From Arboricoccus pini (GTDB lineage: Bacteria; Pseudomonadota; Alphaproteobacteria; Geminicoccales; Geminicoccaceae), in the NCBI RefSeq assembly GCF_900187945.1, contig NZ_FYEH01000004.1:1-64000 (forward strand): a stretch of DNA of 64,000 nucleotides, written 5' to 3'. The notes beneath the pieces were generated by a model, which saw nothing but the letters and a program-made list of their open reading frames with translations, did no database searches and was not told the origin of the DNA. This document shows positions 1 to 64,000 of this stretch, one piece after another; position 1 is the stretch's first letter; each line of letters starts with the position of its first letter. A program made the translations under genes and the position numbers.

Positions 1-295
1 CAGCGATGAGAGCATCGTTTTGCCAAGGTTCCTTGCGCCCGCGTTCTTTACCGGCTCGGCCGCCATGTGGGGGTGCCGTCGGGCGCCTGTGGCGGGCTCT
101 TCACTGTCATCCTAGATGGAGGAGCGTCTTGCCGTGCTCGGGCCCGGCCTTCACGTCGATGCGAGGGTGGCAGCCGGCGTTGGATACGGGCAAGGATGAT
201 CTTGCCTCCAGGGCTCGGTACGTCCATTGAACCTGCGAGGGTTCCGCGAATTTAGAAGAGCCTCCCGTCCCTTGCCCACCAGCCGATTCGAGACC
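1..295. other. No gene supported at left edge
   Basis: I see no convincing gene here. Short reading frames exist in all frames, but none has a recognisable protein signature or a good ribosome-binding site. The stretch probably contains the promoter of the IalB-like gene that follows, but no clear -35/-10 pair stands out. Confidence 0.4.
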
Positions 296-832
296 ATGCG
301 CGCTTCAATCAAGACGATCCTGCTCACGGGTGCCGTCCTGCAGACCCTGTCCGGCCTGGCACTCTCCGATGCCGCCCATGCGGCCGACGCCGTCTCCACG
401 TTCAAGGACTGGAGTCTCTACGTCCACCAGGACAAGAGCGGCAAGCTGTGCTATATTGCGAGCGTGCCCAGCAAGCAGGAGGGGACGTTCAGCAAGCGCG
501 GGCAGCCAGCCGTGATGGTCGCCAAGCTGCCGAGCGCGCCGCCGAACGAGCAGGTGAGCGTGCAGCCTGGTTACACATACAAGACCGGCAGCGACGTCAC
601 CTTCACGGTAGACAGCACCAAGTTCAGCCTCTTCACCCAGGGTGAGCATGCCTGGGCCAAAACCAGTGCCGATGACAAGGCGCTGATCGATGCGCTGCGC
701 AAGGGGACGTCGCTCAAGGTGAGCGGCACCTCGGCGCGCAATACGACCTCCAACGACACGTATTCGCTCTCGGGCTTCACGGCCGCCTATAACGCGATGC
801 GGGACAAGTGCCCCGATGGAAAGAAATCCTGA
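296..832 (+). CDS. IalB-family (invasion-associated locus B) periplasmic protein
   Basis: The predicted product is 178 residues and matches the IalB family of small secreted alphaproteobacterial proteins. It begins with a typical signal peptide: basic MRASIK, a hydrophobic stretch to about residue 22, and an A-H-A-A cleavage region near residue 29. The mature part has the family's order of a W-S-L-Y strand, a cysteine (LCYIAS) and a C-terminal cysteine (DKC). The ATG at 296 is preferred over an in-frame upstream start at 227 because it places the signal peptide at the N terminus. IalB was first linked to erythrocyte invasion in Bartonella, but homologues occur in free-living species, where the role is unknown. 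The 3' end overlaps rlmN by 17 bases, so the two are probably co-transcribed. Confidence 0.75.
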   Translation: MRASIKTILLTGAVLQTLSGLALSDAAHAADAVSTFKDWSLYVHQDKSGKLCYIASVPSKQEGTFSKRGQPAVMVAKLPSAPPNEQVSVQPGYTYKTGSDVTFTVDSTKFSLFTQGEHAWAKTSADDKALIDALRKGTSLKVSGTSARNTTSNDTYSLSGFTAAYNAMRDKCPDGKKS

Positions 833-1943
833 GATCCTTGACCGGCCCGCGTCCGAGCTGACGTCGCCGGCGCCGCGTCCCAATCTTTTGGGCCTTGCCC
901 CCGAGGGCATTGAGAAGCTGCTGCTCGACTTCGGACTGCCGGCGGCGGCGGCCCGTCTGCGCGGCAAGCAGCTTTTCCACTGGATCCACGCCAAGGGGAC
1001 CGCGAGCTTCGCCCTGATGACGACGCTGCCGGCCGATCTCAGAGCACTCCTGAAGGAGCGCGCCTCGATCGAGCGGCCCTCGATCGTCACCGCCCAGGTG
1101 TCGCAGGATGGGACGCGCAAATGGCTGCTGCGCTTTGCCGACGGCCAGGAAGTGGAGACCGTCTTCATTCCCGAGCGTGACCGCGGCGCCCTTTGCATCT
1201 CGACACAGGTTGGCTGCACGCTGACCTGCAAGTTCTGCCATACAGGCACGATGCCTCTGGTGCGCAACCTGGGTGCGATGGAGATCGTGGCCCAGGTGAT
1301 GGTGGCGAGGGACGCGCTCGCGGACTGGCAGCCCAAGGGCCAGCGCCATCTAACCAACATCGTTGTCATGGGCATGGGCGAGCCGCTCTTCAACTACGAC
1401 AACATCAAGGCGGCCCTATCGCTCCTGATGCGTGCCGACGGTCAGGCCTTCAACAAGCGGCGCATCACGCTCTCCACCTCGGGCGTTGTTCCGCGGATCG
1501 CCGAGATGGGCGAGGCCCTGGGTGTCGGCCTGGCAATTTCGCTGCACGCGGTGCGCGACGAGTTGCGCGACGAATTGGTGCCTATCAACAAGAAATGGGA
1601 TCTGGCCGCTCTGATGGCGGCCTGTCGGAGCTATCCGGGCACGCGGCAGATCACGTTCGAATACGTGATGCTGGCGGGTGTGAACGATTCGCTGGAGGAT
1701 GCTCGCGCCATGGTCCAGCTTCTGGAGGGGGTGGACGCCAAGGTTAACCTGATCCCCTTCAATCCCTGGCCGGGTGCCCCCTTCGCCTGCTCCCCCGATG
1801 CCCGTATCCGGCAGTTCGCGGCCATTCTCGAACAGGCCGGCTATGAATCGCCGGTGCGCACGCCGCGCGGCCGCGACATCCTTGCGGCCTGCGGCCAGCT
1901 CAAGACCGCGAGCGAGCGCGAACGACGGAAAAAAGCCGCCTGA
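816..1943 (+). CDS. rlmN: Dual-specificity 23S rRNA/tRNA adenine-C2 methyltransferase RlmN
   Basis: This 375-residue radical-SAM enzyme methylates C2 of A2503 in 23S rRNA and of A37 in some tRNAs. The iron-sulfur cluster motif CxxxCxxC is present at C134, C138 and C141 (GCTLTCKFCHTG). The methyl-carrying cysteine near the C terminus is C359 in an A-A-C-G-Q-L context, as in the family. The conserved MGMGEPLFNYDN segment and the substrate loop TLSTSGVVPRI are intact, and the length is normal. The start overlaps the end of the IalB-like gene by 17 bases, so translation is likely coupled. Confidence 0.95.
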   Translation: MERNPEILDRPASELTSPAPRPNLLGLAPEGIEKLLLDFGLPAAAARLRGKQLFHWIHAKGTASFALMTTLPADLRALLKERASIERPSIVTAQVSQDGTRKWLLRFADGQEVETVFIPERDRGALCISTQVGCTLTCKFCHTGTMPLVRNLGAMEIVAQVMVARDALADWQPKGQRHLTNIVVMGMGEPLFNYDNIKAALSLLMRADGQAFNKRRITLSTSGVVPRIAEMGEALGVGLAISLHAVRDELRDELVPINKKWDLAALMAACRSYPGTRQITFEYVMLAGVNDSLEDARAMVQLLEGVDAKVNLIPFNPWPGAPFACSPDARIRQFAAILEQAGYESPVRTPRGRDILAACGQLKTASERERRKKAA

Positions 1944-2039
1944 GTCTGCCTAGAGCGGCCGGACCGGTTTGCAGCGGGCGCAATTGATGAAATAAACGCC
2001 ACCTGACGTTCATCCTGTGGTTGGGAGCAGCATCGGCCC

Positions 2040-3746
2040 ATGTGGCGTTTTATCCGCGGCTTTTTCGCCGTCATCGGCCTCCTGGCCGTCATCGTGCTCG
2101 CGGTCGGCCTAGGCGGCGCCTACGTGGCGTACCGGCAGTGGCGATCGCCCGAGCCCCTCCCCGCCGCGATCGTACTCAGGCTCGACCTGCGCCAGGCTCT
2201 GGCCGAGACGCCGTCATCGGGGCTGAGCGGCCTGACCGGGCCGGGCCTGACCGTGAGCGACGTCGTCCTGACGCTCGACCGGGCGGCCGCCGATCCCCAC
2301 GTCAAGGGCGTGGTGGCGCTGATCGACGAGACCGAGCAGGGCCTGGCCGTGACGCAGGAACTGCGCGATTCGATTCTTCGCCTGCACGCCGCCGGCAAAT
2401 GGACGATCGCCTGGGCGGAGAGCTTCGGCGAGCTGTCGCCCGCCAACCAGGCCTATTATTTGGCCACCGCCTTCGACGAGATCGACATGATGCCCTCCGG
2501 CACGCTCGGCCTCACCAGCCTCGCCGTCCAGACCCTGAACGCCAAGACGCTCCTCGACCGACTGGGCGTCGTCCTCTCGGTCACACAGCGCGAATCCTTT
2601 AAGTCCGCCTTCGAGACCTTCACTGCGGCCGAGCCCAGCAAGGCCAACATCCTTCAGCTGAAGGCCGTCTTGGACGATAGCGGAAGCCAGTTCGAGGCGG
2701 GCATCGCCGCCGGACGCCGGCTCGACTTCCAGGCCGCCGGCGCCGCCATGGCAGGCGGCCCCTATACCGCCGCCGAGGCCAAGGCAGCAGGCTTGGTCGA
2801 CAACCTCATCTATGGCGATCAGTTGATGGCCCGGATCGACGACCGCGCCAATGGGGTGCCCATGGTCGACCTCGATCGCTACGCGGCCGACCCACCGCCT
2901 GCCCCCGATCATGCGCCGGGCGTGGCCCTCATCCGCGCCTCCGGGCTAATCGTGCGCGGCGAGGACGACGCGTTTGGCCGCATCGCGGCCAACCAGTTGG
3001 CCGATACCTTGTCCACGGCCATCGATGATCCGGCGATCAAGGCCATCGTCCTCCGACTCAACTCGCCCGGCGGCTCGCCCGTGGCCTCGGACATTATCGC
3101 CCGGCAGATCCACCTGGCCATCGAAGCCGGCAAGCCCGTGATCGTTTCGATGGGCAATGTCGCCGCTTCGGGCGGCTACTGGATTAGCATGGGGGCGACG
3201 CGCATCGTCGCCCAGCCCGGCACCCTGACGGGCTCGATCGGCGTTGTCGCCGCCAAGCCCGTGATCGACGGGCTTATGGAAAAAGCGGGCGTGCTCGCAA
3301 CCACGCTGACCAATGCGCAAAACGGCGCCATGTGGTCGATGACCGTGCCCTACACGCCAGCCATGCAGGCCCGCATCGACGCCATCATGGACGCCACCTA
3401 TGCGGGCTTCAAGGATGGCGTCGCTGTGGGCCGCAAGCTCGATCCAGCCGTGGTTGAGAAGGCGGCACAGGGCCGTGTGTGGACGGGCCAGTCGGCCCTG
3501 GAGCGCGGCTTAGTCGACCGCCTGGGCGGCCTTCACGACGCGCTGGGCGATGCACGCATGGCCCTGGGCCTGGCGCCGAACGCGCCGCTCGACATCGTCC
3601 CCCTGCCGGCACCGAAATCACCACTCGAGCAGGTCCGCGACCTTGCCCAGCACGATCTGGGGTTCCTGGGCACGATTCAGGGCCTGGCCACCATGGCCCA
3701 GCAGGCGCTCTCAACGAACACCGCCCCGATGATCTCCGTGCATTGA
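2040..3746 (+). CDS. sppA: Signal peptide peptidase SppA, 67K type
   Basis: This 568-residue membrane serine protease degrades signal peptides left after secretion. A single N-terminal membrane segment spans roughly residues 7-30. Two tandem S49 peptidase domains follow, as in the long E. coli-type enzyme. The catalytic lysine is probably K188 in the first domain (ESFKSAFE) and the nucleophile S377 in the second (AASGGYW), matching the Lys-Ser dyad shared between domains in this family. The gene stands alone between rlmN and a convergent sugar-acid dehydratase. Confidence 0.92.
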   Translation: MWRFIRGFFAVIGLLAVIVLAVGLGGAYVAYRQWRSPEPLPAAIVLRLDLRQALAETPSSGLSGLTGPGLTVSDVVLTLDRAAADPHVKGVVALIDETEQGLAVTQELRDSILRLHAAGKWTIAWAESFGELSPANQAYYLATAFDEIDMMPSGTLGLTSLAVQTLNAKTLLDRLGVVLSVTQRESFKSAFETFTAAEPSKANILQLKAVLDDSGSQFEAGIAAGRRLDFQAAGAAMAGGPYTAAEAKAAGLVDNLIYGDQLMARIDDRANGVPMVDLDRYAADPPPAPDHAPGVALIRASGLIVRGEDDAFGRIAANQLADTLSTAIDDPAIKAIVLRLNSPGGSPVASDIIARQIHLAIEAGKPVIVSMGNVAASGGYWISMGATRIVAQPGTLTGSIGVVAAKPVIDGLMEKAGVLATTLTNAQNGAMWSMTVPYTPAMQARIDAIMDATYAGFKDGVAVGRKLDPAVVEKAAQGRVWTGQSALERGLVDRLGGLHDALGDARMALGLAPNAPLDIVPLPAPKSPLEQVRDLAQHDLGFLGTIQGLATMAQQALSTNTAPMISVH

Positions 3747-3960
3747 TCGCGGCGGCCAATTCTCGATGGACGATCTGCCTGGCTGGGGCATAGCGCGATC
3801 GCTAGAAATCTGGTGCCCCGGGCAGGCCGCCGCCACAAGCCCGCGCGCAAGAGCGGATTCCGGCCGACCGGCCGGGCCGCTCCAGGCCAAGCGAAGGTAA
3901 GGCCGCACCGAGCCCTTGCCGATCGGCATCAGCCGGATGGTCCTGACGGGTGAAACCGCC

Positions 3961-5706
3961 TTAGTGGATCTCCGGCTCGACCATGGCCTCGGCACCCTCC
4001 AGATAATCGAAGTCGCAGCCCTCATGCGCCTGACGGATATGGGCCGCGAACATCTTCTCATAGCCGCGCGCCGGCGGCGGCTTGGGCTGCCAGGCGAGGC
4101 GGCGGCGCGTGAGCTCCGCCTCGTCCACCAGCATGTCCAGCGTGCGCGCCTCGACATCGAGGCGGATGAGGTCGCCCGTTTGCACCAACGCCAGGGGACC
4201 GCCGATGGCGCTCTCGGGCGAGACATGCAGGATGCAGGCCCCGTAGGACGTGCCGGACATGCGGGCATCGGAGATGCGCAGCATGTCGCGCACCCCCTGC
4301 TTCAACAGCTTCGTAGGCAAAGGCAGCATGCCCCATTCCGGCATGCCGGGACCGCCCACCGGCCCGGCATTGCGCAGGATCAGGACATGGTCCGGCGTCA
4401 CCTCAAGATCGTCGCGGTCGATGAGCGAGGCCATGTGGTTATAATCGTCGAACACGAGCGCCGGCCCGGTATGCTTGAAGAAGCGCGGATCGGCGGCCGA
4501 GGGCTTCATCACGGCACCGTCGGGGCAGAGATTGCCCTTGATGATGGCGCAGGCCTCGCGCGCGACCGGCTTGTCCAGCGGACGGATGATCGCCTCGTCA
4601 TAGACCTTGGCCGCTTCGATGTTCTGCCCCAGCGTCTTGCCGTTGACGGTCAGGCACGCTTTGTCGAGCAGCGGGGCCAATTGGGACTGGAGGCCCAAAA
4701 GGCCGCCCGCATAATAGAAATCCTCCATGAGGAACCGGCCGGACGGCCGGACATCCGCCAGGACCGGCACCTCGCGGGCGATGACATCGAAGCGCTCCAG
4801 CCTGAAGGGCAGGCCCGCCCGGCGCGCCATGGCCACGACATGCACCATGGCGTTGGTCGACCCGCCCATGGCCATGTGGACACGGATCGCGTTGTCGACG
4901 GCCCCGGTCGTCAGGATGTCGCGCGGCTTCAGGTCTTCCCAGACGAGCTCGACCGCGCGCTTGCCGCAGGCGGTGGCCAGACGGGGATGGTTGGCATCGG
5001 CCGCCGGAATCGAGGAGCCGCCCGGCAGGATGAAGCCCATGGTCTCGGCAATGGCCGTCATCGAGGAGGCCGTGCCCATGGTCATGCAGTGGCCAAAACT
5101 GCGCGCGATGCCCTCCTCGACCTCTTCCCACTCCCGCTCGGTGATCGTGCCAGCCTTGAGTTCCGCCCAATATTTCCAGCTGTCGGAGCCCGAGCCCAGG
5201 GGCTTGCCATGCCAGTTGCCCCGCAGCATCGGGCCGGCCGGCATGAAGATGGCGGGCAAGTTGGTCGAGAGGGCCGCCATGATGAGGCCGGGCGTGGTCT
5301 TGTCGCAACCGCCCATGAGGACCAGGCCATCCACAGGATGCGAGCGGATCAGCTCCTCGGCCTCCATGGCAAGGAGATTGCGGTAGAGCATCGTCGTCGG
5401 CTTGACGAAGGGCTCGGAGAGCGAGATCGCCGGCAGCTCCAGGGGAAAACCGCCAGCCTGCCAGATACCCCGCTTGACCTCCTCAGCCCGGAGCTTGAAA
5501 TGGGCGTGGCAGGGATTGATGTCGGACCAGGTATTGAGGATGCCGATGACGGGCTTGCCGGCCCAGTCGCTCTTGGCGTAGCCCATCTGCATCAGCCGCG
5601 ATCGATGGCCGAAGGCGCGCAGGTCCTTGACCCCCAGCCAGCGATAGGATCGGAGCTCCTCATAGGCGCGCCGCGGTTTTTCTCTGCCGGTTTCGTTCAG
5701 CGCCAT
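3961..5706 (-). CDS. IlvD/Edd-family sugar-acid dehydratase, probably L-arabinonate dehydratase
   Basis: The product is 581 residues, the length of the sugar-acid branch of the IlvD/Edd family. These enzymes remove water from aldonic acids such as L-arabinonate to give 2-keto-3-deoxy acids. Three likely [2Fe-2S] cysteines are visible: C66 (NPCHAH), C134 (GGCDKT) and C207 (GHCMTMG). The conserved R-I-S-D-A-R-M-S-G-T and GGPLALVQTGD segments near the C terminus fit the arabinonate/xylonate dehydratases better than IlvD. The reading frame extends 38 codons upstream, but the ATG at 5706 gives the family N terminus. Substrate choice within the family cannot be settled from sequence alone. No sugar transporter or aldolase gene lies beside it. 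Confidence 0.82.
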   Translation of the reverse strand: MALNETGREKPRRAYEELRSYRWLGVKDLRAFGHRSRLMQMGYAKSDWAGKPVIGILNTWSDINPCHAHFKLRAEEVKRGIWQAGGFPLELPAISLSEPFVKPTTMLYRNLLAMEAEELIRSHPVDGLVLMGGCDKTTPGLIMAALSTNLPAIFMPAGPMLRGNWHGKPLGSGSDSWKYWAELKAGTITEREWEEVEEGIARSFGHCMTMGTASSMTAIAETMGFILPGGSSIPAADANHPRLATACGKRAVELVWEDLKPRDILTTGAVDNAIRVHMAMGGSTNAMVHVVAMARRAGLPFRLERFDVIAREVPVLADVRPSGRFLMEDFYYAGGLLGLQSQLAPLLDKACLTVNGKTLGQNIEAAKVYDEAIIRPLDKPVAREACAIIKGNLCPDGAVMKPSAADPRFFKHTGPALVFDDYNHMASLIDRDDLEVTPDHVLILRNAGPVGGPGMPEWGMLPLPTKLLKQGVRDMLRISDARMSGTSYGACILHVSPESAIGGPLALVQTGDLIRLDVEARTLDMLVDEAELTRRRLAWQPKPPPARGYEKMFAAHIRQAHEGCDFDYLEGAEAMVEPEIH

Positions 5707-5825
5707 GCGCCAGGGCCTCCCTTTGACCTCTAGCTCGTGGTTTAGGAGTGCCCCGTTCGCCCGGTCAAGCCGGACACTGGAATAGATTGACGAGCAGCCA
5801 GACGATGGAGAGGAAGGCAAACCCG

Positions 5826-6716
5826 ATGGATCCGCTCACCGAGACGCTTCGCGTGCTGCGGCCCTACCCCCACCTTTATGCCTTCTATGACGGCCGCGTT
5901 CCGGGTCGACGACTGCTCGGGCCCGCGCCGAACTGGCTGGACGACGGCGCCTTCGAGCTCGGCATCGCCACCTATGCGATCGTCGACGGCGACGAGGCCC
6001 TGGTCTATGACGCGCATATCTCGCTGGCACACGCGACCCGGATCCGCGAGGTGCTGGCAGCGGCCGGCCATACACGCCTCACGCTCGTCATCAGCCACTG
6101 GCACGAGGACCATGTGGCCGGCAACGCGGTTTTCGCCGACTGCCCGATCATCGCCCACGCACTCACGGCCGAGCGGCTCGAAGCCAACAAGGCCGCCTTC
6201 GCGGCGGCGCAGCCGCCGATCGCGCCTCTGGTCATGCCGAACCGGCTCTTCAAGGACAGGCTCGCTCTCAAGGTCGGGCGGATCGAGGTGGAGCTCCACC
6301 ATGCCGACATTCACTCCCTGGATGGCGTCGTTGTCTTCGTACCGAAGGATCGACTCCTACTCGCCGGCGACACGCTCGAGGACCCCATCACCTATGTGGC
6401 CGAGCCCGACCGGCTTGCCGTCCACCGTGCGGCCCTGACCGGGCTGGACGCGCTGGCACCAAGCCGCATCCTGCCCAATCATGGCGCCTTGGCGATGATC
6501 GAGACCGGCGGCTACGAGACCGGCCTCATTCAGGCAACCAGGCTTTATCTGGATCGGCTCATCGGCCTCGCGGAGGCCGCAGCGGACGATCCCCTCTGGG
6601 AACTGCCGCTCCAGGACTTTGCAGCCGATGCCTTCGCCACGGGTGCGATCACGTATTTCGCTCCCTACGAGATGGTCCATCGCCGCAATCTCAAGGTCAT
6701 CGCCGCCGCCAGGTAA
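5826..6716 (+). CDS. MBL-fold metallo-hydrolase
   Basis: This 296-residue protein has the metallo-beta-lactamase fold signature H-W-H-E-D-H at residues 91-96, which binds two metal ions. Further metal ligands are likely in HHADIHS and AGDTLED and the late histidine of LPNHG. Such enzymes hydrolyse thioesters, lactones or phosphodiesters, and the substrate here is unknown. The ATG at 5826 follows an AGGAAGG-like ribosome-binding site. An in-frame start at 5748 would add an unlikely leader. It is divergent from the dehydratase with about 120 bases between starts, and just upstream of the aminotransferase, so it may act on an intermediate of amino-acid or sugar-acid catabolism. Confidence 0.8.
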   Translation: MDPLTETLRVLRPYPHLYAFYDGRVPGRRLLGPAPNWLDDGAFELGIATYAIVDGDEALVYDAHISLAHATRIREVLAAAGHTRLTLVISHWHEDHVAGNAVFADCPIIAHALTAERLEANKAAFAAAQPPIAPLVMPNRLFKDRLALKVGRIEVELHHADIHSLDGVVVFVPKDRLLLAGDTLEDPITYVAEPDRLAVHRAALTGLDALAPSRILPNHGALAMIETGGYETGLIQATRLYLDRLIGLAEAAADDPLWELPLQDFAADAFATGAITYFAPYEMVHRRNLKVIAAAR

Positions 6717-6756
6717 TGTCATCCGCGAGCATTCCGGCCTAGGATCGGCGAACGAC

Positions 6757-7986
6757 ATGTCGCCCAGTCGAGGAGAGCCTGCCTTGCCGACCCCGCCCCT
6801 TGCCGCTCGCGCGCCGCTGTTGGGCGGTGCCGAATCCGATGCCTGGACCGTGCATTTCCTGGGCGCCCAGCGGCGAGCCGCCGGCGAGGATATCATCCTC
6901 CTTAGCATCGGCGATCCCGATGCGCCGACGCCAGCACCGATCGTTGCCGCCGCCAAGGCGGGACTGGATCGCGGCAACACCAAATATAACGACCTGCAGG
7001 GCCAGCTTGGACTACGCGCCGCCATCGCCACCTGGAACGAGAAACTCACCGGCGCCACCGTGACACCCGAACAGGTCACGGTCTTCTCCGGCGCGCAATG
7101 CGCGCTTTTCGCTGCCTGCCAGTGCCTGCTCGATCCCGGCAGCGAGGTGATCGGCTTCGATCCCATGTATGTCACCTACCCAGCCACGATCGCGGCGGCG
7201 GGCGGTGTCCTCAGGCGCGTGCCGCTCGATCCCGATCGCGGCTTCAGGCCGGACCTTGGGGCACTCGAGGCGGCGGTGACGCCCAGGACCCGCGCCGTCC
7301 TCATGAATTTTCCCAACAACCCGACCGGTGCCGTCCTCGGGCAGGAGGATCTGGCGGCCATCGCCGCTTTCTGCACACGTCACGATCTCTGGCTGATCTC
7401 CGACGAGGTCTACGCGGCCCTGGTCTTCGACGGGCGACATCTAAGTCCGCTTGCCCTTCCCGGCATGGCGGCGCGGACCGTCATCGTTTCCAGCCTCTCG
7501 AAGTCGCACGCCATGACCGGCTGGCGGGTCGGCTGGACGATCGGCCCGCCGGAGCTGACCCCGCACACCGTCAATCTCGCGCTTTGCATGCTCTACGGTC
7601 AGCCGGGCTTCATCCAGGACGCGGCCACGGCCGGCATCGTGGGCGCGCTCGAGGGCAAGGTGGCCGAGATCGCCTCGATGCGGGAAACCTACAAAGCTCG
7701 CCGGGATCGTGCCTGCGCCCTGTTCAAGGATCTGCCCGGCTGCCGTCTGCACGTGCCGACGGCCGGCATGTTCATCATGCTCGACATCCGCTCGCTCGGC
7801 TGGAGCGCCACCCGCTTTGCCCTGCAACTGCTCGACGAAGAAGGCCTGGCGGTACTGCCGGGCGATCCCTTCGGCAAGGTCGCCGAAGGGCATTTGCGGA
7901 TCAGCCTCACCGCATCCGAGGAGCGCATCAGCGAGGCGGCCGCCCGCCTCCGGCGCTTTCTGGCGCGACATCGCAAGGCCGCTTAA
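6757..7986 (+). CDS. Class I/II pyridoxal-phosphate aminotransferase, AruH-like
   Basis: This 409-residue enzyme has fold type I aminotransferase motifs: NFPNNPTG around residues 184-191, SDEVY at 215-219, and the cofactor lysine K249 in SLSKSHAMTGWRVGW. The last motif resembles arginine:pyruvate transaminases and other broad-range aminotransferases, so the amino donor is uncertain. A TTG at 6784, nine codons inside, has a better-spaced GAGGAG ribosome-binding site than the ATG at 6757 and could be the true start. The gene lies 40 bases after the MBL-fold hydrolase and probably shares its transcript. Confidence 0.85.
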   Translation: MSPSRGEPALPTPPLAARAPLLGGAESDAWTVHFLGAQRRAAGEDIILLSIGDPDAPTPAPIVAAAKAGLDRGNTKYNDLQGQLGLRAAIATWNEKLTGATVTPEQVTVFSGAQCALFAACQCLLDPGSEVIGFDPMYVTYPATIAAAGGVLRRVPLDPDRGFRPDLGALEAAVTPRTRAVLMNFPNNPTGAVLGQEDLAAIAAFCTRHDLWLISDEVYAALVFDGRHLSPLALPGMAARTVIVSSLSKSHAMTGWRVGWTIGPPELTPHTVNLALCMLYGQPGFIQDAATAGIVGALEGKVAEIASMRETYKARRDRACALFKDLPGCRLHVPTAGMFIMLDIRSLGWSATRFALQLLDEEGLAVLPGDPFGKVAEGHLRISLTASEERISEAAARLRRFLARHRKAA

Positions 7987-8040
7987 ACGCGGCCGAAGGC
8001 AGAGCAAGGCCGCCCAGACGGGGCCAGGGGGCAACAGCTC

Positions 8041-8694
8041 TCAGCTGCGCTGATCCACCTTGACCGTCCCCTGCCAGAGCGGCGGCGAGGCGGCATCGAC
8101 ATAGTCCTCGAACATCAAGTTGAAGGCGATCGTCACCCGGTCCTCGGTGCTCTGATTGGTCGGCACGGAATGCTGCAGCCAGGAGGGAAACAACACGAGG
8201 CGGCCGGGCTTGACGTCGAGATTGACATTGTTGCCGGTGAATTTGGTGAACTGGCTGACCGGCGGCATCATGACGAAGGCCTGCGGTCTAGGGTCGTCGA
8301 AGACGATGCGGCCCTGACCGGCGGGTGTTGCCACGTAATAGACGCCCGAGAGGTAATTATTGGGATGGGTATGGGCGGAATTGCGCCCCCCTGGCGGATT
8401 GACGTTCGCCCAGCAGCCAGTGATGCGAAATTGCCGCGACTTCAACTTCAAGGCCTCGCCCACCGCCCCGGCCGCCGTCAGGATCAGAGCCTTTAGATCG
8501 GCGAACTCAGGAAGGTCCTGCAAGATCGGGTCGGTCTGCCAGTTTGTGCCGGGCTTGAGGGCCGGACGCGGCTCGATCAGCCGCTCGATCTCGTTCAGGA
8601 GCCCGGCGTTCATGACCGCCGCCTGATCCGGCGGCAGGTCGAGCGTCCAGATGGGGGTCGGGAAGCATTCCTTGACGCCGATTTCGAGCCGCAT
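8041..8694 (-). CDS. TIGR02466-family putative 2-oxoglutarate/Fe(II) oxygenase-like protein
   Basis: The product is about 217 residues and matches the TIGR02466/2OG-FeII_Oxy_5 family, seen in marine and soil bacteria and in phages. Visible family features are the early FPTPIW segment, the H-T-H-P-N motif with two histidines (probable iron ligands) in SAHTHPNN, and the late W-L-Q-H-S-V-P-T with a third histidine. An arginine for 2-oxoglutarate binding may lie in DRVTIAFN. Two start codons sit six bases apart (8700 and 8694). The second has better spacing to the AGGAGGAG site. The hydroxylation target is unknown. The gene converges with the aminotransferase. Confidence 0.75.
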   Translation of the reverse strand: MRLEIGVKECFPTPIWTLDLPPDQAAVMNAGLLNEIERLIEPRPALKPGTNWQTDPILQDLPEFADLKALILTAAGAVGEALKLKSRQFRITGCWANVNPPGGRNSAHTHPNNYLSGVYYVATPAGQGRIVFDDPRPQAFVMMPPVSQFTKFTGNNVNLDVKPGRLVLFPSWLQHSVPTNQSTEDRVTIAFNLMFEDYVDAASPPLWQGTVKVDQRS

Positions 8695-8896
8695 CTGCAT
8701 CTCCTCCTGAGAGTCGGCTTCAAGACGCCGCGAGTTCGCGCTTAGCAGCGAAGCCGCCTGTCACAAAGAGGAACGCGCCAAATCATCCCGAGGGTCGGCG
8801 CAAAGAGCACAATTCAGAGCGATTAGGGTAGCATCGATTGTCACATTGTGGTCTTGGGCCAATTCATCTGGATCATCTAATTGGATCAAAAATCTC

Positions 8897-9373
8897 ATGC
8901 TCAAGGAATTTCGCGAGTTCGCGCTTCGAGGCAATGTCCTCGACATGGCCGTCGGCATCATCATCGGTGCTGCCTTCACGACCGTCGTGCAGTCCCTCGT
9001 CAACGACGTCCTCATGCCGCCTCTGGGCGTCCTTCTTGGGGGCATCGATTTCTCCGATTATTTCATCCGGCTGAACTGGACCTCCGATCAGACCTACGCG
9101 ACCCTGAAGGCCGCGAGAGACGCAGGCGTTCCGGTCATCGCCTATGGCTCCTTCCTCAATTCTCTTCTTAATTTTGTGATCGTGGCTTTCGCCCTCTTCA
9201 TGGTCATCAAGCAGATGAACAATATTCGCCGCCTGGCCGATCGCGCCAATCAGAAGGGCAAGGCCGAGGCCGAGGCCGAAGCCCCGCCGCCAGCCGACAT
9301 TCAGCTCCTGGCCGAGATCCGCGATCTCTTGAAGTCGGAGCGGTCCTCGACGCGAAGCGCCCCGGCCGAATAA
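8897..9373 (+). CDS. mscL: Large-conductance mechanosensitive channel MscL
   Basis: This 158-residue inner-membrane channel opens under osmotic downshock to release solutes. The N terminus M-L-K-E-F-R-E-F-A and the first transmembrane helix ([18 protein letters not shown]) are highly typical, followed by the conserved [10 protein letters not shown]. The second helix lies near [16 protein letters not shown]. The cytoplasmic tail is a charged helix with an unusually alanine/glutamate-rich linker ([11 protein letters not shown]) before the usual end. The frame is open upstream to 8846, but the ATG at 8897 gives the family start. A strong terminator follows at 9452-9495. Confidence 0.95.
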
Positions 9374-9451
9374 CCCGCACGCCGCTCGCTGGCGGCACAT
9401 GGGTGATCCCGGGCCTAGGATGGCCGCGATCGCTAAGCGCGCCCTCCCCAA

Positions 9452-9495
9452 ACGACGCCCGGCAGGACCTTCCTGTCGGGCGTCGTCATTTTCTC
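9452..9495 (+). terminator. Rho-independent terminator after mscL
   Basis: A 15-bp stem with one G-T pair (9452-9466 with 9472-9486) closes a 5-base loop (ACCTT) and is followed by CATTTTCT. It is well placed to end mscL transcription. Confidence 0.85.
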
Positions 9496-10080
9496 GAAGC
9501 CCGCAGGCGGCCATGCATCATGGCGGCGACATCGCCGCCACCATTCGCAACTGCGAAGGCTTTTGACTTGACGGGCGGTGCACACCTCATAAAGTAGGGT
9601 CGTGACCAAAGAGCCACGCCCGACGCCATTCCTCCGCGCTGCCCCCGATCACCGCAGCCCAGGCTGCCTGCGGCGCGATGAACTTCTCCCGCGCTACCAT
9701 TTCGCGTCCGGTCTGGCCGGCCTCGGCAGGCGTGCTGTCGTCCCTGGCAATCGACGATGTCGATGGCGACCAGAACTTTCAACTTTTCTCGATTATTATA
9801 CTTCTTCTGCGCGCTAACGGTGTGATCGCCGGACGGCGGCATGTAGTCCGTGAACTAGAGACGACCACTCGTCGCCAATTAAGGAAATTCTACTTTAAAA
9901 CACCTCACCTACCGCTAGTTTCAATCTAGCCAGATGCGCCGACCAATGCTCTAATCGCTTCAAGCCGAGGCATGCCCAGCATCTTCTCGCGGTGCTCGTG
10001 CCCGCATTCGAACGGTTCGCCGCCCACTTCGCCCTCTACTCACCGACGTCCTATCTTCCACTTGGAAAGGGTCCGCACGG
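9496..10080. other. Gene-free stretch upstream of prkA
   Basis: No reading frame here has a recognisable product. The stretch is less GC-rich from about 9770 to 9930, which fits a regulatory region for the prkA operon. A TTGACT at 9563 with a poor AT-rich partner near 9588 is at best a weak promoter candidate. Confidence 0.45.
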
Positions 10081-12021
10081 ATGCAGATCGAGAAAGCTAA
10101 GAAGGTCAATTTTGCCTCGCTGATCGAAAAGGACCGGCAGGACAGGCAAAAAGAGGAATGGAGCGGGACCTTCCTGGAATATCTCGACCTCGTTAAGTCG
10201 AAACCCAGCCTGGCCGACCTCGCGCACAAGCGCATGTACGACATGATCGTCAGCCAGGGCGTCTCTGACCTGGACCTTGAAGCCGATCCCCGCGCCAAGC
10301 GCCTCTTCGGCGAGCGCGCCGCCAAGGTCTACGGCTTCTTCAAGGACGAATTCTTCGGCATGGAGCGGACACTCGAGAAGATCGTCCGCTATCTGCACTC
10401 CGCCGCCATGGGAGGCGAGGAAGCCAAGCAGGTCCTCTACCTCATGGGCCCGGTGGGCTCGGGCAAGAGTTCGCTGGTCGAGCGGCTGAAGCGTGGCTTG
10501 GAGGACACCGAGCTCGTCTACACGATCGAAGGTTGCCCCATCCAGGAAGATCCCCTTCATCTGATCCCGCGGCATCTGCGCAAGCCGTTCGAGGAGATGC
10601 TGGACGTCAGGATCGAGGGCGATATCTGCCCGATCTGCCGCTACCGGCTGCTCAACGAGTTCGACGGTAAATACGAGCACGTGCCGGTCAAGGCGATCCA
10701 CATCTCCAGGCGGGCCCGGCGCGGCATCGGCGTGGTGCCGCCCGTTGATCCGAACAATCAGGATACCTCCGTTCTGATCGGCTCGGAGGACATCTCCAAG
10801 CTCGACCGCTACTCGGAGGGCGATCCCCGCGTCCTGGAGCTGAACGGCGCCTTCAATGTCGGCAATCGCGGCATGGTGGAGTTCATCGAGGTCTTCAAGA
10901 ACGAGACCGAATATCTCCACACCATGATCACGGCGACGCAGGAGAAGTTCGTGCCGGCGCCGGGCCGGCACGGCACGATCTATGTGGACACGGTCATCGT
11001 CGCCCACTCCAACGAGGCCGAGTGGCAAAAGTTCAAGGCGGACCACACGAACGAGGCGATCTTGGATCGCATCGTCGTCGTCAAGGTCCCCTATAATCTT
11101 CGCCTGACCGAGGAGGTGAAGATCTATCAGCGCTTCCTCGAGCGCTCCAAGTTCGACCTCAAGATCGCCCCACACACGCTGGAGGTGGCCTCGATGTTCG
11201 CGATCCTGTCGCGGCTCGAGCCCTCGGCCAAATGCGATCCGATGACCAAGCTCAAGATCTATAACGGCGAGGAAGTGCTCGAGAAGGGCCGGCCCAAGAA
11301 GCTGACGGCGCAGGAGCTGCGCGAGGACACCAAGCGCGAGGGTCTCTTTGGCATCTCGACCCGCTTCATCATGAAGGCGCTGGACGTGGCGCTGACCGCC
11401 AATAACGGCTCCATCCATCCGATCAACGTGCGCGAATCGCTGATCAACATGGTCAAGGAGACCGATCTCGCGGACGACACCAAGAAGACCTATCTGGAGT
11501 TCCTGCAAGACACGCTGCACAAGGCCTATCTCGAGATGCTCGAGAAGGACATCACCAAGGCCTTCGTCTTCAGCTTCAAGGGCCAGGCTGAGACCCTCTT
11601 CCAGAATTACCTGGACCATGCCGAAGCCTATGTGACGAAGTCGAAGGTCAAGGACTCGCTGACATCGGAGGAGATGCAGCCCGACGAAGGTTTCCTGAAG
11701 TCGATCGAGGAGCAGATCGCCATCATCGGCCCTGCCGCCGACGGCTTTCGCCAGGAAGTGATCGCCTATCTCTGGTCATCGATGCGCCGGGGCGAGAGCG
11801 TCACCTACGGCTCCTACGAGCCGCTCAAGGAAGCGATCGAGAAGAAGCTCATGAACTCGGTCCGCGACATCAGTCGCATCATCACCAAGGCGCGCACCCG
11901 TGATGAAGAGCAGCGGCAGAAATATGACGCGATGGTCGAGAACCTGCTCCAGCAGGGCTACAAGGAAGACAGTATCGACACCATCCTGAAATATGCGTCC
12001 AATCACCTGTGGAAGGATTGA
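10081..12021 (+). CDS. prkA: PrkA-family serine protein kinase
   Basis: This 646-residue protein belongs to the PrkA/YeaG family, which joins an N-terminal AAA+-like ATPase region to a C-terminal kinase-like domain. A Walker A motif G-P-V-G-S-G-K-S lies near residues 122-129. The family is tied to nitrogen starvation and stress responses in enterobacteria and to sporulation in Bacillus, and self-phosphorylation has been reported. It is the first of the trio prkA-yeaH-spoVR that recurs together in proteobacteria. The ATG at 10081 directly follows a weak AAAGG site (TTGGAAAGGGTCC). Confidence 0.93.
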   Translation: MQIEKAKKVNFASLIEKDRQDRQKEEWSGTFLEYLDLVKSKPSLADLAHKRMYDMIVSQGVSDLDLEADPRAKRLFGERAAKVYGFFKDEFFGMERTLEKIVRYLHSAAMGGEEAKQVLYLMGPVGSGKSSLVERLKRGLEDTELVYTIEGCPIQEDPLHLIPRHLRKPFEEMLDVRIEGDICPICRYRLLNEFDGKYEHVPVKAIHISRRARRGIGVVPPVDPNNQDTSVLIGSEDISKLDRYSEGDPRVLELNGAFNVGNRGMVEFIEVFKNETEYLHTMITATQEKFVPAPGRHGTIYVDTVIVAHSNEAEWQKFKADHTNEAILDRIVVVKVPYNLRLTEEVKIYQRFLERSKFDLKIAPHTLEVASMFAILSRLEPSAKCDPMTKLKIYNGEEVLEKGRPKKLTAQELREDTKREGLFGISTRFIMKALDVALTANNGSIHPINVRESLINMVKETDLADDTKKTYLEFLQDTLHKAYLEMLEKDITKAFVFSFKGQAETLFQNYLDHAEAYVTKSKVKDSLTSEEMQPDEGFLKSIEEQIAIIGPAADGFRQEVIAYLWSSMRRGESVTYGSYEPLKEAIEKKLMNSVRDISRIITKARTRDEEQRQKYDAMVENLLQQGYKEDSIDTILKYASNHLWKD

Positions 12022-12076
12022 GGCGCGGTCTAATGCTATCTCCACATCCTTTGCAGAGGGTTGGTATCGACAGAGC

Positions 12077-13303
12077 ATGACCACTGTTTTCCGGCCATTT
12101 TCGGAATCCGACGCGCTGCGTTCCGACCGCAGTGCCGGAGACCGCAAGCGGCATCGCGAGAAATTGCGTCGCTCGCTCCGCGAGAACATCGCCGACATCA
12201 TTGCCGAGGAGAGCATCATCGGTCGCGACCGCGACCGCGTCATCAAGGTCCCCATACGCGGCATTCGCGAATATCGCTTCACCTACGGCGACAATGAAGG
12301 CGGGGTCGGCACGGGCGACGGTGAGACCCAGCCCGGCCAGATTGTCGGCCAGACGGGCAAGAAAGGCGAGAAGGGCCAAAAGGGCCAGGCCGGTAGCGAT
12401 GCCGGGGTCGATTATTATGAGACCGAGATCTCGCTGGACGAATTGGTCGAGATCATGTTCGAGGATCTCGAACTCCCCGATCTCGAGCGCAAGATGCTGC
12501 GCGAGGCGCTGGCCGAGCGCGTCAGCAAGCGCAAGGGCTATCGCAAATCCGGCGTGCGCGTGCATCTCGATCGCAAGCGGACGGTTCGCGCCAAGCTCAA
12601 GCGCAAGGTCGCCGCCGGTATCCCCCTGGCCCCGCACGTGGACGAGGGTGAGGAGGAGACCGGGATCGACGAGAGCGAGCGCATCCTCTTCCCGTTCCGC
12701 AAGGAAGACCTCACCTATAAGCGGCTGGTGAACGACACCAAGGAAGAATCGAACGCGGTCGTGATGTGTATCATGGACACGTCCGGCTCGATGGATCGGC
12801 TCAAGAAATATCTGGCACGCAGCTTTTTCTTCCTGCTCTTCCAGTTCGTCGCCACCAAGTACGAGAACGTCCATTTGGTCTTCATCGGTCATCATACCGA
12901 GGCCAAGGAGGTCACCGAGGACGAGTTCTTCCACAAGGGCGAATCGGGCGGCACGCTGATCTCCTCGGGCTATAAGAAGGCGCTGGAGATCATCCAGGAC
13001 CGCTTCCATCCGGCCCACTGGAACATCTACGCCTTTCATTGCTCGGACGGCGATAATTTCGACTCCGATAATGAGGAGGCGATGCGCACGGCAGCCGAAC
13101 TCTGCCAGACCTGCAATCTCTTCGGCTATGGCGAGATCAAGCCGATGGGATCGCATTATTATGAAAGCTCGATGCTGGATCGCTTCCGCCGGCTGAAGGC
13201 GCAAAACTTCCAGTCCGTGCTGATCGAGCGCCGGGAAGACATCTGGCCGTCCTTCAGGGCATTGATGTCACGCGATCGCACGCAGGCGGATGGCGGCGGC
13301 TAG
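12077..13303 (+). CDS. yeaH: YeaH/YhbH-family (DUF444) protein with VWA-like domain
   Basis: The 408-residue product is a DUF444 protein, the regular partner of PrkA. The N terminus is highly charged and basic. A glycine/lysine-rich linker (about residues 83-108) precedes a von Willebrand A-like domain carrying the metal-binding pattern D-T-S-G-S (VVMCIMDTSGSM). The biochemical role is unknown. The ATG at 12077 gives the family N terminus, although the frame stays open to 11993. Only 55 bases separate it from prkA, so the two are probably one transcript. Confidence 0.9.
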   Translation: MTTVFRPFSESDALRSDRSAGDRKRHREKLRRSLRENIADIIAEESIIGRDRDRVIKVPIRGIREYRFTYGDNEGGVGTGDGETQPGQIVGQTGKKGEKGQKGQAGSDAGVDYYETEISLDELVEIMFEDLELPDLERKMLREALAERVSKRKGYRKSGVRVHLDRKRTVRAKLKRKVAAGIPLAPHVDEGEEETGIDESERILFPFRKEDLTYKRLVNDTKEESNAVVMCIMDTSGSMDRLKKYLARSFFFLLFQFVATKYENVHLVFIGHHTEAKEVTEDEFFHKGESGGTLISSGYKKALEIIQDRFHPAHWNIYAFHCSDGDNFDSDNEEAMRTAAELCQTCNLFGYGEIKPMGSHYYESSMLDRFRRLKAQNFQSVLIERREDIWPSFRALMSRDRTQADGGG

Positions 13304-13320
13304 CCGTGACGGTCGAGGCG

Positions 13321-13749
13321 CTAGAAGTGCTTGACCATGAAGAAGCGACGATGATCGTTCGCAAAGCCCTCGAGTTCGGCGAACTGCTGAAATCCCAGCT
13401 TCTCGTAGAAGCCCCGCGCCTGGAAATCGAACGTGTCGAGCCAGGCGCCCCGACAGCCACGGCGCCGACCTTCATCGAGCGCGGCCATGACGAGGGCCCT
13501 GCCGATACCCTGACCGCGCGCCTCGGCTGCGACCCAGACGAGGTCGAAATGGACCATCCCACGACCGCTCTCGCCATAGATGGCACCTTGCAGCCGGCCG
13601 TGCCGCCTGGCCGTGACAGCCAGGCGCTGATGGTCGGGCGCGCCGAGAAACGGCCGGTTATGCTCAAGAAGGGCCGTTGCGACCGCGGCATAGTCCTCCG
13701 GATGCCACCGGCTGGCGACCTCGATCCGCGCCCTGTGTTGCCCGACCAT
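13321..13749 (-). CDS. GNAT-family N-acetyltransferase
   Basis: The 142-residue product has the GNAT acetyl-CoA binding motif A as V-A-A-E-A-R-G-Q-G-I-G-R-A (residues about 73-85), and the end of motif B as F-Y-E-K-L-G-F. The substrate is unknown. It lies on the opposite strand between yeaH and spoVR, 17 bases after the end of yeaH, so it interrupts a group usually transcribed in one direction. Confidence 0.82.
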   Translation of the reverse strand: MVGQHRARIEVASRWHPEDYAAVATALLEHNRPFLGAPDHQRLAVTARRHGRLQGAIYGESGRGMVHFDLVWVAAEARGQGIGRALVMAALDEGRRRGCRGAWLDTFDFQARGFYEKLGFQQFAELEGFANDHRRFFMVKHF

Positions 13750-13829
13750 GCCCTCTCATCTCCCGGCTCTGCCGGCGCGCTGCCGCCCTTTGCGGCCTTG
13801 GCCCTGTCGCCTAACACGAGGATCGCCGC

Positions 13830-15233
13830 ATGACCAACTGGACGATCGCCGATCTCGAATATTGGAATGCCCAGATCCAGGCAAAGGTCGAGGAATTCGA
13901 GCTCGACTGCTACGTACAGGAATTCGAAGTCTGCGATCAGAACGCCATGCTGGGCTACATGGCCTATCACGGCATGCCGGCCCACTATCCGCACTGGTCG
14001 TTCGGCAAGTCCTACGAGCAGACCAAGACCATGTACGACTATGGCGTGCAGGGCCTGCCCTACGAGATGGTGATCAATTCCGATCCCTGCCTTGCCTATC
14101 TCATGCGCGACAACTCGCTCTGCCTGCAGATCCTGACGATCGCGCACGTCTACGGGCACAATGATTTCTTCAAGAACAACTTCACCTTCACGAGTGCCAC
14201 GCGCGCCAGCGAGACGCTCAGCAACTTCAAGGTCCGCGCCCAGCGTGTACGCAGCTATATCGAGGATCCCTCGATCGGCGACGAGCAAGTGGAGCTGTTC
14301 CTGGATGCAGCGCACGCACTCTCATACAATCGCTCGCGCAACCAGGCGATCAAGAAGCTCGACCATGCGGGCCAGCGGCAACGGCTCATCGAGATGGCCT
14401 TGCCGGCACCGAACGAATGGGCGCATCTCTCCCAGCCTCAACCCATCGAGATGCCGGACCTGCAGCGCATCCCGCTCGAGCCCGACCCCGACATCCTCCT
14501 CTTCATCCGCGACCATAATCCAGAGCTGGCCGGCTGGCAGCGCGACATCCTGACGATCGTCGACGACGAGGCGCGCTACTTCATCCCGCAGATCGAGACC
14601 AAGATCATGAACGAGGGGTGGGCCAGCTTCTGGCACCACAAGATCATGACCTCGATCGGCCTGCCGCCCGACATCCACATGGAATTCCTGGTGCGGCACA
14701 ATCAGGTCGTCTGCCCGCATCCGGGCGGCCTCAATCCCTATCATGTGGGCTACGTCCTCTGGCACGACATCGAGCAGCGCTTCGGCGGTGCCGACACCAA
14801 GGAAGGCCGGGCCAAGATGTTCGAAGTACGGGAGAGCGACCGTGACGTCGCCTTCCTGCGCCGCTTCCTCACCGAGGAGATGTGCCGCGAGCTCGATCTC
14901 TTCTCCTGGCGCTCGCGCGGCGAGCATCTGGTTGTCGATGCCGTGGCGGACGAAGAGCATTGGCAGGAGATCCGCAACACGCTGTTGCGCCAGATCGGCA
15001 CCGAGGCCATGCCGACGATCAAGATCAAGGACGCCGACCACAAGAGCAGTCGCGGGCTCTATTGCGTCCACGAACATGACGGGCGCGATCTCGATATCGG
15101 CAATGCCGAGAAGACGCTGAACCATCTTCGCACGCTCTGGGGCGGCCGCGTCTTCCTCGAGACCAAGCTCAAGGGCAAGCCCGCCATCCTCTCCGACGGC
15201 CCGGACGGATTCGACGCCAAGCTCATGGTTTGA
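13830..15233 (+). CDS. spoVR: SpoVR-family protein
   Basis: The 467-residue product is a full-length SpoVR/YcgB-family protein. Recognisable segments include the H-W-S-F-G-K block near residue 56, a glutamate/histidine-rich part E-G-W-A-S-F-W-H-H and Y-H-V-G-Y-V-L-W-H-D-I-E. SpoVR is needed for spore cortex formation in Bacillus, but in proteobacteria it accompanies prkA and yeaH with an unknown stress-related function. The start codon is 80 bases from the divergent GNAT gene, so it may have its own promoter. Confidence 0.92.
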   Translation: MTNWTIADLEYWNAQIQAKVEEFELDCYVQEFEVCDQNAMLGYMAYHGMPAHYPHWSFGKSYEQTKTMYDYGVQGLPYEMVINSDPCLAYLMRDNSLCLQILTIAHVYGHNDFFKNNFTFTSATRASETLSNFKVRAQRVRSYIEDPSIGDEQVELFLDAAHALSYNRSRNQAIKKLDHAGQRQRLIEMALPAPNEWAHLSQPQPIEMPDLQRIPLEPDPDILLFIRDHNPELAGWQRDILTIVDDEARYFIPQIETKIMNEGWASFWHHKIMTSIGLPPDIHMEFLVRHNQVVCPHPGGLNPYHVGYVLWHDIEQRFGGADTKEGRAKMFEVRESDRDVAFLRRFLTEEMCRELDLFSWRSRGEHLVVDAVADEEHWQEIRNTLLRQIGTEAMPTIKIKDADHKSSRGLYCVHEHDGRDLDIGNAEKTLNHLRTLWGGRVFLETKLKGKPAILSDGPDGFDAKLMV

Positions 15234-15246
15234 GCCGGCGCGGCAG

Positions 15247-16047
15247 CTAGAGAAGCTCGAGCTGGCTGGGATCGTCAGCCTCGATCATGACCCCGCCCTG
15301 CGCGAACACCCAGCCCCGCACCCGCAGGCTGTGCCCGGCCAGTTTGTCGAGCGGCAGACCGGCTTTGCTAAAGCGCCTTTTGTCGCGCGCGTTGACCCGG
15401 CAGGTGAAATCGCGATTCCGGTCAGCGCCGAAATTCAGATAGATCCAGCTGGCGTTGCTGCCCACCGCCTGCACCCGCCCCTCGACGACGGCCAAACGGC
15501 TGGGCGGAAGGCGGACCGCTCCGGCCGGCTCGACCAGGCCCAGTGCCGGCGACCAGAGGCCCAGCCGGGCGGTGCGGGCTTGCGCCTCCGCCTGCCGCAA
15601 GGGCTCGAGGTCGAGCAGGTCCAGGCCGCCCTGCCAGAGAATCACGCTGCCGGCCGCGAGCAATTCCGTTTGCAGGAGCGAGCCCTCCGCCAGCCGCAGC
15701 AGCGCCAGCAGCCGGCCATAGCGATCGATACCGAGCGGCCGGGCGAAGAGCCCTGCTTGGCCCACCAGCGACTGCAGCCTCGTCATCAACCCGTCAATGG
15801 TGGATGGTGCCCGGCCATCGGCTAGCACGGCCGGCGCGGCGATGCCGGCCAGGCGCAGACTTCGACCATCGACGAGCTTGAAGAGCAGCGGCGCCTCGAC
15901 GGCCTCCAGGGTGACGGGCTCCCAGCCATCGCCCTCGGTCGCGGCCAGCAGCCGCCCAGGGATCGCCAGTGCCGCCAGCCCTGCCCCCATGACGAGCCGA
16001 CCCATGTGCCGGCTCATGCGCCGACGATGCATCTCGCCCTTGCCCAT
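15247..16047 (-). CDS. Secreted thermonuclease-like (SNase-fold) protein
   Basis: The 266-residue product carries an N-terminal export signal: arginine-rich start, hydrophobic core (LVMGAGLAALAIPG) and a possible cleavage near L-L-A-A-T. The body resembles the staphylococcal nuclease fold, with R-L-A-G-I-A-A-P (family RL.GID.PE), D-R-Y-G-R-L-L-A-L-L-R and W-S. The usual catalytic pattern is altered: the proline-glutamate after GI.A is missing its acidic residue, so nuclease activity is doubtful. A C-terminal extension of about 90 residues may be an OB-fold-like domain. It converges with spoVR. Confidence 0.6.
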   Translation of the reverse strand: MGKGEMHRRRMSRHMGRLVMGAGLAALAIPGRLLAATEGDGWEPVTLEAVEAPLLFKLVDGRSLRLAGIAAPAVLADGRAPSTIDGLMTRLQSLVGQAGLFARPLGIDRYGRLLALLRLAEGSLLQTELLAAGSVILWQGGLDLLDLEPLRQAEAQARTARLGLWSPALGLVEPAGAVRLPPSRLAVVEGRVQAVGSNASWIYLNFGADRNRDFTCRVNARDKRRFSKAGLPLDKLAGHSLRVRGWVFAQGGVMIEADDPSQLELL

Positions 16048-16079
16048 CAGGCAACCTCGTTGGTATAGCCAGCTTGGCT

Positions 16080-16156
16080 GCGCCCGTAGCTCAGTAGGAT
16101 AGAGCGTCGGATTCCTAATCCGAAGGCCACAGGTTCGAATCCTGTCGGGCGCACCA
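16080..16156 (+). tRNA. tRNA-Arg (anticodon CCT)
   Basis: This 77-base cloverleaf includes the encoded CCA end. The acceptor stem pairs GCGCCCG with CGGGCGC, the anticodon stem TCGGA/TCCGA closes the loop TTCCTAA with anticodon CCT, and the T arm holds GGTTCGAAT. Accessory region 1 begins immediately 3' of it, as is common for islands using tRNA genes, but I found no convincing direct repeat of its 3' end. Confidence 0.95.
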
Positions 16157-16426
16157 TTTCAGTACCGAACTATGAACGCCGAACCCCGCCAATTTCCCTC
16201 CCGAAGCGGCAGCGATGAGCGTTCGCAGCAATTCCGACTGCGATCCCATGATGCGAGCCTCGACCTCGTCAACTTCAACCCGCTGTGCGAGCGCGCGCAG
16301 ATGGTCGCGGCGATAGCTGCCGGCCTCCAGCCATATCGGTTCGCGTGCCTTGCAGGCCAAAGTCTTGAGCATGTCGGCAAACGCGTGTTGAACCTGTGCT
16401 CGCCGATATAGGTGGTGCGGCAGGAT
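16157..16426 (-). pseudogene. Decayed 3' end of a probable site-specific recombinase gene
   Basis: The frame read leftward from about 16426 gives a C-terminal tail like that of a group of alphaproteobacterial recombinases. It has the segment RRDHLRALAQRVEVDEVE, then R-I-M-G-S-Q-S-E-L-L-R-T-L and G-F-G-V-H-S-S-V-L-K-W, and runs into the antisense of the tRNA. No catalytic domain is present and nothing upstream in the frame looks like the rest of the protein. I recognise the tail by pattern memory only, so the family is uncertain. It could be the scar of the element that brought in the neighbouring defence genes. Confidence 0.35.
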
Positions 16427-16696
16427 AGCATGGACTTGCGCCAAGCCCCATCGGCCACCATCGCGGCTATGGGACGGACTGCGAAGATCACTTCGAAGGA
16501 CTATTCCGTGAGTGGTTCGCATGCATGCGCAGACCGTCAGGTTGGACCGCGCTGCTTCAGAACCCGCAGGCTAATCGGCTCCCAAATCGGAAATCGAAAA
16601 CGCTATTCACCACAGTAGCCCGCCTCCCGGTAGGTAAATGGGTGGGCACGGTTCACCTCTTTTCGGATGGTGCGCAAGGGCCGCGAAGAGCCCTAG
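16427..16696. other. Gene-free stretch between two gene remnants
   Basis: No coding sequence is recognisable. Frames in this stretch are short and unlike any family I know. It may be badly decayed remains of the recombinase-like or Argonaute-like gene on either side. Confidence 0.35.
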
Positions 16697-16931
16697 CGCG
16701 AGACGCTTTGCACGCTCGCCGACCAATCCTACCTCTTCACTGGGGGCTATTTACCTTGGTGGAACGAGTATCCGAGCATGCACATCCCGGCCCCGCTCGA
16801 CATCGGCAGCGCTGCCCCAAGCGACATGGGGGAACGCTCGAAGGAGATACTTACCCTCATCAAGATGAACTGGAATTCGAGCGCTATCGGATAACGCGAC
16901 TCCGAATTCGTCCTATCGCTTCTACATCTGA
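16697..16931 (+). pseudogene. Decayed C-terminal (Piwi) end of a long prokaryotic Argonaute
   Basis: The frame open from 16697 to the TAA at 16892 encodes 65 residues resembling the last part of long-type prokaryotic Argonautes. Matching pieces are LFTGGYLPWWNEYP, H-I-P-A-P-L-D-I-G-S and the helix E-I-L-T-L-I-K-M-N-W-N-S-S. After the stop, the +1 frame reads NATPNSSYRFYI and ends in TGA at 16929-16931, which matches the very C terminus of such proteins (…YRFYM/I). About 30 residues that should join the two pieces are missing, so there has been a deletion with a frameshift. A stop codon (16694) also lies just upstream, and no PAZ, MID or catalytic Piwi residues remain. Identification rests on remembered motifs. 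Confidence 0.5.
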
Positions 16932-16951
16932 CGAAAGCCACCATCGCAACG

Positions 16952-18724
16952 TCACGGCGTGGGAGCAGCGGCCGCTGGCACTGGAGCCGCCGCTGCGGCC
17001 TTTCGTGCCGCATAGTCCCGGATCACGGCCTCGATCCGTTCGAGCAATGGGGTGAAACCGGCAAAATTGATCGCGCCGGCCTTCGGCCTCACGACCCGCG
17101 TTGCGAACACAGCTTTACCGTACTCGGTCGCGGGATTGATCTTGTTTTCCTTGTTGAATGACTTTCCGTCGAGCTTTTCTGCCAGAAGTGCAGGATCAAA
17201 GAAATCCTCGGGGCAAGACTTATGATTCGCACCGAGCGCCGGCGTCTTCACCAGATAGAGGGACCCGTGGAGATGGAAAAACGGGTCATGCTTCTCCAAT
17301 GCAATATCGAGGCCATAGTTCTTTTTGTTTTTGAGGTAGTTGAAAATATCCCCCGCCCCGTCATCATTGTCGATAAGAACGATGACTGGATGCTCTGCCG
17401 GGCGGAAATTGTAGCGGTTAAAGGCCTCCTTCCAGGAAATCAGAAAGCTCAGCAAATCGCCGGAGCCTCCTCGCAGCTGAAGGAAGTCACGCGCCTGATC
17501 GGAATACTTGAAAAAATTCACCTTCAGCTCGGGCTTGCCGCCCACGACTGACGCAAGAAGCGGATGCGCGGCAGCAAGCCGCCGGATTGCGCTCTTCAGG
17601 TACACAGGATCGGTTGGCCCTTCGCAGATAATCAACGGCTGCGGCGGGTTGATGAAGTTTTTGAAGAAAATGAGTTCGTAGTAGACGACGCGGATCGCCG
17701 AAGGCCGTTCGTTCTTCGTCTTCGTGCGCTCTGCATGCAGCTTATGCTGCTTCTCTTTGTTGCCTTCGTTCGCGATCGCAATGTCGATCTGCCGTTCGCG
17801 CACATGATAGATGTGATTGATCATGCCTTCGAGGCGCGGCACGGAGTTGCAAGTCGCCCCGTCGAGTTCATAGGCCCCCGTTGTCAGAAAGCGATGGGCT
17901 GTCGCGCGAACCCGCTTGTAGTATGCCTGCGCTACGTTGACCTTCTCGTTGACGGTAAGCCCCGTCACCATCTGCCGACTTCCGCGAAGCTGCATGCGCG
18001 TTTTGGCGTCATTCACCTCAAAGCCGGCGTCATGGATGCGCGACACCAGCTCTTCGCCGAGCTTCCATTGGGTCCCGTCCAATTCAGCTAGCGCCGATGG
18101 GAATTCGCGTTGGTTCGTGGAGATTGTGATGTCATCCGCGTACCGCGTGTAAGTGCATTTGTGCCTCGCCGCCAGCTTCACGAGCCGGATATCGAGAAAA
18201 TGCGTCATCAATTCAGTGATGATCGGCGAGCAGGGGCTACCCTGCGGCAGCTTTCCGTCTTTGCACGCAATCTGCGCCAAAAGCGTTGCTACCGGCTCGG
18301 CAAGGCGAAAATGCTCGTTCTTAAGAAAGAAGCCGCGAACGCGGCCGAAGTTGAAAGCTGGGAAAAAGTCCTTCAGGTCAAGGTTCAGCACGTAGCGACG
18401 GCGGTGATGCGTCTTAGCGTTGCTAATGATCGAAGCGCCGGGACGAAACGCATGGGAGAGTTTATTCCGGCGAGGATCTTTCGCTTCGATCTCGCGCAGG
18501 CATTTAAAAAGTAGTTTCGAAAGGCTGCGTTGCAGACCTTTCAGACGGTCATTCGGCGCATCAATAGTGCGGACACCGCCGCTTCGCTTCGGAATATCGA
18601 AGGTCATGTAGCGGGTCGCCGGCCGCGTTATGTGGATAATGTACGACACGGCGCTCGGGCTATAGCTCAACAGCGCTGCCACTTCGTGTCTGGTTCGCGC
18701 GGCGCGAAGATCAGTGAGGGTCAA
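16952..18724 (-). CDS. Retron reverse transcriptase fused to a TOPRIM domain (Ec67 type)
   Basis: This 590-residue protein has two parts. Residues 1-310 are a retron reverse transcriptase, with the retron-specific N-A-x-x-H element (N102-H106), palm motif D-L-K-D-F-F, catalytic Y-A-D-D at 195-198, and V-T-G-L at 253-256. Residues about 360-540 are a TOPRIM-like nuclease domain, with I-I-C-E-G-P (E368) and V-L-I-D-N-D-D (D452, D454). This fusion is the Ec67 retron architecture. A low-complexity alanine/proline tail ends the protein. The first possible start is TTG at 18724, with an in-frame stop 27 bases upstream. The ATG 39 codons in would remove conserved residues. The gene is less GC-rich than its neighbours, which suggests acquisition. 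Its RNA template gene lies just upstream at 18747-18870. The retron is presumably an abortive-infection type phage defence. Confidence 0.92.
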   Translation of the reverse strand: MTLTDLRAARTRHEVAALLSYSPSAVSYIIHITRPATRYMTFDIPKRSGGVRTIDAPNDRLKGLQRSLSKLLFKCLREIEAKDPRRNKLSHAFRPGASIISNAKTHHRRRYVLNLDLKDFFPAFNFGRVRGFFLKNEHFRLAEPVATLLAQIACKDGKLPQGSPCSPIITELMTHFLDIRLVKLAARHKCTYTRYADDITISTNQREFPSALAELDGTQWKLGEELVSRIHDAGFEVNDAKTRMQLRGSRQMVTGLTVNEKVNVAQAYYKRVRATAHRFLTTGAYELDGATCNSVPRLEGMINHIYHVRERQIDIAIANEGNKEKQHKLHAERTKTKNERPSAIRVVYYELIFFKNFINPPQPLIICEGPTDPVYLKSAIRRLAAAHPLLASVVGGKPELKVNFFKYSDQARDFLQLRGGSGDLLSFLISWKEAFNRYNFRPAEHPVIVLIDNDDGAGDIFNYLKNKKNYGLDIALEKHDPFFHLHGSLYLVKTPALGANHKSCPEDFFDPALLAEKLDGKSFNKENKINPATEYGKAVFATRVVRPKAGAINFAGFTPLLERIEAVIRDYAARKAAAAAPVPAAAAPTP

Positions 18725-18746
18725 CGTGAAGCACCGAAGAAAGAAG

Positions 18747-18870
18747 GCTTACAGGCACTCCTACGCGAAGTGTGCATCACATCATGCTGACATAGAGCAG
18801 CCTGTAGGGAGCAGCGTCCGAGACATTGGATCATATATCGCGAAACACGATAACAAATCTGCCTGTAAGC
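18747..18870 (-). ncRNA. Retron msr-msd non-coding RNA (Ec67-like)
   Basis: Read on the minus strand, this 124-base segment starts with GCTTACAGGCA (18870-18860) and ends with its exact complement TGCCTGTAAGC (18757-18747), forming an 11-bp a1/a2 stem. Directly after a1 comes AGATTTGTT, as in Ec67 RNA, where the G of GCAGATTT is the branching guanosine. A 7-bp msr hairpin follows at 18852-18836 (TATCGTG/CGCGATA). In the msd part, CTCC-C-TAC pairs with GTAGGAG across a long loop, and the RNA ends GGAGTGCCTG as in Ec67. The predicted cDNA would begin TCCTACGCG at 18759 and run about 70 bases. The RNA ends 22 bases before the reverse transcriptase start. The Ec67 comparison is from memory. Confidence 0.82.
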
Positions 18871-18871
18871 T

Positions 18872-18907
18872 TGATAGTGCGATACCATCCGTCGCGCGCC
18901 ATGCCAA
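18872..18907 (-). promoter_or_regulatory. Candidate promoter of the retron
   Basis: TTGGCA (18907-18902) lies 17 bases from TATCGC (18884-18879). The predicted transcription start would fall at about 18872, almost exactly at the first base of the a1 repeat. The -10 match is weak, so the support is mainly its position. Confidence 0.4.
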
Positions 18908-19314
18908 GCGCTCTCGATTTGTTCTGTATCTCAATACCACGTCACACGAGTACAGGTACCGAATGATTGCGGCAATCGCCTCGAAATCTACTGTAATCTC
19001 AAAGACTTACCGCCTGGCTACGGATTCGAATTTAAAAGGCTATGGCGTAGGCAAAGTTATCATCTTCGCCCGGCGCGACGCACCATTCTAAAAACATGGC
19101 TCGCGCGATGCTTTCATCGCGCCGAACTTACCATCGGCGCCATCAAGAGCCGATATTCTCCCTCTTCGTTCAGATATTCTGACGCAGGCCCACGTTTGAC
19201 AGCGCCTTCAGGTGTTCGATATGACCAGCGAATATCCTGGTCAGTTCCTGCCGCCGCCGACCGCATTTGATCTCGACCCGCCCCTCATCGTGAACATCGA
19301 CCATCTTGCCGCCG
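18908..19314. other. Gene-free stretch upstream of the retron
   Basis: No gene is recognisable. A plus-strand frame of 125 codons crosses the retron RNA and has no protein signature. The composition is AT-richer than core sequence, like the retron gene, so the accessory region probably extends to about 19.15-19.3 kb. Confidence 0.45.
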
Positions 19315-20070
19315 TTACACGATGAGCGGCGACTCCAGACGCTCCGGCAGGCGAAAATCCGAGCTCCAGCCCAGTTCCGTCGCGGCCTTAGTCGACGTGA
19401 CATCGTCGTTGGGCTCGACGATGTTGTAGGCGCCGGGAGCGCCTCGCTCGATGGCGAGAAAGGCCGCATGGGCAGCGGCGTCGACATGCAGCGGCAGGGA
19501 TGAAGGCGGCGAGTCAAAGCCTGTTCCCGGACCGTAAAGGCGGCCATAACGCAAGACGATCCCCTCGATCGGCGCGGCGTTCATGATGCTGTCCTCCAGT
19601 GCCACGACACCCCGTTTGCTGACGTCCAATTCCTCGACGGCGCCGGCGTAGAGCGGCGATGCTTCCGTGAACGGCCGAGCGCCCGGCAAGTAGGCCCAGG
19701 CCAGGCTTTGCGCGATCAGCCGACGTGCCCCCGCAGCCTTCGCGGCGCGTACCAGATTGCGTGTTCCCTCTTGCCGCAGGCGCGCATTGGCCTTGATCGC
19801 CTCGTCCATGCGCGTCGGTTCGAGACCCGGCGGCAGGGCGGTGAGCTGATGGATGACCGTATCGGGCCTGGCCGCCACTACGACACGTTCCACTGCATCG
19901 GCATCGAACATGTCGACAATGACGGCTTCGACTCCGGTTCGCTCCAAGGCCGCCGCCTTCGCGGACGAGCGCGTGGTGCCGACGACGTGGTGACCGGCTT
20001 GCTTCAGCAGCGGCAGCAGGCGTTTGCCGATCGCGCCGGTGGCACCGGCGAGAAATAGTCTTTTGCCCAT
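19315..20070 (-). CDS. NAD(P)-dependent epimerase/reductase-like SDR protein
   Basis: The 251-residue product begins M-G-K-R-L-F-L-A-G-A-T-G-A-I-G, the nucleotide-binding GxxGxxG of extended or atypical short-chain dehydrogenases. An R-Y-G-R-L-Y-G-P-G segment marks the substrate side. It is about 40-60 residues shorter at the C terminus than many relatives, so it may be slightly truncated next to accessory region 1. The substrate is unknown. It is divergent from a MarR gene 61 bases away with a shared palindrome, and is likely the MarR target. Confidence 0.75.
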   Translation of the reverse strand: MGKRLFLAGATGAIGKRLLPLLKQAGHHVVGTTRSSAKAAALERTGVEAVIVDMFDADAVERVVVAARPDTVIHQLTALPPGLEPTRMDEAIKANARLRQEGTRNLVRAAKAAGARRLIAQSLAWAYLPGARPFTEASPLYAGAVEELDVSKRGVVALEDSIMNAAPIEGIVLRYGRLYGPGTGFDSPPSSLPLHVDAAAHAAFLAIERGAPGAYNIVEPNDDVTSTKAATELGWSSDFRLPERLESPLIV

Positions 20071-20108
20071 GGCTCTTTTCCTCGACGCTGATAACGTCAG
20101 AACCCTAA

Positions 20109-20134
20109 CATAATATAAGAGTTCTTACATTATG
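20109..20134. promoter_or_regulatory. Palindromic operator between epimerase and marR genes
   Basis: The two 13-base halves, CATAATATAAGAG and TTCTTACATTATG, are inverted copies with two mismatches, forming a 26-bp dyad. It overlaps the ATG of the MarR gene (20132). MarR proteins commonly bind such sites and repress both divergent genes. Confidence 0.6.
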
Positions 20135-20614
20135 CATGAGATCTCTGATCCTCGTCCCGTGCCGGCGGCTGGCGAAGGCAAGCGCGGCGAAGATGGTCAC
20201 CTGGGCTATCTCCTGCGTCAGGCCGCCGGCGTGTTGCGGCTCAGGCTCGATCGGGCGATGGCTGACCTGGAGGTCACGTTGCCGCAATTCGCCGTCTTGA
20301 CGATGCTTGCCAATTATCCGGGCTTGTCCAACGCCGATCTCGCCCGGCTGGCCCTGCTCACGCCGCAGACGGTGAGCGTCATCGTCGCCAACCTGGCGCG
20401 GCGCGGCACGATCACCCGCCGGCCGCATTCGATCCACGGACGAATCCAGCACATCGATCTCACCGACGAAGGACGCGACGTGCTGGCACGATGCCGCCAG
20501 CATGTGCGAACGATCGAACAGGACATCACGCGGGACATATCGGCCGGCGATGAGGCGGTTATCCGGCGCTGGCTGGTCAGCATCGCCTCCCGCGAACAAG
20601 CGACAGGCGCATAG
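20132..20614 (+). CDS. MarR-family transcriptional regulator
   Basis: The 160-residue product has the MarR winged-helix layout. The recognition region N-A-D-L-A-R-L-A-L-L-T-P-Q-T-V-S-V-I-V-A-N-L lies near residues 69-90, followed by a wing region I-T-R-R-P-H-S-I-H-G-R and L-T-D-E-G-R. It probably represses itself and the divergent epimerase through the 26-bp palindrome covering its own start codon. The ligand is unknown; MarR-SDR pairs often respond to phenolic or electrophilic compounds. Confidence 0.85.
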   Translation: MHEISDPRPVPAAGEGKRGEDGHLGYLLRQAAGVLRLRLDRAMADLEVTLPQFAVLTMLANYPGLSNADLARLALLTPQTVSVIVANLARRGTITRRPHSIHGRIQHIDLTDEGRDVLARCRQHVRTIEQDITRDISAGDEAVIRRWLVSIASREQATGA

Positions 20615-20722
20615 GGTTTCCAGAGCGTCGGAGGCCGCATTTCCTGACCTTGCATGACGGCGGCACAGGGTGGTGACAGAGCCGAGGAGTTGCCAGGCTG
20701 TACGACGGGCTAGTGGGAGCGG

Positions 20723-21277
20723 CTAGGCCTCCTCGCCCCAGCGCTTCATGCCCGGCATGGCCAGTCCGAAGCTATCCAAAGCGCGGCCGATGATGTGATC
20801 GACCAGATCGGCGATCGTCGCCGGTCGGGTATAAAAGGCCGGCACCGGCGGATGGATGATGGCCCCCATCTCGGTTGCCGCCAGCATGTTCCTGATATGG
20901 CCCGCATGCAGCGGCGCTTCACGCACCAGCATCACCAGGGGCCGGCGCTCCTTCAAGACGACGTCGGCGGCACGGGTCAGGAGGGTGGACGTCACGCCGT
21001 TCGCGACCTCCGCCAGGCTGCGCACCGAGCAGGGGGCGATCAGCATGCCCATGGTGCGAAACGAGCCGCTGGCGATGGAAGCACCGACATCGCCCAGCGG
21101 ATGGACGTGATCGGCCAGCGCGTGCAGCGCCTCGCGGCTGAGATCGGTTTCCTGCGCCCGGGTCATCTCGGCCGCCCGCGAGACCACGAGATGCGTCTCG
21201 ATGCCCAGCTGCCTCAGCACCTCCAGGGCGCGGACGCCGAAAATGATGCCCGTGGCACCGGTGATGCCGACGATCAT
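20723..21277 (-). CDS. ubiX: Flavin prenyltransferase UbiX
   Basis: The 184-residue product adds a dimethylallyl group to FMN to make the prenyl-FMN cofactor used by UbiD-type decarboxylases in ubiquinone synthesis. It starts M-I-V-G-I-T-G-A-T-G and contains the family's V-V-S-R-A-A, P-C-S-V-R-S-L-A and E-A-P-L-H segments. The ATG at 21277 gives the normal length; the frame is open another 55 codons upstream without family similarity. No ubiD lies in the window. Confidence 0.92.
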   Translation of the reverse strand: MIVGITGATGIIFGVRALEVLRQLGIETHLVVSRAAEMTRAQETDLSREALHALADHVHPLGDVGASIASGSFRTMGMLIAPCSVRSLAEVANGVTSTLLTRAADVVLKERRPLVMLVREAPLHAGHIRNMLAATEMGAIIHPPVPAFYTRPATIADLVDHIIGRALDSFGLAMPGMKRWGEEA

Positions 21278-21554
21278 GCGCCGCGGCGTGCTACTCAATC
21301 TCGCCACTCCCAACAGCGGCAGGCCTTCAAGGATCACCTCCCTTGCAAGGCGCGCCAGCGACCAGCCCAAGGCCGGATGATAGGGCAGGAACGTCGATCG
21401 ACCCAGCCTCGCTCGACCAGCGGCGTTCCCCAGCGGCGACACAGGCGAAGTAACCTACGGCATGGCACGATTTGCCGGCGGCCCATGATTTCCCGCGTCG
21501 GTGAATGCGCCTAGTCTGCCGCCTCGGATTACAAAACGCCACCGGTGAAAGAAG

Positions 21555-22946
21555 ATGAGCGATATCGTCGCCGACCTGCTGCGCGAACTCGGCCCCTCCC
21601 TGGTCGCAGTGGGCGTGGACATCCCCGCCCGCAACCATTCGGACTGGGTGGGGGTGGCGCCGGCGGAGCCTCTGGCGCTGGTTCGCCCGCGCAGCACCGA
21701 GGACCTCGCGACGACAGTCCGGCTCTGTGCGGCCCAAGCTGTTCCCGTCGTTGCCCAGGGTGGCTTGACGGGACTTGCCGGTGGCGCCGAACCGCGCGCC
21801 GACTGGGTCGCCATTTCACTTGAGCGTATGAACGGTATCGAGGAGATCGATCCCGCCACCGGCACGATGCTGGTCAAGGCCGGCACCCCCCTTGAGGTCG
21901 TCCAGCAGGCGGCGAGCGAGGCTGGCTTCTTCTATCCCGTTGACCTTGGCGCGCGCGGCACGGCCACGATTGGCGGCACCATTGCCACCAATGCCGGCGG
22001 CAATCGCGTCATCCGCTACGGCATGACCCGCCAGTCGATCCTGGGGCTGGAGGTCGTCCTGGCCGACGGCACGATCGTCAACGCGCTGAACCGCTTCCTC
22101 AAGAACAATGCCGGCTACGACATCAAGCAGCTCTTCATCGGCACGGAGGGCACGCTTGGCATCGTGACCCGCGCCGTGCTCCGCCTCGAGGCGGAGCCGG
22201 GCTTCACCAGCGCTGCCGTCTGCGGCCTGCCGGATTACCCGGCGATCGTCGAGCTCTTGAAGTTCGCCAGGCGCAAGCTGGGCAGCGGGCTTACCGCCTT
22301 CGAGGTCATGTGGCCCAGCTTCTACGATCTTATGACGAGCAAGGTCGAAGGCGTGCGCCCGCCTTTGGCCGGCCGGCACGGCATGTATGTGCTGATCGAA
22401 TCGCAAGGGACCGACGAAGCTTTCGACGCGCCGCGCTTCGCAGCCTTTCTCGAGTCGGCTTTTGAAGAAGGCCTGATCGAGGATGCGGCCGTGGCCCGCT
22501 CGCAAGGCGATGTCCAGGCCTTCTGGAAGATCCGCGACAGCGTCTCGGAATTCTCCCACGTGCTCGGACCCGACACCGCGCTCGACATCAGCCTGCGCGT
22601 CGCCGAGATGGATGATTTCGTCGAGGAGGCCAACGTCGCCTTGCGCCAGGCCTTTCCCGACATGCAAAGCGTCTCCTTCGGCCATGTCGGCGACAATAAC
22701 CTTCATCTCAACATCCACGTCCCGGGCCTGAGCAAGCAGCCCAAGCCAGAGATCCAGGCAATCGTCTACGAGCTTGTCCGTCGTCGCCAAGGCTCGGTCT
22801 CGGCCGAGCATGGCATCGGCACGATCAAAGCCCCTTTCCTGCCCTATAGCCGCAACGCGGCCGAGATCGGCTTGATGGAACGCCTGAAGGACGCGCTCGA
22901 CCCCAAGGCTCTTCTAAATCCCGGCAAGGTGCTCATCAGGCGCTAA
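21555..22946 (+). CDS. FAD-binding oxidoreductase, GlcD/D-lactate dehydrogenase-like
   Basis: The 463-residue flavoprotein belongs to the FAD-linked oxidase (PCMH/VAO-type) family that oxidises D-2-hydroxyacids. The FAD region is seen in L-V-R-P-R-S-T-E-D and G-G-T-I-A-T-N-A-G-G-N-R-V-I-R-Y-G (about residues 137-154). The C-terminal half has the metal/substrate pattern H-V-G-D-N-N-L-H (residues about 377-384) and S-A-E-H-G-I-G. The start has an AAAGAAG site seven bases upstream. It is transcribed away from ubiX. The exact substrate (glycolate, D-lactate or D-2-hydroxyglutarate) is undecided. Confidence 0.88.
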   Translation: MSDIVADLLRELGPSLVAVGVDIPARNHSDWVGVAPAEPLALVRPRSTEDLATTVRLCAAQAVPVVAQGGLTGLAGGAEPRADWVAISLERMNGIEEIDPATGTMLVKAGTPLEVVQQAASEAGFFYPVDLGARGTATIGGTIATNAGGNRVIRYGMTRQSILGLEVVLADGTIVNALNRFLKNNAGYDIKQLFIGTEGTLGIVTRAVLRLEAEPGFTSAAVCGLPDYPAIVELLKFARRKLGSGLTAFEVMWPSFYDLMTSKVEGVRPPLAGRHGMYVLIESQGTDEAFDAPRFAAFLESAFEEGLIEDAAVARSQGDVQAFWKIRDSVSEFSHVLGPDTALDISLRVAEMDDFVEEANVALRQAFPDMQSVSFGHVGDNNLHLNIHVPGLSKQPKPEIQAIVYELVRRRQGSVSAEHGIGTIKAPFLPYSRNAAEIGLMERLKDALDPKALLNPGKVLIRR

Positions 22947-23043
22947 CCCACTCGACCTCGTCGAGCAGGTTAGCGCGTTTATGTTGACTACCGCGCTGGC
23001 CGCTCTGCTTGAGCAGGGCGGAGTTCCTGGCGGCCCGCCCGGG

Positions 23044-23625
23044 TCAGTAGAGATGCGTGTGATCGCCCAGTCGTTGGATCGACGAGGCCTGGGGGCCCAT
23101 CGGGCCCTCGACGGCAGCACGGGTTACACGCACGGCAGCGCCCACCTCGAGCTTGTCGAAGAAATTATCGAGGACGACCGCGCGGGAGAAATAAAGCTGA
23201 GGCTCCCCGACGATCTCGACAAAGCCATAATTCTGCTCGCGAAAGAGACGGGCGATGACGCCCGTCTCGCCGGTGGCCTCGCGAGCTCGGGCCTGCCTAC
23301 CCTTTTGCTGCGCATTGTCCTCGAGCTGACGCTGCATCGCATCGAAGGCGCGATTGAACACGGCGGTTCGATCACCCCCCTTCGATTCCCGCATCTCGTC
23401 CTCAGCCTTGGCGATCAGCTTCTTGCCGGGAATTTCAATCTCGATGGTGATCGCCAACGGATTCTTGCCGCTGCCCGGCGCCCGACGTGGCACCTCGACG
23501 ACGACCCGGCAGGAGACGATACGAGGATGAAAGCGCTCGAGCTTCGCGACCCGTTCGCGGATATGACCTTCGAGAAAAGCCGAAGTCTCCATATCCTTGA
23601 AGGCTACCTGCAAGGGCGTGTCCAT
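23044..23625 (-). CDS. HPF/RaiA ribosome-hibernation factor fused to a cold-shock domain
   Basis: The 193-residue product has two parts. Residues 1-105 resemble the hibernation-promoting-factor fold that binds the 30S subunit (E-R-V-A-K-L-E-R-F-H-P, then E-I-E-I-P-G-K-K-L-I-A-K-A-E-D). Residues about 118-180 form a cold-shock-like OB fold with G-V-I-A-R-L-F-R-E-Q-N-Y-G-F-V and L-Y-F-S-R-A-V-V. It differs from standard long HPF, whose C-terminal domain is a dimerisation domain. The ATG at 23625 has a GAGGGAG site seven bases upstream and is preferred over TTG at 23640. The likely role is storing or protecting ribosomes in stress. Confidence 0.82.
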   Translation of the reverse strand: MDTPLQVAFKDMETSAFLEGHIRERVAKLERFHPRIVSCRVVVEVPRRAPGSGKNPLAITIEIEIPGKKLIAKAEDEMRESKGGDRTAVFNRAFDAMQRQLEDNAQQKGRQARAREATGETGVIARLFREQNYGFVEIVGEPQLYFSRAVVLDNFFDKLEVGAAVRVTRAAVEGPMGPQASSIQRLGDHTHLY

Positions 23626-23796
23626 CAACTGCTCCCTCAACCGTTGCGCTTATTGTCGATCGCGGCAATGCGACCAGTCAAGAAATGAACGTCGCCCCAC
23701 CACGGTTCCGTCATCCGCCATGGTTCGGTCAAAGGACGGACGCTTGCGTCGCCCGATGGCTTTGCCTAATGTCCGGCCGCTTCGACGAGGCGCGCT

Positions 23797-23871
23797 GCGG
23801 GTGTAGCTCAGGGGTAGAGCACGGCGTTTACACCGCCGGTGTCGGGGGTTCGAAACCCTCCGCCCGCACCA
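23797..23871 (+). tRNA. tRNA-Val (anticodon TAC)
   Basis: This 75-base cloverleaf with encoded CCA has acceptor stem GCGGGTG/CGCCCGC with one G-T pair, anticodon stem CGGCG/CGCCG, loop TTTACAC with anticodon TAC, and T loop TTCGAAA. It stands alone between the hibernation factor gene and lon. Confidence 0.95.
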
Positions 23872-24153
23872 TCTTCTCGACGTATTCGAGACCAAGCCGC
23901 CTTCAATCCATGCGGCAGTGCCACCTCGCCATGCACTCCACCAAGTTCAAGCTTCTGTGCCATCGCGGCTAAACGGCCGGTCAGACGCGTACGACGGTCG
24001 CCGTCGGCATAGGTACAGCGCTCCGCCCAGCCATCACCGAGCCGCCGCGGCGATCGCCCGGTCATCGTCGCTTGCTCAATTCCGCAAGGTGAGTTCAGGC
24101 CCGCAAGGTGAACTCGAGCTTTGCGCGGCAGACCGTGTGGCTGAAGCCAGGGC

Positions 24154-24217
24154 AAAAAAAGACCCGCCAGCGAGGCGGGTCGGCAGGTTGTGAGCCACAC
24201 GCTGAGGCGTGGCTCAC
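24154..24217 (-). terminator. Rho-independent terminator after lon
   Basis: On the minus strand, GACCCGCC and GGCGGGTC (24181-24161) form an 8-bp stem with a 5-base loop, followed by seven T residues (24160-24154). A second 9-bp hairpin (GTGAGCCAC/GTGGCTCAC, 24217-24190) sits between it and the lon stop. The sequence from 23872 to 24153 shows no gene. Confidence 0.85.
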
Positions 24218-24231
24218 CATCTAGATCGTGC

Positions 24232-26646
<2,415 letters not shown>

Positions 26647-26916
26647 TTTGCCTCTCTTGAGAGCCGGATTGGGCAAGCCGGCATCATTCCGAGTTTATCA
26701 GGTGGCTCCTGCCAGGACACGTTTCAAGCGTCCTGGCAAGGCTACCGCCGCTAGCCATCGCGGGGTGTGCGCGCATCCACCGCAAGATATGGACCAAGAT
26801 ACGCTCAGTGGCCGGACCAGCCTTCATCCAGAGGCCGTCCGGCGGAGCGATCAGCATCTGATCGAGGGACGATCGCCGGGCGAGAGCCGAGAAGGTCCCC
26901 CCTGGCAAGCGGGACC
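26647..26916. other. clpX-lon intergenic region with hairpins
   Basis: A 9-bp hairpin (TGCCAGGAC/GTCCTGGCA, about 26710-26738) and a 7-bp one (CGATCAG-CAT-CTGATCG, 26848-26864) are visible. Neither has a T tract, so they are not clear terminators. On the minus strand, CTTGCGG with CCCCGCGA 14 bases later faintly resembles a heat-shock promoter for lon, but the match is weak. Confidence 0.4.
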
Positions 26917-28179
26917 TCAGGAAGCGGAGCCGACGTCGCCGCGTCGATCCGCGTAGATCATCAAGGGCTTGGCACGCGCTTCCGCGACCTCCCGGTTGAC
27001 GACGATCTCGTCCACCCCATCAAGCGATGGCAGGTCGAACATCGTGTCCAAAAGGATGCCTTCCATGATCGAACGCAAGCCTCGGGCACCGGTCTTGCGC
27101 TGGATCGCCCGGTCGGCGATCGATTTCAGCGCATCCTCGGTGAAGTTTAGCTGCACGCCCTCCATCTCGAAAAGCTTGGCATATTGCTTGACGAGTGCAT
27201 TCTTGGGCTCGCGCAAGATCTTGATCAGGGCCGGCGCATCCAGGTCCTGCAAGGTTGCCACCACCGGAAGACGACCAACGAACTCGGGTATCAAGCCGAA
27301 TTTCAACAGATCGTCCGGCTCCACCTCACGCAGCACATCGCCGCTCCGTCGATCCTCCGGCCCTGCCACCTCGGCCCCAAAGCCCATCGAGCGCTGCTTG
27401 CCACGCTGGCCGATAATCTTCTCCAACCCGGCGAAGGCGCCACCGCAGATGAAGAGGATATTGGTCGTGTCCACCTGCAGGAATTCCTGCTGGGGATGCT
27501 TACGGCCGCCTTGCGGCGGCACGCTGGCGACCGTGCCCTCGATGATTTTCAAGAGCGCCTGCTGGACACCCTCGCCCGAGACGTCACGGGTGATCGAGGG
27601 ATTCTCGGACTTGCGGCTGATCTTGTCGACTTCGTCGATATAGACGATGCCACGTTGGGCCCGCTCGACATTATAGTCGGCCGCCTGGAGAAGCTTGAGG
27701 ATGATGTTCTCGACATCCTCGCCCACATAGCCGGCCTCGGTCAGGGTCGTTGCGTCCGCCATCGTGAAGGGGACGTCCAGCGTGCGGGCCAGCGTCTGGG
27801 CCAAAAGTGTCTTGCCGCAGCCCGTCGGCCCGACCAGCAGGATGTTCGACTTAGCGAGTTCGACCTCGCCGCCCTTCCCGCCATGGGCCAGCCGCTTATA
27901 GTGATTATGGACGGCTACCGAGAGCACGCGCTTGGCATGGTCCTGGCCGATCACGTAGTCATCTAGAACGCCCTTGATTTCCAACGGGGTCGGCACACCG
28001 GCCCTGCTCTTCGCGACGGCGCTCTTATTTTCCTCGCGAATAATGTCCATGCACAGTTCGACGCATTCATCGCAGATGAATACCGTCGGACCGGCGATGA
28101 GCTTGCGTACTTCGTGCTGACTCTTACCGCAGAACGAGCAGTAGAGCGTATTCTTTGAGTCGCCTGCTGCCTTGCTCAT
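26917..28179 (-). CDS. clpX: ClpXP unfoldase subunit ClpX
   Basis: This 420-residue AAA+ unfoldase feeds substrates to ClpP. The N-terminal zinc-binding domain has C-S-F-C and C-D-E-C pairs (CSFCGK near residue 15; [10 protein letters not shown]). Walker A is G-P-T-G-C-G-K-T, and the pore loop G-Y-V-G-E-D and I-D-E-V-D-K-I Walker B are intact. The ATG at 28179 gives the family start M-S-K-A; the frame is open 25 more codons upstream. It lies 208 bases after clpP. Confidence 0.97.
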
Positions 28180-28387
28180 CGCATCCACGCGTCCTGATAT
28201 GTCCCATCCATGATGGTAGCGACCGCCGGGGAGCGGCACAACCCGTGGACACACTCCTTATCCAGTCACCGCCGTGCCCAGGCATGCGACCTTATCTGGA
28301 GCAGGTCCAGCCCAGAGACATAGGCATCGACGCGGGCCAACGCCATAGTCAGCCCGCATGGGAGCCCTGCCGCGGTGCGGAACGGGC

Positions 28388-28996
28388 CTACTTGTCGCCT
28401 ACCGGGCGCTTCTCCATCACCATGTCGACCAGCCCGAAATCGCGGGCTTCCTCGGCCGACATGAAGCTGTCGCGCTCCATCTTGGATTCGATTTCGTTAA
28501 GGCTGCGGCCCGTATGTTTCATGTAGATATCATTCAGGCGCTGGCGGATCTTCAGGATCTCGCGCGCCTGGATCTCGATGTCCGAAGCCTGGCCCTGCGC
28601 GCCGCCCGATGGCTGGTGCGTCATGATCCGCGCATGCGGCAGAGCGTAGCGCTTCCCCTTGGCCCCGGCGGTGAGCAGCAGCGATCCCATGCTCATGGCT
28701 TGGCCGACGCAGATCGTCGTCACGTCGCAGCGGATATACTGCATGGTGTCGTAGATCGCGAGGCCCGAGGTGACGATGCCGCCCGGGCTGTTGATGTAGA
28801 GGCTGATATCCTTGTCGGGATTTTCAGCCTCGAGGAACAGCAACTGGGCGGTAACGAGGCTGGCGACGTGATCGTCTATACCACCCATGATGAAGATGAT
28901 TCGCTCCTTCAACATGCGCGAATAGATGTCGAAGGAACGCTCCCCGCGAGCCGTCTGCTCGATCACCATGGGGACGAGCTGGCTGGTCAACGCCAT
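28388..28996 (-). CDS. clpP: ATP-dependent Clp protease proteolytic subunit ClpP
   Basis: This roughly 202-residue serine protease subunit forms the tetradecameric chamber. The catalytic serine lies in M-S-M-G-S-L-L-L, the histidine in [10 protein letters not shown], and the aspartate further on near the E-R-D-S-F-M segment. The ATG at 28996 gives a normal N terminus ([13 protein letters not shown]); a GTG six codons earlier (29014) is also possible. It lies between tig and clpX in the usual order. Confidence 0.96.
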
Positions 28997-29205
28997 ATTC
29001 TTGCAAAACCTCACCTAGGGCCGCTCCAAGGCCGCCGCGCATCGCTTGCTCCACGATGCTGCGGACAGGCCTGTCTCGCTTCGGTCTGCCAGCTTGGCCG
29101 ACGCCGGTCCAATGTGCGACGCGTGGGCCTCCCGCACAAGAGGAGGGCGGCGCCTTCCTTGCGGCGGGCCGGCCTCAGCCAGGCGACGCGGCCTTGCCCG
29201 GAAGC

Positions 29206-30564
29206 TCAGGCCTTGGCGTCGTCTTCGTTCTCTTCCGCGGCATCGAGCTTCAAGAGCTCGTCGATCGGCAGGGATTTCTCCTCGACCTTGGCCTTGCCAA
29301 AGACCAGATCGACAACCTTGTCCTCGAAGATCGGCGCACGCAGTTGCTCGATGGCCGCCGGATTTTTCTGATAGAACTCGAAGACCTGCTTTTCCTGACC
29401 AGGGAAGCGATAGGCCTCACGCAGCACCGCCTGCTGCAGCTCGTTGCTCTCGACCTTGACGTCGTTGCGCGCGCCGATATCGGCCAGGATCAGGCCCAGG
29501 CGGACGCGCCGCTCGGCGATCTTGCCATATTCCTCGCGGGCGGCAGCCTCGCTCTCATCACCTTCCTCGGCGAAGGTCTGGCCTGACTGCGCCATCTCAT
29601 TCTGGAGCTGCTTCCAGATCGAATCGAACTCCATGGCCACCATCCCGGGCGGTACGGGGAAGGTCGCGGCTTCCGCCAGTTGGTCGAGCAGCTGGCGCTT
29701 CATACGCGCACGCGCCACGCCCTTATATTCCTCCTCCATGCGATCGCTCATGGTCTTCCTGAGCGTCGCCAGGTCCTCAAGGCCCAGCTTCTGCGCCCAG
29801 GCATCATCGATCTCGGTGCCATCGGGCTCCTCGATCGCCGTCACCTTGACGTCGAAGACGGCTTCCTTGCCGGCCACGGCCGGGGCGCCATAGGACTCGG
29901 GGAAGGTAACGGTGAGCTTGCGCTCCTCACCGACGGTGGCGCCGACCAGCTGGTCCTCGAAGCCCGGCACCATCATGCCGGAGCCCAGGACAAGCTGCTG
30001 CCCCTCGCCGCTGCCGCCGTCAAACAGCTCGTCGTCGATGCGTCCCTTGAAGTCGATCGTCAAGCGATCGCCTTCCTTGGCCGGCCGCGCCTCCGCAGGC
30101 GCCTTGAACTCGCGGCGGGCACGCGCCAGGCCGTTGATCGCCGTGTCGATCCGCGCATCGTCGAGGACGGGAACCAAGCGGGTCAGCTCAAGCGTGCTGA
30201 GCTCGATCTCCGGCACATCGGGCATCAATTCGACGTCGATCTTAAACTCGAGATCCTTGCCCTCGCCTACGCCCTCGGGATCGAGATCCACCTTGGGCTG
30301 CATGGCCGGCTTTAACTGGTTGTCGTTGATCGCCTGACGCGAACCCTCGTTGATCGCTTCCTGCACGACCTCGGAGAACACCGACGATCCATACTGTTTC
30401 TTGAGGAGAGTCACCGGCACCTTGCCAGGCCGAAAGCCCGGCATCTTGGCGGTCTTGCTCAAGCTCTCGAGGCGCGACTGGACCTTCGCGTCGATTTCCG
30501 CTGCTGGCACGGTGACCGTGAAGTGGCGCGTGAGGCCCTGGGCCTCGGTTTCAACGACCTGCAT
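29206..30564 (-). CDS. tig: Trigger factor, ribosome-associated chaperone
   Basis: This 452-residue chaperone binds near the ribosome exit tunnel. The ribosome-docking signature G-F-R-P-G-K-V-P is in the N-terminal domain (about residues 43-50). The peptidyl-prolyl isomerase domain and the helical C-terminal domain follow, ending in an acidic tail (AAEENEDDAKA). The ATG at 30564 gives the expected start M-Q-V-V-E-T; the frame continues 32 codons upstream without similarity. The first gene of the tig-clpP-clpX-lon series. Confidence 0.96.
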   Translation of the reverse strand: MQVVETEAQGLTRHFTVTVPAAEIDAKVQSRLESLSKTAKMPGFRPGKVPVTLLKKQYGSSVFSEVVQEAINEGSRQAINDNQLKPAMQPKVDLDPEGVGEGKDLEFKIDVELMPDVPEIELSTLELTRLVPVLDDARIDTAINGLARARREFKAPAEARPAKEGDRLTIDFKGRIDDELFDGGSGEGQQLVLGSGMMVPGFEDQLVGATVGEERKLTVTFPESYGAPAVAGKEAVFDVKVTAIEEPDGTEIDDAWAQKLGLEDLATLRKTMSDRMEEEYKGVARARMKRQLLDQLAEAATFPVPPGMVAMEFDSIWKQLQNEMAQSGQTFAEEGDESEAAAREEYGKIAERRVRLGLILADIGARNDVKVESNELQQAVLREAYRFPGQEKQVFEFYQKNPAAIEQLRAPIFEDKVVDLVFGKAKVEEKSLPIDELLKLDAAEENEDDAKA

Positions 30565-30698
30565 GTACGACGTCCTGATCCAAACCTGCAAAAAGCCAAA
30601 GCCGGCCAGGCATTTCAAGCCCCGCGCCAGCCGATTCCCCTTCGGCCCCGAAGCCATCACCGCAGAGCGGCGTTGGCCAGGGCCGTTTCATCTCCACA

Positions 30699-30783
30699 TG
30701 GTGCGGGCGGCGAGACTCGAACTCGCACAGCTTTCGCCACAGGAACCTAAATCCTGCGTGTCTACCAATTCCACCACGCCCGC
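30699..30783 (-). tRNA. tRNA-Leu (anticodon TAG)
   Basis: This 85-base class II tRNA with encoded CCA has acceptor stem GCGGGCG/CGCCCGC, anticodon stem CAGGA/TCCTG, loop TTTAGGT with anticodon TAG, and a long variable arm. It lies upstream of tig on the same strand. Confidence 0.93.
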
Positions 30784-30889
30784 CGATCGCGCGAAAGCTG
30801 CGCCGAAGCTGCCTTCGCCGCGCATGGGGCAAAGCCTATAGCAAGGCTCATGCGGAAGGCCAACAGCGACGAGCCCGGCTGGCGCCGGT

Positions 30890-31603
30890 TCAGACCGCCG
30901 GCCCCTCGTTTGCCACATCCGGCTCCGCCTCGCCGATCATGTAGCCAAAGCCCCGGCTGGTCTTGATGAGCGATACCTCGCTATCCTCGTCCACCTTGCG
31001 TCGCAGATAACGGATATAAACGTCAACGATCTTGGTCCCCGGGTCGAAATTGAGGCCCCAGACGTCGGAGAGGATGCGCGTGCGGCTAACGACCTGGCCC
31101 GCATGGGCGATCAGATAAGCCAGGAGCGCCCATTCCTTGGCTGTCAACTGGATCTCGCGCTGGCCGCGCCTCGCGGTCCGGGTCGCCGGATCGAGCCTGA
31201 GATCGGCCACCTGCATCGGCGGCGGCCGATCCGAGCCATTGGCCCGCCGCTCAAGCGTCTCCATCCGCGCCAGAAGCTCGTCGAAGGCGAAGGGCTTGGT
31301 CAGATAGTCATCGGCGCCGCCCTTGAGCCCATCGATCTTGTCCTGCAATTGATCGCGCGCGGTCAGCATCAAGATGAGGCTGCGCCGATCCTCCTGGCGG
31401 ATCCGCCGGCAGACCTCGAGGCCGTCCATCGAGGGCAGCATGCGATCCAGGATGATGAAGGAGAACACGCTCTGGCGCGCAGCCGCGATGGCTGGCGGTC
31501 CGTCGCCCACCTGCTGGACGGCAAAGCCTTCGGCCTCGAGCCCGCGCTTGAGGAACGACGCGATGCGCGCATCGTCCTCGACCAGAAGAACCGTCTTCGT
31601 CAT
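30890..31603 (-). CDS. OmpR/PhoB-family response regulator
   Basis: The 237-residue product has a receiver domain with acidic pocket E9-D10-D11, phosphoacceptor D53 (I-L-D-R-M-L-P) and K103 (T-K-P-F), then a winged-helix DNA-binding domain ending V-D-V-Y-I-R-Y-L-R-R-K-V-D and R-G-F-G-Y-M. Its start codon overlaps the stop of... the upstream kinase gene by four bases (31600-31603), so the pair is co-transcribed and translationally coupled. The target genes are unknown; none nearby gives a strong hint. Confidence 0.92.
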   Translation of the reverse strand: MTKTVLLVEDDARIASFLKRGLEAEGFAVQQVGDGPPAIAAARQSVFSFIILDRMLPSMDGLEVCRRIRQEDRRSLILMLTARDQLQDKIDGLKGGADDYLTKPFAFDELLARMETLERRANGSDRPPPMQVADLRLDPATRTARRGQREIQLTAKEWALLAYLIAHAGQVVSRTRILSDVWGLNFDPGTKIVDVYIRYLRRKVDEDSEVSLIKTSRGFGYMIGEAEPDVANEGPAV

Positions 31604-33174
31604 GTGCTTTGGTCCTGCAGCGGTAGATGGATGTCAACGCGGGTCCCTCGACCCTCCTGGCTATCGAGCTCGATCGTTCCGCCATGTTTTTCAACGATCC
31701 AGCGGGCGATGTTCAAACCGAGACCGCTCCCCCCCGGCGCCTCCCGCCGGCCATTCTCGCCGCGATAGAAGCGCTCGAACACATGCGGTAGATCCTTGCC
31801 GGCGATGCCTTGCCCCTGATCCTCGACGCTGACGCAAGCCCAACAATTTTTGGTTGTCGTCATGCTTATCTGAACGCGAGCGTTTGATTTGGAATATTTG
31901 ATCGCATTGTCGAGGACGATCAGGAGCACCTGTCGCAGCCGCCTGGGATCGGCCCGGACCGCCAGGCCCATGGCCTCGCCATCGAACTCCAGCGCGATAC
32001 CCTTCTCTTCGGCAAGAACGCTCGCGGCCTCGATTGCACCCAGGACCACATCGTCCAGAACCACGTGCTGCTCGTCAAAGCGGATCTCGCCCATTTCGGA
32101 GCGGGCGAGAAAGAGGAGGTCGTCGATCAGCCGGCTCATGCCGGCCGCTTCCTCGACGATCCGCTCCAGTGCTTCTCGATAGGCAAAGGCCGGCCGCTCG
32201 GCGCCCCGCAAGGTCACCTCGGCCTCGCCGCGCAGCACCGTTAAGGGGGTGCGCATCTCATGGCTGATATCGGCCAGGAAGCGCACCCGCTGCCGATCGA
32301 GGTCGGTGAGCTGGCGGTTTAACCGGTCCAACTCCATCGTCCGAGCGCGCACCTGCTCCTCGAGGCCGGCCTGCGCCTCCGCCAATTGCCGGACCTTGTT
32401 CTCCAGCCGCTCGGCCATGCGATCGAAATGCTGCGAGAGCCGACCCAGTTCGTCCTGGCGCTTCAAGCCGATGCGATGCGCGAGGCTGCCCTCCTCGATG
32501 GCGCGAGCTCCCCTGGTCAGCGCATCGATCGGCTCCAGCAGGGCCCGGGCGAAGGTGGTGCCCATGATCACCATGAGGAGGATGAGGACGAGGGCCACGA
32601 CAATCACCGTGTCCGTCACCCGCCTGGAAGTAGCCTGCGCCGCCATCTCGGCATTGCTCACCCTCGCCTCTTCATCGGTCACGGCCCGCGCGACAACGGC
32701 GCGAAAATCGGCATCCAGCCTGGGCTGGATCTCGCTCTTGAAGATCTGGATCGCCTCAGGATAGGCCTTCTCGTCGTTGAGCAGGGCAGCCCGCTCGACC
32801 GCATGGTCGATCTTGCTGAAGACCTGCCGCAGCCGGTCGAGCTCCTCCAACCAGTCGGCGTTGGCATGGCGCTGATGTTGGAACTGCTGACTATGACGCT
32901 GCATTTGCGCAAAGACGACCTCGACGTCGTTACGCACCTGTTCGAGCTGCTCATTGCCCTGCTGCCGCATCAGCAGCAACAGGGCCGTCTGCTCTGCATA
33001 ACGATGCGTCGCCGTCGCGAACTGCATGGTCAGGCGATAGCGGCTGGTGGCCTCCTCAACCGCCTCCATGGCGTGACGATTGACATGCGCCCCGACCAGC
33101 GCCGTGACCGCGAGGCCCGCCACGACGATGCAAAGCACCAGCACGAAGGTGAAGATGCGGCGGCGAATGGTCAT
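31600..33174 (-). CDS. Membrane sensor histidine kinase
   Basis: The 524-residue product has a membrane segment at about residues 7-28, a periplasmic helical sensor (about 30-185), a second membrane segment at 187-208, a HAMP linker, and the kinase core. The phosphorylated histidine is H305 in D-I-S-H-E-M-R-T-P-L. The ATP-binding domain shows the N box (V-L-D-N-A-I-K-Y-S), G1 (V-E-D-Q-G-Q-G-I), F box (F-E-R-F-Y-R) and G2 (G-S-G-L-G-L). It precedes its partner response regulator with a four-base overlap. The sensor looks like a four-helix-bundle type; its signal is unknown. Confidence 0.92.
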   Translation of the reverse strand: MTIRRRIFTFVLVLCIVVAGLAVTALVGAHVNRHAMEAVEEATSRYRLTMQFATATHRYAEQTALLLLMRQQGNEQLEQVRNDVEVVFAQMQRHSQQFQHQRHANADWLEELDRLRQVFSKIDHAVERAALLNDEKAYPEAIQIFKSEIQPRLDADFRAVVARAVTDEEARVSNAEMAAQATSRRVTDTVIVVALVLILLMVIMGTTFARALLEPIDALTRGARAIEEGSLAHRIGLKRQDELGRLSQHFDRMAERLENKVRQLAEAQAGLEEQVRARTMELDRLNRQLTDLDRQRVRFLADISHEMRTPLTVLRGEAEVTLRGAERPAFAYREALERIVEEAAGMSRLIDDLLFLARSEMGEIRFDEQHVVLDDVVLGAIEAASVLAEEKGIALEFDGEAMGLAVRADPRRLRQVLLIVLDNAIKYSKSNARVQISMTTTKNCWACVSVEDQGQGIAGKDLPHVFERFYRGENGRREAPGGSGLGLNIARWIVEKHGGTIELDSQEGRGTRVDIHLPLQDQST

Positions 33175-33249
33175 GCCGCGTTCCTTTGGCAGCGCCCGCG
33201 CCCTGCGCGACGAGGAGCCCCAACTTCGTTTTCGCGGCAGGGCCTGGCC

Positions 33250-34788
33250 TCAACGGCTGACAACCAGCCTCTCCTCAAGACGCCCTTGCTTCTCCTTATC
33301 GAGCCCGGTTTTCTGCCAGTCCTCGACCAGTCGGGCGCCGTGGGAGCGATTCTGGCGGGCCCAATTCTCGAGCAGGTCCTTGCAGGCATGGTCGATATAG
33401 GTCTGCGGAGCGGTTCGCACATGAAGCTCGGTACCAGGTGGCAGGCGTTCGAGAATGGCACCGAGCCTGGGTGTCTGCAGGAAGGTGGCCGCCCCCTCGA
33501 GGCTCATTTCAATCCTGGACGGGCCCGCCTCCTCGATGGTTACCCGCAGACGAGCAGCCTTATAGATGACCTCGGCGAACGACAAGGCGATGCCGACAAG
33601 GACGCCGGTTAGAAGATCGATAAAAACGGTACCCAGGAACGTCGCCGCATAGACGAAAAGGGGCATCCGACCATAACCGGCCAGCCGCTTGACGGCTTCG
33701 ACCTCCATGAGCTTCACGCCCGTGACGACGAGGATGGCACCCAGGCTGGCTGTCGGGATAAGCTTGAGAATGAAGGGAAACGCCAGGACGAAAAGGGCGA
33801 TCCAAAGCCCGTGCAGGACAGCCGACCAGCGCGAGACAGCACCGGCCTGGACATTGGTCGAGCTGCGCACGATGACGCCCGTCATGGGCAAGGCGCCGAG
33901 GCCGCCGCAGATCATGTTGCCGATCCCCTGGGCGCGCAGCTCCTTGTTGTAGTCGGTGCGCGCGCCGTCATGCATCCGGTCGACGGCACCGGCGGACAGG
34001 AGCGTCTCGGCGCTGGCGATGAAGGCCAAGGTCAACGCCGTGACGATGACCCCCGCCTGCGCCAGACCCAAAAGCTCGCCGCCGCCGGGCGGTCTGAGCG
34101 CGGCCATTATATTGCCCGGTACGTCGACATAGGCGACGGGTGCCCCGGTCAACCAGGCGGCCAGGGCCGCCGCGACCACGCCCATGAGCGCCCCCGGCAG
34201 GAAGCGCAGGCGCCTCGGCTTGAGCTTGTCCCAGCCGACCATCAGGAGGATCGTCAAGAGTCCTATCAGCAAGGCCGCCGCATCCGAGCCACCGTCTATG
34301 GTGCCCAGAAGCGCTTGCGGAATGGCCGCCAGATTGGCGATGGCGTCCGCCTCCGGCCGTCGGCCCAGCATGACGTGGATCTGGGCGATCAGGATCAGCG
34401 CGCCGATGCCGGCCAGCATGCCGTAGATCACGGCTGGCGAGATCGCCCTGAACCACCGCCCAAGGCCGGCCATGGCGGCCAGGACCTGGAAGAGGCCAGC
34501 CAGGATCAGGATCGGGCCCAAGAGACCCACGCCTTGGGTGTTGACGATGTCGAAGACGATGACGGCAAGGCCGGCGGCCGGTCCGCTGACCTGAAAGGGC
34601 GAGCCCGCCAGCAGGCCGCCGACAATGCCGCCGACAATGCCGGTGACAAGGCCCTTCTCGGGTGGCAGGCCGGAGGCGATGGCGATGCCCATGCAAAGCG
34701 GCAAGGCCACGAGAAAGACGACGAACGAGGCCATGAGGTCACGGCCGGGCGATGGCGTGAGGCGACCCAGCATCATGCGCGCCATCAA
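33250..34788 (-). CDS. SulP-family anion (probably bicarbonate) transporter
   Basis: The 512-residue membrane protein has about 12 hydrophobic segments and SulP features such as the early S-G-L-P-P-E-K-G-L-V-T-G-I-V-G-G and A-L-P-M-T-G-V-I-V-R-S-S-T-N-V. A soluble C-terminal part after about residue 410 is STAS-like. The start overlaps the stop of the carbonic anhydrase gene by four bases (34785-34788). This tight link suggests the anion is bicarbonate, although sulfate cannot be excluded. Confidence 0.87.
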   Translation of the reverse strand: MMARMMLGRLTPSPGRDLMASFVVFLVALPLCMGIAIASGLPPEKGLVTGIVGGIVGGLLAGSPFQVSGPAAGLAVIVFDIVNTQGVGLLGPILILAGLFQVLAAMAGLGRWFRAISPAVIYGMLAGIGALILIAQIHVMLGRRPEADAIANLAAIPQALLGTIDGGSDAAALLIGLLTILLMVGWDKLKPRRLRFLPGALMGVVAAALAAWLTGAPVAYVDVPGNIMAALRPPGGGELLGLAQAGVIVTALTLAFIASAETLLSAGAVDRMHDGARTDYNKELRAQGIGNMICGGLGALPMTGVIVRSSTNVQAGAVSRWSAVLHGLWIALFVLAFPFILKLIPTASLGAILVVTGVKLMEVEAVKRLAGYGRMPLFVYAATFLGTVFIDLLTGVLVGIALSFAEVIYKAARLRVTIEEAGPSRIEMSLEGAATFLQTPRLGAILERLPPGTELHVRTAPQTYIDHACKDLLENWARQNRSHGARLVEDWQKTGLDKEKQGRLEERLVVSR

Positions 34789-35462
34789 GCCGCGCCGGCG
34801 ACGATCGTGGCACCAAGATCGGGGTCAACGTCATCGGCTTGCGCCTGACCAAGCGGCGCCCAGACGGCTCTCGTTGGATCGAGGACCAGCACCTCCCCCG
34901 CCTTGATGTCGAAGATCCAGCCATGCACGCGCAGCCGCCCCGCCGCGAGGCTGGCCGCCACGGCTGGATGCGTTCGCAGGTTGACGAGCTGCGCCTGGAC
35001 GTTGGCTCGCGTCAGGGCCTCCAATCGGACGGTATCGTCGGCCGCCATCGGCATAGCCTCGGCGGCGACGCGCCTTGCCGCCGCCGCATGATGCAGCCAG
35101 CCGGCCACCGCCGGCATCGCCTCGAGGCCCTCTGGATGCAGTGCCGCCTTCATGGCACCGCAATCGGTATGACCGCAAACGATGATGTCCGGCACCTTCA
35201 GCGCCATGACGGCATATTCGACGGCGGCCGCGACGCTGCCGGCCAGTTGGCCGTGCGGCGGGACGATGTTGCCGGCATTGCGGCAGATGAAGAGGTCGCC
35301 GGGCTCGCTCTGCGTGATCAGCTCCGAGACGACACGACTATCGGAGCAGGTAATGAAGAGGGCACGCGGGCTTTGCCCGTTCGACAGGCGGTCGAACTGG
35401 GAACGCCGGTCGGGGAACACATCGGCACGAAAGCGTCGCACTCCTGCCAGGAGTTCGTCCAT
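34785..35462 (-). CDS. Beta-class carbonic anhydrase
   Basis: The 225-residue enzyme interconverts CO2 and bicarbonate. The zinc ligands and active-site pair are visible as I-T-C-S-D-S-R (Cys and the Asp-Arg dyad) and C-G-H-T-D-C-G-A-M (His and Cys). The ATG at 35462 has a GGAAGGAAAG site and is preferred over a start 11 codons earlier. It overlaps the SulP gene downstream, forming a CO2/bicarbonate handling unit. Confidence 0.93.
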   Translation of the reverse strand: MDELLAGVRRFRADVFPDRRSQFDRLSNGQSPRALFITCSDSRVVSELITQSEPGDLFICRNAGNIVPPHGQLAGSVAAAVEYAVMALKVPDIIVCGHTDCGAMKAALHPEGLEAMPAVAGWLHHAAAARRVAAEAMPMAADDTVRLEALTRANVQAQLVNLRTHPAVAASLAAGRLRVHGWIFDIKAGEVLVLDPTRAVWAPLGQAQADDVDPDLGATIVAGAA

Positions 35463-35686
35463 GATCTTTCCTTCCACGAGGCTGACTACACACACATCCT
35501 CACCTTAGAGCTGCGACGCAGCATTGCTTCGCCTCGTGGTTTAAAGTTCGCCGAGAACGGCATTAGAATGTGGCGAGCACCTGCCGCGAGGAAGGAAAGG
35601 CGCCGCGAAGACCGCTGGCACCCATGCCTCAGACCTTGCACGTACGCGCTTCTTTTGCGCGTCGTTTTCCTCTATGCAGCGCGGCT

Positions 35687-37231
35687 ATGACGGAACGTGT
35701 CCTTATCCTCGATTTCGGTTCGCAATTCGTACAGCTGATCGCGCGGCGGCTTCGCGAGATCGGCGTCTATTGCGAGATCCATCCCTGCACGGTCGACGAT
35801 GCCTTCGTGCGCGCCTTCGATGCGCGCGCGGTCATCCTCTCGGGCAGCCCCGCCTCGGTGACCGAGGCCGACAGCCCGCGCGCGCCGCAGGCCGTCTTCG
35901 AGCTCGGCGTGCCGGTCCTGGGCATCTGCTACGGCGAGCACACGATGTGCCAGCAGCTGGGCGGCAATGTCGAGCCGGACAATCATCGTGAGTTCGGCAG
36001 GGCCACCATCGAGGTGACGGTGCCCTCGCCGCTCTTCGACGGCATCCTCTCGCCCGGCGAGGGAGCCGTCGTCTGGATGAGCCATGGCGACCGGGTGACA
36101 CGCCTGCCTGAGGGCTTCAGCCTCATCGGCAAGAGTACCGGCGCCCCCATGGCGGCCATCGCCGACGAGACCCGCCATTTCTATGGCTTGCAGTTCCATC
36201 CCGAGGTCGTCCACTCGACGATCGGCAAGGCGCTGCTTGAGAATTTCTGCTTCAAGATCGCGCGTCTCAAGGGCGACTGGACGATGGAGGCCTACAAGGA
36301 ACAGGCCATCGCCAAGATCCGCGCCCAGGTGGGCTCCGGCCATGTCATCTGCGGTCTTTCGGGCGGTGTGGATTCCGCCGTGGCGGCCCTCCTCATCCAC
36401 GAGGCGATCGGCGAACAGCTGACCTGCGTCTTCGTCGATACGGGCGTGCTTCGCTTCAACGAAGCCAAGGAGATCGTCGAGCTCTTCCGCGGCCATTTCA
36501 ACATCCCGCTCGTGCACGTGGATGCGAGCGAGATGTTCTTGGAGAAGCTTGCCGGGGTCAGCGATCCCGAGCAGAAGCGCAAGGCGATTGGCGGTCTCTT
36601 CATCGACGTGTTCGAGGCTGAGGCCAGGAAGCTGGGCGAGGTCGATTTCCTGGCCCAGGGCACCCTTTATCCCGACGTCATCGAGAGCGTCTCCTTCAAG
36701 GGCCCGTCGGTGACGATCAAGAGCCACCATAATGTGGGCGGTCTGCCGGCCCGGATGCGCATGAAGCTGGTGGAGCCGCTCCGCGAGCTCTTCAAGGATG
36801 AGGTCCGGGCACTTGGCCGCGAACTTGGCCTGCCCGAGATCTTCGTCGGTCGCCATCCCTTTCCCGGCCCGGGTCTCGCCGTCCGGATCCTGGGCGAAGT
36901 GACCAAGGATCGCGTGCAGATCCTGCAGCAGGCCGACCGGATCTTCCTCGAGGAGATCCGCCAGGCCGGCCTCTATGACGAGATCTGGCAGGCCTTCGCC
37001 GTCCTCCTGCCGGTCAAGACGGTGGGCGTCATGGGCGATGGCCGCACCTATGAATGGGTCTCGGCCCTTCGCGCCGTGACCTCGGTCGACGGCATGACGG
37101 CCGACGTCTACCCCTTCGAATCGGCTTTCCTCTCCAAGGTCGCGACCCGCATCGTCAACGAGGTCCGCGGCATCAACCGCGTCACCTACGACTATACAAG
37201 CAAACCCCCCGGCACGATCGAGTGGGAGTGA
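35687..37231 (+). CDS. guaA: GMP synthase (glutamine-hydrolysing)
   Basis: The 514-residue enzyme converts XMP to GMP. The class I glutamine amidotransferase domain has nucleophile C in L-G-I-C-Y-G and histidine in F-H-P-E-V-V. The ATP pyrophosphatase P loop is S-G-G-V-D-S, and the C terminus is the usual P-P-G-T-I-E-W-E. The ATG at 35687 gives the normal start; the frame is open 39 codons upstream. The last 15 bases form the left attachment repeat of the 20.5-kb element, whose insertion leaves the protein intact. Confidence 0.97.
37217..37231 (+). repeat. Left attachment repeat (attL) at guaA 3' end
   Basis: ATCGAGTGGGAGTGA, ending with the guaA stop codon, recurs exactly at 57697-57711. 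A hairpin at 37236-37254 lies just inside the element. Confidence 0.85.
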
Positions 37232-37347
37232 ATTAGGGTGGTTTCAGACCATCCCGCTCCGTGCCACAAATCGCACGAACTCGTTGACTGACAAGGATTA
37301 TTTTTCCCACCCCGTATCGCTGCGTGTCACCCCAGCCGAGCCACTTT

Positions 37348-37422
37348 GTTGGTAGCGATGTTGGTACGGCGCAGGATGGTCCAGAAACGGGCATTCGCTA
37401 CCAACAGCCCCCCTTGTTGGTA
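37348..37422 (+). promoter_or_regulatory. Cluster of GTTGGTA repeats, candidate integrase arm sites
   Basis: GTTGGTA occurs at 37348, 37360 and 37416, with an inverted copy at 37399-37405. A similar pair (GGTGGTA at 57617 and GTTGGTA at 57629), with the same 12-base spacing, lies near the other end. Repeats like these at both ends suit arm-type binding sites of a tyrosine integrase. Confidence 0.5.
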
Positions 37423-37452
37423 TCCGTTTGCCGCCGGACCGGATGCGGATTT

Positions 37453-38802
37453 ATGGGCGATCTCACTGATAAAGAACTGAAAAATCTCAAGCCGAGGGCC
37501 AAGCTCTACAAGGTGACAGACCGCGACGGGATGCACGCGGCCGTCACGCCGACCGGGGTTATCTCGTTCCGGTATCAGTATCGGGTGAGCGGGCGGCAGG
37601 AGGTGTTGACCATCGGTCGATATAGCGCCGAGGCGGCGCGCAATCTGACGCGGGCGCCCGACGCGCTGGAATACGGAATGGAGGTGTCGCTTGCGGAGGC
37701 CAGGACGTTGCTGGCGCGCGCCAGGCGTCAGGTCGAACGGGGCGAGTCGCCGTCGAAAGCCAAGGTGGAGAAGCGTACCGCGTCAGCCCAGGCGTTCACG
37801 TTCGGCGGGTGGGCGGAAGCCTATTTCAAGCACAAAGCCGATCCCAAATCGGGAGCCGAGAAACTGGCTGACAGCACCTTGGCGATGCGCCGATCTGTCT
37901 ATGATCGCGCCATAGCGGGAGAGTTGTCGAAGCTCAAGCTGGGAGAGGTGACGCCACAGCGTCTCAAACATCTGTGCGACGAGGTTAAGGAGAAGCGCGG
38001 GCCAGCCGTCGCTGTGCATGTCCGCGAGGTCGTGTTGCTGGTGTTCCGTCACGCCCAAGGATGTGGCCTGGATGTGAGCAACCCGGCCGAGTCGATCCGC
38101 ACTAGTGCCATCGCCACCTTCGAGCCGCGCGAGCGCGCTCTGTCGCCATCCGAGGTCCGCGCGGTCCTGGCGGCCTTGGATCATGTGTCGGCAGCACCCA
38201 CGCTGCGCTCAGCGGTGAGGTTTGTCCTGCTGACCGGCGTTCGCAAGTCGGAGTTCATAGACGCCACATGGAAGGAAATCGACTTCGCCGCCGCGCGCTG
38301 GACGATTCCGGCCGAGCGCATGAAGGCGGGCAAGGCGCATGTTATCCCGCTGAGCGATCAGGCACTCGACATTCTGACAGCGTTCCGCACCATGTTCGGC
38401 GCCAGCCGATACCTGCACCCCGGCCGATATGACAGCGACACGCCGATCAGCAACGCCACGCTCAACCGCGTGATCGACACGGTGGTAGAGCGTATCCGGG
38501 GGACTGATCCTGACTTTCAGAGCTTCGGCGTTCACGACCTGCGCCGCACATTTTCGACCGGCCTGAACCGCGCCAAGTTCGATGATCGTTGGATCGAGAT
38601 GAGCCTGGCCCACGCGCCTCGGAACCGGATCGCCGCCGTCTACAACGTGAACCGCTACCTCGCCGAGCGGAAGATCATGCTTCAGTGCTGGGCCGATATG
38701 CTCGACGTGTGGGTGAAGGGCGAATCCGCGAAAGAGCTGATCGCCGACGCGAAGCAGCGTGCCGCCGAGGTTCACGACGACGAACTGGACGCTGATCTCT
38801 GA
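37453..38802 (+). CDS. Tyrosine integrase of the guaA element
   Basis: The 449-residue recombinase has a DUF4102-type N-terminal arm-binding domain (residues about 1-80), a core-binding domain and a C-terminal catalytic domain. Catalytic residues are probably R264 (T-G-V-R-K-S-E), H361 and R364 (H-D-L-R-R-T-F), H387, and Y397 (A-A-V-Y-N). The ATG at 37453 is chosen because the upstream extension to 37324 would translate the repeat cluster and has no family similarity. Placement directly beside the attachment repeat is usual for such elements. Confidence 0.92.
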   Translation: MGDLTDKELKNLKPRAKLYKVTDRDGMHAAVTPTGVISFRYQYRVSGRQEVLTIGRYSAEAARNLTRAPDALEYGMEVSLAEARTLLARARRQVERGESPSKAKVEKRTASAQAFTFGGWAEAYFKHKADPKSGAEKLADSTLAMRRSVYDRAIAGELSKLKLGEVTPQRLKHLCDEVKEKRGPAVAVHVREVVLLVFRHAQGCGLDVSNPAESIRTSAIATFEPRERALSPSEVRAVLAALDHVSAAPTLRSAVRFVLLTGVRKSEFIDATWKEIDFAAARWTIPAERMKAGKAHVIPLSDQALDILTAFRTMFGASRYLHPGRYDSDTPISNATLNRVIDTVVERIRGTDPDFQSFGVHDLRRTFSTGLNRAKFDDRWIEMSLAHAPRNRIAAVYNVNRYLAERKIMLQCWADMLDVWVKGESAKELIADAKQRAAEVHDDELDADL

Positions 38803-38803
38803 A

Positions 38804-39034
38804 CTACGTGCGGTTCGCATCCACTCCGTCAGTCGTCGTCATTGGTGGCCGCCAGCCGGCGGGATCGGCGATCCAGCGGTCGATGTCGGATTCCCGCCAA
38901 CCGGCGCCATTCATGCTGATCTTGATCCGGGGCGGGAACGTGCCCTCGGCGATTTTGCGGTAGATGGTAGACCGGGACAGGCCGGTGCGGGCGAGAATAG
39001 TTTTCATGCGGACGATACGGTCTGGTGCGAGCAT
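38804..39034 (-). CDS. AlpA-family regulator/excisionase
   Basis: The 76-residue product has the AlpA/MerR-like helix-turn-helix T-G-L-S-R-S-T-I-Y-R-K-I-A-E-G-T-F-P-P. Such proteins regulate integrase genes or act as excisionase. An AGGAGG site lies 10 bases before the ATG at 39034. It is convergent with the integrase, one base apart. Confidence 0.85.
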   Translation of the reverse strand: MLAPDRIVRMKTILARTGLSRSTIYRKIAEGTFPPRIKISMNGAGWRESDIDRWIADPAGWRPPMTTTDGVDANRT

Positions 39035-39163
39035 GGTTGCGCTGCCTCCTGCCGGGTGCTTCTGACGATTGCAGAGACCAGACAGAGCGATGATTTGTTA
39101 TTGCACAAGAGTGATTTAGACGTCGTAGTGCTGTGGCGTAGAGCGGGTTAAAAATAGGCGGGG

Positions 39164-42070
39164 TTAAATCCCGATGCCCCGGCCCCTGCCGAGGTCTATG
39201 CCGTGTGTGAAGGCGAGTTCCAGTCCGAGTCGGCGGCCTGCTTCAAACGAGATGCCGAGTTCACGCTTGCGGCCTTCGAGGATGGATTCAAGCTGCGGAT
39301 CGCGTTCGAGGCTTTTCGCCATATTGCTCATCTCCGCCCGCGCGGCCTTGTAGCCAGAGTAATCTCCCGCCGTATAGCTGTGCTCGCTCGACCGGCCGAG
39401 TTCCCGCCAGCGTTCGACGAAGCGATCCGCGCGGCGCTGCGGATCGGTGCGCAGTTCGGTTTCGAGCTGTAGGGCGCGGATGGCGCGGCTGACCCGGCCC
39501 GTTGCAGCTTCCTGGGCGAGTTCCGGGTCTTTCTTGTAGGCGGCTTCGGCGTCGTGCGAGCCGTGGGGCCGCACGTCCTCGAAGACCTTGCGGGCGTCCT
39601 GCAATTCCTCCACCTGCTCCGGGCTGGCCCTGCCGCCTTGCTCCTGCATCTCAAAAATCGCATCCACGGCGCGGGCATGACGCACGAGCGCCTTGGTGCG
39701 GGCTTTGCGCAGGGCCTCTGCCGAGTCTTCCTCCACCTTCCTTTCTGGCCCTTGCTCGCCCTCGGTGGGCAAGCGCAACCCATCGAACATGCCGCGCACC
39801 TTCTTCGGCACGACCTTGCGCGCGATCTCGGCGACGCGCTCGCGGAAGGTGATGCCGCGCTGTTCGGCGAAAGTGCGGGCGGGTCCGTAATCGCTCGCCA
39901 TGTCCTTGGCCCGGTCGCGCGAGAGGGCGTTGGCAAGCCGGTCTCGACTGGCGAAGTCGTCGCGGCCATAGTGCAGGTCCATGCCGTCGCGGTGGCGCGA
40001 CAGGGCGACATAGCTGGCATGGGCGTCCAGGCCCGGCGTGGCCAGCACATGAGCGCGGTCCACGGTCATGCCCTGCGCTTTGTGGATGGTCGCGGCATAG
40101 CCGTGGTCGATGCTGTTGTAGTCCTTCAGGTCGAACGACACCGAATGGCCGGCATCGGTACGCACGGTCATGCCGTGATCGCCGACGCGCTCGACGGTCC
40201 CTAGCGTGCCGTTCTTCACCTCCAGGCCGCGTTCGTTCTTCAGGAACATGATGCGGTCGCCGGGGGCGAAGGTTCGTTCGCCGCGCTCGGTAGCGACATG
40301 CACATCATCGCCAAGATCGCGCGCCGTCCGCATCCGGTCGCGGGCCGCCTGGTTGAGTTCGCGCACCTCGTCATTGGTATGGGTGAGGATGATGCGGCTG
40401 GCGTCGGGGCTGGCCTGCCGGTCGCGCTCCCAGCGGTCGATCAGCTCCCCGCGCGCCTCTTCCCTCGTTCCGGCCTCATGCACTCTGTCGCAGGCGCGGT
40501 AGGCGTCCAGGGCCTCGCCCGTCCGACCGTTGGCGAGGTCGCGGGTCGCCTGACGTTGCCAGTCCTCCCGCTGACGGCGAACCTCGGTGATCTCGACGCC
40601 GCCGTGGCGTTCGTGGATCGCGCGGAACGCCGCGCCTGCTTCGATGGACTGCAACTGCTGCGGATCGCCGACCAGCACCACCTTCGCGCCGGTCTCGGCG
40701 GCATGGGATAGCACGCGCTCCAACTGCCGCGTGCCAGCCATGCCCGCCTCGTCGATCACCAGCACATCGCGCGACGTGAGAAGGTCGCGGCCCTGTCCCC
40801 AGCCATGTTCCATGCTGGCGATGGTGCGCGAGGCGATGCCGGAGCCGTGTTCCAACCCCTCGGCGGCGATGCCGGACAGCGCCACGCCGCGTACGCTGTA
40901 GCCGGCTTCCTCCCACGCCTCGCGCGCCACGCCGAGCATGGCGCTCTTGCCCGTCCCGGCGTAGCCGACCACGGCGCTCAAATCCCGCCCGTCCGTGACA
41001 TGCCGGAAGGCGTCGGCCTGCTCGCCGGACAGGACCAGGCCGCGCGCTTCCGCACGCGCTAGCGCCGTTTCGCGGTCTTTGTCAGTGACCTCATGCCGTT
41101 CCCGTTCGGCTATGAGTTCCGACGCGCGCCGCAACCGCTGCTCGGTCTCGATCATCTCGCGGCTGGTGAAGCGGTCCTCACCGCGTCCGTCCCGGCCCAG
41201 CTCGACAAGATCGGATGACGCGCGCACCGCGCTCATCACCTGATTGAACTGCTCCAAACTATCGCTGTGCCGATGGACGAACATGGCGAGGTCGCGGTTG
41301 GTGAACGTCGCTTGCTGATGCGTGATCGCGTCCAGGGCGATGTTCGGATTGGCGGCGATCCGCTCGCCGTTGGCCCGTGCGATCTCGCGGTGTTCGTCGG
41401 CGCGGTCGGCCTCAAGCCCGGCGGCTTCCATGCGCTGCGCGGGCGCGCCGATCTGGCTTTGCGGCTCCAGCGCGATGCCCTGCGCCTCCAGGCTGCGATG
41501 GTCGATCCGTGCGTCGATGTCGAGTTCGGCCAGCCGCTCGTTGACGTGATCGGCCCAACGCTCGCGCCAATGTTCGACCAGCTCCGTGCGGTTCCAGTCC
41601 CGCACCTTCTGGCCGAACCCATCCTCGCTCACCTCGCGCATCGTCAGCATGACATGGGCATGGGGCTTGGGCTGGCCGTCCTCGGCCATGTCCCAATGCA
41701 CATTGAGGTCGCCGATCATGCCCCGATCCACGAACTCGGCCTGCACGAAGTCGCGGGCGAGTTCGATGCCCTGCGCTTGCGTCATCTCGCGCGGAAGGGC
41801 GAACTCGATCTCACGGCAAAGTTGGGCGTCCTTCCTGACCTCGAAGGCTTCGACATCGTTCCAGAGCCGTTCGCGGTCGCGCCATTGTTCGGGCGCATCC
41901 TCCGGCAGCATGACCTCGGAGTGGACGACGCCGCGCTTGTTGGAGAAGTCGTGGCTGCGCTCAAGCCGGTCGTCGCGCAGCCGCGAGGCCGAGCGGTAGG
42001 CGGCGGACGCCACCGCGCTGGAGCCGGATTTGCGGCCAATGACCTTGACGTGAAGATGATAGATCGCCAT
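39164..42070 (-). CDS. traA: TraA/MobL-family relaxase with helicase domain
   Basis: The 968-residue product starts with a MobA/MobL relaxase domain: catalytic tyrosine probably Y25 (A-S-A-A-Y-R-S-A) and the metal-binding P-H-A-H-V-M-L-T near residue 155. A UvrD-type helicase follows, with Walker A G-Y-A-G-T-G-K-S, D-E-A-G Walker B, G-D-P-Q-Q-L-Q-S and a late H-K-A-Q-G-M-T-V-D. This arrangement is typical of Ti-type TraA, which nicks oriT and unwinds the strand for transfer. A candidate oriT lies 31 bases upstream of its start. It is shorter than some TraA proteins (about 1100 residues) but all domains are present. Confidence 0.92.
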   Translation of the reverse strand: MAIYHLHVKVIGRKSGSSAVASAAYRSASRLRDDRLERSHDFSNKRGVVHSEVMLPEDAPEQWRDRERLWNDVEAFEVRKDAQLCREIEFALPREMTQAQGIELARDFVQAEFVDRGMIGDLNVHWDMAEDGQPKPHAHVMLTMREVSEDGFGQKVRDWNRTELVEHWRERWADHVNERLAELDIDARIDHRSLEAQGIALEPQSQIGAPAQRMEAAGLEADRADEHREIARANGERIAANPNIALDAITHQQATFTNRDLAMFVHRHSDSLEQFNQVMSAVRASSDLVELGRDGRGEDRFTSREMIETEQRLRRASELIAERERHEVTDKDRETALARAEARGLVLSGEQADAFRHVTDGRDLSAVVGYAGTGKSAMLGVAREAWEEAGYSVRGVALSGIAAEGLEHGSGIASRTIASMEHGWGQGRDLLTSRDVLVIDEAGMAGTRQLERVLSHAAETGAKVVLVGDPQQLQSIEAGAAFRAIHERHGGVEITEVRRQREDWQRQATRDLANGRTGEALDAYRACDRVHEAGTREEARGELIDRWERDRQASPDASRIILTHTNDEVRELNQAARDRMRTARDLGDDVHVATERGERTFAPGDRIMFLKNERGLEVKNGTLGTVERVGDHGMTVRTDAGHSVSFDLKDYNSIDHGYAATIHKAQGMTVDRAHVLATPGLDAHASYVALSRHRDGMDLHYGRDDFASRDRLANALSRDRAKDMASDYGPARTFAEQRGITFRERVAEIARKVVPKKVRGMFDGLRLPTEGEQGPERKVEEDSAEALRKARTKALVRHARAVDAIFEMQEQGGRASPEQVEELQDARKVFEDVRPHGSHDAEAAYKKDPELAQEAATGRVSRAIRALQLETELRTDPQRRADRFVERWRELGRSSEHSYTAGDYSGYKAARAEMSNMAKSLERDPQLESILEGRKRELGISFEAGRRLGLELAFTHGIDLGRGRGIGI

Positions 42071-42100
42071 CGCGATCCGAACATCATCACAGCGAAGCGC

Positions 42101-42128
42101 ACGTCGGAACGACGTATAAGCGCGCCCT
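42101..42128. other. Candidate origin of transfer (oriT)
   Basis: An inverted repeat ACGTCG-GAA-CGACGT (42101-42115) is followed by ATAAGCGCGCCCT (42116-42128). The arrangement resembles the nic region of Ti-plasmid/RSF1010-type origins, in which an inverted repeat adjoins a TAA..GCGCCCT core. It sits between the relaxase and traC genes, where oriT lies in Ti plasmids. Confidence 0.65.
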
Positions 42129-42241
42129 CGAAACTAATTTCTCGGGATGGTCCGCGCCGTTTCAGCCCGTCCCGGCAACCTTACAGCATTGGGGCAGGCG
42201 CTCAACTATCATCGCTCCATCGACAGCTTACGGAGACGGTG

Positions 42242-42568
42242 ATGCGCAAGCCACGGGATTTCGATTCGGAACTGAAGTCGCTTGAAGAAAAGACGCGAGA
42301 CCTGAAAGCCCGCAAGGTGCAGCAACTCGGCGAGCTGGTCATCTCGACCGGAGCCGACGCGCTGACCGCCGACGAACTGGCGGGCGCACTAATCGTGCTG
42401 GCCGAAACCAGGGACGTCGGAAAGAGGGAGGCATGGGCGAAACGTGGGGCCGCGTTCTTTCGAGGGCGGGCACGGCGAGCTGCGCCATCGCCTGACCGCG
42501 ACGCTGGCGGCGCTCAAACGCAACCGGGCGGCGCGCAACCGGCATCAGGCAGTGGTGGCCCGGCATGA
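42242..42568 (+). CDS. traC: TraC-like conjugal transfer accessory protein
   Basis: The 108-residue product begins M-R-K-P-R-D-F-D and has a charged coiled-coil-like helix (LKSLEEKTRDLKARK), then Q-L-G-E-L-V-I-S-T-G-A-D-A-L, as in small Tra proteins encoded beside traA in alphaproteobacterial elements. The C terminus is glycine/alanine-rich and probably disordered. It is divergent from the relaxase, with oriT between. Such proteins probably assist the relaxosome. Databases may call it TraD instead. Confidence 0.7.
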   Translation: MRKPRDFDSELKSLEEKTRDLKARKVQQLGELVISTGADALTADELAGALIVLAETRDVGKREAWAKRGAAFFRGRARRAAPSPDRDAGGAQTQPGGAQPASGSGGPA

Positions 42569-42569
42569 C

Positions 42570-42788
42570 ATGCGCACCTGGCAGGTCGAGCGCCGCAAGC
42601 GGACGCGGCATCTGATCGAACTCGGCGGCCTCGTCGTCAAAGCCGGGGTCGTGGACCTGGCCGGCGACGACCGCGCCATGATCTACGGTGCGCTGCTCTG
42701 GATTGCCGACAAGCTCAAAAGCGATGAGCGCGACAAGGCGTTGGCGCTGTGGGCCGCGAAGGGAAAGCAGGCGTTCGAGAATAACTGA
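42570..42788 (+). CDS. traD: TraD-family conjugal transfer protein
   Basis: The 72-residue product matches the small Ti-type TraD family: R-R-K-R-T-R-H-L-I-E-L-G-G-L-V-V-K-A-G, then A-L-L-W-I-A-D-K-L. The ATG lies one base after the traC stop, so translation is coupled. An in-frame start at 42444 would overlap traC heavily and is rejected. Confidence 0.8.
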   Translation: MRTWQVERRKRTRHLIELGGLVVKAGVVDLAGDDRAMIYGALLWIADKLKSDERDKALALWAAKGKQAFENN

Positions 42789-42832
42789 GCATCAGCATTG
42801 CCAAAGGACACGTCCCTTCGATGGCGTTGCTG

Positions 42833-43750
42833 TCAGGGAAAAAGAACGCGCTCCAGCGCATCCGCCAGTTCGCGCCGTTTGGCGTTGGACAGTTTGGCGA
42901 GGTTGCGCTGTTTCCACATGACGGCGGGCAAATGCTGGGCCTCCGGTATGCCTTGAAGCGTCCAATCCGGCTCGCCGCGCTTGAAGCCGGCAAGGAAGCG
43001 CCGGTGATCTTCCGGCATGGCGGCGACCATTGCGGCGATGATCGCTTCCCGCGCGGCCTCGAGGTCCGAAAGCGCGACAGGCTCCTGAGTCATGCCGGCG
43101 AAGCCCCGCGCGAACTCCTCGCCCAGCGGCTTGCGGGTCGGGGCGAGAACTTCGGCCATCGGACGATTGTGACTGATGACGTAAACCAGAAAGGCTCGGC
43201 GCAACTCGTCGCCGACGCCCTCGTTCGCCAGCAGGCCGCGCACGTCGAAGAGGTCGCGCGGGTGCTGACGGTCGAAGGCCGCCACGATCTTGCCCGCGTA
43301 GAGGTCGGCGAATGACACGACCTGCATTTCGGCAAAGCCGAAGGCGTCTTCGACAACGGGAACCACGCTCATCACGACGGGATCATAGACCGCACCGCGG
43401 AGCACTGGCGTCACCTCGATCTTGATCTGCACGCCGCTCGCCCGAACGATCAGCTTGGTGACGATCTTCTCGCCGGCGGAACGTGAAGCATTGACTCTCG
43501 CGGCGGGGATGCTCCGCTCGATGCGCTCTTTGATCCGCAGCATGGTGTCGTCGATTGCCGCGAGCGATGCGGCCCGATCTTCGATCGGCAGATAGGTCAG
43601 GTCGATGTCCACGGAGAGGCGCGGCATGTCGCGCACGAACAGGTTGATCGCGGTGCCGCCTTTGAGCGCGAAAGCCCGCTCCTCCGCGACGAAAGGAAGG
43701 ACGCGAATAAGCAGGGCGACCTGCTGCCGATATGTGTCCAGGAAGGCCAT
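42833..43750 (-). CDS. abiEii: AbiEii/AbiGii-family nucleotidyltransferase toxin
   Basis: The 305-residue product is a DNA polymerase beta-like nucleotidyltransferase. G-G-T-A at residues 31-34 and the metal-binding D-I-D-L (D48, D50) are intact, so the toxin should be active. Characterised AbiEii-family toxins transfer nucleotides (to tRNA in some cases) and stop growth, giving abortive infection. The antitoxin gene abiEi is immediately upstream. The ATG at 43750 lies just after the abiEi stop; a GTG at 43759 overlapping it is also possible. The upstream open frame to 43939 lies within abiEi. Confidence 0.88.
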   Translation of the reverse strand: MAFLDTYRQQVALLIRVLPFVAEERAFALKGGTAINLFVRDMPRLSVDIDLTYLPIEDRAASLAAIDDTMLRIKERIERSIPAARVNASRSAGEKIVTKLIVRASGVQIKIEVTPVLRGAVYDPVVMSVVPVVEDAFGFAEMQVVSFADLYAGKIVAAFDRQHPRDLFDVRGLLANEGVGDELRRAFLVYVISHNRPMAEVLAPTRKPLGEEFARGFAGMTQEPVALSDLEAAREAIIAAMVAAMPEDHRRFLAGFKRGEPDWTLQGIPEAQHLPAVMWKQRNLAKLSNAKRRELADALERVLFP

Positions 43751-43755
43751 GAAAT

Positions 43756-44553
43756 TCACGGGCCTCCAAGGTCGGACGGCACGGTGATGTTGTAGCGCGG
43801 ATCGAGCTTGCCGCCCTTGACGAGGGCGCGCTTGCCCGAACCCAGATCGACGCGGGACATATCGAGCCGGGAACGCCACGCATGACGGTGGCGGTCGGCG
43901 AAGAAGAGAAAGAGCCGCTTCACCTTCACGCTGGCGCAAGCCTCCAGCAGCGTTTGCAGGCGGCGCGGGCTTAAATCGCTTATCCCTTCCATCAAGGCAT
44001 CGACTTGATGGAAGCTCTCATGCTCGGGCAGTTCGTCGAGCAATTCGAGAACGGCGCGCTCCTTGCTGGAATATCGGATAGGCAAGGTCAGGCCGCTGGC
44101 GCTGACCATGACCGGGCTTGGCTCGGGTGGCGCATCGGCATCGCCGGGAAACAGCCGCAGGCTGTTGTGCCAGTGAAAGGTCACGTTGAGCGGTAAGCTC
44201 GCCAGCCAGGTCGGCGGACGCTTCGGCCCGTAAAGATGAACCTCGCGCATGGCTGTCGAAAGGTAATGGGCGTAACCCTGCTGTTCGAGCGCGGTGCGCC
44301 CGCCAACGGTCAGCGGAAGGTCCAGCACCGTCTGGAGAGAAACGGCCACCTGCTGCCATGTCAGCGGCGTGCGCGAGCGGCGATAGACGCGCCGGGCCGG
44401 GCTATCGAGCCAGCCCGCGCGAACGTACTGGCTGCGCAGCGCCGACGAGTAGCCGTGGGCCTCCATCCAAGCGGCGTCGGCCAGGAGTCCCTCGGGGAGT
44501 TCCTGCTGAAGCCGGTTTAGCTTGCCGCCAGAACGCATATCCATGCTTAGCAT
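43756..44553 (-). CDS. abiEi: AbiEi antitoxin with winged-helix DNA-binding domain
   Basis: The product is about 265 residues. The N-terminal part has a short winged helix (G-Y-S-S-A-L-R-S-Q-Y-V-R-A-G-W-L), and the middle and C-terminal parts match AbiEi antitoxins (R-T-A-L-E-Q-Q-G-Y-A-H-Y-L and P-I-R-Y-S-S-K-E-R-A). AbiEi neutralises AbiEii and represses its own operon by binding inverted repeats. Several starts are possible (44598, 44553, 44544). The first lies inside the operator array, so 44553 is preferred. The CTTAGC motif also occurs at 44543-44553, in the start region. Confidence 0.82.
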   Translation of the reverse strand: MLSMDMRSGGKLNRLQQELPEGLLADAAWMEAHGYSSALRSQYVRAGWLDSPARRVYRRSRTPLTWQQVAVSLQTVLDLPLTVGGRTALEQQGYAHYLSTAMREVHLYGPKRPPTWLASLPLNVTFHWHNSLRLFPGDADAPPEPSPVMVSASGLTLPIRYSSKERAVLELLDELPEHESFHQVDALMEGISDLSPRRLQTLLEACASVKVKRLFLFFADRHRHAWRSRLDMSRVDLGSGKRALVKGGKLDPRYNITVPSDLGGP

Positions 44554-44631
44554 TTTTGCATATTTGCAAACCAATGTCGAGTTCATATTTCTCGACATTC
44601 GCTAAGTTATACTTAGCGTTTCAAGAAATAT
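44543..44631. promoter_or_regulatory. AbiE operator region with nested inverted repeats
   Basis: CGCTAAG-TTATA-CTTAGCG (44600-44618) lies inside an outer pair ATATTTCT/AGAAATAT (44585-44592 and 44624-44631). AATGTCG/CGACATT (44573-44579 and 44593-44599) forms another dyad, and a further CTTAGC copy lies in ATGCTTAGCAT (44543-44553). AbiEi is known to bind inverted repeats in its promoter. Confidence 0.6.
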
Positions 44632-44679
44632 ACAAACCATCTCGATGAGGGACCGCCCACATCGGATCATCCTTAAAAC

Positions 44680-44701
44680 TCCGCTTTCAGAGCGGATTTT
44701 T
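44680..44701 (+). terminator. Short terminator-like hairpin between abiE and fic
   Basis: TCCGCT and AGCGGA (44680-44685, 44691-44696) form a 6-bp stem with loop TTCAG, followed by TTTTT. No gene reads into it on the plus strand, so its function is unclear. Confidence 0.4.
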
Positions 44702-44799
44702 CAATACGATGCTGCGGCGGTTCTTGCCGGTACCGCCGGGGATTAGACCTTGGCGACCTGTCAACGACCGGCGATTTCCCTATACATATCGACCATGAC

Positions 44800-44849
44800 G
44801 TGTTAAATAATTTTAATATTTTTAACACATACTGATCGACATGTTAAAA
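44800..44849. promoter_or_regulatory. Inverted repeat upstream of fic, candidate operator
   Basis: GTGTTAAA (44800-44807) and TTTAACAC (44821-44828) form an 8-bp dyad in very AT-rich sequence. A further half-site TGTTAAAA begins at the second base of the fic start codon. It is a likely operator for the fic-led operon, possibly bound by the Fic protein's own winged helix. Confidence 0.5.
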
Positions 44850-45935
44850 TCGAGCTATGCCATTCCCGCTCTGCCACCGCCGGGAAACCTCGAAACGGTT
44901 CCGGTGTTCAAGGCGCTCGCCAAGGCGAATCGCGCTCTCGCCGAATTGAAGGGGCGTGCGGCGACGATCACCAATCAGGGCATCCTCATCGACACGCTCG
45001 CGCTTCAGGAGGCGAAGGCTTCCTCCGAGATCGAAAATATCGTCACGACGCAGGACGAACTGTTTCAGGCCGACCTCCAGCTTGAGGGGCCGGATTCCCC
45101 GGCCGCCAAGGAAGTCGCCCTATACCGCGACGCTTTGAAGCTTGGCTATGACCGGCTGCTTACGTCCGGCGGCCTCATCACCAATCGCACGCTGATCGAG
45201 ATATTCCGCCTTCTCAAGCGCCGGGACGACGGGTTTCGTGTCACGCCGGGAACCGCGCTCAAGAACGACACCACCGGCGAGGTCATCTATGTCCCGCCGC
45301 AGGATGCACGCGAGATCGAAGCGGCGATGTCCGCGCTGGAGCAATTCATCAACGAGGACGAACGCTCGCCCCTCGATCCGCTCATCAAGATGACGCTCAT
45401 CCACCATCAGTTCGAGAGCATCCACCCGTTTCCCGATGGCAATGGCCGTATCGGACGCATCCTGAACGTGCTCTATCTCACGCGCGCCGGGCTACTCGAA
45501 ACTCCGATCCTCTATCTCTCGCGCCACATCACGCGCACGAAGGCGGACTACTACCGCCTGATTCAAGCGGTGCGCACCCAAGGCGCATGGGAAGAATGGA
45601 TTCTCTATATGCTGGAGGCCGTCGCGGACACGGCGCAAACCACGCTTGCACTGGTCGAAGGCATACGAAACCAGATGGCCAGCGGGAAGAAGCGGCTGCG
45701 CGACGAACTGCCGAACCTCTATTCGCAAGACCTGTTGAACAACCTGTTCCGCCACCCTTACACACGTATCGACTTCGTGGTGAAAGACCTCAAGGTCTCC
45801 CGCCAGACAGCGGCGAAGTATCTCGATATGCTGGCGGAGAAGGGGTTTGTCGCCAAGCACCGCTCGGGCCGAAGCAATTACTACGTCAACGCGGATCTTG
45901 TGCGTCTGTTTCTTGACGTGTCGGGGGGACGATAA
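44841..45935 (+). CDS. Fic-family protein (probable AMPylase) with N-terminal inhibitory motif
   Basis: The 364-residue product has the complete Fic active-site loop H-P-F-P-D-G-N-G-R-I-G-R (H195-R206). An inhibitory helix motif S-S-E-I-E-N-I lies at residues 61-67, ahead of the Fic core as in class II Fic proteins. The flap region is present, and the C-terminal 90 residues include a winged-helix DNA-binding domain (S-R-Q-T-A-A-K-Y-L). Such proteins attach AMP to target proteins. It heads the operon, two bases before the DUF262 gene, so it may control or guard the downstream defence genes. Confidence 0.9.
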   Translation: MLKSSYAIPALPPPGNLETVPVFKALAKANRALAELKGRAATITNQGILIDTLALQEAKASSEIENIVTTQDELFQADLQLEGPDSPAAKEVALYRDALKLGYDRLLTSGGLITNRTLIEIFRLLKRRDDGFRVTPGTALKNDTTGEVIYVPPQDAREIEAAMSALEQFINEDERSPLDPLIKMTLIHHQFESIHPFPDGNGRIGRILNVLYLTRAGLLETPILYLSRHITRTKADYYRLIQAVRTQGAWEEWILYMLEAVADTAQTTLALVEGIRNQMASGKKRLRDELPNLYSQDLLNNLFRHPYTRIDFVVKDLKVSRQTAAKYLDMLAEKGFVAKHRSGRSNYYVNADLVRLFLDVSGGR

Positions 45936-45937
45936 GA

Positions 45938-47767
45938 ATGAGCGGGATTGAAGGCAAAGCGCGAACCGTCCGCGAACTGCTCAAGGGCGTGAAATACTCC
46001 ATAGACTACTATCAACGGGAATATAAGTGGGGCGAGAAACAGGCGCGCGAGCTGATCGACGACCTCACTGGAAAATTTCTTGAGGACTACCAACCCATAC
46101 ACCAGCGCAAACAGGTCGCTGGCTATCCACACTATTTTCTCGGCGCAATCATCATCAGCAAGAAGGATAACGCGAACTTCATTGTTGACGGGCAGCAACG
46201 TCTAACCACCCTAACGATACTTCTGATGCTGCTGCGCAATCTCCAAAAAGAGCGTGACGACCAAGTGAACGTCGATGAGCTAATCGTCTCAGAAAAATTC
46301 GGAGAAAAATCGTTCAATCTCGATGTAGATGAGCGCACGCCATGCATGGATGCTTTGTTCGAGAGCCAGCCCTTCGACGCATCAAACAGAGCGCCATCGG
46401 TTCAAAACCTCGCCGCTCGTTACGCCGATATGGAGGGAGCCTGGCCGGAAGAATTGCGCGGTGATGCTCTTCCATACTTCATCGACTGGCTTTTAGAGAA
46501 CGTGCATCTCGTCGAAATCACGGCTTATTCCGACGACGATGCCTATACGATCTTCGAGACTATGAATGACCGCGGCCTCTCCCTTAGCCCAACGGACATG
46601 CTTAAGGGATATTTGCTCGCCAATATCGCAACCAACAAGCGCGTTGCCGCCAACGCCCGTTGGCGTGAACGAATTGCCACCCTGAATGAAGTCGGCAAGG
46701 AGGTTGAAGCCGATTTCTTCAAAGCGTGGCTTCGTAGTCAGTACGCCACTAAAATCCGCGAGCGTAAGAGAGGCGCGAAGGCCGAGGACTTCGACCGCAT
46801 TGGCACCGAGTTTCATCGCTGGCTGAGGGATGCCAGCGAGGCCATTAGCTTGAAAAAGGAAGATGACTTCTTCCGCTTAATTGACCGGGATTTCGATTTT
46901 TACGCACGCCATTATCTGTTGGCGTTGGAGGCCTCTGAAAAGCGTGTCGATGGATTGGAGGCTATCCAATACAACGCGCAGAATGGCTTCACGTTGCAAT
47001 ACATGCTGCTGCTGGCGCCGCTAAAGCCGGACGACGATCCTGAGCTAGCAAAGCGCAAGATGAATATCGTGGCCAACTTCTTAGACATTCTGCTGGCGTG
47101 GCGGCTCTGGAATTTTCGCAGCATTGCCTATTCGACGATGCAATATGCGATGTTCCTCGTCATGCGCGATATTCGCGGATTAGAACCAAAACCGCTGGCG
47201 AAAAAACTCTATGACGTGCTTTCCCAAGAAAAGGAAACCTTCGAGAGCAACGACAGGCTGCGCGTCCACCAACAAAACAGGTACGCCATTCACCGCTTGC
47301 TAGCGCGGTTGACGGAATACGTTGAAACACAGTCCGGGCAGCCCTCGCGCTATGCCGAGTATGTTGCCGAGGGTGCGGGTCGATACGAAGTCGAGCACGT
47401 TTGGGCAGACCATGCGGAACGACATACGAACGAGTTTGCTCACACCGCCGATTTTTCCGAACATCGCAATCGCATTGGCGGTCTGCTTTTGCTTCCAAAG
47501 CAATTCAATGCAAGCTATGGCGATTTGCCATACCAAGAAAAATTGCCGTACTACCGCACGCAAAACCTCCTCGCACACTCGCTTCATGAAGAGTGCTACA
47601 CGCGCAATCCTGGCTTTGTCCGGTTCGTGAGCGAGTCAAAATTGCCGTTCCATCCCATCGCACAATTCAAAAAGGATGATCTGGACGAGCGCAGTGTCCT
47701 CTATCGGCTGCTCGCAGAGCGCGTTTGGAACCCCCAGCGCATTCTTCGAATGGGGGGAATAGAGTGA
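45938..47767 (+). CDS. DUF262-DUF1524 protein, GmrS/GmrD-like restriction protein
   Basis: The 609-residue product begins with a DUF262 (ParB-like) domain: Y-Q-R-E-Y-K-W at residues 25-31 and V-D-G-Q-Q-R-L-T at 83-90. The C-terminal DUF1524 domain has the His-Me nuclease pattern E-V-E-H-V-W-A-D-H near residue 486 and N-R-I-G-G-L-L-L-L-P with N-A-S-Y later. This layout matches GmrSD and related type IV restriction proteins that cut modified phage DNA, and also SspE. It lies two bases after fic, and its stop overlaps the hsdR start (GTGA). Confidence 0.85.
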   Translation: MSGIEGKARTVRELLKGVKYSIDYYQREYKWGEKQARELIDDLTGKFLEDYQPIHQRKQVAGYPHYFLGAIIISKKDNANFIVDGQQRLTTLTILLMLLRNLQKERDDQVNVDELIVSEKFGEKSFNLDVDERTPCMDALFESQPFDASNRAPSVQNLAARYADMEGAWPEELRGDALPYFIDWLLENVHLVEITAYSDDDAYTIFETMNDRGLSLSPTDMLKGYLLANIATNKRVAANARWRERIATLNEVGKEVEADFFKAWLRSQYATKIRERKRGAKAEDFDRIGTEFHRWLRDASEAISLKKEDDFFRLIDRDFDFYARHYLLALEASEKRVDGLEAIQYNAQNGFTLQYMLLLAPLKPDDDPELAKRKMNIVANFLDILLAWRLWNFRSIAYSTMQYAMFLVMRDIRGLEPKPLAKKLYDVLSQEKETFESNDRLRVHQQNRYAIHRLLARLTEYVETQSGQPSRYAEYVAEGAGRYEVEHVWADHAERHTNEFAHTADFSEHRNRIGGLLLLPKQFNASYGDLPYQEKLPYYRTQNLLAHSLHEECYTRNPGFVRFVSESKLPFHPIAQFKKDDLDERSVLYRLLAERVWNPQRILRMGGIE

Positions 47768-50136
47768 CGAACGAAGCCGACACCTGCCGAAAATTCGTCG
47801 TGCCCAAGCTGCAATCGGCGGGGTGGGATAATGAACCCCATTCCATCGCCGAGCAGCGCACCATCACGGATGGTCGCGTCATTCCCGTGGGCAAAGGCTT
47901 CGTCCGCAAGCCGCCCAAGCGGGTGGACTACCTGCTGCGCTACACGCGGGACTTTCCGCTCGCCGTGGTCGAGGCGAAGGCCGGCTACAAATCCGCGACC
48001 GATGCCGTGCAGCAGGCCCGCGACTATGCGGAAATCCTCGGCCTCAAATATGCCTACGCCACCAACGGCGCCGAAATCATCGAGATCGACTATCTCAAGG
48101 GGACGGAAACGCGCGTCGCCGACTTCCCCGCGCCCGACGACCTTTGGCGGCGGTATCAGGCGGGCAGCGGGATCGACACGCCCGAGCGCGTCGAACACCT
48201 GATCGCCCCCTACAATACGGTCGGCGGCAAGCCGCCGAGATACTACCAGCAGATCGCCATCAACCGCACGGTCGAAGCCATCCTTGCCGGAAAGAAGCGC
48301 CTGCTTCTCACGATGGCGACAGGAACAGGCAAGACCATCGTGGCCTTCCAGATTTGCTGGAAGCTCTGGTCGAGCCGCTGGAACACGACCGGGGAACATC
48401 GCAAGCCGCGCATCCTGTTCCTCGCCGACCGCAACATCCTCATCGACGACCCGAAGGACAAGACCTTCACGCCCTTCGGGGACGCGCGCCATAAGATCGA
48501 ATCCGGCGAGATCGTCAAAAGTCGGGAAATGTATTTCGCCATCTATCAGGCGCTCGCCGAGGACGAGCGCCGCGCGGGGCTTTTCCGCGATTATCCGCCG
48601 GACTTCTTCGACCTCATTATCGTCGACGAATGTCACCGGGGAAGCGCGCGGGACGACAGTTCGTGGCGTGTCATCCTTGAGCATTTCAAGCCTGCCTATC
48701 AGCTCGGCATGACGGCCACGCCGCTGCGCGAGGACAACCGCGACACTTATCTCTATTTCGGAAACCCGATCTACGAATACAGCCTGCGCCAGGGCATCGA
48801 CGACGGTTTCCTCGCACCCTACCGCGTGCATCGCGTCGTCACCCAATGGGACGCGGCAGGCTGGCGGCCGAGCAAGGACGAGGTTGACCGCTTCGGCCGC
48901 GCGATTCCCGACGATGAATACCAGACCAAGGATTTCGAGCGATCTATCGCCTTGCGCGCCCGCACGGAGGCTATCGCCCGCCACCTGACCGACTTCCTCA
49001 AGAAGACCGACCGCTTCGCCAAGACCATCGTGTTCTGCGTCGATCAGGAACACGCCTCGGAAATGCGGCAGGCGCTGGTCAACCTCAATGCCGATCTTGT
49101 GGCGCAGTATCCCGACTATGTGGCGCGCGTCACCGCCGACGAGGGCGCCATCGGGCGCGGCCACCTGTCGAAGTTCCAAGATCTCGAAACCAAAACGCCG
49201 GTGATCCTCACATCGTCGCAACTGCTGACGACCGGCGTCGATGCACCGACCTGCAAGAATGTCGTGCTGGCGCGCGTTGTCGGGTCCATGAGCGAGTTCA
49301 AGCAGATCATCGGGCGCGGGACGCGCCTGCGCGATGACTACGGCAAGCTGTGGTTCAACATCCTCGACTATACCGGCTCGGCCACCCGCATGTTCGCCGA
49401 CCCGGACTTCGACGGTGATCCGGCCCGGATCACAGAAGAAGAAGTGAACGACGCCGGTGAGACCACCGCAACGACGGAGATCGTCCCCGAAGGGCAGGAA
49501 CCGGAGCCTGCCCCGCCCGAGGAAGGCGAACCCGGCGTGATCGAACCGCCGACCGGCGAGCCGCGCAAATTCTATTTCGACGGCGGCCAGGTCGAAGTCG
49601 TGGCCCATCTGGTCCACGAGCTTGATCCGAACGGCAAACAGCTTCGCGTCGTCAAATACACCGACTATGCCGCTGAAAGCGTCCGGTCACTCGCGCCGAC
49701 CTCCGCCGAGCTTCGCAAGCGTTGGGCGGACGCAGACCAGCGCAGCGAGATCATCGCCGCGCTGGCCGAACGCGGCATCGACTTCGACGTGCTGGCCGAA
49801 CAGACGGGCCAGACCGACGCCGACCCCTTCGACCTGCTTTGCCATCTGGCCTTCAATGCGCCGCTCCGCACCCGGCGCGAGCGGGCGCAGCGCCTCAAGG
49901 CCGAGCGCAAGGACTATTTCGAGAAGTTCTCCCCCGAGGCGCGTCAGGTGCTCGACGAGCTTCTGGAAAAATATGCGGAACACGGCGACGCGCAGTTTGT
50001 CCTGCCCGACGTGCTCAAGGTTCCGCCGATCTCAACCCACGGCCAGCCCGCCGAAATCATCAAGCTGTTCGGCGGCCCCGATGAGCTTCGCCGGGCCGTA
50101 ACCGACCTGCAAGGACTGCTCTATGGCGCGAATTAA
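47764..50136 (+). CDS. hsdR: Type I restriction enzyme R subunit
   Basis: The 790-residue motor-nuclease subunit has an N-terminal nuclease domain (R-V-D-Y-L-L… V-V-E-A-K-A-G, the D..ExK core, near residues 45-72), a DEAD-type translocase with Walker A A-T-G-T-G-K-T and D-E-C-H, and a C-terminal EcoEI-like region. The GTG at 47764 overlaps the DUF262 stop by four bases. An upstream frame to 47725 is unlikely. It overlaps hsdM by 14 bases. The order R-M-S is typical of the EcoEI-like branch. Confidence 0.94.
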   Translation: MTNEADTCRKFVVPKLQSAGWDNEPHSIAEQRTITDGRVIPVGKGFVRKPPKRVDYLLRYTRDFPLAVVEAKAGYKSATDAVQQARDYAEILGLKYAYATNGAEIIEIDYLKGTETRVADFPAPDDLWRRYQAGSGIDTPERVEHLIAPYNTVGGKPPRYYQQIAINRTVEAILAGKKRLLLTMATGTGKTIVAFQICWKLWSSRWNTTGEHRKPRILFLADRNILIDDPKDKTFTPFGDARHKIESGEIVKSREMYFAIYQALAEDERRAGLFRDYPPDFFDLIIVDECHRGSARDDSSWRVILEHFKPAYQLGMTATPLREDNRDTYLYFGNPIYEYSLRQGIDDGFLAPYRVHRVVTQWDAAGWRPSKDEVDRFGRAIPDDEYQTKDFERSIALRARTEAIARHLTDFLKKTDRFAKTIVFCVDQEHASEMRQALVNLNADLVAQYPDYVARVTADEGAIGRGHLSKFQDLETKTPVILTSSQLLTTGVDAPTCKNVVLARVVGSMSEFKQIIGRGTRLRDDYGKLWFNILDYTGSATRMFADPDFDGDPARITEEEVNDAGETTATTEIVPEGQEPEPAPPEEGEPGVIEPPTGEPRKFYFDGGQVEVVAHLVHELDPNGKQLRVVKYTDYAAESVRSLAPTSAELRKRWADADQRSEIIAALAERGIDFDVLAEQTGQTDADPFDLLCHLAFNAPLRTRRERAQRLKAERKDYFEKFSPEARQVLDELLEKYAEHGDAQFVLPDVLKVPPISTHGQPAEIIKLFGGPDELRRAVTDLQGLLYGAN

Positions 50137-51682
50137 AAAGAAGAACGGCGCAGACGCGGCACCGATGACGACCTCCCAGATGCTCGGGAGCGTTCTCAAG
50201 TCCGCGCGCGACATCATGCGCAAGGACAAGGGGTTGAACGGCGACCTCGACCGTCTGCCGCTGCTGACATGGATCATGTTCCTCAAATTCCTCGACGACC
50301 TGGAACAGCAGCGCGAGGAGGAAACCATGCTGTCCGGCAAGAAGTTCAAGGCCGCCATCGAAGCCCCGTATCGCTGGCGCGATTGGGCCGCCGATCCGCA
50401 GGGCATCACGGGCGATGAGCTGCTTTCCTTCATCAACTCCGACGAAGCCGTGCGTGAGGATGGCAAGAAAGGCCCCGGCCTGTTCGCCTATCTGCGCTCG
50501 CTCTCAAGCTCCAACGGTGACAACCGCCGCGACGTGATCGCCACCGTATTCAAGGGCGTCGATAATCGCATGAAGAGCGGTTATCTGCTGCGCGACATTA
50601 TCAACAAGATAGGTGGGATTCATTTCACGTCGTCGGACGAGCTTCACACCCTCGGCGCGCTTTACGAGTCCATGCTCCGCGAAATGCGCGATGCAGCCGG
50701 CGATTCCGGCGAGTTTTATACGCCACGCGCCGTCGTCCGCTTCATGGTGGAAGTCACCGACCCACGCCTTGGCGAAACCGTGCTCGACCCGGCCAGCGGC
50801 ACGGGTGGTTTTCTGGTGGAGGCGTACAACCACCTTGAGAAGCAGGTGAAGACCATCGCCGACCGCAAGCGTCTGCAAAACGACACCATCGCCGGCTGCG
50901 AACCCAAATCCCTGCCTTATCTGCTATGCCAGATGAACCTGCTGCTGCACGGGCTCGACGCGCCGCAGATCGACCCCGGCAACGCCCTGCGCTTCAAGCT
51001 CTCCGAGATAGGCGAGAAAGAGCGCGTCGATGTGATTCTTACCAACCCGCCTTTCGGCGGGGAGGAGGAAAAGGGCATCCAGGGCAACTTCCCCGAAGAC
51101 CGCCAGACGGCGGAAACCGCGCTGCTGTTCCTCCAGCTCATCATGCGCAAGCTCAAGCGCAAGCCGACCCCGGTGGGACGCCCGGCGCGCGCTGCCGTGG
51201 TGGTGCCGAATGGAACGCTGTTCGGCGATGGCGTATGCGCTCGGATCAAAGAGGAGCTTCTCAAGGAGTTCAACCTTCATACCGTCGTGCGGTTGCCTAA
51301 CGGAGTGTTCGCACCGTACACCGGCATCCCGACCAACATCCTGTTCTTCGACCGCTCCGGGCCGACGAAAGAGGTTTGGTACTACGAACAGCCCTTGCCC
51401 GAGGGCCGCAAGAACTACACCAAGACCCAGCCCATGCAGTTCGACGAGTTCAAGGGCTGCATCGCGTGGTGGGCAAAGCGCGAGGAAAACGATCAGGCGT
51501 GGAGGGTGTCGGCCAAGGAACTGCTTGACGCTAACTGCAATCTCGACCGCAAGAATCCGCGCGCCAGGGTGGATTTCGAGCACCTGCCGCCGGATCAGCT
51601 TGCCGATGACATCCTCAAGAAGGAACTGCGGATCGCCGAGCTGATGCGGGAGATCAAGGCGGCGTTGGGGGCGAACGCATGA
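50123..51682 (+). CDS. hsdM: Type I restriction-modification M subunit (N6-adenine methyltransferase)
   Basis: The 519-residue methyltransferase has an N-terminal HsdM_N domain (T-W-I-M-F-L-K-F-L-D-D), the S-adenosylmethionine motif P-A-S-G-T-G-G-F near residues 221-228, and catalytic N-P-P-F at about 310. It methylates adenine in the site chosen by HsdS. It overlaps hsdR by 14 bases and hsdS by four (ATGA). Confidence 0.95.
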   Translation: MARIKKKNGADAAPMTTSQMLGSVLKSARDIMRKDKGLNGDLDRLPLLTWIMFLKFLDDLEQQREEETMLSGKKFKAAIEAPYRWRDWAADPQGITGDELLSFINSDEAVREDGKKGPGLFAYLRSLSSSNGDNRRDVIATVFKGVDNRMKSGYLLRDIINKIGGIHFTSSDELHTLGALYESMLREMRDAAGDSGEFYTPRAVVRFMVEVTDPRLGETVLDPASGTGGFLVEAYNHLEKQVKTIADRKRLQNDTIAGCEPKSLPYLLCQMNLLLHGLDAPQIDPGNALRFKLSEIGEKERVDVILTNPPFGGEEEKGIQGNFPEDRQTAETALLFLQLIMRKLKRKPTPVGRPARAAVVVPNGTLFGDGVCARIKEELLKEFNLHTVVRLPNGVFAPYTGIPTNILFFDRSGPTKEVWYYEQPLPEGRKNYTKTQPMQFDEFKGCIAWWAKREENDQAWRVSAKELLDANCNLDRKNPRARVDFEHLPPDQLADDILKKELRIAELMREIKAALGANA

Positions 51683-52860
51683 GTGCAGTTTGGCCAACCG
51701 TCGCGCTTGGTGAGCTGATCGGCCATCGAAAAGAATTCATCACCATTGATGACCTCAAAACCTACCGTCGCCCGCGCGTCCAGCTTCACGCGCAGGGTAT
51801 TGTGTTGCGCGATGCCGTGCCTGGCGCAGAGATCAAAACTAAAAAGCAGCAAGTCGCCCGCGCAGGCGAATTTCTTGTCGCTGAGATTGATGCGAAGGTC
51901 GGTGGCTTTGGCATCGTTCCTGACGACCTCGATGGGGCAATCGTCAGCAGCCACTATTTCCTTTACGGTCATAAGCCGGATCGCCTGGACAACAAATACC
52001 TTGGATGGTTCGTTAAGACGCGCGCTTTTCGTCAACAGGTCGAGGCACAGGGATCAACGAACTACGCTGCGATCCGGCCTAACGACGTGCTTGGTTATGA
52101 AATCCCCCTCCCGCCGGTCGACGAGCAGCGCCACATCGTCGCGCGCATCGAGGAACTGGCTGCGAAAGCGGCGGAGGCGCGCGAGTTGCGTTCGTCGGCA
52201 TTGGATGAGCTTGCTGCTTTGCGTTCCGCTCAATCCCGCAGAGTATTTGAATCGCTGCGCGCTGCGACGGTGCCACTTGAAATGGTGTGCAGCGCAATCA
52301 TCGACAATTTGCACAGCAATCCGATCTACGCCGAGGGCGGCACAGTGCCCTGCATTCGCTCGTCGGATGTTGGATTCGGTGTTCTGGACTTAGCTGAGGC
52401 GCGCCGTACCGACGAAGCCGAATATCGACGGCGCACCGTTCGCGGCGAACCTCAGGCAGACGACATCGTGCTCGTTCGCGAAGGTGGCGGCACGGGAAAA
52501 TGTGCGCTCGTGTTGCCAGAGCATCGGTTTAGCCTCGGACAAAGAGTGATGATGCTTAGGCCGGATCAGAACAAGGTTCTGCCGAAATTCTTTCTCTACC
52601 AACTTCTGTCGCCGACCATTCAGGAAGACCACGTTCAGCCGCTTTCTAAGGGGTCTGCATCGCCGCACCTCAATATCGGCTCGCTACGCCAGTTCCCATT
52701 CTTGCTACCAAGCGTAGGCGAGCAGGCGCAGATCGTCGAAAGCCTCGACGCTCTGCAAGCCAAGCTCGATGCCGTCAAAGCGCTCCAAGCCGAAACCGCC
52801 GCCGAGCTGGGCGCCATGCTTCCGGCGATTCTCGACAAGGCGTTCAAGGGGGAATTGTGA
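51679..52860 (+). CDS. hsdS: Type I restriction-modification specificity subunit S
   Basis: The 393-residue product has two variable target-recognition domains separated by conserved helical regions. The central repeat starts P-P-V-D-E-Q-R-H-I-V-A-R-I-E-E-L and the C-terminal one has E-Q-A-Q-I-V-E-S-L-D-A-L. Such proteins read a bipartite DNA site; the site cannot be predicted here. Both halves look complete. It overlaps hsdM and lies four bases before the ATPase gene. Confidence 0.9.
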   Translation: MSAVWPTVALGELIGHRKEFITIDDLKTYRRPRVQLHAQGIVLRDAVPGAEIKTKKQQVARAGEFLVAEIDAKVGGFGIVPDDLDGAIVSSHYFLYGHKPDRLDNKYLGWFVKTRAFRQQVEAQGSTNYAAIRPNDVLGYEIPLPPVDEQRHIVARIEELAAKAAEARELRSSALDELAALRSAQSRRVFESLRAATVPLEMVCSAIIDNLHSNPIYAEGGTVPCIRSSDVGFGVLDLAEARRTDEAEYRRRTVRGEPQADDIVLVREGGGTGKCALVLPEHRFSLGQRVMMLRPDQNKVLPKFFLYQLLSPTIQEDHVQPLSKGSASPHLNIGSLRQFPFLLPSVGEQAQIVESLDALQAKLDAVKALQAETAAELGAMLPAILDKAFKGEL

Positions 52861-52864
52861 CCGC

Positions 52865-55483
52865 ATGAGTGTCGCGACCACGCCATCCGCGCCCCTGACC
52901 GAAAAGGCCGCTCTTGCGGACCTTTTGGCATGGGCGGAGAAACGGCCTGCTTGGCAGAAAGATGCGCTTCGCCGGCTGGTCACAGGTGCAACGCTCGACG
53001 ATCAGGCGATTGCAGAACTTACAGAGCTTTGCCTCGATCCCGCGCGCGCCCATACGCCGATTTCGCAATCGCATATCGTGGCCGAAACCAGTGCAGCAGA
53101 GCCGATTTCCCTTGTTTCGATAAAGAACCCCACCGCCATCAACGCGCTTGCCAGCCAGCAGGAGTTATCCTTCGAGCCTTCCGGGCTGACGGTAATTTAC
53201 GGCGACAACGGTTCGGGAAAGTCTGGCTATGTCCGAGTCCTGAAGCACGCATGTCGGTCACGGGACGAGAAGTTCGCAATCCATAGGGATTTGGAGGATA
53301 AGACCGACACGCCGCAATCTGCAGAGATATGTTTCACGCGGGGTGTGAACACCGAACAATTCAATTGGACGCCCGACGGCGAGCCGCACGGCGACCTGCC
53401 ATCGGTCAGCATCTTCGACTCCCGAAGCGCAAGCATCCATGTCGAAAGCACCAACGAGGTAGCCTATATCCCCCGGCCAATGCGGTTGCTGGAGGCGCTG
53501 GCCGATGCTTCCGACCGCATTAAAACGGCGCTCGACGGCAAGATCGCAACGCTCAAGAGCCAGGTTCCGCTTGCGATTTCAAACCCCTCGCAGAGCAGGG
53601 AAACGGCTGCCGGCAGCTACGTCTTCGGGTTGAGCGCGAAATCCAACATCCCGCAGCTTGATAAGCTCGCCGCGTTTACCGATCAGGAAACCGCTCGCCT
53701 CACCACGCTGGAAGCCGACTTCGCTCAAGACCCCAAGCGCGCCGTGGCACGGCTTGATAATCAGCGCGGTGAAGTGGAGCGCATCCAGACGACCCTTCAA
53801 ACCCTTATTGGCGCGACGAGCGCGGCGGCGTTCGTGGAAATCAATGCGCTGCGAAAGACACATGGCGATGCCGTGGAAGCCGCGTCGTTAGCATCGCAAC
53901 AGCTATTCAGCGCATCGCTGTTGCCCGAGGTAGGCCAAGCCGCCTGGCAAAAACTGTGGGAGGCCGCCCGCACCTATGCGGACACTGTGGCCTATCCCGG
54001 CAAGACATTCCCTTCGAGCGAACCGGATACGCTTTGCGTGCTTTGTCAGCAGCCCCTCGGAGCTGACGCAATGGTGCGCCAGCAGACATTCGAGTCGTTT
54101 GTAAAAAGCTCGACGAAGGCTGATGAAGCGACGGCGCGCGCGAAGCTGGATGCCGCGCTCACGCAGTTGAAAGGGCGGATGCTGCGCCTTGGCGATGTGC
54201 TGAAATCCGGCAAATTCCTCGCCACCGAGATCGGCGATGCGGCGCTTGCCCAGCAAGTCCGCCGGGCCTTTGTCGTGGTGCTTTGGCGGCTTCGGGCAAT
54301 GGTCAGGGCATACGGCGAGCCCAAGCCGCTTGGCGCTGATCCGCTCCAGGCACTTACGGCGCTCGCAACCGATCTCAAGACCCGTGCCGCGCAGCTTTCC
54401 GCCGATACGCAGAGCGACGACTACCAGAAACTGAAATCCGAATACCTTGAACTCAAGGAGCGTGCCGCCCTTGCGCCTCTGCTCCCGGACATCAAGGCGC
54501 AAATTGCGCGCCTCAAGGAAATCGAGTCGATCAACACCGCGCTGAAGGCGACCGCCAAGAAGCCGATCACCGATAAAAACAAGGAACTCTCGGATCGTAT
54601 GGTGACGGACGCGCTGCGCGGTCGGTTTGCGCGCGAGATCGGAAAACTCAAACTGTCCAGAATGCCGGTCGAGCTTCGTAAGGAGAAAGACCGGCAGGCC
54701 GTATCGTATTTTCGCGTCGCGTTGGTGGAGAATCCCAACGCCAAGGTCGGCGAGATATTCAGCGAAGGCGAGCACCGCTGCGTCGCGCTCGCCGCGTTCC
54801 TCGCCGAGCTGGTCACGGCACAGCGTTATTCCGGCATCGTTTTCGACGATCCGATGTCATCGCTCGATCACATCCACAGAGGCGCGGTTGCGTCGCGGCT
54901 GGTGGAGGAGGCGGAACACCGCCAAGTCGTCGTATTCACGCATGACCTTGTGTTCCTGTACGAACTTCGCCGCGAAGCGGAAAAGGCAAACTGGCCAATC
55001 GCGTTTCGCAACGTCCGGCGTCAACAAGACAAGCCCGGCTACATTGAAAATGAGTTGCCGGACAAGGCGAAATCCGGGCTTGAGATGTGCAATGCGCTGC
55101 GGTCGTCGTTGAAGGCGGCGAAACCCGGCTTTGACAAGCTGACCGATACGCAACGCACCATCTTCTGCAAAGGCACTATTGGTCAGTTGCGCGATGCCTG
55201 GGAACAGGCGATCTCTGACTATATCCGCCCCGTGCTTGAACGGTTCGATAACAAGGTCAAGCCGACCTCAATGTTCAAGCTCGGCATTCTCACCGAGGAC
55301 GACGTGAAGCGCGTTATGGCCGCCCAATCGAGGCTATCCGAAGATCTTCATTCGTCAGCACAGGCGTTGAATCCCGAAGCTGTATCACTTGATGACCTGA
55401 TTAATGAAGTGAAGGCGCTAGAAGGCTGGATTCAGTCTATACGTGACCGCCAAAAGAATGCGGTCAAACCCACGTTGAATTAA
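52865..55483 (+). CDS. SMC-like AAA ATPase with zinc-hook CxxC, RloC-like
   Basis: The 872-residue product has Walker A G-D-N-G-S-G-K-S at residues 113-120 and, far downstream, an ABC-type signature (S-E-G-E-H-R-C-V-A-L-A, from about 633), then Walker B F-D-D-P-M-S-S-L-D (660-668) and switch H-D (F-T-H-D). Helical segments lie between, with a zinc-hook-like C-V-L-C at residues 391-394. RM-linked proteins of this build include RloC, an anticodon nuclease that responds to DNA damage or restriction alleviation. The 175-residue C-terminal part has R776-x3-E780 and H829, which could be an R-x3-E…H nuclease triad, but the R-to-H spacing is longer than in PrrC. Function is therefore inferred. It is the last gene of the operon. 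Confidence 0.75.
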   Translation: MSVATTPSAPLTEKAALADLLAWAEKRPAWQKDALRRLVTGATLDDQAIAELTELCLDPARAHTPISQSHIVAETSAAEPISLVSIKNPTAINALASQQELSFEPSGLTVIYGDNGSGKSGYVRVLKHACRSRDEKFAIHRDLEDKTDTPQSAEICFTRGVNTEQFNWTPDGEPHGDLPSVSIFDSRSASIHVESTNEVAYIPRPMRLLEALADASDRIKTALDGKIATLKSQVPLAISNPSQSRETAAGSYVFGLSAKSNIPQLDKLAAFTDQETARLTTLEADFAQDPKRAVARLDNQRGEVERIQTTLQTLIGATSAAAFVEINALRKTHGDAVEAASLASQQLFSASLLPEVGQAAWQKLWEAARTYADTVAYPGKTFPSSEPDTLCVLCQQPLGADAMVRQQTFESFVKSSTKADEATARAKLDAALTQLKGRMLRLGDVLKSGKFLATEIGDAALAQQVRRAFVVVLWRLRAMVRAYGEPKPLGADPLQALTALATDLKTRAAQLSADTQSDDYQKLKSEYLELKERAALAPLLPDIKAQIARLKEIESINTALKATAKKPITDKNKELSDRMVTDALRGRFAREIGKLKLSRMPVELRKEKDRQAVSYFRVALVENPNAKVGEIFSEGEHRCVALAAFLAELVTAQRYSGIVFDDPMSSLDHIHRGAVASRLVEEAEHRQVVVFTHDLVFLYELRREAEKANWPIAFRNVRRQQDKPGYIENELPDKAKSGLEMCNALRSSLKAAKPGFDKLTDTQRTIFCKGTIGQLRDAWEQAISDYIRPVLERFDNKVKPTSMFKLGILTEDDVKRVMAAQSRLSEDLHSSAQALNPEAVSLDDLINEVKALEGWIQSIRDRQKNAVKPTLN

Positions 55484-55600
55484 GAATGTTTCGCTGCGCC
55501 AAAGATCATTGGATGAGTATTCCTAGGTGTAGCGACAAAAGCCTGATGATACGGGAACGTGTGCTACAGGTGAAATGTTCCAGAATTGGAGAAACCGCGG

Positions 55601-56539
55601 ATGGGTAGCCCACCGCAGGAAAAACTTTGCCGAGTCTTGGCTCTCGATGGCGGGGGCGCGAAGGGATTCTATACGCTTGGCGCGCTGAAGGAGATCGAGG
55701 GCATTATTGGTTGTCCGGTCAGCGAGAAATTCGACCTCATCTACGGGACATCTACGGGGGCCATTATCGCGGCGCTGCTCGGTCTGGGAAAGTCGGTCGA
55801 TGATGTCGAGGCTCTCTACCGGGCGCATGTCATCAAGATCATGTCGCGTTGGCTGGCCCAGCGAAAATCGGCCGCGCTTGAGGAACTGGCGGCTGAAGTA
55901 TTCGGCGACCTGAGGTTCGGCGCCTTCAAGACGAACGTCGGCATTGTGGCAACGCGCTGGTCGGAAGAGCGGCCCATCATCTTCAAAACGAATGTCGCGC
56001 AAGCTTTCTCCGGCAAGGCGACCTTCGAGCCCGGCTTCGGCTGCACTATCGGGGACGCGGTTATAGGGTCTTGCTCGGCATATCCGTTTTTCACGAAAAA
56101 GTTCGTGACGACGGCACGCGGCGAGCGCATCGAGGTCAGGGACGGCGGCTTCGTCGCGAACAACCCGACCCTATACGCCATCGCTGACGCCACGGAATCG
56201 TTCGGCTTTGCCCGGAAAGACGTGCGGGTGGTGAGCATCGGGGTCGGAGAGTATCCGTCGCCGAAGCTTCCCGCCTGGAGCGTGCGAAAGTGGGCCAGCA
56301 AGCTCCCTACGATGAAATTCCTCCAGAAGACGCTTGAGATAAGCACGCAATCTATGGACCAACTCCGCAAAGTCCTTTTCCGCGATGTGCCGACCATCCG
56401 TATTCACAACAAATATACGCAGCCAGACCTCTCAACAGACATGCTTGAGGTGGACATGGCGAAGCTCGGACTGCTGTGGCAGCGCGGGCGCGATTCCGCC
56501 CGTGATGCGGAAGCCGATTTGAAGAAATTTTTGCTTTAG
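55601..56539 (+). CDS. Patatin-like phospholipase, CBASS effector (CapV-like)
   Basis: The 312-residue product has the patatin active-site layout: D-G-G-G-A-K-G (oxyanion loop, residues 16-22), the nucleophile elbow G-T-S-T-G with S51, and the catalytic aspartate D181 in D-G-G. It would cleave membrane phospholipids when activated by a cyclic nucleotide, killing the infected cell. The ATG at 55601 has a GGAG site nine bases upstream, and is preferred over a TTG five codons earlier. It is ten bases before the CD-NTase gene. Confidence 0.9.
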   Translation: MGSPPQEKLCRVLALDGGGAKGFYTLGALKEIEGIIGCPVSEKFDLIYGTSTGAIIAALLGLGKSVDDVEALYRAHVIKIMSRWLAQRKSAALEELAAEVFGDLRFGAFKTNVGIVATRWSEERPIIFKTNVAQAFSGKATFEPGFGCTIGDAVIGSCSAYPFFTKKFVTTARGERIEVRDGGFVANNPTLYAIADATESFGFARKDVRVVSIGVGEYPSPKLPAWSVRKWASKLPTMKFLQKTLEISTQSMDQLRKVLFRDVPTIRIHNKYTQPDLSTDMLEVDMAKLGLLWQRGRDSARDAEADLKKFLL

Positions 56540-56548
56540 GAGAGTGTG

Positions 56549-57430
56549 GTGGCGATCGCAGAGAGGCAGCTTGAGACGTGGGCAAAGCAAGGCTCCACGG
56601 GTCAGTTCACCGGCACCTACAACACCATGCGCGGGCACTTGCTCGATACGAGCGCGCCGTACCGGGTCGCCAACACCGAAGTCTTCCTCCAAGGCTCCTA
56701 TGGCAACGACACGAACGTCTACGCCGACAGCGATGTGGACGTGGTGCTGAAGCACACCGGCGCCTACTGCTATGATCTCAGCCATCTTTCGCCGGAGCAT
56801 AGGGCGAACTACGAACGCGCATCGGGAGGTGGCGTGCAGTACGGCTACGACCAATTCAAGGCGCACGCCGAGGATTACATCAAGCGCCTCTATAACGGCG
56901 TCCGAGTCGGAAAGAAGGCCGTGTTCGTGCCCGGCAACAATGGGCGGCGTGACGCGGACATTCTCATCTGCCAGGAATTTCGCCGCTACATTTCCTACGA
57001 GCCCGGCAACATTCTCTACCACGAAGGCGTGGCGTTCTTCTCCGGCGGGAATCGCATCGACAACTTCCCCAAGCAACACTCGGCGAATTGCACCTCGAAG
57101 CATCAAGCGACCAACGGCAACTTCAAGCCAATGGTGCGGGTCTTCAAGAACATGCGGAACACGATGATTGAGAAAGGCTACCTCGCCGACGGCGTGGCGC
57201 CCTCTTATTTTATCGAAGGGATGCTCTGGAATGTTCCGGTTGACAAGTTCATCGGCAGCTACGGATATATGTTCGTCGCCTGCTACAACTGGATCGTGAA
57301 TGCGGACGTGTCGAAGCTCGCCTGCGCGAATAATTTATATTGGCTTGTGCAGGATAATTCGTCAGTGTGCTGGCCTACGGTGAACTTTCAGACCTTCACC
57401 TCTGCGCTCAAGGCGTATTGGGAAAGTTGA
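56549..57430 (+). CDS. CD-NTase (cGAS/DncV-like cyclic nucleotide synthase) of CBASS
   Basis: The product, about 293 residues, has the nucleotidyltransferase signature G-S-Y-G-N-D-T (near residue 49) followed by D-S-D-V-D-V-V with the metal ligands, and a third acidic position in R-R-D-A-D-I-L. The sequence resembles bacterial CD-NTases that make cyclic di- or trinucleotides on phage infection. Two adjacent GTG codons are possible starts (56546, 56549). The second is better spaced from AGGAG. The pair with the patatin gene is a minimal two-gene CBASS; no Cap2/Cap3 or HORMA genes are present. Confidence 0.9.
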   Translation: MAIAERQLETWAKQGSTGQFTGTYNTMRGHLLDTSAPYRVANTEVFLQGSYGNDTNVYADSDVDVVLKHTGAYCYDLSHLSPEHRANYERASGGGVQYGYDQFKAHAEDYIKRLYNGVRVGKKAVFVPGNNGRRDADILICQEFRRYISYEPGNILYHEGVAFFSGGNRIDNFPKQHSANCTSKHQATNGNFKPMVRVFKNMRNTMIEKGYLADGVAPSYFIEGMLWNVPVDKFIGSYGYMFVACYNWIVNADVSKLACANNLYWLVQDNSSVCWPTVNFQTFTSALKAYWES

Positions 57431-57696
57431 GCTTTCAGTCCGCCGCCCAGGGTGTCATTGTGCCTTTCCATTTTTTGGAATGGGTGGCGACAGGTTTAAG
57501 GGGCGAAGCTTCGACCTCTTTTGGCCTGCTTTCTCCCGACGCTCGTTTATGATGTGCGGACGTTTATGACGGCTTGGATCGCCGTTGAGAATCCACAAAT
57601 CCAGTGCCCTTATCCTGGTGGTATCGCAGTTGGTATCGACTTGGTGACCTGAGCGGAAAGCCTAATGCTTACAATGCCCGCTCAAACCCGTTGACC
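57431..57696. other. Right end of the element without genes
   Basis: No gene is seen between the CD-NTase stop and the right repeat. The sequence holds the CGAAGCTTCG palindrome at about 57505, and the repeat pair GGTGGTA (57617) and GTTGGTA (57629), matching the cluster by the integrase. Confidence 0.5.
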
Positions 57697-57711
57697 ATCG
57701 AGTGGGAGTGA
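57697..57711 (+). repeat. Right attachment repeat (attR)
   Basis: ATCGAGTGGGAGTGA repeats the end of guaA. Upstream in frame it reads S-N-P-L-T-I-E-W-E-stop, close to the true guaA end P-P-G-T-I-E-W-E, so the repeat is embedded in a second copy of a guaA 3' end. Confidence 0.85.
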
Positions 57712-57715
57712 GGGG

Positions 57716-58303
57716 CTATTTGCATGCTTTGAGCGCTGGTTCGAGCAGCAAGGTCAGTTCCTGGCGCGTGGCGCCGTCGCGAGCCTGAAATGAGATCATC
57801 TGCATCACGCCGTGAATGAACGCCGCCATCTGCTGCGTATCCGTGCCCGCACTAAGCTCTCCCTCTCTCCGGCCACGCTCGATTCGCGCCGCGATTAGCT
57901 CGCGAGTCTTTCGCCGCTTATCCATCAGGTGCCGCCTCGCGCCTTCGTTGGCGGGCAGGTCATTCACCACGCCCAGGACAAGAAGGCAGCCGCCTGGACG
58001 CCTGGACAACGCCACGTCGATGCTTGCCACGAGCATGGCTCGGAGACCTTCGCGAACGGTCGGCGCACTCTCAAGAAGCTGCATGGGAACAGCTCCCACG
58101 GTCGCAACGTAGCGGTCGACCGCTTCGCAGAAGGCGGCTTCCTTCGATCCAAACGCCGCGTAGAAGCTGGGCGGCGCTATGCCGGCGGCCGAGGTCAGCT
58201 CCGTAAGCTGAGCACCCTCGTACCCTCTCGCCCAGAAGACCTCCATCAGCGCTTCTAACGCGCCTTCTCGATCAAAACCGCGCGGTCGTCCACGAGAGCC
58301 CAT
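57716..58303 (-). CDS. TetR-family transcriptional regulator
   Basis: The 195-residue product has the TetR helix-turn-helix L-T-E-L-T-S-A-A-G-I-A-P-P-S-F-Y-A-A-F-G-S-K (residues about 34-55) and a helical ligand domain. It is divergent from the SnoaL-like gene 97 bases away, with dyad and repeat sequences between. Its stop lies five bases from the right end of the element. Confidence 0.88.
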   Translation of the reverse strand: MGSRGRPRGFDREGALEALMEVFWARGYEGAQLTELTSAAGIAPPSFYAAFGSKEAAFCEAVDRYVATVGAVPMQLLESAPTVREGLRAMLVASIDVALSRRPGGCLLVLGVVNDLPANEGARRHLMDKRRKTRELIAARIERGRREGELSAGTDTQQMAAFIHGVMQMISFQARDGATRQELTLLLEPALKACK

Positions 58304-58315
58304 ATGGATCCAATT

Positions 58316-58387
58316 ATGTAAAAGTCACTACATTATTGATTGATCGAGCAGACCGACCAGGATATCTATTCTATAAATATCACTACA
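58316..58387. promoter_or_regulatory. Candidate TetR operator region
   Basis: ATGTA-N8-TACAT (58316-58333) is a short dyad 13 bases from the tetR start. TCACTACA occurs twice, at 58325-58332 and 58380-58387, the latter just upstream of the divergent gene. These are plausible TetR-binding elements. Confidence 0.4.
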
Positions 58388-58400
58388 AAATTAGGTTGTC

Positions 58401-58805
58401 ATGCAGGTCTTGGAGCCGTTGGCCGTCATCAAAGAGTTCTTCTCGCGGGCAGCGAATGCGGAGAACGTGGAAGAGATCGCGGAGCTTATCAGTGATGACG
58501 TCGATTGGTACGTCGCGGGCGATATAGGGCAAGTACCGTGGATCGGGCGCAGGAACGGCAAGTCAGGCGCAGCCAACTTCTACGCGCAAATCCGTGCTGA
58601 AATCACCTCCGAACGCTTCGAGCTGAAGGACATGTTGGTGCAAGGGAACCGCGTGCTCGCCATAGGGGAACTTGCGTCTCGCGTGAATCGAACCGGGAAG
58701 CTGATCGAATCCGAGTTCATCTTCGATTTCGTCGTAGAACAGGGGGTGATTACGCGCTTTCGCCTCTTCGAGGACAGCTTCGCGGTAGCGCAAGCATGCG
58801 TATAA
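58401..58805 (+). CDS. SnoaL-like/NTF2-fold protein
   Basis: The 134-residue product has the SnoaL/ketosteroid isomerase-like pattern: an N-terminal helix (V-I-K-E-F-F-S-R-A), D-D-V-D-W-Y-V near residue 35 and a terminal R-F-R-L-F-E-D-S. Members act as isomerases or hydrolases or have no known activity. It is divergent from the TetR gene and probably regulated by it. Confidence 0.75.
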   Translation: MQVLEPLAVIKEFFSRAANAENVEEIAELISDDVDWYVAGDIGQVPWIGRRNGKSGAANFYAQIRAEITSERFELKDMLVQGNRVLAIGELASRVNRTGKLIESEFIFDFVVEQGVITRFRLFEDSFAVAQACV

Positions 58806-58822
58806 CCCGTCAACGCATCGAA

Positions 58823-59764
58823 TTACCCGACTGGGGTTAGCACCGGGCGGCCGCCGAAATGCGCCAGCAGGTTGTCCAGGACAAGCTGGATCGTCGCTTG
58901 CACGGCTTCTGGCGAGCGGCCGGCGATATGGGGGGTGAGAATGACGTTCCTCAGCTCCGCCAGTCCGCTTGGCACAATTGGCTCTCCCTCGACCACATCA
59001 AGAGCAGCGCCGCCAATGCGGCCATGCTTCAGGGCGTCAATCAGGGCAGCTGTATCCACCACGCTGCCCCGCGCGATGTTGACGAGAAAACCATCGGCAC
59101 CAAGGGCATCGAGCACAACCGCATCCACGAGGTGCCTCGTCGTTTTGCCACCGGGTATGGCGACGACCATAAAGTCCGACCACGCGGCCAGGGCCGCTGG
59201 CGTGGGGAGGTAGAGCCAGGGCGATCCGTCACGACGCCTGCGGCTGTGATAGGCGATCGTCATGCCAAAGCCTCCGGCTCCCCGCCGGGCGATCTGCTCG
59301 CCGATATTCCCTAATCCGAGAACACCCAGCTTCTTGCCGGAGATCATGGGGCGCGACTCACGGGACCCCGCCCACTCGCCGCGTCTCACCGCCGCATCAA
59401 CCTGCACGACACCACGCGCGATCGCCATGAGCAGGGCCATCGCATGGTCCGCAACCGAAGCGTCATTGGTGCCAGGACCATGGGTGACGACAATGCCTCG
59501 TGCTTCGGCAGCAACCATGTCGACATTCTCATAGCCTGCACCGAGGGCGCAGATGATTTCGAGTTTTGGCAAGGCAGCTATCTCACCAGCGCTGAATCCC
59601 GTCGAACCGTTCGTCAGCACGGCGCGGATGCCGTCACCCCTCGTCGTTATGATCGTCGCCCGTTCTGACGCATTGGATGCATAGTGAACTTCAAAGCCTT
59701 CGGCCTCGATCTGGCACAAGCTTTCGGGTGCAAGCTCGGTGGCGACAAGGAGAGGGATCGGCAT
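58823..59764 (-). CDS. D-isomer-specific 2-hydroxyacid dehydrogenase
   Basis: The 313-residue NAD(P)-dependent enzyme has the nucleotide-binding G-L-G-N-I-G (about residues 152-157), the catalytic arginine in N-I-A-R-G-S, the glutamate in E-G-E-P and the histidine in L-T-P-H-I-A-G. Early motif G-A-G-Y-E-N-V-D is present. It reduces glyoxylate, hydroxypyruvate or related 2-keto acids. The ATG at 59764, with AAGG seven bases upstream, is preferred to the TTG at 59827. It converges with the SnoaL-like gene. Confidence 0.9.
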   Translation of the reverse strand: MPIPLLVATELAPESLCQIEAEGFEVHYASNASERATIITTRGDGIRAVLTNGSTGFSAGEIAALPKLEIICALGAGYENVDMVAAEARGIVVTHGPGTNDASVADHAMALLMAIARGVVQVDAAVRRGEWAGSRESRPMISGKKLGVLGLGNIGEQIARRGAGGFGMTIAYHSRRRRDGSPWLYLPTPAALAAWSDFMVVAIPGGKTTRHLVDAVVLDALGADGFLVNIARGSVVDTAALIDALKHGRIGGAALDVVEGEPIVPSGLAELRNVILTPHIAGRSPEAVQATIQLVLDNLLAHFGGRPVLTPVG

Positions 59765-60031
59765 ATGTGGACCTTGCTCAGCGGGCGGCACTGGAACGAC
59801 CGAACGTTTTTCGAGGGCAATCGCCAATGAGGCAAAAGTTAACCTGGTGAATTGATATTACATATATTGCTTGTGGTAACGTCGGTCCTTGACGGTAAGG
59901 AAAACTCCCGAGGATGCCCATAGACGCACCAAGCTGCATTCCAGCGAGCGTCAGCCGGGAGCGACTGGAGCTAGTGGTTTCGCTGTCCATGCCGCGCAAG
60001 GGCACCTGGTCTGGGTGATCCGAAATGGGTC

Positions 60032-60106
60032 TTCAACCTTGGCTACTTCCTGACCGTGGCCGAAGAGCTCCAATTCGTTCGTGCCCCGAAAAAACGCATG
60101 TCCATC
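60032..60106 (+). pseudogene. Fragment of a LysR-family regulator
   Basis: The frame at 60032 reads L-G-Y-F-L-T-V-A-E-E-L-Q-F-V-R-A-P, very like the first helices of LysR proteins (LRYFLAVAEELHFGRAA). No start codon precedes it in frame and the helix-turn-helix does not continue. It looks like a scrap of a lysR gene. The rest of the 59765-60209 interval shows no gene. Confidence 0.45.
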
Positions 60107-60209
60107 GATCCGGGCCGTCGCGAAGCAGCAAAGAGCGGGAACACAACCTCTCTCGTGCCCCAGTCAATGCTTGCCGCGCCTGCCCCCGCCTCGAGGCGGC
60201 AGCTAGAGC

Positions 60210-60776
60210 TCAGGCGCGCTCCATGACGCCGCTGACGAAATCATAGGATGCCTCCAGTAGATGGAGGGCGCCTTCGGGGCGCAGCTGGCTCGAATAGAGG
60301 TTGAAGGCCGAGACCGGGAAGGCAATGCTGCGAAAGAGCGCGCGGCGGGCGAACCAGGCAGCAAAGCGCGGCTCGGGCGAGGCACTGGTCAGCCGTCCGA
60401 GCGTGACGTGCGGAACGAAATTCCGCCTCTCTGGCGGTACTCCGGCTTCCCTTAAGACGCGCTCGATACGGCGCCGCAATGCCATGAGGTGTTGATGGCA
60501 CCCCTCCTCCAGACCTGCCCAGAGCGTATGCGGCAGACCGCGCGGCGGAAAGACACCAAGCCCCGCGAGACGAAGCTCGAAGGGTGGCGCGACGACGCTC
60601 GAGAGAAATTCGCCGATCTCATAGAAGGTCGCGTGGTCGACCTCGCCGATGAAGCGCAGGGTCAGATGGAAATCATCCACGGGCGTCCAGTGGACCCCCG
60701 GCAGGCCGACGCAAAGCGGCTCCAGCGCCACTTGAGCTTCCTCGGGCATGGGCAAGGCGATGAAGAGGCGGGGCAT
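60210..60776 (-). CDS. thpR: RNA 2',3'-cyclic phosphodiesterase (2H family)
   Basis: The 188-residue product is a 2H phosphoesterase with both H-x-T motifs, H-L-T (F-H-L-T-L-R-F) and H-V-T (P-H-V-T-L-G-R), and the start M-P-R-L-F-I-A. The enzyme opens 2',3'-cyclic phosphates on RNA ends and can ligate tRNA halves in vitro. The ATG at 60776 follows GGAGAAGG; the long upstream extension in this frame is antisense to the next gene and rejected. Confidence 0.92.
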   Translation of the reverse strand: MPRLFIALPMPEEAQVALEPLCVGLPGVHWTPVDDFHLTLRFIGEVDHATFYEIGEFLSSVVAPPFELRLAGLGVFPPRGLPHTLWAGLEEGCHQHLMALRRRIERVLREAGVPPERRNFVPHVTLGRLTSASPEPRFAAWFARRALFRSIAFPVSAFNLYSSQLRPEGALHLLEASYDFVSGVMERA

Positions 60777-60830
60777 GGCCTTCTCCGGCTGCAAATTCAT
60801 GGCCTTCGGCTGCAAGACTAGGCGTCCTTC

Positions 60831-61622
60831 ATGGCCTTGCCAAACCCCGAGCAGTTCCATAAGGCTCTGCGGGCCTTGAAAAATTGCCCGCGGCATCGCC
60901 CCGGGCTCCATCGAACGGACGTCTTCTTGCAGGCCGAGGAACTCTATCGCGAGGTCGACGAGGAGCTGCAGCGGGAAAAGCTGCTGTCTCTCTGGCGCCG
61001 CTATGGCAAGCTCGCGATCGCCATCATCGTCATCGCGCTTTTGGCCGTGGGCGGCTATTTCGGCTGGCGCTATTACCAACAGCGGCAGGCGCGTGCCGCC
61101 GCCTTTGCCTATGCGGCGGCGCAGGAAACGCTGCAAAAGGGCGATGCCAAACAGGCGGGTCAGGATTTCGCCGGCCTGGCGTCCGGCAGCGGCGGCTATG
61201 CCGCCCTCGCCAGCCTGCGCCTTGCGCAAGTGCGCCTCGGTGCCGACGATACGAACGGCGCCATCACGATTCTCGACCAGTTGGCGGACAACGGCTCGGC
61301 CGATCCGATCTTTCGCGCTGTTGCCGCCTTGTCCTCCGTTTCCTTGCAGATCGATGCCGGGGATCCCGCGACACTGAGGGCGCGGCTGCAAAAGCTGATC
61401 GATGCCGGCGGCCCCTGGCGCTTCAACGCGCGTGAAATGCAAGCGCTGCTCGACATCCGGACAGGCAATCTCAAAGCTGCCGAGGAGAGTTTCGATGCCC
61501 TTTCAAGCGACGCTGACGCCCCCCAGGATCTGCAAAGCCGTGCCGCCGAACTGCGCGACGCACTGAGCGCGAAGCTCAAGGCTGAGCCCTCGACGAACCC
61601 GACACCACCGGCTACCGAGTGA
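60831..61622 (+). CDS. YfgM-like tetratricopeptide membrane protein
   Basis: The product is up to 263 residues. A cytoplasmic start is followed by a transmembrane segment at about 61-78 (A-I-A-I-I-V-I-A-L-L-A-V-G-G) and a periplasmic TPR-like region with alanine-rich helix pairs. YfgM associates with the SecYEG translocon and periplasmic chaperones in E. coli and sits upstream of bamB and der there, as here. The family normally begins near the L-Y-R-E-V-D-E-E-L segment, so a TTG at 60927 may be the real start instead of the ATG at 60831. Confidence 0.78.
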   Translation: MALPNPEQFHKALRALKNCPRHRPGLHRTDVFLQAEELYREVDEELQREKLLSLWRRYGKLAIAIIVIALLAVGGYFGWRYYQQRQARAAAFAYAAAQETLQKGDAKQAGQDFAGLASGSGGYAALASLRLAQVRLGADDTNGAITILDQLADNGSADPIFRAVAALSSVSLQIDAGDPATLRARLQKLIDAGGPWRFNAREMQALLDIRTGNLKAAEESFDALSSDADAPQDLQSRAAELRDALSAKLKAEPSTNPTPPATE

Positions 61623-61698
61623 ACCCCAGCCAACACGTCACGTCGGCGAGCTGCCGTTCATCCGCCAAGCGCGGTTCCTGATCCTGGAGCTTTCAACC

Positions 61699-63018
61699 AT
61701 GCCATCCCGTCGCCGTCTGCTCCTGGCCACCGCCGCCGCTCTGCCCCTGGGTGCCTGCGGCTGGCTCGGCCAAGATGAGGGACCGCCGCTGCCAGGCGTG
61801 CGCAAGTCCGTCCTCATGACCACGCCCGGTCCGGTAGCGGACGTAGCCGCGGCCGGGGTGAGCATCGATCTTCCCGCACCCAACGCCCAACCGGAATGGC
61901 CGCAGGCCTTCGCCAATCTCGCCCATGTGACCGGGCGCGCGGCCGGTACGGGCACTTTAAGCGAGGCCTGGTCGACCAGCATCGGTGCCAGCGCCTCCTC
62001 GAGCTACCCGCTCCTGGGTTCGCTCGTCGCTGCCCAGGGTCGGATCTTCGGCGTCGATTCCGAGGGGCGGGTCACCGCGCTCGACGGCTCGTCGGGCAAA
62101 GAGATCTGGTCGCAGCATATCAGCCGGCTCGGCGACAGTGACCGTGTCGCCGGTGGTGCGGCCGCCTACGACAACGGCCTCCTCTTCGTGACCTATGGCA
62201 ATGGCTGGGTCGTGGCGCTGGATGCCAATGACGGCAAGGAGGTCTGGCGCCGGCAATTGAATTCGCCGCTACGCAGCGCGCCCACGGCGGCACCGGGCAA
62301 CGTTCTGGTAAGGACCGCCGACAACCAGCTCTACTCGCTCAATCCCACCACGGGCGAGTTGCGCTGGCGGCATGCCGGCGCCTTCGAGCAGGCCGGCATC
62401 CTGGGCGGTTCGCCGGCCGCCGTCCTCGGCACCACGGTCATCGTCGCCTATTCCTCGGGTGAGGTCTTCGCTCTTCTCCTGGACGATGGACGCGAGCTCT
62501 GGACCGAAACCGTGCTCGGCGGACGCAGCATCCTGGCCCTCGATACGATCACCGACATCACGGCAGCACCCGTTATCGCCGACGGCACGGTCTACATCGC
62601 CGGCGGTGCTGGCGAGATGGCGGCCTTGATGCTGGATCGTGGCACCCGCGTCTGGGACAACCAGATCAGCTCCCTGGAAACGCCCGCCCTCGCCGGCAAC
62701 GTTCTCTACGTCATCACCGAGGCGGGCGAGTTGGTCTGTCTCCTGCGCCAGAGCGGCGCCGTTCGCTGGGTCCAGCACATCGCGACGCAGGCCGGGCTGA
62801 CGAAGCTGCCGTCAAACACCAGCTGGACCGGCCCGCTTTTGGTCGGCGATTCGCTGATCGTGGCCGGCTCATCAGGCGACGTTTTGAGCTTCAGCCCCAA
62901 TGATGGCAGCTTTCAGCAGCACTACGCCGGTGGAACGCCCATCCGCCAGCCGCCCATCGTTGCCAACGGTACTGTCTACGTCCTGGACGACAAGTCGCGT
63001 GTGACGGCCCTTCGCTAA
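61699..63018 (+). CDS. bamB: Outer membrane assembly lipoprotein BamB
   Basis: The 439-residue product has a lipoprotein signal with lipobox L-P-L-G-A-C and lipidated C20, then repeated PQQ-like beta-propeller blades (e.g. A-L-D-G-S-S-G-K-E-I-W, A-L-D-A-N-D-G-K-E-V-W-R, S-L-N-P-T-T-G-E-L-R-W-R). BamB is a subunit of the BAM complex that inserts outer-membrane beta-barrels. It follows the YfgM-like gene and precedes der, a conserved order. Confidence 0.93.
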   Translation: MPSRRRLLLATAAALPLGACGWLGQDEGPPLPGVRKSVLMTTPGPVADVAAAGVSIDLPAPNAQPEWPQAFANLAHVTGRAAGTGTLSEAWSTSIGASASSSYPLLGSLVAAQGRIFGVDSEGRVTALDGSSGKEIWSQHISRLGDSDRVAGGAAAYDNGLLFVTYGNGWVVALDANDGKEVWRRQLNSPLRSAPTAAPGNVLVRTADNQLYSLNPTTGELRWRHAGAFEQAGILGGSPAAVLGTTVIVAYSSGEVFALLLDDGRELWTETVLGGRSILALDTITDITAAPVIADGTVYIAGGAGEMAALMLDRGTRVWDNQISSLETPALAGNVLYVITEAGELVCLLRQSGAVRWVQHIATQAGLTKLPSNTSWTGPLLVGDSLIVAGSSGDVLSFSPNDGSFQQHYAGGTPIRQPPIVANGTVYVLDDKSRVTALR

Positions 63019-63171
63019 GTCCTGGGGCCGAGCGCCTCGCGACGGACTCCCGTCGCGGGGCGGCTTGCTCTAGACTAGGCACTCTTTCAGTCGACGGCCG
63101 CGCCGGCGACGTTCGTCCCACCCGCCTCCTCTCATGTGGGGCGGCACGTCCTGAGGCTGTCTTTCAAAGCC

Positions 63172-64000
63172 ATGCGCACGCTCGCCATCCTGGGCCGACC
63201 AAATGTCGGCAAGTCAACTTTGTTCAATCGCCTGACCGGCAGCAGGCGAGCCCTGGTGCACGACATGCCGGGCGTCACGCGCGATCGGCTGGAGGCCAAG
63301 GGTCGCCTTGGCGAACTCGAGTTCAACGTGATCGACACGGCTGGCATGGACGTGGGCGACACAGGCGGCCTCGAGGCGCGGTTGACGGCTCAAAGCCTGG
63401 CTGGGCTGGCCGAGGCCGATGTTGGCATCCTCCTGGTTGATGCCAAAGGCGGCATCACGGGCCTGGATGCCGATCTTGCTAAAATGCTGCGCTGCAAGGC
63501 GGGCAAGCCGATCCTCTTGGTTGCCAACAAAGCTGAAAGCCGGGCGGCACAGAGCGGCATTGGCGAGGCCTGGAGCCTTGGCCTGGGCGAGCCCATCGCC
63601 ATCTCGGCGGAGCATGGCGATGGCATGCCCGACCTCCTGGCGGCCCTGCGCCCCTATCTGGCACCGCCGCCGACCGAGGCGGAGGACGGGGAAGAAAGAG
63701 CTGTCCTTGGACAGGATGAGGATGAGGCCGACGACGGCGACGATTGGTTTCGCTTAGCCGTGGTCGGCAGACCCAATGTCGGCAAGTCCTCACTCATCAA
63801 TCGCCTGCTGCAGTCGGAACGGCTGCTGACCGGTCCGGAGCCTGGCCTCACCCGTGACTCCGTCCAGGTGATGTTCGAATGGCAGGGCAAACGCATCGAG
63901 TTGGTCGATACAGCCGGGCTCAGGCGTAAGGCCAGGATCGACCATCAGGTGGAGAAACTCTCCGCCTCCTCGACGGTCCGCTCGATCCGGGGCGCTCATG
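63172..64000 (+). CDS. der: Ribosome-biogenesis GTPase Der (EngA), partial
   Basis: The first 276 codons are in the window and the gene runs off the right edge. Two tandem GTPase domains start with G-R-P-N-V-G-K-S-T (residues 8-16) and G-R-P-N-V-G-K-S-S, joined by an acidic linker (EDEADDGDDW). D-T-A-G motifs are present in both. The usual N-K-x-D of domain 1 reads N-K-A-E here, which is a conservative change seen in some relatives. Der acts in 50S subunit maturation. Confidence 0.94.
   Translation, partial: MRTLAILGRPNVGKSTLFNRLTGSRRALVHDMPGVTRDRLEAKGRLGELEFNVIDTAGMDVGDTGGLEARLTAQSLAGLAEADVGILLVDAKGGITGLDADLAKMLRCKAGKPILLVANKAESRAAQSGIGEAWSLGLGEPIAISAEHGDGMPDLLAALRPYLAPPPTEAEDGEERAVLGQDEDEADDGDDWFRLAVVGRPNVGKSSLINRLLQSERLLTGPEPGLTRDSVQVMFEWQGKRIELVDTAGLRRKARIDHQVEKLSASSTVRSIRGAH

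Follow-up and report, generated by a model that had tools for sequence, protein, structure and literature searches.

The 64-kb window (the whole 64,000-nucleotide stretch of Arboricoccus pini DNA that was analyzed) carries a complete retron of the Ec67 type (type I-C) with a recognizable msr-msd RNA, as the first-pass annotation had claimed; the family model NF038237, a PADLOC profile, PDB comparisons, and a held-out RNA model agree on this assignment. Judging from the sequence and by analogy with the Ec67 retron Eco2, we consider it likely that the locus is a complete and probably functional single-gene defense cassette that was gained horizontally and would work as Eco2 does. The parts of the retron, and the block of DNA that it shares with its closest relatives, are as follows.

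16952-18724, minus strand: RT-TOPRIM fusion gene, 590 amino acids (aa); reverse transcriptase (RT) at about residues 1 to 340, TOPRIM at about residues 360 to 580
18747-18870, minus strand: msr-msd RNA gene, 124 nt; held-out covariance model match at 18744-18873
18860-18870, minus strand: a1 arm, 11 nt, GCTTACAGGCA; pairs with a2
18747-18757, minus strand: a2 arm, 11 nt, TGCCTGTAAGC; 11 bp with a1
18859, minus strand: predicted 2'-5' branch G, within GCAGATTTG; CAGA context as in Eco2
18836-18852, minus strand: msr stem-loop, TATCGTG/TTT/CGCGATA; 7 bp, UUU loop
18759-18824, minus strand: msd, predicted 66-nt template; ends predicted from those of the Eco2 cDNA
18879-18907, minus strand: putative promoter, TTGGCA-17 nt-TATCGC, upstream of a1
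16883-19063, minus strand: shared block of 2.18 kb, 91% DNA identity to Bradyrhizobium campsiandrae and an Afipia metagenome-assembled genome (MAG)

The RT-TOPRIM fusion protein

The reading frame runs from a TTG start at 18724, which has no clear ribosome site, to a TGA ending at 16952 and is uninterrupted by stops. Its 590-aa product scored 665 bits against NCBIfam NF038237, the model for retron Ec67 RT/endonuclease fusions (cut-off, 450 bits; residues 4 to 571), and 715 bits against the PADLOC RT-Toprim_I-C profile; Pfam scored the RT part only. Among PDB structures, the Eco2/Ec67 chains 9i2f and 9lm3 were the top sequence matches (E ~1e-128), and identity to the solved Ec67/Eco2 protein was 41% (234 of 566 aligned residues). 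No further copy of the retron was found in the same genome at E values up to 0.001.

Residues were mapped by alignment to Eco2 and 74 open homologues. The retron-specific NAxxH and VTG elements and the fused TOPRIM domain noted at first pass were borne out, the two elements being intact as N102-A103-K-T-H106 and V253-G255. On rereading for breaks, both catalytic sites proved intact as well: YADD is Y195-D198, and the TOPRIM site (E, G, D, DxD, E) comprises E368, G369, D372, D452, D454, and E506, corresponding to Eco2 E374, G375, D378, D460, D462, and E515. Also kept are Eco2 F46, R56, Y199, D201, D202, and K245. Each of these residues, like each of the six TOPRIM residues, is present in 73 or 74 of the 74 relatives, and the alanine of YADD is A in 71 of the 74 and V in 3.

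Other positions differ from Eco2. The metal-B ligand S513 of Eco2 is C504 here, at a position that is variable in the relatives (mostly C, A, E, D, or S), and Eco2 T249, R264, H387, and K418, which are reported nucleic acid contacts, are Q, E, R, and Q. The Eco2 thumb loop D331, R332, and Y333 is not confidently alignable with the window protein; the position of R332 is a gap in 62 of the 74 relatives and the window protein in one alignment and falls on H327 in another. In Eco2, the msrRNA holds the trimer together, R332 is a trimer contact, and R332A abolishes defense (PMC12405507). K562, named in the same paper, could not be mapped onto the window protein because residue 562 of the PDB chain is D. 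In an alignment of 39 proteins, K537 of the window protein never varies; it may be the catalytic lysine.

An AlphaFold model, built from an alignment of 39 sequences that included the window's own, had a mean pLDDT of 90.9 and a pTM of 0.60. Its five best PDB matches were all Eco2 chains, with TM scores of 0.62 to 0.63 and rmsd values of 7.4 to 7.5 over both domains. The moderate TM score may reflect domain placement in the model, as the AlphaFold model of Eco2 is closed and its solved complex is open (PMC12405507). Alternatively, the values (TM, 0.63; rmsd, 7.4) may mean that the modeled protein forms an assembly different from that of Eco2.

The msr-msd RNA and its putative promoter

The first-pass annotation had placed a 124-base RNA at 18747-18870, a span that is exact, and had described an 11-bp a1/a2 stem, a G in the context expected for the branch, and an msr hairpin. 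All three are present: 18870-18860 pairs with 18757-18747, the G at 18859 directly follows a1, and the hairpin occupies 18852-18836. In Eco2, the branch context reads CAGA according to the accessible portion of a review (PMC6868368), and the Eco2 branch nucleotide is rG15 (PMC12405507).

Genome loci for comparison came from a search with a family alignment (best 80 of 241). Upstream DNA was too short in 2 of the 80 (L015 and L054), leaving 78, and an msr-msd module lies upstream in 76 of these 78 relatives; it is missing in L087 and L092, whose matches begin at residues 110 and 90, and L040 scores only 5. Our detection rule called for A-G-A and GAGT 85 to 160 nt apart plus a flanking helix with a net score of at least 9 over 13 positions. 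It picked out a site upstream of 75 of the 78 family genes (from the same best 80 of 241); of 3518 control segments, each 360 bases long and drawn from both strands of the same loci, 4 contained one. As the rule selects alignment rows by A-G-A, GAGT, and a1/a2 pairing, these letters are invariant by construction, and some of the a1/a2 covariation follows from the selection as well; the rule makes no demand on the msr hairpin. When only the helix was demanded and the letters were not, 69 of the 78 still had GA immediately following a1 and GAG immediately preceding a2, and in four of the nine exceptions (L053, L055, L080, and L091) these letters stand one or two bases further in.

Removal of near-duplicates left 67 rows, from which the window's kin (L013, L016, and L017) were left out to give a 64-row model. 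This held-out covariance model matched the 64-kb window at 18744-18873 with 96.6 bits (E = 2e-26) and gave no other match in the window up to an E value of 10. On 46 further loci, including 34 of the 80 viral loci, it gave 39 matches with E values below 1e-8 and a weak match in L008 (1.6e-4). In the remaining six, no match was placed at the gene (L010, L011, L012, L105, L116, and L121); the matches of the last three begin at most 25 bases from the locus end. The model also finds one Escherichia coli Ec67-family locus and the Sinorhizobium meliloti GR4 locus.

The RNA models applied were Rfam 15 and our own. Rfam 15 yielded no retron match, either at gathering thresholds over the window or at E values up to 1 over 18600-19000, so the match to a retron RNA model that had been anticipated came from our covariance model and not from Rfam. 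This result, together with a single-sequence fold that beats shuffles only mildly (z = -2.3; 6 of 200 shuffles were equally good), could be read to mean that there is no retron and that an RT of another defense class happens to lie behind a chance hairpin. Against this stand the E value of the held-out model, a family cut-off exceeded by 215 bits, and the module found in 76 of the 78 relatives with enough upstream DNA (from the best 80 of 241), and we give this reading practically no credence.

RNAalifold proposed 22 pairs on the 64 rows, 17 of them with double-sided changes. Pairing cells made up 95.5% in these rows, compared with 30 to 43% when the partners were slid by 1 to 3 columns. Double-sided changes were seen in 11 of 12 a1/a2 pairs, 6 of 7 msr pairs, and none of the 3 msd pairs, so that what backs the msd stem is conservation alone. 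In the proximal msd stem, the bases of two of the three pairs are conserved in 63 or 64 of the 64 rows, and TGC and GC at the msd base are nearly invariant in the 64 relatives. Distal msd columns mostly carry less than 0.5 bits, with few exceptions (for example, a C at 1.1 bits), and the alignment there is loose. In one Rhodobacteraceae relative (L032, 3828-3982), the msd contains an internal direct repeat, CTTGTCAGACAGT, and the 127 nt between its arms is the longest distance among the module-bearing loci.

By analogy with Eco2, the predicted cDNA of about 66 nt would start TCCTACGCG. It had been pointed out at first pass that the msd loop differs from that of Ec67 and that the cDNA would be new. 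The distal msd is indeed different, and the newness is trivial, since every retron has its own cDNA.

We also considered the msd tip as a fast-evolving sensor. Compared with the B. campsiandrae locus (L013), the tip is identical in 26 of 39 columns (67%), and no other 40-column stretch of the 2.18-kb block is as dissimilar; the gene is 92% identical and the msr is identical at 48 of 49 positions. As a general property, the idea was rejected: in 28 of the 31 relative pairs, which are not independent, conservation of the tip equaled or exceeded that of four-fold codon sites, the exceptions being window-L013, window-L014, and L072-L077. The excess for window-L013 was not significant (34 of 47 versus 237 of 286; P = 0.10, with counts rebuilt from rounded fractions). 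This test drew on 103 open reading frames of the chosen set; the frameshifted L079 and L083 were dropped, as were pairs outside 75 to 99.99% protein identity or with a tip that the script could not delimit.

A promoter with its start at a1 had also been put forward. The putative -35 hexamer, TTGGCA, lies at 18907-18902 (5 of 6 consensus positions) and the -10 hexamer, TATCGC, at 18884-18879 (weak, 3 of 6). A generic sigma-70 scan of 16800-19120 found nothing upstream and two sites, both within the gene. When 77 sequences (76 relatives, near-duplicates included, plus the window) were aligned on the branch G, TATAAT-like hexamers peaked at -25 (17 of 77, versus ~1.75 expected), and T, T, and G were enriched at -48 to -46 (0.41, 0.58, and 0.16 bits in the 77 sequences). 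The window hexamers stand exactly at these family offsets, 17 nt apart, and transcription would thus start close to a1, in agreement with the first-pass annotation. A -35/-10 signature, spaced by 17 nt and set at a constant distance from the branch G, is common to the Ec67 family.

Distribution and mobility

Within its own order, represented by 31 genomes of one family and 16 genera, the family model at 1e-60 found the retron in its own genome only. Among 385 genomes drawn evenly from the class, 9 matched at 1e-60 and 6 passed the family cut-off, its own included in both. The rarity in alphaproteobacteria that the first-pass annotation implied does not hold, as Ec67-family retrons are already annotated there, for example, in S. 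meliloti GR4.

The closest relatives among the best 80 of 241, at 92 to 93% protein identity, belong to Bradyrhizobium campsiandrae, the Afipia MAG, and Ancylobacter dichloromethanicus. With the first two, the window shares the 2.18-kb block, and comparison of the 9.7-kb loci gave no blastn match in the flanks outside it. A. dichloromethanicus (L015) shares 16883-18400 at 92% over 1.5 kb, its contig beginning inside the gene. The G+C content is 0.51 to 0.58 in the block versus 0.57 to 0.73 in the surrounding windows (12-24 kb). Taken together, the compact shared block, the relatives in other genera, and the G+C contrast suggest that the cassette was gained horizontally.

In B. campsiandrae, the retron adjoins genes that score 458 bits as GajB and 749 bits as GajA, and the Afipia MAG (L014) has open reading frames of the same lengths. 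These Gabija neighbors indicate a defense setting for the closest relatives, which we count in favor of the overall explanation. The stretch with the retron and Gabija-like genes (L013, 1-9655) is 99.9% identical over ~8.8 kb between the Bradyrhizobium and Afipia records, and the same stretch is 99.97% identical to that of Ancylobacter over 3.5 kb. This near-identity means either that the stretch passed between genera very recently or that the records have contamination in common. Some relatives have broken frames: that of L079 ends after 87 codons, that of L083 after 120, and that of L014 shifts near the C terminus, reflecting decay or assembly error.

At the block ends (16883 and 19063), GATAAC faces inward on one side and GTTATC on the other (GTTAGC in L013), a short inverted match that is possibly due to chance. 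For an insertion at the tRNA-Arg gene, we looked for a direct repeat of at least 14 nt of the tRNA end and found none within 15900-20200. No empty site was found, because the flank matches in the family were nearly all tRNA only on one side (15900-16880; 31 of 31 genomes) and weak on the other (19064-20100; 5 of 31 genomes including its own, the other four weakly). One could go further and propose that a 2.18-kb cassette with fixed ends (ATGATAAC / GTTA) and without its own recombinase hops in trans between a lone tRNA-Arg site and Gabija-bearing defense islands, and that its effector complex forms without the thumb-loop contact seen in Eco2, whose trimer would be one architecture among several in the family. 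We regard this combined proposal as a long shot.

It is also possible that the retron looks intact yet is silent in this host, having been transferred recently and being poorly expressed. The weak -10 hexamer, the TTG start without a clear ribosome site, the G+C content of the block (0.51 to 0.58 versus 0.57 to 0.73 around it), and its being the sole copy found in 31 genomes of the order would all fit. However, the frame is open and the RNA intact after ~9% DNA divergence from L013 (48 of 49 msr positions unchanged). This speaks for selection after the two separated, and the B. campsiandrae and Afipia relatives likewise start with TTG. We consider a silent retron quite improbable.

Elsewhere in the window, type I restriction-modification genes lie at 47725-51682 (plus strand), with an R-like subunit (ResIII, EcoEI_R_C) and an N6 methylase. 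The open reading frame at 51679-52860 may be a putative S subunit, and 52769-55483 matches AAA_13. A MobA/MobL relaxase with an AAA_30 domain lies at 39164-42070 (minus strand), ~8 kb from a tRNA-Leu gene (30699-30783). The relaxase region is perhaps a mobilizable island that includes the restriction genes.

Predicted mechanism and comparison with known systems

Eco2 forms an msDNA-bridged trimer in which the TOPRIM RNase is kept silent, and its isolated TOPRIM part is toxic (PMC12405507). Phages escape it by denB mutation, and direct activation by DenB was not assayable in that study (PMC12405507). The freed TOPRIM domain cleaves tRNA, as stated in the available part of PMC12956279, which cites Wang 2025 and Pausch 2025. 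In the preferred reading, a retron that works as Eco2 does, one promoter could drive the 124-nt RNA and then the RT-TOPRIM gene, and pairing of a1 with a2 would expose the branch G directly after a1. By analogy with Eco2, the RT would prime at the 2'-OH of this G, copy ~66 nt of msd into DNA, and remain on the RNA-DNA hybrid, while the proximal msd would shield the TOPRIM active site and keep it silent. Destruction of the msDNA by a phage nuclease that attacks single strands (for Eco2, DenB has been proposed as the trigger) would then free the TOPRIM domain to cut RNA, with tRNA as the target reported for Eco2, and the infected cell would stop producing phage.

Counted against this explanation as a whole are the weak -10 hexamer of a promoter that the generic scan misses, the TTG start without a clear ribosome site, C504, the unmapped K562, and the unalignable trimer loop, as well as the Q/E/R/Q contacts, the lack of msd covariation, the TM score of 0.63, the wider phage range of Eco2 described below, and the single copy in the order (1 of 31). 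Several of these points bear on a rival in which the retron is of type I-C, but its TOPRIM domain attacks DNA or some other target, or its trigger differs, so that the Eco2 mechanism is not transferable. Identity to Eco2 is only 41%, the metal-B ligand has changed from S to C, the trimer loop cannot be aligned, and most distal msd columns are low in information. The substrate of related TOPRIM nucleases such as Gabija is DNA (PMC12405507). Moreover, Eco2 itself acts beyond T4-like phages: the accessible text of PMC11555353 reports that T5 and SP15 deletion mutants are restricted as well, and DenB is thus perhaps not the sole trigger. On the other hand, the six strictly conserved active-site residues are common to Eco2, and TGC and GC at the msd base are nearly invariant in 64 relatives. 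On balance, we judge this rival unlikely, though not negligible, and continue to favor a retron that works as Eco2 does.

With retron Eco2 (Ec67; E. coli; PDB 9lm3, 9i2f, and 9s1f), the window retron shares the one-gene RT-TOPRIM fusion, the upstream msr-msd, the CAGA branch site, a single msr stem-loop with a 3-nt loop, and the active-site residues. It differs in the distal msd and cDNA sequences and in length, with 66 nt predicted here versus 67 in Eco2. The 64-member RNA alignment divides conserved a1/a2, msr, and msd base from a largely unconserved distal msd, which fits the tolerance of the Eco2 distal msd to inserts described in the available part of PMC12956279. Eco2 lies in a 186-related prophage, going by the title of a reference in PMC6868368, whereas the flanking genes of the window retron that were tested by Pfam are not phage genes. 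The retrons of B. campsiandrae, Afipia, and Ancylobacter lie in a stretch that includes GajA/GajB-scoring genes, whereas the window retron lies near tRNA-Arg without them.

The window retron itself did not turn up in a literature search, which is only weak evidence of absence from print, as most subscription papers were outside its reach, and the main text of PMC12548924, on new environmental retrons, contains none of the terms TOPRIM, I-C, Ec67, alphaproteobacteri-, or rhizob-. PADLOC already uses covariance models of retron msr-msd RNAs, as the accessible part of PMC9252829 indicates, and msDNA occurred in 10 of 63 rhizobial isolates according to the portion of the review at hand (PMC6868368). 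Neither the retron type nor its alphaproteobacterial occurrence is new, the family and mechanism are in print, and the window retron raises no new question by itself. The retron of S. meliloti GR4 plasmid pRmeGR4b (WP_015241553.1) is annotated as Ec67 family, is 45% identical to the window protein, and has a transposase and an integrase nearby; our RNA model matches its locus as well (E = 1e-24). As an alphaproteobacterial example 41% identical to Eco2, the window retron could test the generality of msr-mediated assembly, the msd plug, and the RNA target.
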